Below are positions 1 to 64,000 of a DNA stretch of 64,000 bases, piece after piece. The DNA is from Arachis hypogaea. Taxonomy: Eukaryota > Streptophyta > Magnoliopsida > Fabales > Fabaceae. The DNA lies in contig NC_092040.1 of NCBI RefSeq assembly GCF_003086295.3, forward strand, positions 5,580,001 to 5,644,000, written 5' to 3'. Each line of letters opens with the position of its first letter. Position 1 is the first letter of the stretch. The notes under the pieces are model-generated. The model was not told where the DNA came from. It worked only from the letters and a program-made list of their open reading frames with translations, and made no database searches. Position numbers and translations under genes: made by a program.

Positions 1-6
1 TGGAAC

Positions 7-1395
7 CTCACCTGCAGTCGACTGCAGGTGAAGTTGTTTCTGGATTGTTGACACGTGTTACTGTATAGTTTAAAAAAAACTGATTTATTTTATACAAATG
101 GTTTATTTAAAAAAATCGGTTTGAATAGATCAAATAACTACATTTAAAATAATTTAAATTCTTTCTGCGTATTATTCCTAAATTCCTAACAGATGAATTT
201 GATATGTTCTTTTTCTTCATTCATATTGACCAATTTTTCTTTAAATTTATCTGAAACTTTTTTTTTATTTAATTTTTGTCAAATATATGTATACAAATTG
301 TTTGAAAAAGTAAAATTTAGTATTTTGAAAAAAAAAAACAAAATTCACAGTTTTTTTTATAGGAATGACATAAATGATGTCATCTGTCCTTTTTTTTGTC
401 TCTGTTTCTATTTTCTTGATGAGTTTTGTTTTGTTTCCCATAACTTACATTTTCAGTTGCTTTTAAATTAAGCTGTAAACAGATTTTAAATTAAACTGTA
501 AAAATATGTTCAATTGCAAATTTATCGTTAAATTAAATTTTATGGTTTGTGTTTTTACTTATCAACTAGAATTTATTTTTTAATGAAATTAGAATTTATT
601 TTCAATAAAACAAAAGTATCTAATCAAAATATTAATTTGGTCTCCTTAAATAATTGAACATAATATTATTAATTTTGTCTACAACAAAAATTTTTAATAG
701 TTTTTTTTAAAAATAAAATTGATTCAAAAATAGAGAAAAAAAAGAACAACTAATGAAAATATTTATTTTGACATTGCCATCAAGAATAGGATAGCCATAG
801 AAAAAATCCAACCAAATAAAAAGGACCTAACTCATACAATTAAACTACCATCATATTATCACAATAAACTATAACATCACCAACTAAAGAGACATATAAC
901 AAATATGAAAGAGATCATGCCAAAATTTCAACAATGCTCATGCTATCAACTAGTCTACGTTATACCATAATTACATTTTTGTCTTCCATCACATGAAATT
1001 GCCATGAATTATCTTGGCATTTATGATCCTGAACATCAAAATGGTATGATGACATAAATATGTACGTATTTATAAATAATTTTCATCATTCACAGAGGAA
1101 TGAATAAAAACATAAATTAAGAAATACATTTGAAATAATAAATTTGATTAAGAAATATAAATAAAAGGAACATACCTAATTGAAAGTTTCATATTAGTTC
1201 TGAAAAAGGGATTGAAAGAGAACGAATTTTACGTGCGAAACGAAGAAAGAGGGAATAAAAGTAACTGCTTGGTCCAATTCAAACCGATTTTTTTAAATAA
1301 ATCATTTATATAAAATAAATCGATTTTTTTAAACCATATAGTAACACGTGTCAACCGTCTAGAAGCAACTTCACCTGCAGTCGACTGCAGGTGAG
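7..1395. mobile_element. Non-autonomous DNA transposon with ~120-bp terminal inverted repeats
   Basis: Bases 7-126 reappear in inverted orientation at about 1276-1395 with roughly 87% identity by eye. Each outer end carries the same perfect 22-bp palindrome (9-30 and 1372-1393; half-site CACCTGCAGTC), followed inward by a shared GACACGTGTTAC block. The interior is AT-rich and has no credible coding sequence, so the element is non-autonomous. Long inverted repeats suggest a Mutator-like family, but the target-site duplication cannot be checked because the left flank is only six bases long. It lies about 245 bp upstream of the first SGPP start codon, so it may form part of that promoter. Confidence 0.75.
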
Positions 1396-1537
1396 TTTCT
1401 GCCAGAATATAACAAATTCTTAAGATATATTTAAAAATTTGAGAAAATATAAGCATGACTATACAAAATAAAATAAAATAAGTGTAGAGCATCTCTGCCA
1501 TGCGATTTTGATTCTCTTGGCAGATTCCAATTAACAT

Positions 1538-1570
1538 TCTTCTTCTTCTTCTTCTTCTTCTTCTTCTTCT
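1538..1570. repeat. (CTT)n microsatellite in probable 5' UTR
   Basis: About eleven CTT triplets, 70 bases upstream of the start codon of the first SGPP gene. On the opposite strand this gives a run of arginine codons that is not a gene. Confidence 0.9.
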
Positions 1571-1639
1571 CATTGATCCGTTCCCGTTTTTTTCTCACTT
1601 CCAACAAACTTTTCTATTGCCTTTCTGATTCTTACAACC

Positions 1640-3563
1640 ATGACCGTCTCCTCTGAAAGGTAACATTTTTCATTCCAACGTTTCATTTGCAACCTTGTTG
1701 ATCAGTTCATTTGTTCCACAATTCGTGGAAATCGGGTATCTCTGTTAATCTCTTCATTCTTTTATTGTTTGTGCTCTTCTGCTTCTGAAGTTGCTCAAGA
1801 TTTCACATTTTTTAATGTTACATGTTTATGCTTCCTCAATGTAGAGTTTCTATACGGAAGTCGAAAGTTAATCCCTTTTCGTGTTCATTTATTGATTAAA
1901 TCACTCTATATTTTCATTAATGAGAAATTGTTCTCCTTGCATGCAAATGAATAAATAAAATAAAATAAAATAATAATGATAAATTGTGAATTGCTGCCAC
2001 TGCTCTGTTTTTTGTAGCTGAGATCAAGTTCATATAGAACAAAAGGGAGAGGATGTGGTTCAAGTTGTGCACACATAATTGATTATTATTTACTATTTAG
2101 CTTTGTTTTGTGTTTTGGAATTGAATACCAAGTTCATTTTTTTTGCTGATGAAATTAATTTTGAGCCACAAGGATGAAGCAAGGAGATTTGATTTATGTT
2201 TTTTGACTTTTTTCATAAATCCCAAATTGATGAATCTCCTATATTATTGAAGCCGTTGCCAATTTAAGGAATCTGCAATGAGTAACTATTCTTTGCCATT
2301 TATGATGAAGGATCTGTCAACAGTTTTTTATGTAGCAATCTTTTTCATAAAGTGTGACAATGCTATCTTCTTGTTAATTTTTAGGGGATGGCATGCATAT
2401 AGAAATGTCAAAGTATATGCTAAAAATCTTATTAGTTAATATAGACTATAAACTTATCTTGCCACACTTGTCTGTCTTATTCTGTGGCAGCAAGAATTCT
2501 CTCACCCAACTAGCTCCACTTGAGGCAGTGCTCTTTGATATAGATGGAACTCTCTGTGACTCTGATCCACTCCACTACTACGCTTTCCGTGAAATGCTCA
2601 AAGAGGTAGCATTTGATTTCTTGATAGAAAATATTTAGGGGTGAAAAATACTTAGAACATAGAGACTGTATAGTTTTCTAATTGAATATTACTTTTATCA
2701 TCATCATATTATAAATTATACATACACCTTGACAAAACACATCACAAATTTTAGAAAAACCAACAGAAACTATTGTGGTTTTCAGATTGGTTTCAATGGA
2801 GGTGTTCCTATAACAGAGGAATTTTTCATTGAGACTGTTGCCGGCAAGCACAATGATGATATTGCCTTGGCTCTCTTTCCTGGTGATCTTGAACGAGGCT
2901 TAAAGTTTGTAGATGACAAGGAAGACATGTTCCGGAAGTATATACTCTGCTAATGTAATTTTCCTTCTCATTGTTGTTTATTTTAAAATTCATAGTATAA
3001 TTCACTTGATGGACTGTACAGATTGGCAAAAGAGCAAGTAAAGCCATTGAATGGCCTTGATAAAGTGAGGGAATGGATTGAAAGTCATGGGCTGAAGCGA
3101 GCGGCAGTGACCAATGCTCCAAGAGCTAATGCAGAACTCATGATCTCATTGCTTGGTCTCTCAGACTTTTTTCATGCTGTCATTATTGGTGGAGAATGTG
3201 AACATGCCAAGCCTCATCCAGACCCCTACTTGAAAGGTCTTGAAGCTCTGAAAGCATCAAAGGATCACTCATTTGTATTTGAGGTCTGCAATGTTTATTC
3301 CCTTAACTAATTGGGAGAAGACTTTATTGCTGTTATTGAATCTAAATGATAATGACACAAATTCTGTTTTGTTATCATAGGATTCTGTTTCTGGGATCAA
3401 AGCTGGAGTGGCAGCTGGGATGCCTGTTGTAGGTTTAGCTACTCGAAACCCGGAGCATCTACTGATGGAAGCAAAGCCTGCCTTTCTGATTAAGGATTAT
3501 GCAGACCCAAAATTGTGGGAAGCTTTGGAAGAACTTGACAAGGCTGGTACTAAAAAAGTATGA
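1640..3563 (+). CDS. SGPP: HAD-superfamily sugar phosphatase, SGPP-like (copy 1, intact)
   Basis: Five exons give a 243-residue protein: 1640-1659, 2491-2605, 2786-2937, 3022-3283 and 3381-3563. All introns are GT-AG and all phases close. It is a haloacid-dehalogenase hydrolase of the beta-phosphoglucomutase-like group and resembles the plant sugar phosphatase SGPP, which dephosphorylates small sugar and polyol phosphates. Motif I is FDIDGT (nucleophile D23, acid/base D25). Motif II is AAVTNAP (T126). K159 lies in the CEHAKPHPDP segment, and motif IV is E183-D184 followed by SVSGIKAG. The length matches the family. Exon 1 encodes only six residues plus two bases and shows no targeting signal. 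A near-identical gene structure follows at 5720-7201, so this is a tandem duplication. The exact substrate cannot be read from sequence. Confidence 0.93.
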
Positions 3564-5229
3564 AGAGTCCAACTGAAAGAATATATTGGTAAATTCAAGT
3601 AGCTGGTTTGATCTAATAAGCTCACATGATTACCTCTATAATTTTGTTTAGAGGGCAATGTTGCATGGCTGGAAGTTATTGATCCAAAAACAAGCAATCT
3701 CTCATTTTTTCAGTTTATAATCATACTCACTTTAAAAGATGACGGTCCAATATTATAGTACTAGTTTCTCATTCTTGCTTTGGAACAGAGAGCAAACACT
3801 TGTCTTCTATTTATATTTTGTAATTTCATTGGCCACAAATAAGTGGGATAGCCCAAGATTGCATACAATACAAACACAGAAATTCTCCTATCAATAATTT
3901 ACATCCCACCCCCCCCCCCCCACCCCCCAAAAAAAAAATTTTAGTTCAGATTTCTCACAATGTTTTTAACGTTTTCTGCCTGCTTTAGCCTTGGTCTTTT
4001 GATCAAACAGAATTTAGAAGTTGGTATATTTTGTCTTGAGTGTGAAGACAAACATAATAAAGTAACATGGACAAAATATATATAAATTCTTCTGCTTCTT
4101 AACTAAGTCCCAAATTTTAATGTGGGCACTTATTGCCTAATGCCTATACTGTATGTTTGAATCAGTCTCTGGAATATATCAGTTTTTCTTAAAAAGAGAA
4201 ATATACATCCATATCAAGAAAATGAGTAAATGACCACATATTATCGCAGGGTTTACAATTTAGATAAAATTAATGTAAATAAATTGGATGTAAATCTTTT
4301 TTCTTGTTCAACATGACTGTTTTTAAAGATCCCATTGGAAAAAGAAATGAGGAAAATTCTAGTGGGTAAGAGGATATGAGTAAGCCTATAAACCTTGTTT
4401 CTTTCTTCCTTTTTAATATGATGATGATATATTCAGTGTTCTCATATGGTAATAGTTATTTATTATATAATTTATAGGTTATTTCTATTTCTATAGGTAA
4501 AATATATTTTTGTAATTTAAAGAAGGAAGTGCAGAGCATCACTTCTCCCAGTTAATTATTCTCTCCGTCATATTCAATTATTCATCATTGACCTTTATTA
4601 GTTTAATAATTCATCTTTCTATCTACCAATATCATTTGATGGTACAAAATCCATACGGTGGAAGCATCCAATTTTGCTTCAATTAAGATTAGGTGTCTTT
4701 TAGGCTTTTAGTATGTTGATACAAAGAACAGGAAACTAACCACCCTCAAACAATGTGGGTTAGTCATGAAAAATAAAGGTGGTTATATAATAATAAAAAT
4801 TTAATTTTAAGATTTTGTTATCCTGAGTTCTAAAGATATAAGTTAAGTATATCATAAAATTTTTTTTAATATTATTTATTAATTTTATGCATTGAAAACT
4901 AAAAAAAAATATTTTAGAATAAGTGACAATAAAACATTTTTTTAATAGTATATATAACCTATATTCAACACAAAATAACAATTTTTAATTTTATACTTTT
5001 AACTATAAAATAATTTTATATATACATTTAATTATATAATATTATATTATTAAAAATAATTACCATTTATATAAATCCTGGTAATAATTATAAAAAATAC
5101 AATTAATCAGGCATCAAAATTAAACTCGTAAATTAGAATGAACTTATAAAATTAAAAGCATTTCAAATTACACATCTGTCCCTAACAGTTTCCCCTTCCA
5201 GCTTCGGTGCTCCACCTCTGCCACGTCAC
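3564..5229. other. Intergenic spacer between the SGPP copies
   Basis: AT-rich spacer. It holds the 3' UTR of copy 1 and a C-rich/A-rich low-complexity tract at about 3908-3940. I see no coding exon or clear transposon here. Confidence 0.6.
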
Positions 5230-5402
5230 ATGGCCGGTGCCGCTTGCACTCTCCAATTCCGGCCTCTCTTACCGCCTTGCGTTCAAACTGATTCTCCGAG
5301 TAACCTTTACTATTCATCATCCTCTTCCATTCCATTTGTTTTATCGATCAACAGAACCAACAGCCCAAGACCCAATTCTCGTTCAGCTCACCTACGCTGC
5401 AG
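5230..5402 (+). CDS. Probable alternative first exon of SGPP copy 2, encoding a plastid transit-like peptide
   Basis: An ATG at 5230 opens 57 codons ending in a GT donor after CTGCAG (exon end 5402, phase 2). The peptide is rich in Ser, Pro, Asn and Arg, has a single acidic residue, starts MAGAACTLQF and ends SAHLRC, which is typical of chloroplast transit peptides. Its phase matches exon 2 of SGPP copy 2 at 6045, which needs two preceding bases, so splicing would give a Cys-Ser junction followed by the HAD domain. No other downstream gene on this strand is a candidate partner. Transcript support is not visible, so the pairing is an inference. It could also be a relict first exon. Confidence 0.5.
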
Positions 5403-5719
5403 GTAACCCTGTTCCTCCCACAGTATGATTTTCTATTTCATTTGCCTCCATATCTCATATAACCATGTTTTTTGAACTATTTTCCTGGTTATAAATTCTG
5501 GGTCTGTATCAAAATTATGACTTTGTTTTCATGTTCCTGTGAATGAGGTTGTATGGCTTTTGTCGTACAAGGAGAGTTTGGTAAATTAAAGAGTGGGTCC
5601 ATTATGGACCCAAAAATGTGTTGCACCACTTAAAACGTGCCCTTTCCGCTTCTTATGTAACACTTTCTCAGTATTCCACACACCACTAGCCAAACTTTTC
5701 TTTCGCCATTCTGTGAACC

Positions 5720-7201
5720 ATGACGACTTCTTCTGATACCTGCGTCGAAAGGTAAGGTTTCTCCTAAGCCATTGAATTGCTTCTTGAAGATCTAGCTGGT
5801 TTTGTCATCTGCAGTGAAGCAGGTTCTGCTTCATGCTTTGATTATTAGTATTGAGTTTAGTAGCCTTTAATTTTATACTTGCTTTAAACTTGTTTAACTG
5901 CTAAGATGCAAAGAATAATGGCAGTTTGGGACATGACAAATTTTATCATAGAAACTTTATGAATGTAGGCATATGTAGATTCAACCCAATTTTATGGTTT
6001 ATCACACTTTGTCATGTAGTTATTTCCTTCATTTTTTGTGGCAGCAAGGGTTCTCTTGCTAAACTAGCTCCCCTTGAGGCAGTGCTCTTTGATGTAGATG
6101 GAACTCTCTGTGACTCTGATCTGCTCCATTACTATGCTTTCCGCGAAATGCTCCAAGAGGTAGTGTGTTTGTTTTTGCTGGGTGAGTTTGTTATGGAGTG
6201 AAAATTGGGGTAGAAATTTTCAATCTTTGAATATTTGATTTGTGTTTTTTTATCTCTCAATTTCGTCTCCATACAAAATTCAAGATTAGTAGAACATTCT
6301 ATGCAAAAATATTTATTAAATGGAGAGAACATTGGGTTTCAACTGAATGTTCCATTTAGCATATTTTGAGTCACCTTGACAAAACACATGATCAATAGCT
6401 ATTATATAATCTGACAGAAACTTTGGTGGTTGTCAGATTGGTTACAATGGAGGTACTCCTATAACAGAGGAATTCTAGTGAGAATATTTCTGGCACACAC
6501 GATGAGGATGCTGCCTTGTTTCTCTTTCCTGACGACCGGGAACGGGGTTTGAAGTTCGTAGAAGATAAGGAAGCCATGTTCCGGAAGTAAATCTTCCTTT
6601 CTTTCCTTTTTTTTCCCCTTGTAGTTTTTCAAAGCTTAAAATGATTATTTATTCCCTTGATGGATTTACAGATGGGCAAAAGATCAACTAAAGCCTTTAA
6701 ATGGCCTCGATAAAGTGATTAAATGGGTTGAAGATCGTAGCCTGAAGCGCGCTGCAGTGACCAATGCTCCAAGACCGAATGCAGAGCTCATGATCTCAAA
6801 GCTTGGCCTCTCAGATTTCTTTGATGCTGTCATTATCGGTAGCGAATGTGAACATGGCAAGCCTCATCCAGATCCCTACCTTAAAGGTCTTGAAGCTCTC
6901 AAAGCATCAAAGGATCACACATTTATATTTGAGGTCTGCACTGTTCTTTACCTAAATGTTATTGGATTGTGGTATCGATAATTCTGCTTCTGCATTTGAC
7001 TTTCATTCTACTTTGTTGTCATAGGATTCTGTCTCGGGGATCAAAGCTGGAGTTGCTGCTGGGATGCCTGTTATAGGTATAACCAACCGGAATGCCGAGC
7101 ATTTACTGATGGAAGCAAAGCCTACCTTTCTGATTAAGGATTATGATGATCCAAAACTGTGGGCAGCTTTGGATGAACTTGACAAGGCTGGTGCTCGTTG
7201 A
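5720..7201 (+). pseudogene. SGPP-like HAD phosphatase copy 2, frameshifted in exon 3
   Basis: The exon pattern is the same as copy 1: 5720-5751, 6045-6159, 6437-6586, 6672-6933 and 7025-7201, all with GT-AG borders. Exon 3 is 150 nt against 152 nt in copy 1. A 2-base deletion near 6476 shifts the frame and gives an immediate TAG at 6476-6478. The normal product would stop after about 62 residues, just past motif I (FDVDGT). All later motifs are conserved out of frame (AAVTNAP, CEHGKPHPDP, SVSGIKAG), and splice sites and the final stop are intact, so the break is recent or could be a base-calling error. Because the flanking exons remain well preserved, I call it a young pseudogene and not a decayed relic. 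An upstream transit-peptide-like exon (5230-5402) could serve as an alternative start, but would meet the same stop. Confidence 0.8.
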
Positions 7202-7762
7202 GTATGAATTACTTGTGCAAGTAGCACATTTGAATTCTGTTTAGGGGGCCATATTACAATAACACATAGTACATAACCAATGTTGCTTTTAAGCAGAAAG
7301 CAAACACTTAAGGTTATATTCTGGTAGCATTATGTACTATCATTGGCCATGAATACGCTGGTGAACCCATATTTGCAAATACAAATTCATAAAGTATCTT
7401 ATGAATAATTTACAATTCTCTGAAGTAATTAGATAGACTATAGTTACGTTTTTCACAATCTCTTCAACAATCATCTTTGTACTGAAACTGTCAAATAAGC
7501 TTAATGTTGCTAATCTGTGATCAATTCAGCCGGTTCTAATATATCGGAATGGAATTTTTTTTTCCAAATCCAAAGGATTGAAAAATCAGATCTAATATGT
7601 CCATGTAAGATAGTGGATAATCATTTGAATTAGAGTCATCTAAAAAATTGGTAAAATGCTCTATAAAGTAAAATGCTTAAGAATTTTTTTTCTCTTCAAG
7701 ATTACAAAACTTTGAAAAGCCAAGCTGTTTTGTATATATGATTGATGCTGAGAATAGGCATG
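7202..7762. other. Spacer between convergent genes
   Basis: About 560 bases between the stop of SGPP copy 2 (+) and the stop of phosphoacetylglucosamine mutase (-). It should contain both 3' UTRs. No other feature was seen. Confidence 0.6.
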
Positions 7763-10700
7763 TCAACCCAAGAATTGGTCCACAAGTTTAGCCACGGAGT
7801 TGGCTAGGCTATCTGCTGCTTCTTGTGAAGATGCCTCGGCATATACACGAACAACATCCTCCGTGCCAGATGGTCGCACAAAGCATCGACCTTGAGAATA
7901 CTTTCCTATAAACACACAAGAAAAAGGAAAATGATGACAAAGCTGCAATAGTGCAATACAGTGGTAAGTGAAGTCTTGACAGGTTTCACTTGTTGCAAAC
8001 AAACATATCATGGCCAAAAAATTAAAAAGAAAAAGAGAGGAAGCAAAGAGATACCGGTTTCGTTGTTGATTGCTTCTTGTAGACCAGGGGGACTCACAAC
8101 TACAGTTTCTGCATTTGTTGTAATCACTGCAGTCCTATCAGCAACTTTCACCTGGGGTTTTAGTAAAAAATCAATGCATCATTTCAGAATTTAAAGAAGC
8201 AACTAATATTACACACAAAAATAAGCACATGTAAATCCCTTGATTACAAGGCAAATACCTGCAATAACAATAGTAAAAAAAGAAATGAAGAAAAATGATG
8301 ATGTTTAAGTTGAATAAGTAACTTCAAAACCAAGGTGAGAGGTAAAGTTTTGTGACCAAAGCATAGCCACCTGACTCCAAATGCTAGCAGTCAACACAAA
8401 ATAATAAGGCATAATTTGGACCTAACACATGTCAAAGGAAAACCTTCAAGCTACCTAATTTTAGACAACTCTGAGATCAAATAGTTTGTCATTCTAATTA
8501 GCACTAACCTTAAGCTGCCTGCTGGGCAAATCATGATAAAGTTCATTCCATCTGTGTATGGACCATCCCATGTGCTGCAATATGACTTCCACCAAGAGCA
8601 CTCCACTCAAGGCATCTCCAACTGCTTGGTTGATCAACCTACTGGTAGCCAATAATCTCAAAGCCGCCTTTTCTGCATCTGAACCTGAAACAGACACCAA
8701 AAATATTTCATTTTTGTTTTGCAGATTAATCTCAAAAGCAAAGTGAGAGAATGACAAGAACTACTGAATTAAACCTTTAGATCTTGCAGAGAGCTCATTT
8801 GTAGTGGCCTCTAACCACCCTACGAAAGATTCAGAAAATAGGACAGTTCCATGGCCATTTGCCTCAAAATATATGCCAATATCAAATTCAGCAGCTTTTT
8901 CATGCAAGTATTTTACTCCAGTTGGAGTCAAATTGATTTCAAGTCCCAACTGTTTAAGGTAATTAGTAGATGCTCCATTTGCATAAGCGGTCTGCACTAT
9001 ACCAAGACGGGCTTGGTGATTGTTCTTTGTGCCTTCTCTCTCATTAAGAATGCTTAGTTGCTCTCGAATAAACAAGGCAAACAGAGAAAGTATCTTATCC
9101 CCATCAACAAGATCAATTGCTCCACTGCTTTCTGGATGTACAGTAAAATAAACAAGTCTATCAGCATCTCCATCCAAGCTAGCACACCTGCAAACTAGAA
9201 CTAACTCCATTAGTTATCATAAACAACATCAAAATAGCAATGCTCAAAGGAATCCATCCATTAAATCAAATGATAGGGCTGGGTAAATATCAATTTTTAT
9301 TTTATTATCATAAGAATAATTTTAAGGATTATGTAAACCAATTTTTATTTTATTTTGTTTTTATCAATTCCAGGTTACAAATTTATAATTTTCAATAAAA
9401 TGAATATCTTCCCTTTAAAATTTTGATTAACTTGCATTAAATATCCTGATTGATTCAATTATTTGTAATCTCCAACTAGAAACATTATGCTATCTGTTTT
9501 AGTGAAGGGAAAAAAAATTGAGAGCGGCCAATATACACTTCATATCATATTGTTATGAAAAATCGAGCAGCATGCCATAGCAACTTCACTTTTAGCTTAA
9601 TGAACAGACCGACCTTATCCCAGCATCACTAGAACCAAAGCCATGTGGAGCAACCTTCTCTTTCTGCACATAATCAGCGCCAACTCCTTCATTCAGTACG
9701 CCTCCATCTTCACTGCTATTCCGAACCTCAATAAGCAAACCATTCAACAATTTCTCTAGAACTTTTAGTTTCAGTCCACCTACACCATTAGCTCCATCCA
9801 CAACCAATTTGTCATTCGTCCCATCGAACTTGCTCCTTTGACTTGGAATCAAATCCATTAAGCACCTGATCCAATCACACAATGATCCTAAAAGGATGTG
9901 ATCAGTGATGATCATAATCACATTATGTCGAAGGAACAACAAGAGCTACATCCATCATAGCAATACTTGGACGAGATTGGACTAACCTGAATGAGCTCGA
10001 AAGCTGTTCAACGTAATCCTGCTCTGAGGCCTTCATGCCCTTATTCCTAGCCCAAACCATCCAATGTAACTGAGGAGTTGTCAAAATCCCCAAGTCCATT
10101 GCAACCGCTCCAACAATCGACGCGACGCCCTTCAATTTTATCCAGTTATACATGATTTAAACAACAGAAACAGAACACAATAAGCTCAGCATTTACTTAA
10201 GGAAACCATACTTCTTTAGCAGCTTCAAGCAAAGCTTCTCCGCTGGGTCTGGTGTCTCTCCCCAAAAGTATTTCAGCATGCTTAACTCCATCAAACTGAA
10301 TATCCTCTTTCTTGACAAATTCATTTATCAACTGTGGGCAATATCAATATGGAACCATATTAAATTGAACTACTTTTCTTTTAAACTTACATAGACTTCA
10401 TCATTTTTTATTGGTTTTTTTCTTTACAAAAAAATAAACTTTATATATTACTTCAAAAATAAAAGAGAGAAATTTGTGCGAACCCGGATCAGTTCTTGTG
10501 GAGAAGGAGCATTGGCGAGGGCATCAGCGAAGGGTTCCCAATGCTGAGAAAGCATTCCTCCGTTGGGGTCAGCGATTTTGACGCCGTTGTCGGAGACTTT
10601 GTTGTGGGAAGCAGTGATCATGACGCCGATCACCGACTGCGTCTTCAGCGATCTGAGAGCCGCCAAAATTCCGACCCTGTAAACCGTCGATTGGAGCAGC

Positions 10701-10807
10701 GATGCATCGGCCCTGAACCCAGCTGTGCCGTACGACAGCTTGACTCCTTGTGGTGGCAAGAAGCGAGAGGAAGATTCGAGAATCAGAGACTGTTGTTGTT
10801 CGTTCAT
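7763..10807 (-). CDS. DRT101: Phosphoacetylglucosamine mutase (AGM1/DRT101 type)
   Basis: Eight exons on the minus strand: 10484-10807, 10212-10331, 9987-10129, 9614-9865, 8775-9187, 8509-8684, 8055-8151 and 7763-7905. They total 1,668 nt, or 555 residues, the usual length for plant AGM. The enzyme interconverts GlcNAc-6-phosphate and GlcNAc-1-phosphate on the route to UDP-GlcNAc. Visible family motifs are the phosphoserine loop MITASHNK (S67), GRDTRPSG in exon 2, the metal-binding DGDADR (D285, D287, D289) and the phosphate-binding [10 protein letters not shown] (R519-T523). The start is the first ATG, followed by a hydrophilic N-terminus without a targeting signal. The gene is convergent with SGPP copy 2, and a Tourist-like MITE begins within 80 bp upstream of the ATG. 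No break was seen. Confidence 0.95.
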
Positions 10808-10885
10808 GGCCGGAGGTGTATGAATTACAACTCTGCTCCTGGATCCGCTGAATCTGCCACCACTAAAATCACTGTATCTTGCTTA

Positions 10886-11269
10886 GTGCATGTTTGGGTG
10901 CTATTATTTTGTTTAAAATAAATCTTTTTTCAATGAAAAAGATCTTTTTTTTATTTTTTAACGTGTTTGACAAATTTCTAATACTAAAAGTAAAAGCACT
11001 AGTAAAATCAAAAAAAGATCTTTTTTGAGAATGTGTAATTTACATCTTTTTTTAAAAGATATTTTTTCCTTAAAAAAAAGATGTTTTTCATGTAATAAAT
11101 AAACAAAAAAGTATTTTTATATTGTTATACCCAAACATAATTGATAGATAAAAATACCTTTTTACATGAGATATCCAAACATAAAATTACTTTTACTTCT
11201 CTATAAGATCTTTTAAAAAAAGATAACTCAAAAAAAGATCTTTTCTTATAAGTTCACCCAAACAAACCC
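10886..11269. mobile_element. Tourist-like MITE (PIF/Harbinger type) upstream of phosphoacetylglucosamine mutase
   Basis: A 384-bp A/T-rich element flanked by direct TTA repeats (10883-10885 and 11270-11272). The ends are inverted: GTGCATGTTTGGGTG on the left and the complement of GGGTTTGTTTGGGTG on the right. TTA target duplications plus TGTTTGG-type ends are typical of PIF/Harbinger MITEs. Internal runs such as AAAGATCTTTT recur. A diverged relative is at 29889-30266. The element begins 79 bp upstream of the mutase ATG and may contribute promoter sequence. Confidence 0.75.
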
Positions 11270-12947
11270 TTAAGCTGGAGTTTAACCAACGATGTAAAAT
11301 CATTAAGAAATGAATGCTTTTTGTTTTTTGAATTTTGACAGTAATAAATTAACTTTAGAGTAAATCTTTAAAAGAAAAATATCAATTAAGAATAGTAAAC
11401 TCTGTGGATATATATGTATTATACTATTAATAAATAGTGAAAAATTATACAGAGTGTCCATGTATTTATCACCTGAATACAGGATAATTTTAGACGGTAA
11501 AATATTTGTTATTTTTTGAATTTTTATATAATATTTATTAATCGTTTTTTATTTATTGTAAATTCTATTAAAATTAAAAAAATTTAGTTCCAAAAATTAT
11601 TACTTATGCGATGAATTTTATAAACACGGTTATTAAATTTTATGTGATGAATTAATAAAAAATATAATATATCTATTATTTATTATTTTAAAGGACTAAA
11701 TTAATATTTTTTTTTAAAAAATTATTAAGAACCTACTAGCATTTTACTCTTTATTTTATTTGTTAAAGTATTAAAGATGGAGCAATGCAGAAGCTAAAAC
11801 TTTTATAAAAGAGACTACTTTGCATAAATAATGTGACTTTTAGTTTTTTTTAGTAAATAGAAATATATATTATTTTACTTTTTTAAAAACTCAAAGTACA
11901 AAAATTTGTTATTATTCTGTGATAAGTGAAATAATTTTTTCTATAATGGATAGAAACTCGTATATGTATATTTTTTTTGTCACTAAACAAACCAAAACAA
12001 CAATATTTTGCAGCCAGAAAAAAAAAGAAAAAAAAGCTTTTAAAGTGGTATTTTATTTATTTTTTAATATAATTAATAATATTTTATTAAAGAATACATG
12101 TAATATAACACCAACTTAATTCCTGAACATTTTTGTGACATTATTTATTTTGGTGTTGTTAAATTGTTAGAAATTTTATTTTAATGAAATTTTTTTTTAA
12201 TTTTTAGTATGTCTAACAAAATTTTAGTAGAAAAATAAAAATATTTTTTTAAAATTTATTATTTATATTTTTTGTGAATTTTTTATTTTAAAAAATATTT
12301 TTATATTATTATATTCAAATATAATTATTAAATAAAAAATATTTTTACATAAAATATCAAAATATAAATTTTTTTATTTTTCTAAAATTTTTTCATAAAA
12401 TAATATCGTTTAAAAAAACTATTTTCATAAAAACTCATCTAAATAAATTCTAAGTTAGTAATCCTAACTTAGTAATTTATAGAAAACTATACAACAATAT
12501 TTTGAAATTACATTAATAAATATATTTAGACACATATTATTTTCTAAATGCCATACAAAGAAAGCCCATTTAAAATAAATTGAAAATAATTATATGTAAA
12601 ATTAATAGAATAATATTATAAAATTAATAAAATTTATTATTTTTGTTTTATAATTAGTTCTTAATATTTTAAAAAATATTGACTAAATAGGATATTAGAT
12701 TGTTAAACTGAAAATTAGGTTACTCACTAATATAAATTAAAATTATTAGCCGTGAAACTTTTCTGAAATTGATATTTCAGGATCAAAGTTAATCATAAAA
12801 ACTAAAATAAAAAAACGTTTCTATAATTTAATTTGATAGATAATCCAAGACAGTAGCATAATCAAGTGTATATCTATCTCCAAATCCCTAACAATAGCAC
12901 TGCGATATTCCCGACACAGAAAAAGCTCGAGCCTTCAACCTTGAGCT
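11270..12947. other. AT-rich intergenic region
   Basis: A very AT-rich spacer between divergent genes. The segment at about 12,170-12,450 carries degenerate runs like those of the 10,886-11,269 MITE (ATATTTTT blocks, a right edge reading CTCATCTAAATAAATTC) and may be an old relative. No coding exon was seen. Confidence 0.5.
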
Positions 12948-13262
12948 ATGGGTTTGTTGTCATGGTGGAAGGGCAAAAAGTCAGAACCCGAACCACCAAA
13001 CTCCAACTCTTCTTCTTCGGTTCAGCTGAAAGCCAATGGTGCAGGTAAACCCACCGAGGTTCCCGGCATGAACGGCGCCGTCGAGGTCCCTCGCCCTCCA
13101 GACGCCACCGTTTCGATTTTCGAGTTCGGTTCGGTGGCCGCCACCAACGACAGGGTCACCCTCGCTGGATACTGCCCCGTCTCCGAAGAGCTCGAGCCCT
13201 GCCGATGGGAGTTCCTCCCCGCCGTTGAATCCAACGCGCCGCAGTTTCGCGTTGTCTTCTGA
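12948..13262 (+). CDS. Small protein of unknown function (104 aa)
   Basis: A single-exon frame with clear coding character. It is GC-rich against its AT-rich surroundings and starts ATGGGTTTGTTGTC. The N-terminus MGLLSWWKGKKSEPEPP has Gly at position 2 and Ser at 5, which loosely resembles an N-myristoylation signal. It is followed by a Ser/Asn/Pro-rich low-complexity stretch (to about residue 50). A compact C-terminal part (about 51-104) contains VSIFEFGSVAATNDRV and CRWEFLP, which looks like a small folded domain. I do not recognise the family. No catalytic motif, signal peptide or membrane segment is visible. The stop lies 7 bases before a GTAAG, so a 3'-UTR intron is possible. The neighbour upstream is divergent and the one downstream convergent. 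Confidence 0.7.
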   Translation: MGLLSWWKGKKSEPEPPNSNSSSSVQLKANGAGKPTEVPGMNGAVEVPRPPDATVSIFEFGSVAATNDRVTLAGYCPVSEELEPCRWEFLPAVESNAPQFRVVF

Positions 13263-14020
13263 CACCGTAAGCTCGAAAAAAGATTGAGAATTTATGTGAT
13301 TTTTGGGGTTAGAGGTTCTGCTTCAAACGAAATTTAGCTCCTTTCAATGTTGAATTTCAGTATTTCTAATTGTTGTTCTTTTTAACTGCGACTGTGAATG
13401 AACTATGTACTTTGCATTATTCACTATCACTCTGTAGATTCTGATTCTGAGACAATTTTTTGACTTTGTACAATATATCTTAGATTCTTAGTTGACTTGG
13501 GCGTGCGATGTGTTAATCTTTCCCTAATTAATGTGCAGTGCAATGGATATGTGGTTTGGTTGTGAACAAAGAACAAAAGTATTGTGCTTTTTTAAATGGG
13601 GAAATGGGGAATACAATTGATGTGAATCTTGATGTCAATAATTAGAATTGTTCATCCATTCAGAGGCTCTAATCTGTGGTTGTTTGGGTTGTGGAGGTCC
13701 TATTCTTTTCATACTGCATTTTTTGAATGCTACTTGGAAATGTTTTGCAGAATGCGGAATAGAGAAGAAAGTGAAAAAAGAGCACTACAAGATTAAGCAT
13801 ATGTTCTGAGTTGTTTGGTCATGCTCATGTCTTTTCAAGGTGATTGGGTCAGAAAATTCTGTTTTTGTTAGTGATTTTCTTAGTCTAGAGACTTAAGAGA
13901 GATTTGCTGGCATGGGCAAATGAATTCCTTGGTTGTACTAACATTCATGTGATCGGTCCTCTTGAACCCTTTGGTGGCTATTGCGAATGCTGCTTTGTTT
14001 CAGAATTTGCACTGTAACTG

Positions 14021-14427
14021 GAGTATGTTTGGAAACTTTAATGAGATGGAATTGAATTGAATTCTAGAAAGAATTGACTTGCAATTCAATTCTCACAGCA
14101 CTTCTTAAATTTGGAATAAAAAGAATTAAATGGAAAAGGAATGGTAAAAATATATGTAATATTACTATGTTACCCTGAATAAGAGGGAAGGGAGAAAAGA
14201 AAAGAGAAATGGGAATATTTGAAAAATCAAATTATGTTAGGGTTAGTTTAGATGTTTTAATTTCAAATTCAAATTTCATTAGGTTGGATTTGTGATTTAT
14301 TTTTTACTTGAATATGAGAATTAAAATTCTCAAAAGAGTTTAAATTCATGTAATTTTTATATTTTAAAGCAAGAAAGAGAATTCAATTCTTAAGAAAATT
14401 CTAATTTTATGCTTTCCAAACACGTTC
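14021..14427. mobile_element. MITE-like inverted-repeat element
   Basis: The left end reads GTTTGGAAACTTTAATG and the right end is its inverted counterpart (TTTATGCTTTCCAAACACG). Inside each end are GAATTGAATTC-type motifs in mirror order. It is about 400 bp, AT-rich and non-coding. The family is uncertain (hAT- or PIF-like), and the borders are good to within about 5 bases. Confidence 0.5.
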
Positions 14428-14962
14428 TTAATCTTTATCCTTACACCAAAAAAAAATTCTTTATCCTTACTTCATCCAGCATTAACAAGTTCCTTCATAA
14501 ACTATTATTAGAATATCAATCCAATTTCTCAATCAAGTTCAACGAAAATATCATTAGCCTTAACAATTCTGTAAGAAAAACTTGGGGCACCGTAATTATG
14601 ATAAATTGATTAAATTCTGTTGCCAAAAAAATAATTCACGATTGTATTGAAGTGGCAATCCACTATCTAAACAAGTGTAACTCAATTATGATAATAATAC
14701 TGTTGCCTCATTCCTCAACTGCCGGTAAATCATACATACATATACAAGGTACGTCAAGTTCCCATATGTTTTGGCCGAAAGCTCGCCTACAGTTGCCGAG
14801 GTTTGGAAATCATTTTCAGCAACATGGTAATAGCATTCAATTTCAATGGTTCGAAACGGAGAAAATGTCTAGGTGAAAGCTTATAAAAGCAAGAGAACCA
14901 ATAGCGCACACAAAGAATAAATCCATTTTTACACATGAAATTATGCCTGGTAGACTTCCATC

Positions 14963-15716
14963 TCATATCATACTGTAATAGTCATCTTCATCATTCATCC
15001 CCATGAAACACAATATGGCTAATACAAACACGAAGAAAGATGAAAGCTCCATTGCAAAGGCTCCCCAACCAATAACACCAGAATGCTTTAGAATGCTTGG
15101 AATGGCAATGCTTCCAATAGTTGAGAATCCAGTCAAGAACTTGGCTAAATTCACCCAGCTGCTCCATCATTCATCAGACCACAAAACAAAAAGTTGAATG
15201 ATTAATAACCTTGGCTCGGTATACAATCTTATCTTTTTTCTTTTTTAATTTTGTTTTTCAATTAATGCTTGAATAATAACAGTTTACCTGCTCTCAGATT
15301 CAGAAAATACAGAAGAACCATTAGACCCCGCAAAGAACAGCAGAGGCATTGGGAGTAGAACATATGTTATAGCTGCAAGAGAACAAAACACCAAATGTAA
15401 TAAGAAACCAGGAATGTTACGGTTACATTAACATCTCATTCCCTTAAATCTTCAAGAAATAAATACAGAGATGCTTTATCTCACCACTTAGCATCGGCCA
15501 CCAATTATTATACAAAGCACACGCCTGTCACATAACACAGATGCAACTAGGTAAGCAACAATTACTTCGTTACCAATAAGATGTGATGCATTTATTAACA
15601 ATGAGAAGAACACGGACCAAAATTTGCAAGACAATTCCCCCAGAGACCAAGATTGCCAAAAAGGCAAGTTTTCCCATGCTCAGGCAAGAACGCAAATATC
15701 CTGGTAAGTCTGCCAT
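14963..15716 (-). CDS. VPS55: Vacuolar protein sorting 55 homologue (VPS55/LEPROT family)
   Basis: Four coding exons on the minus strand: 15618-15716, 15485-15524, 15288-15372 and 14963-15158. They total 420 nt and encode 139 residues, the usual family size. VPS55 proteins are small four-helix membrane proteins of late endosomes that act in sorting to the vacuole (yeast Vps55 works with Vps68). Hydrophobic segments are at about 15-33, 42-60 (LYNNWWPML and ITYVLLPMPLLFF), 85-105 (GSIAIPSILKH) and 108-130 (ELSSFFVFVLAILCF). The start MADLPGYLR is canonical. A probable 5'-UTR exon runs from about 16,770 down to 16,678, joined by a GT-AG intron (15750-16677) to 15717-15749 before the ATG. The gene is convergent with the 104-residue gene at 12,948. 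Confidence 0.93.
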
Positions 15717-15749
15717 CTCCAACTCACCTCATGTTACACGGAAAAAGGG

Positions 15750-16677
15750 CTGGAGCAAGAAATCTCATTACCATAATGCTATATGGATATTAAATCAGAA
15801 GAAAATACTAAATCAAAACCAATTCTCATTTCTAACAAATCTGTCATAGATAAGATGAAGGTCAAACCAACCACAGTGATATTCAAAAGTTTGGTTTTAT
15901 TCTATCACAGTGCCTGCTGCATAAGCACAGAGAAAGAAAATCTAGTGATTTGAGATCAGCATCAGGTAAGTCCAATGCAATATAAAACAACAAAAACAGC
16001 AGCAGCTATGTAAATTAATGACATAACGAAGAGAACAAAGGCTTCAAACCTAATTCACCTAATAGACATTACATTGTTTCAATCACAATTTGCCATACAA
16101 GATATCACTTCTCTTTAGTACTGAACAAGTGAATGACATTTCCACACATTTTCACAAACAAGCCTTTGCATATCTGAAATGTTTTAAACATATTATAGTA
16201 CCTAAATATCAAAAACCCAATCCCACATATTTTTTACCCTAAAATCAACAAGACCAAAGTTGCATTAGCCAAATGATTGATTGATACACAGAATCCATAC
16301 AACAATCTGGTCTAGATGACAGTATGTTCAAATATAACTAAATTCACGGATACGAAAACACAGAGCTAAAGGCAAAGGCCATGGAAGCAATTCCTACGAA
16401 TAAGCACAGGAGTAACGGCAATTTTGTTCTCTCAGATAAAAGAGAGCAAGGAACTAACAATCAGCAAAGTAGAATCAGAAAAGATGATACACTATAATCC
16501 CTAAATTGAAGGGAGAGGGTTCAGCCTGCAAATAAGTGCATGCGATTGGGAACTACATAAGCAAAGCGGAATCCAATCTGGGAGAACAATAAACTCCGAT
16601 AAAACCAGAAATTGATAAGAGATGTGGAAAAAGTTGCAGAATAACACAAATTGAGAGGGAGATTAGGAAACTCGTAC
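15750..16677 (-). other. Probable 5'-UTR intron of VPS55
   Basis: On the minus strand a donor CAG|GTACGAG lies at 16677-16678 and an acceptor CTCCAG|CCC at 15749-15750. The intervening 928 bases have no coding features. The exon above it (16678 to about 16,770) would be untranslated leader. Confidence 0.55.
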
Positions 16678-16974
16678 CTGAAGAGTGAAGTGCTTAGAAC
16701 GAAGTAGAATTTTTGGTTGTAACTGAAAGGAGATATACGGTTCGGTGAGGTTGATGTGTACGGAAGGTTCAATAGCCTTCAGGGTTCAGCGGCAACGGCA
16801 ATGACCTGCCACTCTGACTCAGCTACCAGCCAGCACACCCTTCCGCAGTTCCACGCCTTGTTGTTCTTTCGACAAAGTAACATTCTTTTCCCCAATTTTT
16901 TTTCTCGAATAAATATTAAGATGGTGGAACCAGTTAACTTCGTTCTTTGGCCTTATTAATTAAATAATTTCATA

Positions 16975-18240
16975 TGTTATTAAATTATTTTTTAATAATT
17001 TTTAATTATAATTTTGTATGAAATTTTTTTAAAGTTAAAAATGAGATTTAAATCTAAAATCTTTATATGAGAATAAAAAAAATATGATATTTGAATTATA
17101 ATTTTTTGACAATTTTATATAAAATTAATTGTATATGAATTTTTTTATTTATATTTTAAATATGTTAAAATTAATTTAATATTATTTTTATCTTAAATAT
17201 TGTTAAAAATACTAATAGAATATTTTTTTTCAAATTTTAATTTTTCTATAATTTAATTAAAAAAATCATGATTTATATGGATATAAGAATTTGTTGTTGA
17301 CATTGAGTTACAAAAGAAAGGCTATCCTATCCAAAAAAAAAATTATAAATTAATTTTATCTTTTTTTTATTTTTACCTTTTTTGAGTTAATGATAAGATA
17401 AAATTGAATTACTTTAAAACATTTGATATATAAATAGATCGAAAAGATTGTTAGAAATAAATAAAATAATATTAACACTTATTTTTGGAATAAAAATAAT
17501 ATTTTTTTTCTTCTAACCAAATTTTTCAGAAATTAAAATTCACACATGATTTCTGTCTTTTTTTCGTTTTCAAAAGAAAATTTGTAGATTTTTTTTTTGA
17601 AAAATTATTGTTGTCACCTGCAACTCCTAAAATCAGCGATAGTCCTCCTTTTTCTCTTTTATTCTCTTCTCTTTTTTTACGCCTTTTCTTCCTTTTATGT
17701 TAATGGTTTTTGTCTGATTTTTATTTTCTATTTTAACTTTTAATAATTCTTTAATCATGTTATAAGTTATAACTCCCTTTTTGTAGTGTTATTTTTTGTT
17801 TTTCTTTTCTTGATGGTTTGGTTACTTAGTTGGATCTCCAAGATATTTAAGATTATATTAAACGATGATAGTTATTTATGCAAGAACTTTTAAATACATA
17901 AGTAAATTTAAATTTGTTCTAAGAGAAGAAAAAGATATTTTACTATGTTTGCAATGTTTAATATTCTTTATAACAAAAATTTGTGATTACTTTCGAATTT
18001 TAGTTTAACATTGAAATAATTATCTTCATAGCATAGAACGTGTCGCCTATTAATCCTAACTAATGAAAACGTTAATGAAATGACAGAAAAGAGAATAAAA
18101 ATATTAATGTAATTAATAGAACATGATATTTATGTGTACATTTAGCTCGTTAAATTATTGGTATATACTTTTTATTCATCGTGTGATTAGCCATGTATAT
18201 TTTTGGCTATTCTTCCTAAACCAAAAAGCGTTGTTAGGCT
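16975..18240. other. AT-rich intergenic region
   Basis: Long runs of A and T with no coding-like frame, RNA gene or clear repeat that I can support. Confidence 0.5.
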
Positions 18241-18676
18241 TAAATTTTTGAAAAAAAGATAAATAGGTCTCTAACTTTTCAAACTTTTGATAAATATATT
18301 TCTGACAAAATTTAAATATAAAAAGGTTCCTGATTTTAACAAACGGAGGATAATTTAGTCCTTTCGTCTATTTGCCTCTCATATACCTAACGGAACTGGC
18401 TGACGTGGCTGAAACGGTATACAGGTGTCCGTTACGGTGCCACGTTGAAAGGGGAAAAAAGTTCGAAGGACAAATAAGTCCTTAACGTCATTTTACAAAT
18501 AAAGTTCGAAGGACAAATAGGTTCTTGAGAATTTTTTTTTCATTATACTTCTATTATGAGAATTTAGTTTATAAAATTAGGCTAATTTTTTTTTGTATGG
18601 AAAAAATATTGGTATTTTTGTTGAAAATGGGAGAATGTGGTGTAATTATAGATGAGTGGATTTTTTTGTGGGAAGT

Positions 18677-18800
18677 CAACACGTGGGGACGTGGTGCAAC
18701 ACGTGGGAGGCGTTGTGAACACATGGCATCATTCTGGCCAACACGTGGGGGGCGTGTTGAACACGTGGCAGCATCTTAGGCAACACGTGGGGGCGTGTTG
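18677..18800. repeat. Six-unit ~21-bp tandem array with G-box cores
   Basis: Six units of 20-21 bases begin with (C)AACACGTGG or a close variant. The third and fifth units differ in their second half (GCATCATTCTGG, GCAGCATCTTAGG), hinting at a 42-bp higher-order period. Most units contain CACGTG, the G-box core bound by plant bHLH and bZIP factors. The tract is GC-rich inside an AT-rich element. Confidence 0.85.
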
Positions 18801-18979
18801 AATAATTTCCACAATGCTGTAATACACTTCAAATGTCAATATTCAACCAAAATACCAATTTTCTTTTCATATTAAAAATAATTTCTGATTAAATTATGCT
18901 TGTATTTTGAAATCTAGTTAACTTGTTTTATTCTACAATTTAAATTATTTGTATTAAAATTATTGAAATTGGGCTTGTT

Positions 18980-19200
18980 ATGTTTCTACTCTTTTTCTTA
19001 AATTGCATTAGTTTAGTTTTAGTACATTTGTGTATTATATTAGAATTTGTTAAATTGCATTAGTTCAGTTTTCATCATACTAGTGGCATTAGTTAGCATC
19101 AGTTCATTTATGCATCACGTTAGCATTAGTTCATTTGTGCATCATTCATGTATTAAGTTAGCATTAGTGCATTTGTGTATTATATTAGAACTAGTATTTT
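18980..19200. repeat. Imperfect tandem repeats within the MULE-like element
   Basis: Irregular repeats of a GCATTAGTTCATTTGTGCATCA-like unit (variants GTGTATTATATTAGAA, GCATCACGTTAGCATTAG). Spacing varies from about 25 to 45 bases. No coding role is visible. Confidence 0.6.
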
Positions 19201-20958
19201 TATGCATAATAACATTACGAGAATATATTTTTTTAAATTATAGTTCACTTTGTTCTAACAGTATAAATTATACATGACACAAAAGATTTATAAAATCAAA
19301 CTACCTTTACAAAAAAGTCGTAAGTTGACAAAAGTTTTTTACTAAGAAGACCAAGATATCTGCAGATAAAAAATTAAATAATAAGATTTTTAGTTATTAT
19401 TTTTATATGAAAAAGTCTAATTTTTTTTATTAGTAATTAATTTTAACATTCGTTATCTAAAATTTAAAATAATTTAATGTGTATAATTTTACATTTAAAA
19501 TATTTTAATTGTAAAAAAATATCAAATGACATATTTTGATTTGTCAAATTATTAATATAAAATATAATCATATATAGAGTAAAAATAGTAGAGAGAAATA
19601 TAAAAATGGAGAGAGGTAGATGAGAGAATTTAGGAAATGAGTTTATTAATTTTGAAAAAAAAAATTCTCAAGGACCTATTTGTCCTTCGAACTTTATTTG
19701 TAAAATGACGTCAAAGACTTATTTGTCCTTCGAACTTTTTTCTCCTTCCAACGTGGCACCGTAACGAACATTTGGACACCGTTTCAGCCACGTCTGCCAG
19801 TTCCGTTAAGTGTATGAGAGGCAAATAGACGGAAGGACTAAATTATCCTCCGTTTGTTAAAGTCAGGGACTTTTTTGTATTTAAATTTTGTTAGAGATGT
19901 ATTTGTCAAAAATTTGAAAAGTCAAGAACCTATTTATCTTTTTCCCTAAATTTTTTGGTGCCATTGTTTTTAGATTACTCTCTATTTTAAAACAAATATT
20001 AGTGGTATTTTTTTTATTTGGCTTACAATTGAGTCAATATTAACTAAAGTTGGAATGAAAATTTTACCCATATAATCAATCTTGTATTGTATAATTATCT
20101 AAATAACTAATTATTTATTATCACATCAATAAAATAAAAGTAAATAGTTAAATTAGTATTTTTGTCACTTCTATAAAGATGTCAAAATTTGCTAGTACAT
20201 AAAATAATATTATATTGATTATAATATATTTTTGATAGTGCTAATTGACTATTAATATAATACGTCTACGTAATTAGATCAAATTAACTCTAAATTAAAA
20301 TATAACTTTGAAACAATAAAATCTCTTCATTTAGAATTGATTTAATATAATTTCATAAACTTATCATGTTTGCACTTAATTAGAATTTTCAAGTATGTAG
20401 TGTGATATACTAATATCACTTAACATGTCATATAATAAACTATGACTGTAAGGTCCATATTGGTTAGAGAGGGAAACGAAGCATACCTTATAAAGGTGTG
20501 GATACTTCTCCATCACGCGTTTTATGTTATTAACATTCACGTTACTCATTCCGTTAATTATTTATGTCAAATTTTAAACAAAAATAGGACGTTTGAAATT
20601 TTAAGAATCAAATTAAAATTTGTTTCAAACATTGAGAACCAAAATAATATTTTATCTATTTTTTTTATGAAAGAGAAATAAATGATATACTCAAATATTA
20701 TAATTTTTTATATTTTTTAAAATTATAAAAAATACACAAATAAAAAAAATTACGATTGTGAACCCAATGTTAAAAATAAAAAGTGGACCATTTACTCCAA
20801 AAAAATATATATAAAACTTACAAACCTCATCTTCTGCGGAAAAATTGATTGATTTGAAAATTGTACATTGCAGACTTGCAGTGGCAAGTTTGAAGCTGAA
20901 GGCTGAAAGGTGTGAGTGAAGAGAATTAGAGTCGGTGGTGTAGCCGTGCAGGGGAAGC

Positions 20959-23953
20959 ATGAACCGTGCAAGGGAGAGGAAGTCGAAGACATCGTCACCG
21001 TCGCTGATTCCAATGGGAATCGAACCTCCTCGCGATTTGCTTCCCTCCAAGCACGACTTCCCCAAGCTCCTCCTCGTTCTCGCCATCTCCACCCTCGTTG
21101 CTTGCTTCTGCAACCTCTTCTTCACCTCTTTCGTTAATCCCCCTACCAAACCCTTCTGCGATTCCAACTTCATCCACTCCTCACATTCATTTTCCGGTCT
21201 CTCTCTACAATTGCATCGCTTTGTTTTCTTCCTTTTCTGTAGGCTGTGTACTAATACCTTGTTTATTGGAATCATTTCTTACAGATGATTGTGAACCTTG
21301 CCCAACTCATGGAGAATGCTACGCTGGCATGCTCGAATGTTTCAAGGGTTACCGCAAGCATCGTAATTTATGCGTAGAAGACAGTGAAATTAGTGAATCA
21401 GCTCGCAAAATTGTATGTCTCTGCAAATTGTTTTTTTTTTCCCTTTTTTATTGCCAATTTGATCGTGTATGATTGGACATTTGGACCACAGGTGGAGAGA
21501 GTAGAGTTTCACCTTTGTGAAGAATATGCTCAGTTTATGTGCTATGAAACTGGATCAATTTGGGTTAGTTCTGTCACTTTAAGTAAACCCCTGGATTGTG
21601 CAGTTAACTTGGATTTATGGTACGTTTCTGTATTTATTACTGTCTGAATTGTAGCTGAACTTGGCTGGTTTCAAATTCCTTTCTATATTCGCATCTCAGG
21701 TTTCAGAGGATGAATTGTGGAATCGTTTGGAGCCATTTGGGGATGTCTCCTCGGACAATGCGCTTTATAATTTCACGAAAGAGAAGGCAATTGAGTCAAT
21801 TGGTAAATCATTGGAGCTGAGGTTAAATTCTCATGGGTATATATATCATCCATTTTATTGCTTGTGTGAATTTTCATTAACCTCTTAAGTCATAGCTGCT
21901 TTGTGACTTCAGTCATATTTTTCTTAAGACTTTTGCTGAGGATAGTACTTGCGTCTCATGTAGGATGAAGGAGTACAAGTGTCCAGATTCGTTGGCGGAG
22001 CATTACAAGCCATATGCCTGTCGCCTTCGTCAGTGGATACTACGGCACATTCTACTTGTTTTGCCTGTTTTTGCCATGGTATCCATCTCTTAAACGCATG
22101 ATTAAATGCATGTATTTCTGTTATCAATGAGTAAACATGTTAACAATATTGAGATCAAACAGCTTGTTTTATTGACAACTCTGTTCTGGAATGTCCGGCG
22201 GAAACTACGCATTTCAAAAAGAGTGGAGGAGCTTTACAACCAGGTATAGTGGAGTTTTCTTTCCTTTTTGTGATTATTTCATGTTTTAGGAACGAATTTC
22301 CATTTGCTTCTGTTTTTATAAGTGTGACTTTTTAGTTGTAATGAGCAATAATCTTAATTGAAAATTTAAGGTATCAGATAAATATATTTGAATAGAATTT
22401 CAGGTTAGCTAGAGTTCTTGTAATAGTATGGTATTAGTTAGAGGGAAGTTCCGTGTTTGATTACAATAGGATTATTCATTTATTCTCCACTTGAACAGTT
22501 TGATATGTATTACAGTACTGTAGGCTTAGATGAGTGCAAAATTATCCTTGTATCCTGATTTTTGTTAAACATAGATTTCTGGGTAATGCAGTTTGCCACT
22601 GGTTCAGATGGAAAAACAATTCTATCGTATAGTTATGATGGATTAAATTTATAAATATATCTATATGGTTTCTGTCCTTTGTAATTGTAATTATGGTTTA
22701 TATAGTCTCTTATGTGCTATATAGAGGACTAGTTGTGACCTTTTTCTGATCTCATCTCTGTATAAACACCTGTATTGATTTAATAGGTCTGTGAAATACT
22801 TGAAGATAATGCATTGACGGCAAAGAGTGCGAATGATGAACGTGAACCCTGGGTTGTTGCTTCTAGGCTACGGGATCACCTGCTTTTGCCTAGAGAGCGG
22901 AAGGACCCTCTATTATGGAAAAAGGTAGTTATGGATTTATTTGGTCTTTTAGAGTTGTTTTCATGTGGTTGTTTTGTATCCGATATTATTAGAATAATTA
23001 TTACAAAAATAGCAACATGGATCAAACTGATTCATTTGTATGTATCCAGTTGCCTCCATGCTTCAGCGGATACTGGTTCACAAATTGACCTTGTTCATTG
23101 GAAGCAATATTAATTCTGATTGTGTCATTTTCTTTCGCTCCTCATTCTATTGACATAGGATGCAATATTGCAATCTTTGTATAGCTTCTGTTCACTAATA
23201 TTTTTTTTTTGGTCATCTGCTTGCTTTTGTCCTGTTATCAAATTAATATATTTTTATTTGATGGAGTTTAACAATTCGTTAATGAATAATTAGTTTATTA
23301 TAACTTTATTTTAATTGCAGGTAGAAGAATTGGTTCAAGAAGATTCGCGAGTAGATCGCTATCCCAAGTTGGTGAAGGGTGAATCAAAAGAGGTTTGGGA
23401 ATGGCAAGGTAAATCAGGATACTTATTTGAGTTGTCAATGCAAACAAGATGTTCCAAATAAAAATAAATTAAGAATTGATTATTACTAGCCAAGTTTCTT
23501 TCATTATTCATCCCACTTCTAGTAATATGGATTTATTAGACAACATACTGAAAATATTCCTTCCAGTATGATGAGCTGGACATTATCCTGATAGAAGTTT
23601 AATTCATTGCACTGGTCTGCCTAAAGCTGTATTCTGATTGACGATTCTGATTCCCCCCCCCCCCCCTTCTCTTCTTTTTTTTTTTTTTGTATTACTAATT
23701 ATACCTTTTCCTTCCCCATAATTTACAGTTGAAGGCTCTTTGAGTGCCTCAAAGATGAAGAATAAAAGAGATGCAAGCAAAACGGCGGTCAAAGAAGGCA
23801 TGAACCTTAACTATCAAAACCAGCCCATTATGAAAGCGGGTCAGTAATTACGTCGTTAGCATGTTTTGTAATCATGCTTGTTTTCTTATTACGGTTGGAA
23901 TGATTTTGTTGTGCTATTAACTTGATGCAGAGCATAAGGAGCCACTGTTTTGA
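20959..23953 (+). CDS. Man1/Src1 C-terminal (MSC) domain protein of the inner nuclear membrane
   Basis: Ten GT-AG exons: 20959-21196, 21285-21412, 21492-21563, 21700-21836, 21964-22078, 22163-22243, 22787-22924, 23321-23408, 23729-23839 and 23931-23953. They total 1,131 nt and encode 376 residues. A short basic N-terminus precedes TM1 (about 36-55, LLLVLAISTLVACF). A Cys-rich lumenal part follows (CEPCPTHGECYAGMLEC), then TM2 (about 216-239, LLVLPVFAMLVLLTTLFW). A soluble C-terminal domain has the REPWVVASRLRDHLL and LWKKVEELVQEDSRVDRYP segments typical of the Man1/Src1/Heh winged-helix region. In yeast and animals this family sits in the inner nuclear membrane and acts in pore quality control and chromatin tethering. 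The N-terminal LEM/HeH domain is absent, as I recall for plant members. An alternative start at 21,013 would shorten it by 18 residues. Confidence 0.88.
23645..23690. repeat. Poly-C/poly-T low-complexity tract in intron 8 of the MSC gene
   Basis: A run of about 14 C followed by CTTCTCTTC and about 14 T. It is prone to length error and replication slippage and lies within the intron, so the coding sequence is unaffected. Confidence 0.85.
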
Positions 23954-24951
23954 TACAAAGTATTGCTTGTACTTTGTACAATAGAAGGTTGTATAAGATA
24001 CGTTGTATATTCTTTACAGCAAAACATGGGGCAAATGTGCGGCATTGTTGTGTGTGTTTCGTTCATGCAGTTCCAAAGCACTTACAATTTGTATGGTATG
24101 TGCTGACTGCTGATAACTGAGGAAGAGAAATCAAGTATTCAAGTCCCTGAAAGTCTGAAACTGTGTGACCCTCGCGGGTCTTAGATAAATTCAACTGGGC
24201 ATTTTTATCCTGGAAGACCTTGTTTGTAGGATATAGCTTTTCTTAAACATATCGAGACATACGAATTTAGATATAGCTCTTCTGGAAGAATGGCATCATA
24301 TAATATGGAAGAGTCCAGTGTAGTGATTAGTGAAGGTAGATTTTGAGGAATTTGCATCATAAGGTCAGGGCCTTTTTAGCATTAGACTCCATTACTCTCA
24401 ATTGATCCCAAAAAAAACGTTTAATGTTCTCTCCCGCATGTTAATTTTATATAGACAAATGTTGTATGGACATATAGATTGGCATCTGGATTGTTCTTGT
24501 TTTTTCTTATTTTAAAAGATCTAGATATGGTTTAATATGCATACTAAAAATACTTGCAACCTTGTAAATTTGTCTTCTACGATAATGTAATGCTTCCCTA
24601 GCTAAATTTAGTTAACGTTTTATATAAGATTGTTTCTTACTTTTAGCTTGCTTTCTAGTTAAGACCACGATCGGCAACGCACACTAATGGAAGTAATGAT
24701 GGTTTTTACAGCGTTAATAGATAATGCAAAGGAATAGTTTGTTGTGACGAAGAATTTAAACTAAATCGTTTGATGCAAATATACTGGAAATCACATCACG
24801 TGAACCAAGCCGTAATTAAAGTCCAATACAATGACCATTTGAAAGAAACTAATGTTGGGCTGTACAACCTAATTCTATGTGAGATTTAGAGGGGAATATG
24901 ATGATGGTAATGTGCATATAATAAAGAAAAGCATGAATCATATTAACATCT

Positions 24952-25024
24952 GCCCGTCTAGCTCAGTCGGTAGAGCGCAAGGCTCTTAACCTTGTGATCG
25001 TGGGTTCGAGCCCCACGGTGGGCG
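24952..25024 (+). tRNA. tRNA-Lys (anticodon CTT)
   Basis: A 73-base cloverleaf. The acceptor 5' strand GCCCGTC pairs with GGTGGGC (G-T and T-G pairs included), with discriminator G. The D arm is GCTCAGTCGGTAGAGC. The anticodon stem is CAAGG/CCTTG with loop CTCTTAA, anticodon CTT. The T arm is GTGGGTTCGAGCCCCAC. The internal A box (TAGCTCAGTCGG) and B box (GGTTCGAGCC) are intact, there is no intron, and no CCA is encoded, as expected for a nuclear gene. A T-rich stretch follows within 10 bases and could end Pol III transcription. Confidence 0.97.
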
Positions 25025-27196
25025 TTTATATTTTGTTAATTTTGTTACCTAACAAGTTGTATGCCTCCAATGTAACCGACAACACTTCAATTGGTTTACT
25101 GCGGCCTACAATAAAAATTAAACATGCATAGGTTTCAATTTCATAACATTATTTATTTTCTTTTGGCAGTGTTCATTACCTAGGTATGTTTTCATCAGAT
25201 TTTTTAATTTTGACTTTATGTATTCTTCTATTAGACAGACGAGGGGTGAAACTTTCTTGAGTTGCAAAAGATAAGGAGAGAAAACCTGCCATGACTATTA
25301 CCTTATACCAACATTATTCATTAGTATCATGAAATTAAAGCAGCATTGATTATAATTTAAGGGCTCAACAGTGACAATTCTGTATTTCTAAATAGAAGAA
25401 ACAAACAAAAGCAAAACCAAACTCAAAAGTGAAAATATACACACCAGGTCAATTAATTAGGTCAATAATGTGTGATTATGAAAGTAGGGCAACAAAAATA
25501 TATATGACATTAGAAACAAGAGAAGTAATGGTATTGCAGTAAAGTATACCAAACAAAATTGTATTAACTATAGCAGGACAAGGACACTTTCCTTAATTAG
25601 GCACTGTGGTATTTTGAATAATAGGTCTATTATAGTATTAATATGTGGTGTGCTTGTTATGCTAGCTAGTAGCTACTAGAATAATGCTCTCCAAGGTGTC
25701 AAAATTAAAAAATAGTAATTACTATATATGAAATGATGGAGCCTTTTGAAAACAACGAAGAAAGATAGCTGAGAATAATTATAGGATGGAGGAGACAGAG
25801 ATCTATGGAATGGTGATAATGTATGCATTTGTGGGACTTCCACTTTCTTCAAAGATAGCTAATAAGCTATGAAATGATTTTTCTTTTTTTCTTTTTATTC
25901 AAAATTGGAGCCTGCATATTAAATTGGTTTTCAAATAATTTTAAATTTTTATTTTTATTAGTATTTTAATTTTTTTTTAAATAGATTAATATCTTTATAA
26001 GAAAACAAATTAAAGATTTAATTATTTTATAATAAAATTTATTTATCTGATAAATATATTACAAGTTATATTAAAATAGACAAAGAGATTTACATGTGAC
26101 AAAAATAATTTTGACAATTTTGAGAATAATAAAATTTATTAAGATATTTACATGTGTACAAAATGTTAATGATGTCTCCATAGTTCGGCATAGAGGAGTG
26201 CTAGGGAGCAGGAAGTTTTGTAATTTGTAACCATCAATTAGCTATTATTGGTGATTTTAATGGTATGATATTTCATCCAAAAGTAGAAAATCATTCACTT
26301 TGCTTTTACTGATTAAGTGCTGACCAGATTTCAATATAATTGCTGGCCTAGACCTTTCCGTGCGGCATATTCTCTGTTTTTCTTTAGTCTTTTACTGGAT
26401 TTATGTGTTTATTTTCCTTTACTCCTCATCATGCATTTACTTCTTTGTCATATGACTGATTCTAAGTTTGGTGAAGAAACTCAGGTTTAATGTTTGATTA
26501 TGTGGAGCCAAACTTCTAGCTTGTAGGTTGGTGTGTACATTTAACTATCTTAAACAAGTTATTAACTATCACCTTCTAACTTAAAGGAATATATAAATTA
26601 AGAGTTAATTATATTACTTCCGGTAAAAAAAATAAAGAATAGAAAATAGTAGAAAAAATAGAGTAAAAACTAAAAATGTTATATCAAGAGAATAATGTTG
26701 TACAACATATATAAAAATTATACTTTTATCTAATTGATATACATAATTATTATTTTTTTGTTTTAATTCATGTATGTGTGTATTTATAACTGGACAACTA
26801 ATTTCAGATTCAAAGATTTAATATGAGTGAAATAATTTATATACGTTACATACATACATATGATAAAGAATTTAATTTATATTGTTAATATACTAAATTT
26901 TAAGATTAAGTTCATAAATCAAACAATCATTTATTATTATTTCTTTCTCAATATTAACGATTAAATAATATTCGTGTAATTCATAGGTTAGGAAAATGTT
27001 AAGAAATAAATCTGGTGATGAGAAATAATTAAACTTGAAACTGTAAGGATAGGATCTGCATGCATTAATTGGAACCTAGTCTGAAAATTCCCACCTTCCG
27101 TTTTCATATATTCACCGACCTATATATAGTACACATGACTCATGTGCCAAAAATCATATAGTAAAAGTAGCAATATTGCTATTATTACCAAAAAGC

Positions 27197-27248
<52 letters not shown>

Positions 27249-28373
27249 CATTTATACTATTTTTTGGTACGCCTTATTAAAGTGCACAGCTTGTTTTTTT
27301 TTGGAAATCAAATTTATTGGATTTATTTTTTTATTATATTATCACTTTTTATATAAAAAATTACATATATATAAAAATATGTCAAAAGAATAGTGAAAAT
27401 AACACCTCTGTAAAGTTTGTATCATTTTGTCTTTGTCTGGTGGGTTCCTTGTTCCACAGCCTCCTTGATACATTCATCAAACTATTAAACTTTATTTTAA
27501 AAGAATATAATGAATGATGAAGCATTACTTGACCAAACTCTTTTCATTTGTTGGTTATAACAAGTTTAAGCTTTGTTGTGAGTGGTTACTAAGTGAAGTG
27601 GAACCGGAGTCTGTGATTGGCTGATTGCCACATTTTACAATTAACTTACATTATAATTAACAAACCCTAGCTAAGACATGCTTAAGATAAACTCTTCAAG
27701 TTTGGGGTAGTTGTCACATATTTTAAGTACCAATAAGGGTTTCTTTAAGAGTTTAGTTAACATATATTTTAGAAATTTGTTAAAAAATATAAAACTTATT
27801 TTAATATATTTATTAAAATAAAAATTTAAATTTTTTTATTAAGAATAACTTTAATATATTCTAAATATATAAATTATTAATTTTTAAGGGTGTGTTTAGT
27901 TTACCCTTAAAATTAATTAACTAAATTTACTTTTAGTAGATAGAAGTGTTTGGGTAATATAATCAGATTTAAAGTGTCAATTTCGGTTCAACTCAAAGCA
28001 ATTATTTGTTGCTTATACGTTTAATTTTTCAAGTTGGCTTTAATATCTAAATTAAAATATCATATTCTTATTAGCTATCCTTTCTTTTTATATTATTATA
28101 CATGTCTTACTTTCATAATTTTCATCTACAGTATCATTGTTATCTAAAGTATTTGATGAGGTAACTATTAATGTTTTCTTTTTCACCAAAAAATGTTATT
28201 TTAATTTTTTTTGTTATTTATGTTAAAAAAATTTAATTATGACTCAATATTATCTCATCATTAAATCAATAAAAATTTACTAGAAAGGTGATAATATATA
28301 TAGTAAATATTGCATAGGACAAACTCTTATAATATTACCTTTATGAATAAATGTAAAATATAATTAACAAAAT
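25025..28373. other. Gene-free AT-rich region
   Basis: Intergenic DNA without supported genes. It contains an (ATA)n microsatellite at 27199-27246, which produces a spurious poly-isoleucine frame. No RNA gene was recognised. Confidence 0.5.
27199..27246. repeat. (AAT)n microsatellite
   Basis: About sixteen uninterrupted ATA/AAT triplets in an AT-rich spacer. Confidence 0.95.
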
Positions 28374-29342
28374 AAAGTTTGGGGCAAGTTACTAAAATAA
28401 ATTATTTGTCTTTTCATATTACCAGAATATAATATTTATACATTAAGGACGCAAATGTATTTTTTTATTTTTTAGTTCTTATAGAAATTACGATAGGGTA
28501 TGGTGAATTATGATTTAAACATAAATTGCGGTATATGTAACACTTTAATTTTTAGCATTTCATGATTGTACAAAAAATAAGGCATTACTAACTTAATCTC
28601 TTTTATTGTCTATTTAATATTGAGCCTACAAACAACACATATTCACATACTTAATATCAATAATATATTGTAGTAAATATCCTAAACGGATAATTATAAA
28701 AACTGGATATATCAAAACACAAATAATAATATATATGTTACTAATATAAATAATATTAGTAACATAATGACAAAAGATATACAATGAAGCATTAGCAAAA
28801 CTAAGTTCACCAAAAAATACTAATATTTACTCATATCGGCGAATATCGAGTTCGATAATATTATTATTAATTAAATTCTATTATTTTTTATTTTTTATCT
28901 TTAAATTAAAAATATTAATTACTCAAATTAAAATATATATTTTTTATTATTTATAAATTATTAAAATTATAATTTTAATTATGTAAAATATTTTATCATA
29001 ACAAAAATATATAAAAATATGATTTAATTCAATTCAAATAGTTATAAATTTATTTAATTACTTTTAATAAAATAATTTTTAAAAATAAAAAATTTTAATT
29101 TATAAAATAAATTATAATTATTTATATTTATATTTTTAAAATTGAGAATCGTTTACGTGTGAGAAGAAATTATTATACCCTTTTCATAGTTTCTTCTCAC
29201 ACGCAACATTTATATTACGATTTACGTCTAAATCATAATTTCCCATACTTTTATTGCGATTTCTATAAAAATAAAAAAAAATTGATTTGCGTTTTTAATG
29301 TATAGATATTATATTTTGGTAACTTATTACCCTAAAGTTTGA
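28374..29342. mobile_element. ~970-bp inverted-repeat element
   Basis: Sequence at about 28,374-28,545 recurs inverted at about 29,207-29,342. Matching blocks include AGTTACnAAAATA, CCAnAATATAATATnTATACATTAA, ACGCAAAT, TATAGAAAT and AAATTATGATTTA. The left arm is longer by about 25 bases near its outer end. Between the arms is very AT-rich DNA with no frame. A 15-bp hairpin (29,156-29,203) sits at the inner edge of the right arm. It is a non-autonomous DNA transposon of uncertain family. Confidence 0.55.
29156..29203. other. Perfect ~15-bp hairpin
   Basis: Arms CGTGTGAGAAGAAA (29156-29169) and its complement TTTCTTCTCACACG (about 29190-29203) are separated by a loop of about 20 bases (TTATTATACCCTTTTCATAG). 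It lies inside the inverted-repeat element and is more GC-rich than its surroundings. Confidence 0.8.
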
Positions 29343-29888
29343 GAGTATAGGCATGATCTGTTAGAATTTTTTTGTGAGATTAAAGTGAGGATAATATAAT
29401 AGGACATATATAGGATGACAAAAAAAAGTTAGAAATCACAATACTGATATTTATACTTAACCTTTGAGACAAAAATAATATTTTAGTATTTTATATGTAT
29501 AAGTATGTTATTCACACAAAAAAAAAAGTATTTATAATATTTATGTATCAAATATTATAATTTTGTGGACTAGAGTTTGTGACCAGGGTTTGTACAAACT
29601 TATATATAAAATTATTATTATTAGTATTATTATTATGATAAAATAATATCTATATAGTTTAGGATTTTTATTTTTCTAATTAACATCTCAAAATTATAAC
29701 CTATATAACTTTTCATTAATATTAATGTATATTTTTGGATAATAAATAATTTATTGTAGTATATTGAAAAACATAATAGAAAGTAATAATAATAACTGAA
29801 TAATATATATTATGCCTTTTTTTAGAAATTTTATATCGAAATGTGATTTTGATTTATATTATTTATACGATATCTTTTCTTTAGTATT

Positions 29889-30266
29889 GTGCTTGTTTGA
29901 GTGCTATTATTTTGATAAAAAATATCTTTTTTCAATGAAAAAATATATTTTTTTTTATTTTTTAACGTATTTGACAAATTTTGAGTAATAAGTAAAAATA
30001 CTAAAAAAATAAAAAATATCTTTTTGAAAAGTTGTAATTTACATATTTTTTTTAAAAGATTTTTTTTTCTAAAAAAAAGATGTTTTTCATATAATAAATA
30101 AACAAAAAAATACTTTTATATTATTATATCCAAATATAATTGATAGATAAAAAAAAAAATTTTTGTACGAAATACTCAAATATAAAATAACTTTTATTTT
30201 TATACAAAATCTTTTAAAAAAAATAACTCAAAAAAATATTTTTTTAGAAGATTATCCAAACAAATT
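29889..30266. mobile_element. Diverged Tourist-like MITE, relative of the 10,886-11,269 element
   Basis: It matches the 10.9-kb element over its length: GTGCTTGTTTGAGTGCTATTATTTTG at the left, TTTTTTATTTTTTAACGTnTTTGACAAATTT internally, and an inverted end reading ATCCAAACAAATTC. It has lost GATC-type bases throughout and its target duplication is not clear. It is non-coding. Confidence 0.65.
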
Positions 30267-31601
30267 CATTATATCTTAAAAAAGTATATGGACACAACTC
30301 ACAATTTAGTTTTGATCAAAATTAATTTTACAATAATAAGTTAACACCAACGTCAATTTGTCAATGCTAATCTAAACACGCAATTAACAAGTTCGATGAA
30401 TACTTTCCCATTGTATTGGACTTTAATCCACCCATATATATGGAATGTTTATTATCGTGACAAATCATTTATCCAAAATTACCCTTTTGTTTATTTTTTT
30501 GCCATATTTATCTAATTCTAGGCTTCTAGCACACATCAACTTCTTGACTTGTGGCAGATGGTGAAAAAGTAATGTATACCCAAGATAGTCAATTTCTTAA
30601 TTAAATTGATAATGTTTTCAGATGTGATTAGCATTATTAGACTTTAAGAAAAGTCTGTTGGTATTTTGTGAGGAAAGTGAAAGTCCCTTAATTGGCAGTG
30701 CCTCTTTAGCAATTACTATGCTAAGTGATAATTGGCAATGAGGTAAAACAAAATAAGGCAACCTTTTTTCTTTTTTCGTGACGGAATTAAGTTTTATTTA
30801 AAAGTTTATTCTCGGTTAATGTATTTTTATATATATAAGATAAGATTCGAATTTTCAATATTTATTTAAACGAGCACTACTTGACTAATTCAAATTATTT
30901 AGGCAAAATTATTAATTTTGGTCAAAAGTCATATCAATTTTTTATTTTTTATTTTTTATAAAAAATATCTAGCAATTATTGTCACATTGATTTTGTAGAA
31001 AGAATTTACTGATTGCTCTCCTTTTTTGAGCTTTTTGTGGAGGCCACTTTCACTGGGCGAAAATTTTTTTTTCAACTTTTTTGTGGGCGTGGCAAAATTA
31101 AATTCTTAGAAAAGCACATGAACACTAATTAATATAATCAATTCTCTAATTCTGTGTGTTTGGCATCCAAAAGACGATATACTAAAAAGAGAAACGTTAT
31201 TAGGAGGTGATTTCCACTTATTTAACTTTATATTATAATTTATTATAAAAAGGTAAAATTATAGGTAAATTAGACAGATATTATTTATTAACCTTATGTT
31301 TTCTCTTTAGTCAAATAGGCATCCTAATTTAATAATGTGTTCATATGACCAAAGATTTTGGATTTGAACATAAGATTAGTAGGAACGTTATTGTTATCGA
31401 ATTTTTTTAGTGCTTTCATGTTATGTGAAGGATGAACCAATTAATCCAATAACACTAAAATTGGTTATCTTTTTATTCATCTTCAAAAATTTTGACATGT
31501 CTATGTACACTCGAAATATCTATATCAATGTTAATATTTTGCAATGAAATAAAAGAGTCTTTTGGAATTTCATGGTTGTTTTCAGTTTTTAATGTGAATC
31601 T

Positions 31602-31798
31602 TAGGGTGTTCATGGGTTTGGGTAATCCAAATTTAAACTAATTAAATTAGTTCTAAAATCAATTAGTAATCGAATATAATTAGATATGATTTGATGCTAT
31701 TCAATCATAATTGGTCTGAATATTAATTTTGGGAAGAACGAATAAACTCGTGAAGTCCGTCACCTTTTTATTAAATAAAAAAATATAAATTTTAATTT

Positions 31799-31839
<41 letters not shown>

Positions 31840-32080
31840 ACCTAATTTTATTATAATAGTAGATTTATGAGTATTTTGTTATTGTTAGAATATCATTGTT
31901 CTATTAATTGATATTACATGTTTATCATATTTATATGATTTAAAAAAAATTTCATTTTTTAATTCTTTTTAATTTATATTTCATCGGGTATCCAATTACT
32001 CGAATGAATTAATTATAATTCAATTAATTCGGTTTTCATTTTATCTCAAATTCGAACTAACTCGATTTATGAACACCCTA
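31602..32080. mobile_element. Short inverted-repeat element (hAT-like MITE?)
   Basis: Ends are inverted copies of AGGGTGTTCAT (31603-31613 and 32069-32079), followed inward by partly matching AT-rich sequence. Internal (TA)n runs occupy 31801-31832. About 480 bp, non-coding. Family assignment is tentative. Confidence 0.45.
31801..31832. repeat. (TA)n microsatellite
   Basis: Sixteen TA dinucleotides inside an AT-rich inverted-repeat element. Confidence 0.95.
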
Positions 32081-33170
32081 GTAAATATTCTAAATAATAA
32101 AAGCAAAAAAATCTAAATATTTTTTATTATAGTTATTTTAATGTATTTTTAAATAATTTCTAAATATTTTTTAAAAAATTCGGTGAAAAAGTGCTAAAAA
32201 GCCCACAACAATATTGATTAAAGAGTCAAAAAGAGAAATTTTAATTTTTCTAATGCATTCAACATATATTAAAAACTTAATACTTAATTTATATTTTTCT
32301 ATAAAAGAATTTCACTTATAATATCTCTAACTAATATTTTCAGAACATTTATTAACATGGCCTTTTAAAAGAAGCTAGAAAAAATACACAAATGATTTCC
32401 ACTTACTAAAATATTAATGTATTTTATTGGACATAATCAATCTTTAATAGTCACCATGCCATATTGCCATTTATTGATTGGGTTACTGAAGAAAAAACGG
32501 CATCTCCTTCTTTAAGAATCAACAATTATTATTTAATAAATAAAAATATTATGTATATGAAAAAAAAATAGTTAGCATATCTATATATATTATTTTACAA
32601 CTTTTTTATATATATTTTATATTTAAAAAAATTAATTTACTGATTAATTTTTAATATATAACATAATTATTTAATGAATAATACAAAAAAGATCTATATA
32701 ATATCTATGTTAAAAATACATATTAAATTTATTAATTATAAATTTTTTATAAAATATAAATTTAATTTATTTATACATTTATCCTTTATTTATTAAAATA
32801 AAAAATTAAAAAATTGTTGTTTATAAATTATAATATTCTTAACATATATTTTTATAAAAATATTATGTATAGACAAAAAATCAGACACTATGTATTTATT
32901 TAAAAATATATGATTTAATTGATTTTAGATATATTTTTATATTTGAATATATATTTTATAAATAACTAATTTAATAATTAATTTTTAATGTATATTTAAT
33001 ATAATTGATATTTTTAAGGTACATGTAAAAATACATAATTAAATCTTACAAATTAAAGAAAGATGGTAAAATGTAAGGGCAAGTTGGGAATAATAAAGAG
33101 GACTTTTATTTAGCATTTAAATTTGAGTATTCTGATTGTGTGGTGATTTAAGAACCGATGGGAACTGTTC
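32081..33170. other. AT-rich region upstream of APRR2-like gene
   Basis: No coding features. Its distal part should contain the promoter of the gene below, whose polypyrimidine-rich leader (CTCT runs) begins near 33,210. Confidence 0.4.
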
Positions 33171-33199
33171 AGTAATCAGTCACAGACACACTTCAACGA

Positions 33200-33369
33200 C
33201 CGCAGTTAAACCTCTCTCTTCTCCTTCTCTCTCTCTCTCTTCCCCTCTGTAGTCTCTTCTTCTCTAATCTCTGTCTCTCCTTGTTAATATCAATGCAATA
33301 AGTTAGAGGAGAAAGAAAGAGTAAAACTTGTTGCTGCAGAATTGGTGGGGCATTTTCTTTTCATCCAAG
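33200..33369 (+). other. Probable 5'-UTR exon of the APRR2-like gene
   Basis: A CT-rich leader (33210-33280, including a (CT)n run) ends at the donor CCAAG|GTATCTTC (33369/33370). The matching acceptor TTTAG|GGGATTG at 34104/34105 lies 28 bases before the ATG. The upstream boundary is a guess. The polypyrimidine content is typical of plant leaders. Confidence 0.5.
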
Positions 33370-34132
33370 GTATCTTCTAACAACGCGTAAAAAATGAACC
33401 TTTCTAGTTTTTCCACTCTCCCATTTGCATGCTCGTTATCCCTCTCTCTTCAAGTCTTCATTTTTGGACTCTGCTCCTTTTTTTTCTGTCCCTTTTTTTA
33501 AGGGGTGTTATGGTTGTGTGCATGGCATGTTAAATGTGCCACCTTGAGCTGCTTCATTCTCTCTCTTTTTTTTTCTGGCTTCAAGGTTCTGAATTTTGAA
33601 GTTTTTCTTCTTTCTCTTGGTTAGATCTTACCTGGGTTCGTCTTTGTCTCTTTGCTGTTCTGTGATACTATTGTCAACAAATGAGATCCTTGTCTCTTTG
33701 TTGTACTGGTCTTGTTTTCTATTTTTAGTTGTTGAGGAAATGATTTTACTTTTGTGATTCACGAGCTGTTTGTTGCATGATAAGAACTTATGATACTTAA
33801 ACTGAACCTTGTTTTGGTTGATGATCTTCTTCTTCAGACTTCAGAGGGCATGTTAGTATTCTACATTATTATCTCCTACCTATTAGATTTTCTTTTGGGT
33901 GGTTGAAAAAAGAAACTTTTTTTAATTTTTCAAAGTTTTCAATGGAAGTTTCTGCTTCGTGATCTTATTTATCATCTATGTTCTGTATTTAATATTAAAT
34001 TTTAGCTCCTTGAACTATTAAGCTTTTGAATCTGATGGATCTTGCAAAACGAATTGGCATGTTTTCTTCAATGAACAGTACTTATATGTGGTACTTGTGT
34101 TTAGGGGATTGAGTGATGATGCCAAACCAGCT

Positions 34133-37100
34133 ATGGTTTGCACTGCCAATGATTTACATGGTTGGAAGGACTTTCCAAAGGGTCTTAGGGTTCTTCTCCT
34201 TGAAAGAGACAGCACTTCTGCTTCTGAGATAAGAGCCAAACTTGAGGCCATGGACTATCACGGTGAGACATTTTTATGGATCCCCTCTTTTTCTAGTAGG
34301 CATGCCCTCACTTATTCATTTACTTGAGGTTTTGCATAGCAGCTTCCATTTTCATCAATTGGTGGGAGAATTTGGCCCTATCTTGATGTCGAATAATGGC
34401 ATCTTGTAAAGTGACATTGCTTTAGAATTTAGATGGTCCTTATATGATTCTTCCGGAAATTGTGGTTTAGTTGCATATAAGGTTGGAAAAATTTGAGTAG
34501 AACAACTTTTGATGATTGATGTTACCACATCTGGCATAAAGCAGCTAAAGCTGCACAACCATATGCTATTGTGGTCCAAATATGAAAGGTAACAATGATA
34601 AAGAAATTCTTGGTAACCAGATTTTATGAACTACTGAATCTATTCCATTTTTGTTGGCTGCAGAAGATGGGAATTTGCTATGGGAAATAAAAAGTTCCCA
34701 GAAACTAAGTCTCATCAAAATCATTCGATCAACTAATTTGAATTGGAATTTTGTGTTAAGAACCAACCTTGAGTGTTTCACTATCAGATAGTGTTATCTT
34801 CTTATACTCACATACCCTCTCCCTGCTTTGGCTTCCTTCATGCTTGTTTCTTTTCTTTAATTTCATAAGTAACATTCGAAGTTTCTGTACAGTTTCTACC
34901 TTCTACGATGAGAATGAAGCATTGTCAGAAATTTCAAATAGGCTCGAAGGATTCCATGTGGCCATTGTGGAGGTACTAAGATTTCTCCATTCCTTTGGTA
35001 TAAATAACAAATCATCACCTAATAACTGAAAATAATTTGAATATGTAAAATTAGAAAAGAAAATAACCAATAGGATGCTTGCAATCTTTAGGCTGTAAAA
35101 CATACTTCCACCAAAGTAGTCAATTTCATTATATTGGATTTTGCGAAATGCTAGCAATAAGTGATGACTTATATGTATAACTATGGATCCATCTTCATTT
35201 CAGGTGAGTACAAGTAGCAGCCAGAGAGGCTTTAAATTTCTTGAGAGTGCCAAGGACTTGCCAACCATCAGTAAGTATTAAACTGCAACCAACATTACCG
35301 ATTTAACTTCTCGATTTCATGTAATTATTTATAAGTTATAACTACCCTTTGTCCCACAAATAAAGGGAACATGAAATATCAGGAAATGTTTATTTGCAAT
35401 TTTCTAACAATTAATACATCCACTGTTTTATGTAGTGACTTCAGATACTCAGTGCTTGAGCACTATGATGAAGTGCATTGCGGTAAGACGTTGCTTTTTA
35501 TTCGTCACAATTATTCATGGGAAATATATACTTTTGGTTGAGCTAACTAAGTATTATCTTTAGTTGACTCATGTTGTCAATTGTTCTTTAGTTCAATATA
35601 TTTTAAATCATTCAAATCAGACACAGATGATGTATTCATGCCTCTTGACTCTGATCCATTTTATATTTTAAGCTTGGCGCTGTTGAGTTCCTATGTAAAC
35701 CACTCTCTGAGGACAAACTCAGAAATATCTGGCAGCATGTGGTTCATAAGGTCTGTTAATGTTTTCATGTAAGTTTCTTACCATAATATGATTGAAATGG
35801 TTTCTGATGTGCTTGATCTCAAGCAGGCATTCAATGCTGGGGCAAGTGTCTTGTCCGAATCACTAAAACCGGTTAAAGAGTCTGTAGAATCCATGTTGCA
35901 GCTGCAAACAGAAAATGGACATCATGAGAGTAAAATTTCCATTGATTTAGAGAATATATCAAGGTTTAGTGATAATTACCATGAGCAGTCTGCCGGAAGT
36001 GATAAATATCCGGCTCCTTCGACGCCTCAATTAAAACAGGGAGCAAGGTTACTGGATGATGGTGATTGCCAAGAGCATACAAATTGCTCGAATGAAAAAG
36101 AAAGTGGGGAACATGAAGGGGAATCTAAATCTGTTGAAGCATCAAGTGAGAATTTGAATGAAGGTACTCAACCACAGAAACCTGAAAAAGAGACTCTAAT
36201 TAAACAGGAAGAGGATTTTGTTGCTGATGGTTCCAATGGTGAAAGTACTGTTCCTTTGAATCCTCATGATAGAAGGTCTCTTAGAAGCACCAATGGAAAT
36301 ATAACATCTCCAAATAAAGCAGTGGTCCTTAGTGATACATGTCAAAACAAAGCTAACCGGAAGAAGTTGAAAGTAAGTGGCACTGTGACTAAGTTTTTCC
36401 CAACATTTTTATGACTGTGATAACTTTTGTTTAATTGTCAGTAATCTGGATATGTTGAATCTTTATCTCTTAGTCATTCAAATAAGATCATGTGCACAAC
36501 ATATGTCCATTTTGAGGAAAAGGTTTATAATGGAAACACAGAATTGTTAAATATGAACTGCTCTTTGATGGTAAGTAAGAATCTTCTGATCACATTTCAG
36601 ACTGATATCTTTGAATAATTGAATCTCATTTCCATGTTTTAAATAAATTTAATTGTCCTTGTGAAGGTGACATTCCTTGGAAGATTTGGAGCTCAAAGTA
36701 GTTAATGATGTATACATCCATAGAGAATTATTACACTTAATTGGACAAAAAAGGCATAGTTAGTTATCAAGCTCTTCAAGTTTTTTAACCGTATCATGCG
36801 AATGAACTGTTAGTTACTTGGTTTTGATTTCAGGTAGACTGGACTCCTGCATTGCACAAAAAGTTTGTGCAGGCAGTGGAACAACTAGGTATTGATCAAG
36901 CCATTCCTTCTCGCGTACTGGAGCTGATGAAAGTGGAGGGCTTGACTAGGCATAATGTGGCAAGCCATCTTCAGGTCATTAATTTTGTTGCTGGTAATAA
37001 GTATCATACTCTTTTCCAGAGCTGCAAATATGTTCATTTCTTTTTGGATAATAAAGAATAAAAAAGATAAAAGGAAAGAATATTAAATATTTATACCATC

Positions 37101-38215
37101 CACTGTAAGATTTATTAGCAATTCTTTGTTGAACAGAAATACAGACTACATAAGAGGCAAATGATGCCCAAGGAAGAAGATCGAAGATGGCAAAATCAAA
37201 GAGATACGGTGCGCTGGAAAAGGCCAGTTATGGCCTATCCTCCACATCATTATAATCATGGCCTGTCTCCACCTCCTGTATATCCAATGTGGGGACAATC
37301 CGGAACTCAAACAACCGGTGCACAGTTTTGGGGACCTCCTGGTTATACCTGGTTGCAGCCTACAGAAAATTGGCACTGGAAGCCTTTTCCAGGGGTAATT
37401 TATTTACTTTCTTGGTTGGTGTGGGTTATAAGAAATTATGGATGCAGTTTGATACTGGAAAACTTGGTATTGCAGGTGCATGTGGATGCATGGGGTTGTC
37501 CAGTGTTGCCAGCTACTCAAGCTCCTTACCTTTCTTACACTCAAGTGAGTACTAGTGAAGTGAATATATTTACTGTTTTTTTTTTCCAATGATATTACTG
37601 AATGTTACTAAGGTAACCATATCTGCATAATTTTCTTTGTACTTCTAATTACATCTTTTCATTTAACATAGCATATGGCTGGATTGCACAATGGTAAATC
37701 AGTGGATTATAGATATGGCATGCCACCAAGTTCATTTGAGCATTATCCGGTAATAATGCATCTTTTACTCGTTGCATGTTATGAATCATGTTGTGATGAC
37801 ACTGTCTCTTGTAGCAAAAACACATGTATGGTTGTCTTATAAAGCATGTAGCCATCTTTCAAAATACTTTTTAGGGTGTTCATTTAGTTCGGAATCACGT
37901 GAGTTCTAGTATCGACTTTCCAATTGATGTTTGGGTTGTGTACATAAATGTCTTCACATGAAAGCAACCATGCAATCAATGCTTGAATATCAAATATCTC
38001 AGCTAATATGAACTCTTCCCTCACAGTGTGTGTTATTTGCATGCATGCAGGCAGATGAAGTTGTTGACAAAGTTGTAAAGGAAGCAATAAGCAAGCCGTG
38101 GCTACCGTTACCCTTGGGCCTCAAGCCTCCTTCCACGGACAGCGTGTTGGCCGAGCTCTCCAGGCAAGGCATATCCCCCATCCCTCTTGACTCTAAGGGC
38201 TCTAAACCCTGCTGA
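34133..38215 (+). CDS. APRR2: APRR2-like transcription factor (pseudo-receiver plus GARP DNA-binding domain)
   Basis: Eleven coding exons: 34133-34262, 34893-34972, 35204-35270, 35436-35482, 35673-35750, 35827-36372, 36834-36974, 37137-37394, 37476-37544, 37672-37749 and 38051-38215. They give 552 residues with all phases closed. The N-terminal response-regulator-like domain (about 16-135) has [21 protein letters not shown] and [11 protein letters not shown]. The phospho-acceptor Asp of true receivers is replaced by Glu in VAIVE, so it is a pseudo-receiver. A Ser/Glu-rich linker (135-316) is followed by a GARP/Myb-like domain (about 316-372; [37 protein letters not shown]). A Pro/Trp/Tyr-rich region and a C-terminal block ([19 protein letters not shown]) characteristic of APRR2 complete it. 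Homologues promote chloroplast and pigment development. It should be a nuclear protein. Confidence 0.94.
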
Positions 38216-39362
38216 CATGTGTAATCACTTGACAGACCCCACTAGATAGGAGAAATTTTCAAATGCTCTCAAAAGTAAAAGATAAAAAAAAGTACTAATA
38301 AGAAAAAAAGATATTGCTCATGCTATTCAATGCTTAACATTTTAGTTATTATTGAAATGTGGAGTATTGAATAATTTAGGTTAATAACTTTTTTATTCTT
38401 TTGGGAGCATTTAAATTCTTTGGTGAGTAGTGTCCTTGAATGAGTCCCCTTTAGATATGGACCAAGGATATCAAATTCAAGTTCCCAAGTTGATTGGTCT
38501 AGTTATTCTGTGTTTCTTTTGGCAAGTTTTATCTCCAAGGTGTTCTCAACTGCCCTTGTATAATGGCTGCAAGTTGGAACCATGTATCGTGGTCCCGGCA
38601 CAGCACCTACCCCTTATCCATGGAGTTGTCTCCCTCCCCGAGTTGTTGGTCGATGAAGTCGGGTCATACAACACCATATGCCACTTGGCAAAGCATGTTG
38701 GGAATGGAACCTCTCAAGTGAAGATTTCTGGTCATGTTTTTATTGTATGTAGATTTTCATGATCTAGAATGAATCTTTGTAAACATAGTTTTAACCAATG
38801 ATGAGTAGGTAAAACCTTACATGCAGTTGTATTCATGTGAAGTTGATAGTTGGAAATGTTAGATGATTTGACAAGTTTGACTAAATTATTATCTAACGAT
38901 TTTCAATTATCAACTTTATAAGAAGACAATTGTATGTGAGACTCCACGCGTACAAGAAGAACACAGAAAAAAGGTGTATGTTGAAGATGTGAACTGGCCA
39001 CGTTTGTTGAAGATGTCTGTGGTTGTAAATAGACCCTTATGGCTGCTGATAAATCTAACAATAATGATGACATTGATGGAGAAGTGGTGAGAGTTTCTGA
39101 TTTGTGAAATGTACACTTCATGGGGCCATAAGGTTTTTATTATTATGGTGATAAGTAGTGTGTATGTTGGTGTAGTTGGGTATCCGGGGCCTCATGAACA
39201 GAGGTACCTAATAAAGTAAAAGTGGGGTTCATATCATTTTCATAGGATAGGATAATGTTTAATGTGAATGATAATAAAAGTCCAAGCTTTGACGCATGAT
39301 TCTACCTTTCTTGTTTGTATGCAAAACTAAATTGAATATGTTAAAAGACGTGTTGCGAAAAC

Positions 39363-39480
39363 CAACTTAGGTTGATCGAGTGGTCTGCTTTGTGCATGCA
39401 ATAATTAATTAACTCTTAAATGAAATTTAGATTTAAGACGAATTAGTTATTGATCTATCGTATTGGATGGGACTTTACTA
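39363..39480 (+). mobile_element. tRNA-derived SINE, internally deleted copy
   Basis: It begins GGTTGATCGAGTGGTC, as the copy at 50,392 does (GGTTGGTCGAGTGGTC). It then jumps to TTTGTGCATGCAATAATTAATTAACTCTTAAATG and ends with GACGAATTAGTTATTGATC, which parallels the later part of the 50,392 copy. About 50 bases between the tRNA-like head and the body are missing. Confidence 0.5.
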
Positions 39481-41104
39481 GGTAGATAATGGTTTTTGTA
39501 AATAATATGAATAATGAGTTTTAAAATTGGTCCAATAAAATAAAAATATACTATATCTCAAATTATCCACCTAAATTTTAATATTAGGATAATCATCTGT
39601 ATACTTAGTAAATTGAACATCTGATATATTCATTGTTCATATTATTTAATATTTTCATTGTCTATCTATACTTTTCTTAATACTAAGGACAACAAAAAAA
39701 GAGACGTGTTGCTAAGGTCTTTGTATTAAAATTAAACAAAAATGAAAAAGTGAGAAAAAGGATTTTGGGGCTATGCTGTTTTTTCCTCATTTATAGTTTT
39801 CACAACTTTGAAAATGAGTTGTGCATGCAATTAAGGTTACCATATATGGTTAAATCTTAAAAGCGTGGCTTCTTAAGAATATAATACTCAAGTTTGTTTA
39901 AAGGGATGTGTTAAGGAAGCTCGTTTTTTGGGGTTTGGACAACATTCATGAAATACTTTGATGTTGGTATTGTGGATTTATTTTGTTTTACAATTTTGTG
40001 ACTTGTGAGACCTTGAATTCGCTTCAATTAACTGTTCATTAAATTGTTTTGCCTACCTATATGAATGAATAAGGTGGTTGACTTTTTGTTATATGACTTT
40101 TTCTTTTAATGTTTACCTCATAATTTTTTAATTGTATTGCTTATTGTGTTACACTGTTAGTTTTTTAAAGGGTCCATTTTGTGGCTTAATTAAGATGAAC
40201 TTTTGTTATAGGATTTAGGATTTAATATACTAAAAGTCTTTCTAACCAAGTTTATTAGATTCACCATAAAAAAATCCAAAAAACAAACACACCAAATTTA
40301 TTAGAGTGAGATATTATAATCTCTTTTATTCAACTTTTTTCTAAAATAAAACGCCTTAAATATATAAATTGATCAAATTATTATCATTAATTATTTCTAA
40401 TTCTCATCAAGATTTTTTAATTTTCTTTCTATTCAATTTTCAATGTGATTAAATTAAAATGCTTTCATTTATATTGACATCTATTCTATGTACATATCCC
40501 TACAAAACTAACCAATGCTATTTTTTAAGATAATTCTAGTCATCAAACTTTAAATTTTTATCATCAATTATACTCGTAAGGTTCTTTATTAAATTGTGTC
40601 ATTTATGTTTTTTTTTTTATATCAACTTGGCCATAATATAGCGTTCTACACATTTTTTTTCTTTACTTTTTCTATTTTAATATCCTTATACTTCCTATAT
40701 AACTATTTATGCTTAACCCGGAGAACATAATATTTAATTCGGTTCCATTATACATCTAAATATTTTTGTCAACTAAATTTGTTCAAATCTGACGAAAACT
40801 ACTCAAACAATGTTGATTTAGTATATTGAGTTTGTGTCTTGATATTGAATTTTATAAAATTAAATTGATGCCATATCAAAATTATCTTTATTACTCTTTT
40901 AACTTTCATATATGTTTTTATATTATAATTATTTTTATTTTATATGAAAACCTTTATTTAACGGTTATAATGGCTATTCTATAGTATAAAAAATTATATG
41001 AAGTTGATAAAAATATAACAACTTTTTGTAAAATAATTTAATTATTTCTAATTACAAGTAATTTGTATTATATCTTATCATTATGCAAAATATATTAAAA
41101 ATGG

Positions 41105-41340
41105 CTAAATACTTCTGTTTTTTTATTTTTGTTTGCATCAGGGTATCCATCAAGTCGAAAGCCTAATGACTAATCCTTCGGATACTGCAGAGGCACACAA
41201 AGTGGGCGACCCTCCCAAGCAAGCAAGCTCCATTCCCATCCTTCGATAAGTATCAAATCCGGGAGAGATGGTTAAGGGACACAAACCCTAGTCTATCTGT
41301 GCCAACTTGCGTTGGTAAAATACTCCAACGACCTGGGTCC
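41105..41340 (-). mobile_element. Possible SINE-like insertion (GC-richer block)
   Basis: A block with near-even base composition in AT-rich DNA. Read on the minus strand it ends GGATTAGTCATTAGGC...GGATACCC followed by an A-rich tail. This resembles the 3' ends of tRNA-derived SINEs of this type. The head is not recognisable, so it may be another family or a gene fragment. Confidence 0.3.
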
Positions 41341-42287
41341 TCTTTGTTATTTCTTGTCATTCTTCTATCTCTTTACCAAATCTTCTGTTTTAATAATTTA
41401 TTTAGCAAACAAGTTCTGATTTTTTTTTTTTTGGTCATATAAGTTCAGATATATTTAAGTCTTGATTTTTATAAAATACTTGGGCCAACCCTAAAACATG
41501 TACATCTTTAAAGTGTGGGCTGAATCTGGAGAGAAAAATGAGAATTACCAAGTACAGGTTGCGTAAATGAAATGAACAATGACAGGCCCAAATAAGAACA
41601 CTATGTTAATAATTAGCCCAGATTTAAAGTTTCAAGCCCAACTAGAAGCTTGACGTTGTAAACAAGTAACCGCAAGAACAAAAAAGAGAAACTAGATTTT
41701 ACTAAAAAAAAAAGAGAGAAACTAGAAACAAAATATGTTGTTGACAATAGAAATTTCCGGAACCGGAAGTCTAAAGTTGTTGACCGGTTGCTATATCTGA
41801 AAGAAAATTAAGAGAGGATAAAATCGCCTGATACAGAAGTTGTTAAAATTACCGTTGACCAAAAGTCAAAATGACCTGGATGCCCTTTCTTTATGTCTGG
41901 GCCTCTGTGCTCTGTGGGCCTTGCTAAAGTGAAAATGCCAGGGTGGCAGGTTTACTGAATATTAATAGGGTAAAGACTTGTTTATGTAAAATTAGTAGTA
42001 ACAAATTATTAAAAAATTTAATAAATTTGATTAAATTATTATGTAATTATCAATTTTATTTAAAAACAGTTTTCACCCATTTTCTGTTCTTCTTTCTTCG
42101 CTTTTTCATTTTTTTTTTTCACTTTGATGATAAATTAATTAATTAAGGGGTTAATTATGATTGTACTGTGTGTCTATGTCTATTCCTGTGGGCTGTGGGT
42201 TGATCCCAACTTCAATTCATTTTTCAAAGACTTGAAAGCTTTGCAGGTCCAAAATTGCTAGCTGTACAAGATCGTTAATTTCCTTCT

Positions 42288-42803
42288 GTAAGTTTACTGC
42301 TCCCAACTCAAAACCCTTTCTTGATTCTTTATTTCTTGTTCCTTCCAATGAATTGTTAAAGCTGAGATTTTTTTTCTTGTGGTTGGGAATTGGGGTCGGT
42401 TGCATTGAATATTCTTAGTTGTTGTCTCCAAGTTAGGAACCTTTTTCGGTTTTTTCCCGTTGAAAATAAGATTGACTTACACGATGAAATTAGGAACTTC
42501 AACATTTGCAGCAAAATTGACCTCGCCAGACGGAAATAGTTTTCTTTTCTTTATTTTCAAAATGTTTAATATGATGATCACAGGGTTAAATTTTAGTGTA
42601 AATCAAAGGATGAATTTATCATCAATATTGTTAGTTTTTGTCTTTTTAGATAGAGTAAACTTTAAGGAGTATAAGTTAGCATAATCCTTTATAATTAAAC
42701 TTGAAGTGCAGGTCTTATTGTTGCTGTGATAGTGTTTTCTGTGTACTACTAATCTAACACTTTGTTGAAAAATGCTTTTGTTTTTTTGGTTTTTTCTCTG
42801 CAG
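42288..42803 (+). other. Probable 5'-UTR intron of the tetraspanin gene
   Basis: Donor CTTCT|GTAAGT at 42287/42288 and acceptor CTCTGCAG|AGAAG at 42803/42804. The ATG follows 83 bases after the acceptor. No coding content inside. Confidence 0.6.
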
Positions 42804-42886
42804 AGAAGATATTGGGGGCATTGACCTCCCTCTTGGAATTCTGGTTTAGGGGTTGAACTACAATTTGTAGGTGTAGCCTGTAGAGG

Positions 42887-45484
42887 ATGGCGTGTAGGGG
42901 ATTCTGGGAGTGCCTTTTGAAGCTTTTGAACTTCTTCCTGACCCTCACCGGTCTGGCCATGGTTGGCTATGGGATCTATCTGTTGGTTGAATTCCTTCAA
43001 GCTCCGGATGATGCAGTTTCCCCTGTCAGTGATGATAGTTCTCTGATTCAACTTGGTCGACCCATGCTTACGGCTGTGTCTCTATCGAACAGCTTCTTTG
43101 ATGATTTGCCTAAGGCTTGGTATGTTTCTTTCCCGGCCAACTTTGAGTTATCTTGATTGAGTGATGTGTAGTGTTGACTTGCAAAAGACTTTGCTTTTGG
43201 CTATATTTTGCTGGATCAATTTGGTGTTTTGGTATGATTTATTTGGTTTATCCCTAAGTTATAATTGTGCGAACACTTTTGTTTAATAAAAATTTCCAAG
43301 TACTGTATAAGAAACATCTCACAGTTGAGTTTATAAAAGAGGAATTCTGGAAAGTTATGAGTGAAGTACTGCGGTGATCGTCTGCTACTTACACTTATGT
43401 CTAGTAATCAATCTGTTAATCGGTTTGGTGTTATTCACATCCCATGGAAGATGCATGTTTGAATTTCTGAAATGCTGTGTAATAGGTGATGGCAATATCT
43501 TTTTATAGGCAGATTTTGTTACTTCTGGATGAAGTTTCCGAAACCATTTCTGTCTTGGTACTGTCTGAATCTAATTGTGTATTTCATGTTTGGCAGGTTC
43601 ATTTATATATTCATTGGCATTGGAGTAGTTCTCTTTGCTATTTCTTGTTTTGGTTGTATTGCAACGTCAATGCGAAACGGATGCTGCCTTAGCTGTGTAT
43701 CCTTATAGAACATCTTTATGATACATCCAAAAGTATTTCACGGACTCAAAAAATTTGCACTAACATACAAATAGCTTGAGTTGAAGTCTTTCTTCTACTC
43801 TTCTCTATATGTATGTCCAGCTGCTTGTGCGTGCATGCATGAAATAATAAAGGAATTATTATTAGTTTCCTTAACTCAACAAAGTACTCAGTTTTGTTGG
43901 TACTACTGATCTTGATAGAGCTGGGATGTGCAGCCTTTATTTTCTTTGACAAAAGCTGGAAAGAAGTAAGTAAAAATTGTCTGTGGTTAACTTGTGAATC
44001 TGAAATTATAGAAAATATATTTGTCATCTTACAACTGTATTTTGCTCAGGAAATTCCAACTGATAAAACTGGAGATTTTGATATGATATATGAATTTTTG
44101 AGAGAGAATTGGAGCATTGTGAAATGGGTTGCACTTGGAATTGTTATCTTTGAGGTAAGCAAGAAGTCATATGATTGATATTGATATGAAAGCAATATGA
44201 TTTTGCAGCCAGACATGCATATCTCCTTGTGTATGCTACATATACGTTATATCCACAGAAAAATAGTAGCTGAGACTATGATTAAACTATTAAACGTCTA
44301 TTTAGTAAGGATGGTAAGAAGTAATATCTCATTTCTGATATGGTACTTCCAATTCTCAAGCATGCTTTTAAATGTCCTCTCCTACCCTACTTACCTGCCA
44401 ACAAAGGGAGAGGGTAGGGATCTAAAAAAAAAAAGAAGATTTATGCATGCATTCAACGTAATGTGTCTGTCTGTTTGTTTGGTGAATAACAATTGTGTAT
44501 GGAATTGCAGGCCCTTCTTTTCTTGTTAGTACTTGTTGTTAAGGCTGCAAATAGACCAGCAGATTATGATAGTGACGAGGAGTTCATTAACCCAAGGCAC
44601 CAAGCTCGACAACCATTGCTCAACAGAACAGCAGGCCCAGCAACAGGGGTACCAGTTGCTGGGACCCTTGACCATCGTCCAAGCAGAAATGATGCATGGA
44701 GTACACGCATGAGGGAGAAGGTACAATAATTATCTCTGAAAGTTCGCCTTATCTAATATTCTTGCTATGCGACTAGGGCTCCTTGATGCTAACTTTTGTG
44801 ATTATCCGGTGCAATTGGTTACCAAACTTCTTCCTACACATAGATACACACTTGTGCACACTCATATTGTAGCTTCCCTGACTTGGATAATGGTTTGTGC
44901 TGCTAGAACATTGTTGAAAGCCAATATAGGTTCTTTAAACTAGAATTTTACTACTGTTCCAACTGACAACCAATTATATCATTTTCATTGTAGTTTCTTT
45001 CAGTCTGAATTTTTTGAGCATTCTAATGATTATCCTGATTATATTGTATTTTCGAAACAATAGAGCATGTGTAGTGCATTGTTGATAGAACCTTGTACGA
45101 GACTTTTAAAGTATTGTAACCAGGATCATTCTGTTGAAATCATGTCATCATTAATGGCTAAACTGTTAATTACATATTCTTATTACTACTGCTGTTCTAA
45201 CCAAGTATATATTATTTTAGTGGTAATATCTTTCGGCATTTCAATGAGTTTCCTGAATATAATATTATTGGATGGAATTTTGAAATGAATAAAATAAAAT
45301 AAAATTGCTTGTACTAGTGTTTTGGAGGGAATTGTATGTGGTTTGTAGTGTTTGACACCAAGTGCTCCTTGTTCAGTATGGGCTTGATACATCGGAATTT
45401 ACATACAACCCATCGGAGTCAAACCGATTCCAGCAACCAAACTCACAGCCAACGGAAGAGAGGAGCCGCTGCACCATCATGTGA
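42887..45484 (+). CDS. TOM2A: TOM2A-like plant tetraspanin
   Basis: Six exons: 42887-43119, 43597-43696, 43885-43965, 44050-44154, 44511-44720 and 45377-45484. They total 837 nt and encode 278 residues, matching the TOM2A subgroup of plant tetraspanins. There are four membrane segments: about 10-34 (LLNFFLTLTGLAMVGYGIYLL), 78-101 (IYIFIGIGVVLFAISCFGC), 112-132 (LLVLLILIELGCAAFIFF) and 164-187 (VALGIVIFEALLFLLVLVV). The C-terminal tail has PADYDSDEEF and RMREKYGLDTSEFTYNPSES and ends CTIM, a CaaX-like prenylation motif. In Arabidopsis TOM2A is a tonoplast tetraspanin partner of TOM1 and a host factor used by tobamoviruses. Its cellular role is otherwise unclear. No break or unusual splice site was seen. 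Confidence 0.93.
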
Positions 45485-46397
45485 TCTCACTTTGTGGATG
45501 GTGTACCAAAGCTATGGCAGGTTGGTGTAGAAGGTTCTAAGAGAAATATCTTTCGTTTGCAGAGTTTGTGTACAATTACAGGTTACAAAATCACTCTAGG
45601 ACCTTGCAACATTATCTTTTTCTTCTTGTGTGTATTGTTGTGATGACATCATAACTTGTGGGGTTCACTTTGCTCATGAGGTGCCCATCACTGATTTCAA
45701 TCCCACAGATTACTTGTTTCTATTTTTGTTGTATGTTATGGCCCAAGTATTTATTTATATTGTGAGTAAGATCTTTCTTGGTTATTTATGAGGTAGAAAA
45801 ATGCTTTAATTATTTTGAAATGATTTTTTGATAAAATTTAAACTAAATTGTTTTTTGATTGAGTAGGTTTTCTGATACGCACCAAGCTTATTGTCATCTC
45901 CCAAGTTCACATTTCATCCTACTTGACCGGTTGATCTATTTTATTAATTATTAATTATTAATTAGTATGCTGGGGAAAACAAAAAACGATGCTTCTACGT
46001 TTCATTTTAGCTATGAAGTTTGCATATATTTATACGATTTGTGGGGTATTAACTTCTCTTAATTATTGTTCTTTTGTTTTTTTTTTTAATTTTGGACGTG
46101 GTTCTTTTGTTATCTTTTTTTTTTTGGTCAGGGGTTCTTTTGTTATCTTATCTGCACTAGTTTCCTTTGTATCTGACAATTTAGAAGGTGATTTTTTTTG
46201 TTTGGTAACACAAGGTGATGATTATATTTGTTGGGCATCGCTTTATGGCGCCTTCCTCTTTTTTTACTTTAGGCGATGTGGGCTTTAGAAGGTTTTTCGT
46301 ATACAACTCCGTCTGGATTTGACTCAAATACTTTTTTTTTTTTCTGAGAGCAAGGATTACTAATATGGTATGTTCTATGGGAGCAATTTAAATTATT

Positions 46398-46582
46398 TAT
46401 TCTTTTTTGTTGTTTACGGTATTTCTCAATGAGACTTGTAAAGAACGAATCTGTTGTGGATTGAAACTTCATTGAAAGATTTGTTGATCAATGGGTTATT
46501 GCATAAATAAGACGAAATTTGAACTCTCATCACTTACTTAAATGGGCTAGTGAGTTAATCACTGAATCATTAATTGTTTCAC
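46398..46582 (-). mobile_element. tRNA-derived SINE copy
   Basis: On the minus strand it reads GTGATTAACTCACTAGCCC, then TTTAAGTAAGTGATGAGAGTTCAAATTTCG (B-box-like GTTCAAAT). It continues with TTATGCAATAACCCATTGATCAAC and ends in AATACCGTAAACAACAAAAAA. The order of blocks matches the 50,392 copy. Confidence 0.55.
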
Positions 46583-47806
46583 ATAAAAATAATATAAATT
46601 GTTATATTTATTAAATACATTTTTAAAATTATGGATTTTCTTAATAGACATTTTTTAAATTAAAATTAAAATAAAAAATAACTTCTCCTTATTGACAAGT
46701 CAAACAATAAATTACTTGATTTCCTCTTAAAACATGTAAGAATTTCTCTCGATTTAGCCTAAGGTTATATTATTCTTTGAAAATTATATGAATCATGTAC
46801 ACCAAATTTAACTAACAATTAATTATTTATATAAAATACATATTAAAGCACGGAATGTACATTTAAAGTTTTAAAATATTACATGTAAATATATACAAAT
46901 ATATAGTAATTTATTTAAGTATGATATTTCAGGTACGTCTTTAGAATTTAATTATATCTACTAACTATCCGTAACCTTTAAAGTTGAATAGATGTAAACA
47001 AATGAAAAAAACTATCGTGGTCTAAGATTACATTATTTTTTGAAAATTATATCAATTTATTTGTATCTACTAGCTTCCCGTATACTTTAAAGTTGCGTAG
47101 ATACAAATATATGAATCAACTATAGATTTATATATTTGTATTTATGTAACTTTAAAAGATCGGTAGCTAATAACAAAAATATATATAAATATATATATAT
47201 ATATAAATTTTATAGTAGAATAATAATTATCAAACCAATTAGAATAATTAATTTTTTTGCAATAAAATAATAAATTTTTAAGAATATCAAAATATTTTTT
47301 TATTTTTATTTGTAGTTTAGTTTAAATATAAATTAACTTTGATTATGTCATTTATGTTATTTTATTATATTGTTTATAATGTTTAATTTAATTTTAAATA
47401 TAACTTTAACATCATTCTATATTTTTATATGACTGATTGATTATTGACAAATTTATAATATAATTATATATATATATATATACAAGTATAATTATGTTTT
47501 TTTTTAATTAGAAGTGAAATTCGAATTCAAGATTTCTAGTTAGAATAGAAAAATTATGTCATTTAAATTATAATTGATGAAGTTAAAAAGTATAATTATG
47601 TTGTATGAATATAAAAAAAATCATCCATAGAAATACGAGTTGCTTTACATTTTTTGGTGCTATTATATAGTATATAATGTATGATCTACATATGAAATTA
47701 ATTTAGTCTAACTTGAACTAAAAAGAAAAATGGTGGGAAATTGCACTGACTCATTTGTGATGTGTTTGGTTAAATCAATGTAGAGTCACTTGTTTTGCAC
47801 ACACGC

Positions 47807-47970
47807 CTAGGGGCCTAGCTGGATTTCGTTAACTATGAAGTGGCTCCAATCATTGTACACATTCGTACGAGGAACAACACTTGTACATTCATCATGCCAA
47901 TTAGGTTGAGACCCATCAAGCTTTGTAATTGGTGTGCGTTTAAACCTCATTCTCTCACCAACTTCCATGT
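47807..47970 (-). pseudogene. Short coding-like fragment, possibly a C2-domain exon remnant
   Basis: A 54-codon stretch from ATG at about 47,970 (MEVGERMRFKRTPITKLDGS, then QPNWHDE) is less AT-biased than its surroundings. The spacing of KRTPITKLDGSQPNW is reminiscent of C2-domain proteins of the form K-T-x-V-x-x-G-G-x-N-P-x-W. No partner exons were found. It may be a decayed fragment or chance. Confidence 0.25.
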
Positions 47971-50391
47971 TTCCTTTTTTAAGTCCTTTATATATATAAC
48001 AGACATTTTTGTTGAGTAATAGATACATTTTAAATAGGATATTCAATTTATATTCTTTTGATATACACACTTCTTATATTTAATTTTATTTTAATAAAAA
48101 TAAAAATATTTATTTAGGCATATTAAAACTTATGTAAATAAAATTGTGTTAGTATATCTAATTTTATTTTTGATCTATAATTCTATATATATGTTCTCAT
48201 AATAAGTTTCACAATAATATACTTATTAATTATTAATAATAAATTATCTAACTATTTTATATAATTAAAAATAATTAGTTTACACATTAATAACAATAAA
48301 AATATAAAAATATTATTATAATATATCTAACAAAATTTCATATATATAAATGAAGCAAAGCGTACTTGTTCTGATATGTCTAAATATAGATGAAGTGAAG
48401 CGTAGATGTTCGATATCTAATTAACTTCTTAATTAGTTAGTTAATAATGAAGAGAATCATTAGCATAATCAATTAAGAAGAAAAATGATAGTTCATATAA
48501 AAGAAGAAAAAAGAACGTTTGAGACGTCCTACCGTCATATAATTAAGGATCATTTTTGTGCATTAATATAATACCATATATGATGATATTATTTTAATGA
48601 GAAAGCTCTCGAACCTTTATTTTAATGTGTTACTCATTATTATTATTATTTTATATAGTCTAAGCTTCAAACCTCCTCAGTTTCCGTGTACGTCTTCTAG
48701 AAGAAAGCTTATTATATATATGCACATCATTAATGTTAGATAATAATGGTTCAGATTATTATCCACTTAGCGGAACGTTTCGTTGTCAAACCCCAATTAA
48801 ACTTTTGCATGAACATTAATATTATGTCAATGACATGCATAATGTATTATTGTAATATAGATTATTTGTTGCTTAAGTTATAAATAAATCATACGCAACC
48901 CAAGCTTTTGAATCATATGACAGCAATATTATTATTATTATTTGACATGTATGTTATTAGATTTTTTTCCCTTAGGGATAGATATCGTCAACATTTTTTG
49001 GTTAAGCGTGTGATGATGAAGACATAACACAACTTTTTCCTTAGCTTTACTTTTAGTGTGTGGTTTAATTTTGCAGAGTAATGGCGACTTGGCTTTAATT
49101 TTCATCATTTCTTTTTCAAATATAATAATATATATTTTATTTTGTAGCTTTATTTTTAGTATGATGTACGGATACAACACAACACAACACAAAATACGTA
49201 GATATACAAATTTGAAATTCCTACAAAATACGTGTTAATATTGCAAGTGTGAAGAATGTATAAAGTTAGGCCTACGTCGAAGAAAACAAAGAAAAATGGG
49301 GAGTTTTTAAGATAAGAAGTCCATTAACTTAATATTTTAAGATTTTGAATTGGATGTGGTGTCTTTTTATTTTATATTCTTATAATAATATTTTGATACT
49401 TTTTATATTAAAATATAAATTAATTTTTAAATTATTTTTAATGTATTTTTTAATTATATAAAGTATTTAAAATATTTTTTATTTTAATAATTAATAATAT
49501 ATTATTTTTAAATTCATTTAAATAATACGTGATGATATTTAGGTGTGTTCAAATGTGTTTAAAAAAAATTTAATTTTTATTAAGATATGATTAAACATAA
49601 AAGACACACATATCAAATAAATATTATATTTAAAATATGTTTGACATAAATACAATAAATTTAAAAAATATCCGTACCTTATAACATTTTTGTTTCTTAA
49701 TTTTTGTGACTACTATAAGAAACATGTCAACTGGATCATTATTCTGTACGTTTGTGGCTTGCCATTGCCAGCTAGCACCAAATACACGAACAAGTGGAAC
49801 GCAATTTCTTCTATTTTATTTTCAAGACAAAAGATAATAATAAAATAAAATAAAAATGAAATTTGGCAAAATAAAAATATAGGAGACAACTAATTCAGTA
49901 GTTTATTATTAGTGCATAGTTGATTTGATTGTGAAGACTGAGTTGGGCTTATGCATGCAAATATCTTGATGAGTTTTTTTTATTAAGCATTTTTTGTGCA
50001 CTAATCTTGATTAATTGTATAAAACAATTAATTAATTTTGTGTTGAACTGAAAGAAGTAATAGTTGAATGGTTATATATCTCCTCCACACAAGTGTTTGA
50101 ATCTCTAAATTTTTTGTCAAAAAAGTTGATGAATGTGTACTCATTTTCATAATTATTGGGTTGAACTAAGTGCATGTCCTTTTCCTTTTCTATGCCTATG
50201 CTTATGAATATCATTTCATTCATTCATTCATTGCTTCCATCAACTATTTCTTCTTTATTTGGATGAATGCGTGTTCGTGTTCCTCATCTACTATTTGGAG
50301 AATCATCATTTGTTAGTCTTTTTACAAAGGTTAAAGGCTAAGAGAGGAGGTTGTGTTGGTTAAGGCTTTTTAAAACAATATATATTAATTA

Positions 50392-50572
50392 ATTTGGGTT
50401 GGTCGAGTGGTCAATTCACTCGTTTATTTAAGTAAGTGTGGGGAGTTTTAATTCTATTTTGTTCATACAACAATCCATTGATTAACAACAGACTATTCTT
50501 AAATAAAGCTCATATCTGCAAAAATCCATAATAGATTAGTCATTAATCAGCCAAACTAAAAATATTGTGGAC

Positions 50573-50580
<8 letters not shown>
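50392..50580 (+). mobile_element. tRNA-derived SINE copy
   Basis: The head GGTTGGTCGAGTGGTCAATT is tRNA A-box-like. It is followed by TTTAAGTAAGTGTGGGGAGTTTTAATTC (degenerate B box), CAACAATCCATTGATTAAC, TTAAATAAAGCTCATATCTGC and GATTAGTCATTAATC. It shares the block order with the copies at 46,398 and 39,363 and is the most complete of the three. Confidence 0.6.

Positions 50581-50610
<30 letters not shown>
50576..50610. repeat. (TA)n microsatellite
   Basis: About seventeen TA units directly downstream of a SINE copy. Confidence 0.95.
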
Positions 50611-50613
<3 letters not shown>

Positions 50614-52159
50614 TATTATTGTATATTACTACAGTCAATGTAATATTTATTATAAGAGTTTTAGGCATATAATTAATTCTATATTACCATATTAGTAATA
50701 AAATTATTTATATTTATAAATTTGATTGAATGATTTTTTGTATTTTCAATATATCAAAATTAAATTTTTATTAATGATGATAAATTTTGTATTCTGTATA
50801 CTTATTAAGTTGTATAAAACTCTTCCAAACGTTGATTTTTCTTTTTTATATCTAGAATTAGAATTTAAAACGTTAAAGAGAAGAAGTATATGTCACTCTA
50901 ACTAATCACGTGTTGGTTATACACTAGTAGTACTAATTAATTATTCAAAAATAATAATTTTAATAATGACTATTTAATAGTCTTAACAGATATAATTATT
51001 TATATATTTTTTATTAATTTAAATTTCAGATAAATAATTTTGTGATATGATATTTCTGTGATATAGTATGTAAATTTTAAAGAAAAAAGTATTTAAAATT
51101 TGATTTTCGTAAAATTTTTAAAAAGTAACTGGTATGTAAAAGTGAGTTAAAAATATAATTATTTATGTGTTTTTTAAGTAAATATTGTATGATAAGTTTA
51201 AAAAATTGTGAGATATATACATGGTTATATGTTTATCTATTTATATTTTTAATATGTTTTTTAAGTGAGAGTATTTTTTTGGATTTAATTAAATTTTTAT
51301 ATAAATTTTTTAATTACTTTATGCTAATTTTTTATTTTAAAATTTAACAAAAATCAAACTCTAATTAAATTTTGTAATCATAAAAATTTTAATATTATAT
51401 TATAATATTATTTAATTTAAAAAAAATAAACTGAAAAGATATATAAATAATTGTAGGAGCTATATATATGTCGGTTGGGTTTTAATAATATAAATGTAGA
51501 TAAGACCACCCTTTGCAAGAACTATGCAACAACCACGTAGATTATTGATGATAATCACATGTGTTTAATTGATATATAAAAAGCAATTTAGCTTTTTTCT
51601 TTGCAATAGTGGATGGTTTAGTTGATTGATAGTGATTATTGAGTTGATAAGTACGATGTTCAGAAGTGGCTTAAGTCGGAGGAGTCCACACTGTTTTAAT
51701 TTCATTAAACCATGCATTTTAAGACAGTTGACTTTTTCTACAAATTCCAATAATTACACTCGTTTTCTCTCTCACACATGCCAATATATGCGCGGTGAAA
51801 GATTTTATTTATTTTTTTAATAAATATAAAATAAATACATTAAAAATTTAAATATTCTATATTTTTAATGAAAAATTTCTTTTAATAATTTTAATATATT
51901 TTTAGGACATATTATAATTAAATTTTTATATAATAATTCCAATATACATTATTATTTTTTAAAGATGTATAAAAATTATCTCATAAAAAATATTATGTAA
52001 ATATAAAAATTAGTCAATATAAAAATATATTTATTTATTTATGATGTTTTACATATTTTAATTTAAGATATATTTTATATAAGTAACTAATTTAGTAACT
52101 GTATTGATGGTAAATATATAACACAATATGATAAATAATAATTTGAAATTTTAAGAAAG

Positions 52160-52490
52160 CATGGGGTGCATCCAGACGTACTTCTGAAAGAACATACCAA
52201 GGGACCAATACCTCTTGTCATCTCTATCCCGATTTCCCACTAAACTCATCTCAATTGGGGATTCAAGGGACCTTATGACAAGAGTGTCATGGATGCCGAT
52301 ATGTTCTTTCTTTCCAATACTGGAACTTCTCATGGATCGGATCAGTTTCATTTCTGATAGGCAGGATCCTCAAGAACGAGGCAAGCCTAGAGCATACGTG
52401 AAACTAGTAAGCAAAGATAAGCATATTTGGGACTCAAGATTTCAGAGAGAGAGAGATTTAGAGAGTATTCATGGTGAATATCTTACAATG
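52160..52490 (-). repeat. Pararetrovirus leader copy C, at the left (distal) end of the array
   Basis: Nearly identical to leader copies B (59199-59515) and A (59527-59860). Similarity starts at 52160-52162, where the copies with a primer-binding site continue TGGTATCAGAGCC and this copy instead enters AT-rich host DNA. It includes the in-frame start of the leader reading frame (ATG at about 52351 on the minus strand). Confidence 0.9.
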
Positions 52491-52529
52491 GTTATATTGA
52501 AAGATCAAGTTCTGATTTTTACAATGGGA

Positions 52530-52552
52530 GAGCCCTCTATATATAGAGGCTC
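52530..52552 (-). promoter_or_regulatory. Pararetrovirus TATA region (copy 1 3' side)
   Basis: The core is CTCTATATATAGAG, flanked by GAGCC and GGCTC, so the whole site is close to palindromic. It lies about 370 bases upstream, in viral orientation, of the primer-site end of leader C. That is the expected position for the pregenomic promoter. Upstream are several GATAAG motifs, including an inverted pair GGATAAG/CTTATCC. Here it would drive transcription out of the left end into host DNA. Confidence 0.6.
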
Positions 52553-52829
52553 TTAGGTAGTGGAGGATAAGAAAGAATCTTATCCATCATTACAACAAGA
52601 CAAACAACTTTAAGCAAACTACTCAAATACAGACACATGGACTGCACTACTAAGAGATAAGAAGGAATCTTATCTTTGGTCACATCATGACAACTTTATC
52701 TCACATCACTCCTTTTTATGATTATAAAAGGACAAACTTACTTTATGTCACACCATATTCTACATGATTATAAAAGACAAAATACCATAATTATTTTTGG
52801 ACATCATAGTTGTTGCTGGGTCCCATTCT

Positions 52830-55800
52830 TCACGGACTGTATTTCGTAATGGGCTCATGTTCATCAATGTTATCCACAAGGTTATGTGGTCCTTCTGTGT
52901 ATTGATTCTCAGTGTCATCATCTTCAATTCCAGCATCCACATATGTAGGGCTTGGCAGTAGTGGATAGACCCTTGATCCTGGTTCTTCATCGTCAATGTT
53001 TTCATAGCCATACGTGGTTTGATCTACAAGAGGAGAATTCCATGGGTGTTCATTCTGGTGGAGTGGCGGGGTAGGATAAATCACAGATGAAGCAAGAAAA
53101 TTGGATTGGAATTCTCTTAATTCTTCTTGTATGGTCCTGGAAGAGGAAGCTTCCTCTTCTGATGGAAGTGAGAGTCCTTCAATGGGTCCTGTGAGAACAT
53201 CAACATTAGGATTGTTGTGGAAGGTGAGATGTTTGGCCAGATTGTTGAGACAGTGTTTCTCATCTGTTGGCCATATCTTTGAATAACCAACAATGTTAAA
53301 GTTATTTCTGGTGTAGAGGATCTCATTACGATAGGCAAATAGCCTTCTTAAGACAAAGGCATAATAAAACCTGTGTTTCAACCTATCAGGGATGTTCCAA
53401 ACATCATGATCTGTTAGTGCACTGAAGAGTTTTCCTCTCCAAAAAGGAATAGGTGCAAACATCTTAAGAAGTTTCTCAAGATTTGTTCCTGAGAAGCTCT
53501 TGTCACAGAGAAACCTGTACATAGCAATTCCAGGAACTATGATGGCGCAATCATACTGGACAGTGAGCGCCCACATGAACCACAGCATTTCTTCAGGAAT
53601 TTCACCTTTGATGATGGGTATGATATGATAAGGTGTTTTCGGGTGAAAGTGTTGAGGTTTTGCTGTGATTTGGGTAACAAGGAGGAGCCTGTGTAACCAG
53701 TAAAACAGGCATTCTTCAGCTAGGGTCTTGACCTCAGCAGCAGTCCTAGGTCGAAGGGAAAAAGGAAAAGGTCCAGGTTCTCTTCTATAGAACTTGTGGT
53801 CTTGAGGGCAGTCTGGAAGAGGGAAGGTTGGTGGTGAAGCTCTATCCATGGCTAGGATGTGAAGAACTTTGGGTGGAGGTTCTTTGGTTGGTCTGGAAAG
53901 GTAGTCAGCTATGGTGTTGTGGTGTCCTTTGATGTGTCTTACTGTGAATTTATAGCGTGAAAACCAATCTTTCCATCTTAGAAGTTGTGAGTTTGGTAGT
54001 ATCTTCCCTTTGGTATCCAGCATGGATGGAAAAGACGTATTGTCCATTTCCACAATGAAGTGATATGCACTCAAGTGAAAGCTGAACTTCTCGATTCCTC
54101 TTTTGACTGCAAGAATCTCCTTGTATGTAGCATGGTAGTGTTTTTCTGACTCCTTAAACTGTCCGCTAGCATGCGCACAGTAGTGTCTTGTTTCATCAAT
54201 CTCTTCAAGGAGAACAGCTCCCCAGTAGTTGTCACTAGCATCAGTTTGCAGGATGCGTTGTCCATTGCTAGGAATCTTTAATGGTGGGGGTTTCTGTGCT
54301 ACTTCTTTCAGGTGCTTGACAGCTGTCGTCTGTTCAGGACCCCAAGGTGGGGGTTGCTTTTTTAGTAGCTTTGACAATTGGCTTGTGTGTCTTGTCACAT
54401 CCGGAATAAAGTCACGGATGTAATTGATGATGCCTAAGAACTGTTGGACTTGTTTTGTTGTCAGGTGGTCATCAGGGAAGTTTAACAGTTCCTTTGAGAT
54501 GTGCTCTCCAGGCTGGAAAAACCCATTATTGAAAGTCATTCCCAAAAAATCAACTTGGGCTTGACCAATAAGGCTTTTCTTTTGAGATAGCATTATTCCA
54601 TATTTTTCCACAATTTCAGTAAACTGAATCAGAAGGGCCTGATGAGTTGGGCCGTCCTTTGAGAACAGTAGGATGTCATCTATGTAGATGAGAGCTGAGT
54701 GGAGTATGGGCTCAAAGATTCTGATCATAGTTTTTTGGAATAATGATGGGGCTACCTTTAGTCCAAATGGCATGACAGTCCATTGGTACTGTGCATCAGG
54801 TATGCAAAAGCCCGTCTTGTATCTGTCTTTGGGGTGAATACCCAATTGCCAAAATCCTACTTTAAGGTCAAACTTACTGAAAAGTTTAGCTTCACTAAGG
54901 CGAGGAGTTATGGCGTCAATCCTTGGTAGTGGAAACTTGTCATCTTGCAAGAAGAGGTTTAAGGGTTTGTAATCAATCACCAATCTCTTCTTTCCTCTAA
55001 TCTGTTCAGACCTCTTTTCCACATAGAATGCTTGGCATGCCCAGTTGGAAGTTGTTGGTTCAATTAAACCTTGCTTCAGTAACGAAGCGCATTCTTCCTT
55101 TGCTAACTTCAAATCTTCAGGATTCATTCCTGAATGGGTTGCCTTGGTAGGGTTGATGTCTTCATTCTTCTTGAAAGGCAATTGAATGAAGAACTCTTGA
55201 TTCTTCCATAAAGGAAGAGGGTGATCAAACTTGTCATGACTGTCACAACAAGCTTTTAGTAACCTGTTTTGGATAGCCTCATAGTCTGGAGGAGCCTTGC
55301 TAATTTCATAAATACCTCTGTTTTCGAGAAATGGCAAGAACTTCCTTTTGAATTTCAGACCTTCAGGCCATATTGACATCTCCTGCGTTTGGTAATATGC
55401 ATCAAAACCAAACAGTACATCTTTCTCAGGGAGGTAGCTTCCCAGAACCTTCAGCCAAATCACCATTTCAGGAAATATTTGTAGCCCAACATTTCCTCTA
55501 GAAATATGGTCAATGGTAAATCTTCCTTGGCTGGCTGTTGTGTAGATCTTGTCATGAGGAGCCCAAATTTCATCAGGTAACAGATCGGGCCTGACTACAG
55601 TTGCACAAGATCCTGTATCAAGCAGTGCTACGACCTTTTTTGGCACATCATACTTGGATGCCAAAAGTTTGAGTTTGAAGTGGGGTCGTTGGATTCCATC
55701 AATTCTTTTGGAACCTAAGCTTCCTAGACATCCTCCTTCTGTCATCCTTTGTTGAGGCGGAGCAGGTGCCATATAGTGGATTGGTCTGTAGTCATCATCA

Positions 55801-58800
55801 GAAGAACTATCTTCAGGATCATGAAGCATGTACTTCGTGTACTCATCTGCTTCTGACTGTTCTTCAAGGATCGATTCAAGATCTTCATCATCTCGGGTTA
55901 AGACAGCATCTTGTAAAGATTGAAGCATCTTGATTTCTCTTTTGCTTGTCTGCTTCTTATTGGGACATTTCTTGGCAAAGTGCCCAGTTTGTCCACAAAG
56001 AAAGCATTTGTTAGTTCGCTTGTCCTTGAAAGTCTTTTTTCTGAAGAACCGTTTCTTTCCTTTGAACTTTCTTCTTCTGCCGAAATAGCTTTGATCGAAA
56101 TCTGATCGTCTGGTTCTTCTGTAGTGGTGCTTCTTTTTTGTGTGGCAATCACATGAGTCTTTATCCTTGTATTTGATCTGCAGATAAGACTTTTTACATG
56201 CTCCCTTTAGTTTAAGGGAATTCTTGGCTAGCTGTTTGAACAAGTCTTGCTGGTTGCAGAGCTTGTCAAGAGCTGCTAGAGCCAATTGATAGATTTCTCC
56301 AAAGGTTATCGTTGGAATATCCTTCTGGTAAATGGCCATTGTTCTTCGTATCTCTGGTAGGAGCTCTTTTGGGAGTGAAGCAAGATACACTTCCTTAAGT
56401 GTTGAATTGCTCTGTCCTCCAAGAGGGTAGTATTTGGCCTGCATTCTTTTGAAATGTTTTTCCAGATCTTTCTTATTAAGTGAACAGCATTTCATCTCAT
56501 AGTATTCTTGGGAATTTCTCTGCTGGATAATCCCAATGTCTCCTAGGAATTCTCTATGCAATCTTCCTAGAAACTGAGCAGCACTTCCACCAGTGAGTTG
56601 CATACGCTCATACTCACTTAGCGTGTTTATCCATTCTCTAAGATTGCCAGTCATCCTGGTGACAAACTCAGAGAGTACTTGCTGGATATCTGCATTAGGG
56701 ATGGACATCTTGGTATCAATCCATGCTCCAAAATCATTCAACCTTTCTCTGTATTTGTGAGGAGGAAGGTTATCGAAAGTGAAATAATGGTTGCCTGCTT
56801 TCGTCTGAGTGGGCTTAGTCTGTGGGAGATCATCATCTTCTTCTTCTACGACTATTCCCTCTCCTTCTTCTTCTGAGGTTGGGTTAGCCTGATCAACCAT
56901 TGCTATTGCAGAAAGATCTGCAATTTGATCTTCTTCAGATGATTCTTCAACCGAAAAGTTTGACGAGTCAGACGTTACTTCTTCAAACGAGTCACTTGAA
57001 GTGACGTCTGCATTAATCATTCCGATTGTCCTCTTTTCTGGTACCTCTTCTTCTTTTCCTTTGGAAATTGCCTCAGTTTTTTCTCCAGAGATTTCTCCTC
57101 TGAGAAATTCTCTTTCTGACCATGGTGGATTATGCATCCTTTTTTGTGAAGGTCCTGTAGGTTGAACCGGGTGTGGCTTAGGCTTTGTGTGAAGTCGTCG
57201 GGCAAGATGGTAATGGGTTTTAAAGATGTTGTCATAGTCAGGCTCATTTATGGTTGGCTGCTGTGGAGGAATGTAAGTGGGTGTGTACATGGGATACTGT
57301 GGTGGATATAAGGCTAATGGATCTGTGGCCAAAGCTTGTGGCTTGGGTTGTCTGGCTTGATCTTGTTCAATCTGTCTGATCTGGGCCTTGATACGGGTAA
57401 GCTCTTGGTCCTTTTTTTGAAATTCTGGGCCAAAGTAATGGGTTTGGATGTAAGCTTTTAGGTCTTGGTCGAGTTTTTGGGCTTGTGTGGTCAATCTATT
57501 TTTTAGCTCCTCAACTTGTGTTTGGACTGAGTACACTTGTGAGGACAGGTTGTCTGTCTTTTCAACGAGTGTTTCCAAAGTGTGGTCGATTCTCAACAGG
57601 ACTTTGTTTTGGCTAACAGCATTTTCCGTTTGCCAATTCAGGACCTCATCTTGAGGTGAAGTTGACTGGACTCCTTGTGGAGTTACTCCTCTTGGGGCTA
57701 TGTATGGCCGTCGAGTAATCCTTTGACTGTCAGTGGAAACCTGTAGAGGAGGAAACTCTTGTTCATAAGGCTTGAGAGTTGCTATGCATGGTACAGCAAT
57801 AGGATCTGAGAACTGGGGCCTAAGGATCTTCTTTTTCTTCTTCCTTAGATAAAACTTTGGTGGTTCTTCCGGCTCATCTGGTGGATAGAACTTTGGAGGA
57901 GCAGTACAGCTCTGCTTCCTGTTCTTCTTGGACTTCTTCTTTTTGTAGTAGTCCTCATCTTCTGATTCTCCCCAAGCGTCACAGTCGCAATCTGAGTCAC
58001 ACATATTGTGATCAACATCCCATATGAAATGGCCATTGACGTGTGAGACATAGACTGGCTTTCCTTCCTCATAGTAGTGAATTGGGGGATCATCTTGATT
58101 GCTGGTATGTTGAACAGTGAGAGGAGAGATCATATAGATCCTCCTGGAGGATGACTGCCTAGAAAAGGATGGTCGTCGTTCTGTTCCTGGCCTTTGAAAA
58201 ACCGTTCTGACTGTTCCGTCAGTCTCTCGCGTGACCACTGGTGGTGATGTTGTTTGGACATCAGGAGTGCTTTGTGGAAAAGCTCTCTCATAGTTAGTAA
58301 TCCATTCTAGTGGCACTATGGCCGCTAGCTCATCTGGAGGAATCATCCTTGGAATATTAACTATGGCCGGACCATGGTTCTTGTCTGTGAACATCAAAAG
58401 AGCATCATGGGTGGTGTTTGGAAGATTCAGATCCAAGGCATGATCTTGGATTCTGTACAACACCTGGTGATGGAGTGTTGCCTCTTCAGCACTGGCGTCT
58501 TGTGTAACACCAATCAACTGAATTTGTATCCGGATCCTTTGGGAAAGGGTCGGATCTGTAAGCCTGATAGTGAAATCTGGCGAGATTGTAAGAATTACAC
58601 TTCCATTAGTGAGAGTGGATACAAGTGCTCCAATAAGTGCATGTTGGTATTCCTTGAAGGTAGTATCTAAAAGTGCAATCTTTGCGGTAACAGGTAGTCC
58701 TTTTCTGCCATGTAAGGTCAGAATCATCCTTATAGCTCCAAGGTGCAGGTGAGTATATCCTTGTGACAAGTATTCACGAATGAGTTCTTGAGGGATCTCA

Positions 58801-59390
58801 ATCGTAACATACTGTTCTGCAGAGGTGGCTTGAAGACCACACTGTTGTAAACGGGAAGTTTGAATCACTTCCTTAACAGGAGGTGATGATTCTCTTCTTA
58901 TGAGGTGGCGAATACTAAACTGCTTTTTTCGGTGGTAGAAAGAGTATGGATTTATGAGAGGTTGTTGAGTAGCAGTGATTTTTGAGTCTTCTGGTACATG
59001 GGTGATTTCAACAAGGTTTTCTATCTTGTTGGATAGGGTTTTATGGACAGATGGTGGTAAACGATCAAGAGAAAGCTCTATATTATGAAAGATAGGTTGG
59101 CTAGATTCAGGGTTTGACATGAATATTTCAAAGTCTCTCTTACTCTCTATTATCTCCAATATACCTTCTCTTTGCTTTAGTTCATTAGGCTCTGATACCA
59201 TGGGGTGCATCCAGACGTACTTCTGAAAGAACATACCAAGGGACCAATACCTCTTGTCATCTCTATCCCGATTTCCCACTAAACTCATCTCAATTGGGGA
59301 TTCAAGGGACCTTATGACAAGAGTGTCATGGATGCCGATATGTTCTTTCTTTCCAATACTGGAACTTCTCATGGATCGGATCAGTTTCAT
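52830..59390 (-). CDS. Pararetrovirus polyprotein, complete copy 1
   Basis: One uninterrupted frame of 2,186 codons from its first ATG at 59390. The ATG at 59199-59201 (codon 64), which overlaps the primer-binding site, is the likelier authentic start. Order: movement protein of the 30K type (about 190-330; YTHLHLGAIRMILTLHGRKG, LLDTTF); a long coiled coil (about 590-670); capsid (about 880-1100) with a Lys/Arg-rich tail; zinc knuckle C1129-C1132-H1137-C1142; aspartic protease (DTG at 1258); reverse transcriptase (YIDD at 1569-1572, motif A FDLK at 1507-1510); RNase H (D1717, D1783). A C-terminal extension of about 330 residues has no integrase or known domain. Motif A has Val1511 where the second copy has Ala, a position that is small or Ser/Ala in most relatives. 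No stop codon or frameshift was seen. Confidence 0.92.
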   Translation of the reverse strand: MKLIRSMRSSSIGKKEHIGIHDTLVIRSLESPIEMSLVGNRDRDDKRYWSLGMFFQKYVWMHPMVSEPNELKQREGILEIIESKRDFEIFMSNPESSQPIFHNIELSLDRLPPSVHKTLSNKIENLVEITHVPEDSKITATQQPLINPYSFYHRKKQFSIRHLIRRESSPPVKEVIQTSRLQQCGLQATSAEQYVTIEIPQELIREYLSQGYTHLHLGAIRMILTLHGRKGLPVTAKIALLDTTFKEYQHALIGALVSTLTNGSVILTISPDFTIRLTDPTLSQRIRIQIQLIGVTQDASAEEATLHHQVLYRIQDHALDLNLPNTTHDALLMFTDKNHGPAIVNIPRMIPPDELAAIVPLEWITNYERAFPQSTPDVQTTSPPVVTRETDGTVRTVFQRPGTERRPSFSRQSSSRRIYMISPLTVQHTSNQDDPPIHYYEEGKPVYVSHVNGHFIWDVDHNMCDSDCDCDAWGESEDEDYYKKKKSKKNRKQSCTAPPKFYPPDEPEEPPKFYLRKKKKKILRPQFSDPIAVPCIATLKPYEQEFPPLQVSTDSQRITRRPYIAPRGVTPQGVQSTSPQDEVLNWQTENAVSQNKVLLRIDHTLETLVEKTDNLSSQVYSVQTQVEELKNRLTTQAQKLDQDLKAYIQTHYFGPEFQKKDQELTRIKAQIRQIEQDQARQPKPQALATDPLALYPPQYPMYTPTYIPPQQPTINEPDYDNIFKTHYHLARRLHTKPKPHPVQPTGPSQKRMHNPPWSEREFLRGEISGEKTEAISKGKEEEVPEKRTIGMINADVTSSDSFEEVTSDSSNFSVEESSEEDQIADLSAIAMVDQANPTSEEEGEGIVVEEEDDDLPQTKPTQTKAGNHYFTFDNLPPHKYRERLNDFGAWIDTKMSIPNADIQQVLSEFVTRMTGNLREWINTLSEYERMQLTGGSAAQFLGRLHREFLGDIGIIQQRNSQEYYEMKCCSLNKKDLEKHFKRMQAKYYPLGGQSNSTLKEVYLASLPKELLPEIRRTMAIYQKDIPTITFGEIYQLALAALDKLCNQQDLFKQLAKNSLKLKGACKKSYLQIKYKDKDSCDCHTKKKHHYRRTRRSDFDQSYFGRRRKFKGKKRFFRKKTFKDKRTNKCFLCGQTGHFAKKCPNKKQTSKREIKMLQSLQDAVLTRDDEDLESILEEQSEADEYTKYMLHDPEDSSSDDDYRPIHYMAPAPPQQRMTEGGCLGSLGSKRIDGIQRPHFKLKLLASKYDVPKKVVALLDTGSCATVVRPDLLPDEIWAPHDKIYTTASQGRFTIDHISRGNVGLQIFPEMVIWLKVLGSYLPEKDVLFGFDAYYQTQEMSIWPEGLKFKRKFLPFLENRGIYEISKAPPDYEAIQNRLLKACCDSHDKFDHPLPLWKNQEFFIQLPFKKNEDINPTKATHSGMNPEDLKLAKEECASLLKQGLIEPTTSNWACQAFYVEKRSEQIRGKKRLVIDYKPLNLFLQDDKFPLPRIDAITPRLSEAKLFSKFDLKVGFWQLGIHPKDRYKTGFCIPDAQYQWTVMPFGLKVAPSLFQKTMIRIFEPILHSALIYIDDILLFSKDGPTHQALLIQFTEIVEKYGIMLSQKKSLIGQAQVDFLGMTFNNGFFQPGEHISKELLNFPDDHLTTKQVQQFLGIINYIRDFIPDVTRHTSQLSKLLKKQPPPWGPEQTTAVKHLKEVAQKPPPLKIPSNGQRILQTDASDNYWGAVLLEEIDETRHYCAHASGQFKESEKHYHATYKEILAVKRGIEKFSFHLSAYHFIVEMDNTSFPSMLDTKGKILPNSQLLRWKDWFSRYKFTVRHIKGHHNTIADYLSRPTKEPPPKVLHILAMDRASPPTFPLPDCPQDHKFYRREPGPFPFSLRPRTAAEVKTLAEECLFYWLHRLLLVTQITAKPQHFHPKTPYHIIPIIKGEIPEEMLWFMWALTVQYDCAIIVPGIAMYRFLCDKSFSGTNLEKLLKMFAPIPFWRGKLFSALTDHDVWNIPDRLKHRFYYAFVLRRLFAYRNEILYTRNNFNIVGYSKIWPTDEKHCLNNLAKHLTFHNNPNVDVLTGPIEGLSLPSEEEASSSRTIQEELREFQSNFLASSVIYPTPPLHQNEHPWNSPLVDQTTYGYENIDDEEPGSRVYPLLPSPTYVDAGIEDDDTENQYTEGPHNLVDNIDEHEPITKYSP
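59188..59200 (-). promoter_or_regulatory. tRNA-Met primer-binding site (B)
   Basis: Minus-strand TGGTATCAGAGCC is complementary to the 3' end of plant initiator tRNA-Met and is the standard minus-strand DNA priming site of Caulimoviridae. It overlaps an ATG (59199-59201) that opens the polyprotein in frame. Confidence 0.9.
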
Positions 59391-59515
59391 TTCTGATAGG
59401 CAGGATCCTCAAGAACGAGGCAAGCCTAGAGCATACGTGAAACTAGTAAGCAAAGATAAGCATGTTGGGGACTCAAGATTTCAGAGAGAGAGAGAGATTT
59501 AGAGAGTATTCATTA
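59199..59515 (-). repeat. Pararetrovirus leader copy B (truncated at its 5' side)
   Basis: Copy of the leader directly before polyprotein 1. On the minus strand, it begins immediately after primer site A (joined through TAATGAATACTC) and so lacks the promoter. Compared with copy A it has one extra GA in the GAGAGA run and an A/G difference near 59464. Confidence 0.85.
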
Positions 59516-59528
59516 GGCTCTGATACCA
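59516..59528 (-). promoter_or_regulatory. tRNA-Met primer-binding site (A), duplicate
   Basis: A second identical TGGTATCAGAGCC, 328 bp from site B. Its in-frame ATG (59527-59529) opens only a short frame that ends within leader B (stop at 59473-59475). Confidence 0.9.
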
Positions 59529-59860
59529 TGGGGTGCATCCAGACGTACTTCTGAAAGAACATACCAAGGGACCAATACCTCTTGTCATCTCTATCCCGAT
59601 TTCCCACTAAACTCATCTCAATTGGGGATTCAAGGGACCTTATGACAAGAGTGTCATGGATGCCGATATGTTCTTTCTTTCCAATACTGGAACTTCTCAT
59701 GGATCGGATCAGTTTCATTTCTGATAAGCAGGATCCTCAAGAACGAGGCAAGCCTAGAGCATACGTGAAACTAGTAAGCAAAGATAAGCATATTGGGGAC
59801 TCAAGATTTCAGAGAGAGAGAGATTTAGAGAGTATTCATGGTGAATATCTTACAATGGTT
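59527..59860 (-). repeat. Pararetrovirus leader copy A
   Basis: A full leader connected to the upstream promoter region of unit 2. It continues without a break into the TATA region and the end of polyprotein 2, as leader C does. Confidence 0.85.
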
Positions 59861-59896
59861 ATATTGAAAGATCAAGTTCTGATTTTTACAATGGGA

Positions 59897-59919
59897 GAGC
59901 CCTCTATATATAGAGGCTC
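59897..59919 (-). promoter_or_regulatory. Pararetrovirus TATA region upstream of the complete unit
   Basis: Same near-palindromic CTCTATATATAGAG core as at 52530-52552, offset by exactly 7,367 bp. In viral orientation it precedes leader A, both primer sites and the complete polyprotein, so it is the candidate pregenomic promoter for copy 1. Confidence 0.6.
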
Positions 59920-60196
59920 TTAGGTAGTGGAGGATAAGAAAGAATCTTATCCATCATTACAACAAGACAAACAACTTTAAGCAAACTACTCAAATACAGA
60001 CACATGGACTGCACTACTAAGAGATAAGAAGGAATCTTATCTTTGGTCACATCATGACAACTTTATCTCACATCACTCCTTTTTATGATTATAAAAGGAC
60101 AAACTTACTTTATGTCACACCATATTCTACATGATTATAAAAGACAAAATACCATAATTATTTTTGGACATCATAGTTGTTGCTGGGTCCCATTCT

Positions 60197-63100
60197 TCAC
60201 GGACTGTATTTCGTAATGGGCTCATGTTCATCAATGTTATCCACAAGGTTATGTGGTCCTTCTGTGTATTGATTCTCAGTGTCATCATCTTCAATTCCAG
60301 CATCCACATATGTAGGGCTTGGCAGTAGTGGATAGACCCTTGATCCTGGTTCTTCATCGTCAATGTTTTCATAGCCATACGTGGTTTGATCTACAAGAGG
60401 AGAATTCCATGGGTGTTCATTCTGGTGGAGTGGCGGGGTAGGATAAATCACAGATGAAGCAAGAAAATTGGATTGGAATTCTCTTAATTCTTCTTGTATG
60501 GTCCTGGAAGAGGAAGCTTCCTCTTCTGATGGAAGTGAGAGTCCTTCAATGGCTCCTGTGAGAACATCAACATTAGGATTGTTGTGGAAGGTGAGATGTT
60601 TGGCCAGATTGTTGAGACAGTGTTTCTCATCTGTTGGCCATATCTTTGAATAACCAACAATGTTAAAGTTATTTCTGGTGTAGAGGATCTCATTACGATA
60701 GGCAAATAGCCTTCTTAAGACAAAGGCATAATAAAACCTGTGTTTCAGCCTATCAGGGATGTTCCAAACATCATGATCTGTTAGTGCACTGAAGAGTTTT
60801 CCTCTCCAAAAAGGAATAGGTGCAAACATCTTAAGAAGTTTCTCAAGATTTGTTCCTGAGAAGCTCTTGTCACAGAGAAACCTGTACATAGCAATTCCAG
60901 GAACTATGATGGCGCAATCATACTGGACAGTGAGCGCCCACATGAACCACAGCATTTCTTCAGGAATTTCACCTTTGATGATGGGTATGATATGATAAGG
61001 TGTTTTCGGGTGAAAGTGTTGAGGTTTTGCTGTGATTTGGGTAACAAGGAGGAGCCTGTGTAACCAGTAAAACAGGCATTCTTCAGCTAGGGTCTTGACC
61101 TCAGCAGCAGTCCTAGGTCGAAGGGAAAAAGGAAAAGGTCCAGGTTCTCTTCTATAGAACTTGTGGTCTTGAGGGCAGTCTGGAAGAGGGAAGGTTGGTG
61201 GTGAAGCTCTATCCATGGCTAGGATGTGAAGAACTTTGGGTGGAGGTTCTTTGGTTGGTCTGGAAAGGTAGTCAGCTATGGTGTTGTGGTGTCCTTTGAT
61301 GTGTCTTACTGTGAATTTATAGCGTGAAAACCAATCTTTCCATCTTAGAAGTTGTGAGTTTGGTAGTATCTTCCCTTTGGTATCCAGCATGGATGGAAAA
61401 GACGTATTGTCCATTTCCACAATGAAGTGATATGCACTCAAGTGAAAGCTGAACTTCTCGATTCCTCTTTTGACTGCAAGAATCTCCTTGTATGTAGCAT
61501 GGTAGTGTTTTTCTGACTCCTTGAACTGTCCGCTAGCATGCGCACAGTAGTGTCTTGTTTCATCAATCTCTTCAAGGAGAACAGCTCCCCAGTAGTTGTC
61601 ACTAGCATCAGTTTGCAGGATGCGTTGTCCATTGCTAGGAATCTTTAATGGTGGGGGTTTCTGTGCTACTTCTTTCAGGTGCTTGACAGCTGTCGTCTGT
61701 TCAGGACCCCAAGGTGGGGGTTGCTTTTTTAGTAGCTTTGACAATTGGCTTGTGTGTCTTGTCACATCCGGAATAAAGTCACGGATGTAATTGATGATGC
61801 CTAAGAACTGTTGGACTTGTTTTGTTGTCAGGTGGTCATCAGGGAAGTTTAACAGTTCCTTTGAGATGTGCTCTCCAGGCTGGAAAAACCCATTATTGAA
61901 AGTCATTCCCAAAAAATCAACTTGGGCTTGACCAATAAGGCTTTTCTTTTGAGATAGCATTATTCCATATTTTTCCACAATTTCAGTAAACTGAATCAGA
62001 AGGGCCTGATGAGTTGGGCCGTCCTTTGAGAACAGTAGGATGTCATCTATGTAGATGAGAGCTGAGTGGAGTATGGGCTCAAAGATTCTGATCATAGTTT
62101 TTTGGAATAATGATGGGGCTACCTTTAGTCCAAATGGCATGACAGTCCATTGGTACTGTGCATCAGGTATGCAAAAGCCCGTCTTGTATCTGTCTTTGGG
62201 GTGAATACCCAATTGCCAAAATCCTGCTTTAAGGTCAAACTTACTGAAAAGTTTAGCTTCACTAAGGCGAGGAGTTATGGCGTCAATCCTTGGTAGTGGA
62301 AACTTGTCATCTTGCAAGAAGAGGTTTAAGGGTTTGTAATCAATCACCAATCTCTTCTTTCCTCTAATCTGTTCAGACCTCTTTTCCACATAGAATGCTT
62401 GGCATGCCCAGTTGGAAGTTGTTGGTTCAATTAAACCTTGCTTCAGTAACGAAGCGCATTCTTCCTTTGCTAACTTCAAATCTTCAGGATTCATTCCTGA
62501 ATGGGTTGCCTTGGTAGGGTTGATGTCTTCATTCTTCTTGAAAGGCAATTGAATGAAGAACTCTTGATTCTTCCATAAAGGAAGAGGGTGATCAAACTTG
62601 TCATGACTGTCACAACAAGCTTTTAGTAACCTGTTTTGGATAGCCTCATAGTCTGGAGGAGCCTTGCTAATTTCATAAATACCTCTGTTTTCGAGAAATG
62701 GCAAGAACTTCCTTTTGAATTTCAGACCTTCAGGCCATATTGACATCTCCTGCGTTTGGTAATATGCATCAAAACCAAACAGTACATCTTTCTCAGGGAG
62801 GTAGCTTCCCAGAACCTTCAGCCAAATCACCATTTCAGGAAATATTTGTAGCCCAACATTTCCTCTAGAAATATGGTCAATGGTAAATCTTCCTTGGCTG
62901 GCTGTTGTGTAGATCTTGTCATGAGGAGCCCAAATTTCATCAGGTAACAGATCGGGCCTGACTACAGTTGCACAAGATCCTGTATCAAGCAGTGCTACGA
63001 CCTTTTTTGGCACATCATACTTGGATGCCAAAAGTTTGAGTTTGAAGTGGGGTCGTTGGATTCCATCAATTCTTTTAGAACCTAAGCTTCCTAGACATCC

Positions 63101-64000
63101 TCCTTCTGTCATCCTTTGTTGAGGCGGAGCAGGTGCCATATAGTGGATTGGTCTGTAGTCATCATCAGAAGAACTATCTTCAGGATCATGAAGCATGTAC
63201 TTCGTGTACTCATCTGCTTCTGACTGTTCTTCAAGGATCGATTCAAGATCTTCATCATCTCGGGTTAAGACAGCATCTTGTAAAGATTGAAGCATCTTGA
63301 TTTCTCTTTTGCTTGTCTGCTTCTTATTGGGACATTTCTTGGCAAAGTGCCCAGTTTGTCCACAAAGAAAGCATTTGTTAGTTCGCTTGTCCTTGAAAGT
63401 CTTTTTTCTGAAGAACCGTTTCTTTCCTTTGAACTTTCTTCTTCTGCCAAAATAGCTTTGATCGAAATCTGATCGTCTGGTTCTTCTGTAGTGGTGCTTC
63501 TTTTTTGTGTGGCAATCACATGAGTCTTTATCCTTGCATTTGATCTGCAGATAAGACTTTTTACATGCTCCCTTTAGTTTAAGGGAATTCTTGGCTAGCT
63601 GTTTGAACAAGTCTTGCTGGTTGCAGAGCTTGTCAAGAGCTGCTAGAGCCAATTGATAGATTTCTCCAAAGGTTATCGTTGGAATATCCTTCTGGTAAAT
63701 GGCCATTGTTCTTCGTATCTCTGGTAGGAGCTCTTTTGGGAGTGAAGCAAGATACACTTCCTTAAGTGTTGAATTGCTCTGTCCTCCAAGAGGGTAGTAT
63801 TTGGCCTGCATTCTTTTGAAATGTTTTTCCAGATCTTTCTTATTAAGTGAACAGCATTTCATCTCATAGTATTCTTGGGAATTTCTCTGCTGGATAATCC
63901 CAATGTCTCCTAGGAATTCTCTATGCAATCTTCCTAGAAACTGAGCAGCACTTCCACCAGTGAGTTGCATACGCTCATACTCACTTAGCGTGTTTATCCA
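60197..64000 (-). CDS. Pararetrovirus polyprotein, second copy (N-terminal part beyond window)
   Basis: An open frame from the window edge to the stop at 60197, 1,267 residues, aligned without any indel to the last 1,267 residues of copy 1 (constant offset 7,367). It begins inside the capsid region (WINTLSEYER) and contains the zinc knuckle, protease, RT, RNase H and C-terminal extension. I count seven substitutions relative to copy 1. Five change the protein, including Val to Ala in RT motif A, Tyr to Cys before the basic capsid tail, and Pro to Ala in the C-terminal extension. The rest of the unit lies outside the window. Confidence 0.9.
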   Translation of the reverse strand, partial: WINTLSEYERMQLTGGSAAQFLGRLHREFLGDIGIIQQRNSQEYYEMKCCSLNKKDLEKHFKRMQAKYYPLGGQSNSTLKEVYLASLPKELLPEIRRTMAIYQKDIPTITFGEIYQLALAALDKLCNQQDLFKQLAKNSLKLKGACKKSYLQIKCKDKDSCDCHTKKKHHYRRTRRSDFDQSYFGRRRKFKGKKRFFRKKTFKDKRTNKCFLCGQTGHFAKKCPNKKQTSKREIKMLQSLQDAVLTRDDEDLESILEEQSEADEYTKYMLHDPEDSSSDDDYRPIHYMAPAPPQQRMTEGGCLGSLGSKRIDGIQRPHFKLKLLASKYDVPKKVVALLDTGSCATVVRPDLLPDEIWAPHDKIYTTASQGRFTIDHISRGNVGLQIFPEMVIWLKVLGSYLPEKDVLFGFDAYYQTQEMSIWPEGLKFKRKFLPFLENRGIYEISKAPPDYEAIQNRLLKACCDSHDKFDHPLPLWKNQEFFIQLPFKKNEDINPTKATHSGMNPEDLKLAKEECASLLKQGLIEPTTSNWACQAFYVEKRSEQIRGKKRLVIDYKPLNLFLQDDKFPLPRIDAITPRLSEAKLFSKFDLKAGFWQLGIHPKDRYKTGFCIPDAQYQWTVMPFGLKVAPSLFQKTMIRIFEPILHSALIYIDDILLFSKDGPTHQALLIQFTEIVEKYGIMLSQKKSLIGQAQVDFLGMTFNNGFFQPGEHISKELLNFPDDHLTTKQVQQFLGIINYIRDFIPDVTRHTSQLSKLLKKQPPPWGPEQTTAVKHLKEVAQKPPPLKIPSNGQRILQTDASDNYWGAVLLEEIDETRHYCAHASGQFKESEKHYHATYKEILAVKRGIEKFSFHLSAYHFIVEMDNTSFPSMLDTKGKILPNSQLLRWKDWFSRYKFTVRHIKGHHNTIADYLSRPTKEPPPKVLHILAMDRASPPTFPLPDCPQDHKFYRREPGPFPFSLRPRTAAEVKTLAEECLFYWLHRLLLVTQITAKPQHFHPKTPYHIIPIIKGEIPEEMLWFMWALTVQYDCAIIVPGIAMYRFLCDKSFSGTNLEKLLKMFAPIPFWRGKLFSALTDHDVWNIPDRLKHRFYYAFVLRRLFAYRNEILYTRNNFNIVGYSKIWPTDEKHCLNNLAKHLTFHNNPNVDVLTGAIEGLSLPSEEEASSSRTIQEELREFQSNFLASSVIYPTPPLHQNEHPWNSPLVDQTTYGYENIDDEEPGSRVYPLLPSPTYVDAGIEDDDTENQYTEGPHNLVDNIDEHEPITKYSP

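What the first reader, a model, noticed from the sequence alone, without database searches (positions are those of the whole stretch)
52160..64000. Tandem petuvirus-like endogenous pararetrovirus with one uninterrupted polyprotein frame
Most integrated plant pararetroviruses are rearranged and full of stop codons. Here a complete single frame of over 2,100 codons carries all expected domains, is preceded by a promoter-like region and primer site, and is followed by a second unit in the same orientation. Head-to-tail arrays let transcription start in one unit and run through the next, giving a terminally redundant RNA. I do not recognise the specific virus; only its plan matches Petuvirus.
Basis: partly seen in the sequence, partly recalled or inferred. 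Interest (0 to 1): 0.75.

Follow-up and report, generated by a model that had tools for sequence, protein, structure and literature searches.

The report
Tandem endogenous plant virus in peanut
A peanut-type chromosome carries copies of a petunia-vein-clearing-like DNA virus joined head to tail, one of them complete with an unbroken gene: a recent example of a known kind of viral fossil that could in principle still be transcribed.

Summary
Observation confirmed, with corrections. On the minus strand, 52160-59513 is one complete caulimovirid unit with an unbroken frame (52830-59390, 2186 codons); 59514-64000 is the 3' part of a second unit, 99.8% identical over 4474 bp and open to the window edge. 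Movement protein, CCHC knuckle, DTG protease motif, RT and RNase H are present; no integrase was found. The RT scores better against CaMV than Ty3 and groups with Arachis and Neltuma proteins. The host is Arachis. Added here: the likely start is codon 91 (59120; about 2096 aa), placed as in the petuvirus AcV1; the unit-unit junction carries an extra 328-bp leader copy joined at a 5-nt microhomology; the array ends at the tRNA-primer site. That fits integration of reverse-transcription products better than an exact circular repeat. A shunt-like leader appeared in 2 of 3 folds only. Petuvirus-like RTs in Arachis were already reported (PMC9794742), so this is a new member of a known kind. PVCV itself could not be compared; activity is untested.

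The parts
52160..59513 (-). Unit 1, complete: leader B, polyprotein, promoter, leader C; left edge 52159/52160 is the host junction
   Evidence: self-comparison; sequence
59514..64000 (-). Unit 2, 3' part only (window ends), 99.80% identical to unit 1 over 4474 bp, frame open from 64000 to stop at 60197
52830..59390 (-). Unbroken polyprotein frame, 2186 codons; conserved start probably codon 91 at 59120 (2096 aa)
   Evidence: start compared with AcV1
58422..58769 (-). Movement protein domain (PF01107, 6.7e-12)
55965..56006 (-). CCHC zinc knuckle (capsid-protein region; no capsid Pfam model matched)
55608..55622 (-). Aspartic protease motif LDTGS
   Evidence: motif only; no Pfam protease hit
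54531..55016 (-). Reverse transcriptase (PF00078, 4.3e-29), YIDD at 54675-54686
53952..54344 (-). RNase H (PF17919, PF17917) with TDAS, YKE, MDN motifs
52833..53780 (-). C-terminal piece after RNase H; about 120 residues (53271-53630) predicted with pLDDT 76-93, no Pfam match and no PDB match at E<=0.001
59905..59912 (-). TATA box of the internal promoter (other copy 52538-52545)
   Evidence: function inferred
59514..59841 (-). Leader copy A (3' end of unit 2) with uORFs at 59839-59825 and 59791-59771 and a predicted stem-loop 59761-59534
59186..59513 (-). Leader copy B (5' leader of unit 1), the extra 328-bp copy; joined to A at microhomology ATGAA (59509-59513)
   Evidence: sequence
52160..52472 (-). 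Leader copy C (3' end of unit 1), cut at the primer site by host DNA
59516..59528 (-). Primer binding site A, TGGTATCAGAGCC (Met-tRNA type)
   Evidence: same sequence as the AcV1 site
59188..59200 (-). Primer binding site B; its first base lies 80 nt before the codon-91 ATG

Best explanation
This is a recently integrated, petuvirus-type endogenous caulimovirid in an Arachis chromosome, present as a head-to-tail array of at least two units on the minus strand. Shown: anatomy, intact frame and motifs, near-identity of units, end at the primer site, duplicated leader with microhomology. Inferred: reverse transcription of a terminally redundant RNA started at the Met-tRNA site and gave linear DNA with leader at both ends (or a dimeric cDNA by template switching), and host break repair (microhomology end joining) put it into AT-rich DNA. 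Inferred too: the internal promoter at about 59.9 kb can transcribe unit 1 and end in the 3' leader copy at about 52.5 kb, giving a greater-than-unit RNA; ribosomes would pass the leader, perhaps by shunting, and start the polyprotein at codon 91. In unit 1 that RNA would carry two leaders in a row.
For: ORF and tandem; domains in caulimovirid order, no integrase; RT-RNase H matches CaMV better than Ty3 and groups with Arachis and Neltuma proteins; BFVD top entry 68% identical, then 41% and 33%, and that same unnamed entry is the only E<=0.001 match of the C-terminal piece (14% identity). 6 of 120 listed RT relatives carry the MP domain with RT and/or RNase H in one protein, and none of the 120 lists an integrase core domain. 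MP piece 98% identical over 71% to a peanut protein cluster of 22 members. Start at nt 81 after the primer site as in AcV1. Host: joined exons 100% identical over 99% to A. duranensis and A. ipaensis proteins. (TA)17.5 at 50576-50610, flank GC 0.15-0.18, as a review describes for such loci.
Against: PVCV was not compared. Genome length 7039 bp is just under the 7.1-9.8 kbp ICTV range. No AATAAA in the two promoter-leader stretches scanned. The leader fold is only moderately better than shuffles (z -1.86, 2 of 100 as good), and the shunt layout appears in the folds of copies A and C but not of copy B, whose basal stem takes in the uORF. Leaders B and C differ by 2 substitutions and a 2-nt gap, whereas two ends of one molecule should start identical. 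The right end is outside the window and no reads or RNA were available.
Confidence: 0.9

Rival explanations
1. A caulimovirid of another or new genus (florendovirus-like or unnamed), not Petuvirus.
For: No PVCV sequence could be compared; the best named caulimovirid match in BFVD is Vaccinivirus at 33%, and the two better entries are unnamed.
Against: Single polyprotein ORF (petuviruses and vacciniviruses per ICTV); start at nt 81 after the primer site as in AcV1; a 68% RT match whose C-terminal region also matches; Petuvirus RT clusters that include Arachis.
Confidence: 0.1
2. Assembly artefact: episomal or collapsed repeats wrongly joined in tandem.
For: No reads available; near-identical repeats are hard to assemble.
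Against: 9 substitutions between units, a junction with a 328-bp duplication, and a host junction at the primer site.
Confidence: 0.06
3. Array grew by unequal crossing-over or homologous recombination after integration, and the leader duplication is a separate event.
For: A route named in reviews for such arrays (passages and section); 99.8% identity fits; leaders B and C are not identical.
Against: Crossing-over alone would give an exact 7039-bp period; the extra leader sits at the unit junction and runs from near the predicted RNA 5' end to just past the primer site.
Confidence: 0.3
4. Ty3-type LTR retrotransposon.
For: Unit 1 is flanked by two leader/promoter copies, LTR-like; a Met-tRNA primer site also occurs in retrotransposons (recalled).
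Against: No integrase, a movement protein, CaMV preferred over Ty3 by about 86 bits.
Confidence: 0.02

Closest known systems
Petunia vein clearing virus and its endogenous form (Petuvirus)
   Same: Single polyprotein ORF, 7.2 kbp genome, a region after RNase H, tandem head-to-tail proviruses (passages of PMC7496347, and of PMC10377300)
   Different: Other host; activity unknown here; leader doubled at the junction; sequence not compared
Aristotelia chilensis virus 1 (AcV1)
   Same: Same primer-site sequence, ORF start 80 nt after it, 7.1 kb (passages of PMC4411674)
   Different: AcV1 is split into ORFs and reported as single copy; here one frame and a tandem
Petuvirus RT clusters that include Arachis, de Tomas and Vicient 2022
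   Same: Petuvirus-01 and -06 name Arachis (passages and discussion of PMC9794742)
   Different: RT domains only; hits within 1500 bp of another dropped; whether this element is in either cluster was not tested
Arachis hypogaea, Stylosanthes and Neltuma database proteins (P0241-P0246, P0001, P0003)
   Same: Same domains; 62-98% identity in the MP piece, 76-81% in RT
   Different: Gene-model fragments; C-terminal piece only 39% identical to P0001

Membership tests
Caulimoviridae | RT-RNase H nearer caulimovirids than Ty3 | tested here: met
   5.1e-86 CaMV vs 6.2e-60 Ty3. The tree is drawn with a midpoint root and one CaMV and one Ty3 row, so it does not by itself decide this
Caulimoviridae | Movement protein, aspartic protease, RT, RNase H; no integrase | tested here: met
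   (protease by motif only)
Caulimoviridae | Met-tRNA primer site | tested here: met
Caulimoviridae | Genome 7.1-9.8 kbp | tested here: inconclusive
   7039 bp inferred from period minus duplication, marginally short of the range
Caulimoviridae | Shunt-type leader (uORF ending in front of a stem-loop) | tested here: inconclusive
   present in 2 of 3 leader folds (A, C), not in B; z -1.86 for A
Caulimoviridae | Episomal circular DNA with strand discontinuities, virions | not testable with these tools
   needs plant material
Petuvirus | One ORF | tested here: met
   ICTV profile text read whole
Petuvirus | RT groups with PVCV | not tested
   no relative found in viral contigs; BFVD top entry unnamed
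Petuvirus | Isometric virions | not testable with these tools
   none
Metaviridae (Ty3) | Integrase in pol | tested here: not met
Metaviridae (Ty3) | Target-site duplication | not testable with these tools
   right end beyond the window

The most novel reading that the evidence does not exclude
The array is a latent, transcribable petuvirus provirus of peanut whose dimer was made by reverse transcription itself (template switch near the RNA 5' end back to the primer-site region), so the junction is a fossil of concatemer formation; and the primer site lies inside translated sequence in this legume lineage.
Probability: 0.15. Interest if true: 0.65.

Novelty: new member of a known kind. Interest (0 to 1): 0.35.

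Why it matters
The review seen names only three kinds of infective endogenous caulimovirid (banana streak viruses, PVCV, tobacco vein clearing virus; passage). An intact, near-identical tandem in a crop genus is a candidate to watch in peanut breeding and virus diagnostics, and its junction offers a testable record of how such arrays form.

Tried and rejected
LTR retrotransposon: rejected (no integrase, movement protein present). Chance ORF: rejected. Further viral remnants in the rest of the window: MP and RT pieces against 1-52159 gave nothing below E 2; other pieces were not tried. Relatives in viral contigs: none by single sequence; with an alignment 185 stretches matched a pattern and none was confirmed. 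The RT model was of middling confidence (pLDDT 67.8) and its BFVD matches have low TM-scores, so only the sequence identities were used. C-terminal piece: no PDB match at E<=0.001 and one BFVD match; MP piece against PDB sequences: nothing below E 0.4. A start at the AUG overlapping the primer site (codon 64) was considered: of 9 relatives aligned there among the 18 of 120 given to, 8 have V and 1 (P0275) has M; and 6 of 120 listed relatives begin exactly at codon 91. Coding upstream of codon 91: 96 open codons (0.13% of 20000 mononucleotide shuffles do as well) and in-frame length differences in relatives favour it, but gene models are chosen for open frames, so it stays open. Literature: searches were seen as capped listings; the only listed paper I found treating Arachis caulimovirids was PMC9794742. 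Searches added nothing used.

Full report
What is there. Reading the minus strand, the window holds the 3' 4.5 kb of one viral unit (64000 down to 59514) followed without spacer by a complete second unit (59513 to 52160), then AT-rich host DNA. The complete unit has one frame of 2186 codons, 52830-59390; the other five frames of that stretch carry 101 to 182 stops. The partial unit is open for 1267 codons to the window edge. The two match at 99.80% over 4474 bp with 9 substitutions and no gaps: 2 non-coding, 4 synonymous, 3 non-synonymous. With 21% of possible changes synonymous, 4 of 7 is a mild excess (P = 0.039), so some differences may predate integration. If all were later, 0.2% divergence would mean roughly a hundred thousand years at about 8e-9 per site per year (rate recalled).

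Domains. Contiguous and overlapping pieces gave movement protein, CCHC knuckle, RT and RNase H above Pfam cut-offs and no integrase; motif scans add LDTGS and intact YIDD, TDAS, YKE and MDN. The RT-RNase H hits CaMV RT at 5.1e-86 and Ty3 at 6.2e-60. Of 678 related proteins 120 were listed; 6 of 120 carry the MP domain together with RT and/or RNase H (5 with the RT model, 1 with RNase H only), and none lists an integrase core domain (the Pfam number looked for is recalled). In a tree of 44 of those 120 (76 dropped for under 95% coverage) with CaMV and Ty3, the element pairs with a peanut protein (100/98), then a Neltuma alba protein (100/99); the element and its 44 relatives, most but not all from named plants, stand apart from CaMV and Ty3 (100/99). 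The root there is a midpoint and the outgroups are one row each. In BFVD the top entry is 68% identical over 393 columns, the next 41% and 33%; the same top entry, unnamed in the tables, is the only E<=0.001 match of the C-terminal piece, at 14% identity.

Host and relatives. A neighbouring gene, exons joined, is 100% identical over 99% of the query to TOM2A of Arachis duranensis and A. ipaensis. The N-terminal 520-aa piece finds a peanut cluster of 22 members at 98% over 71%, and, among the ten best hits, other peanut and Stylosanthes proteins at 61-85%. So this virus family is probably multicopy in peanut (the 22 may come from several assemblies), and related lineages exist. De Tomas and Vicient (passages and discussion read) name Arachis in two Petuvirus RT clusters.

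Ends and junction. The left end, 52160, lies 2 nt inside the primer site TGGTATCAGAGCC, next to where minus-strand DNA begins (inference from the caulimovirid cycle; ICTV profile). At the unit junction the leader is present twice (A 59514-59841, B 59186-59513). The join is at ATGAA, shared between the sequence just after the primer site and the leader about 40 nt below the predicted RNA start. Unit 1 thus runs from near the RNA 5' end to the primer site with about 315 bp of leader at both ends. That is what over-run minus-strand synthesis, or a template switch giving a dimer, would leave; exact rolling-circle or crossing-over products would not add 328 bp. This step is inference, and B and C differ by 2 substitutions and a 2-nt gap, which the one-molecule version must put down to later change.

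Leader and translation. A TATA box at 59912 puts the RNA start near 59880 (inferred). The leader has short uORFs; in copies A and C a 6-codon uORF stops 9 nt before a stem-loop of about 228 nt (pairing probability 0.6 at the outermost pair, about 0.8 just inside), the layout described for pararetroviruses (passages of PMC5902531). Copy B, folded with its own shorter 5' side and the downstream sequence, gave another basal stem that takes in that uORF, and overall fold strength is moderate (z -1.86); so shunting is plausible, not established. The ATG at 59120, 80 nt after the primer site, matches the AcV1 start (passages), and 6 of 120 relatives begin exactly there. The frame is also open for 96 codons upstream, across the primer site, and some Arachis, Stylosanthes and metagenome relatives align there; whether it is translated is open. 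In the doubled leader, the long ORF of copy A ends inside copy B (59473), so translation of unit 1 from the internal promoter would have to cross two leaders.

Verdict. Ordinary in kind, unusually intact in condition: a recent petuvirus-type endogenous caulimovirid array in Arachis.

Noticed in passing
59121-59408: Frame upstream of the conserved start stays open through the primer site for 96 codons and aligns in some legume relatives
   Followed up: partly
53271-53630: After RNase H, about 120 residues are predicted with pLDDT 76-93 but match no solved structure at E<=0.001; the C-terminal piece is 39% identical to the nearest peanut lineage against 81% for RT
   Followed up: partly
50576-50610: (TA)17.5 run 1.5 kb from the array end
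   Followed up: no
2378-3310 and 5905-6981: Two similar host gene pieces on the plus strand, HAD-phosphatase-like by recall, apparently a local duplication (translations)
   Followed up: no
24951-25025: tRNA-Lys (CTT) gene
   Followed up: no
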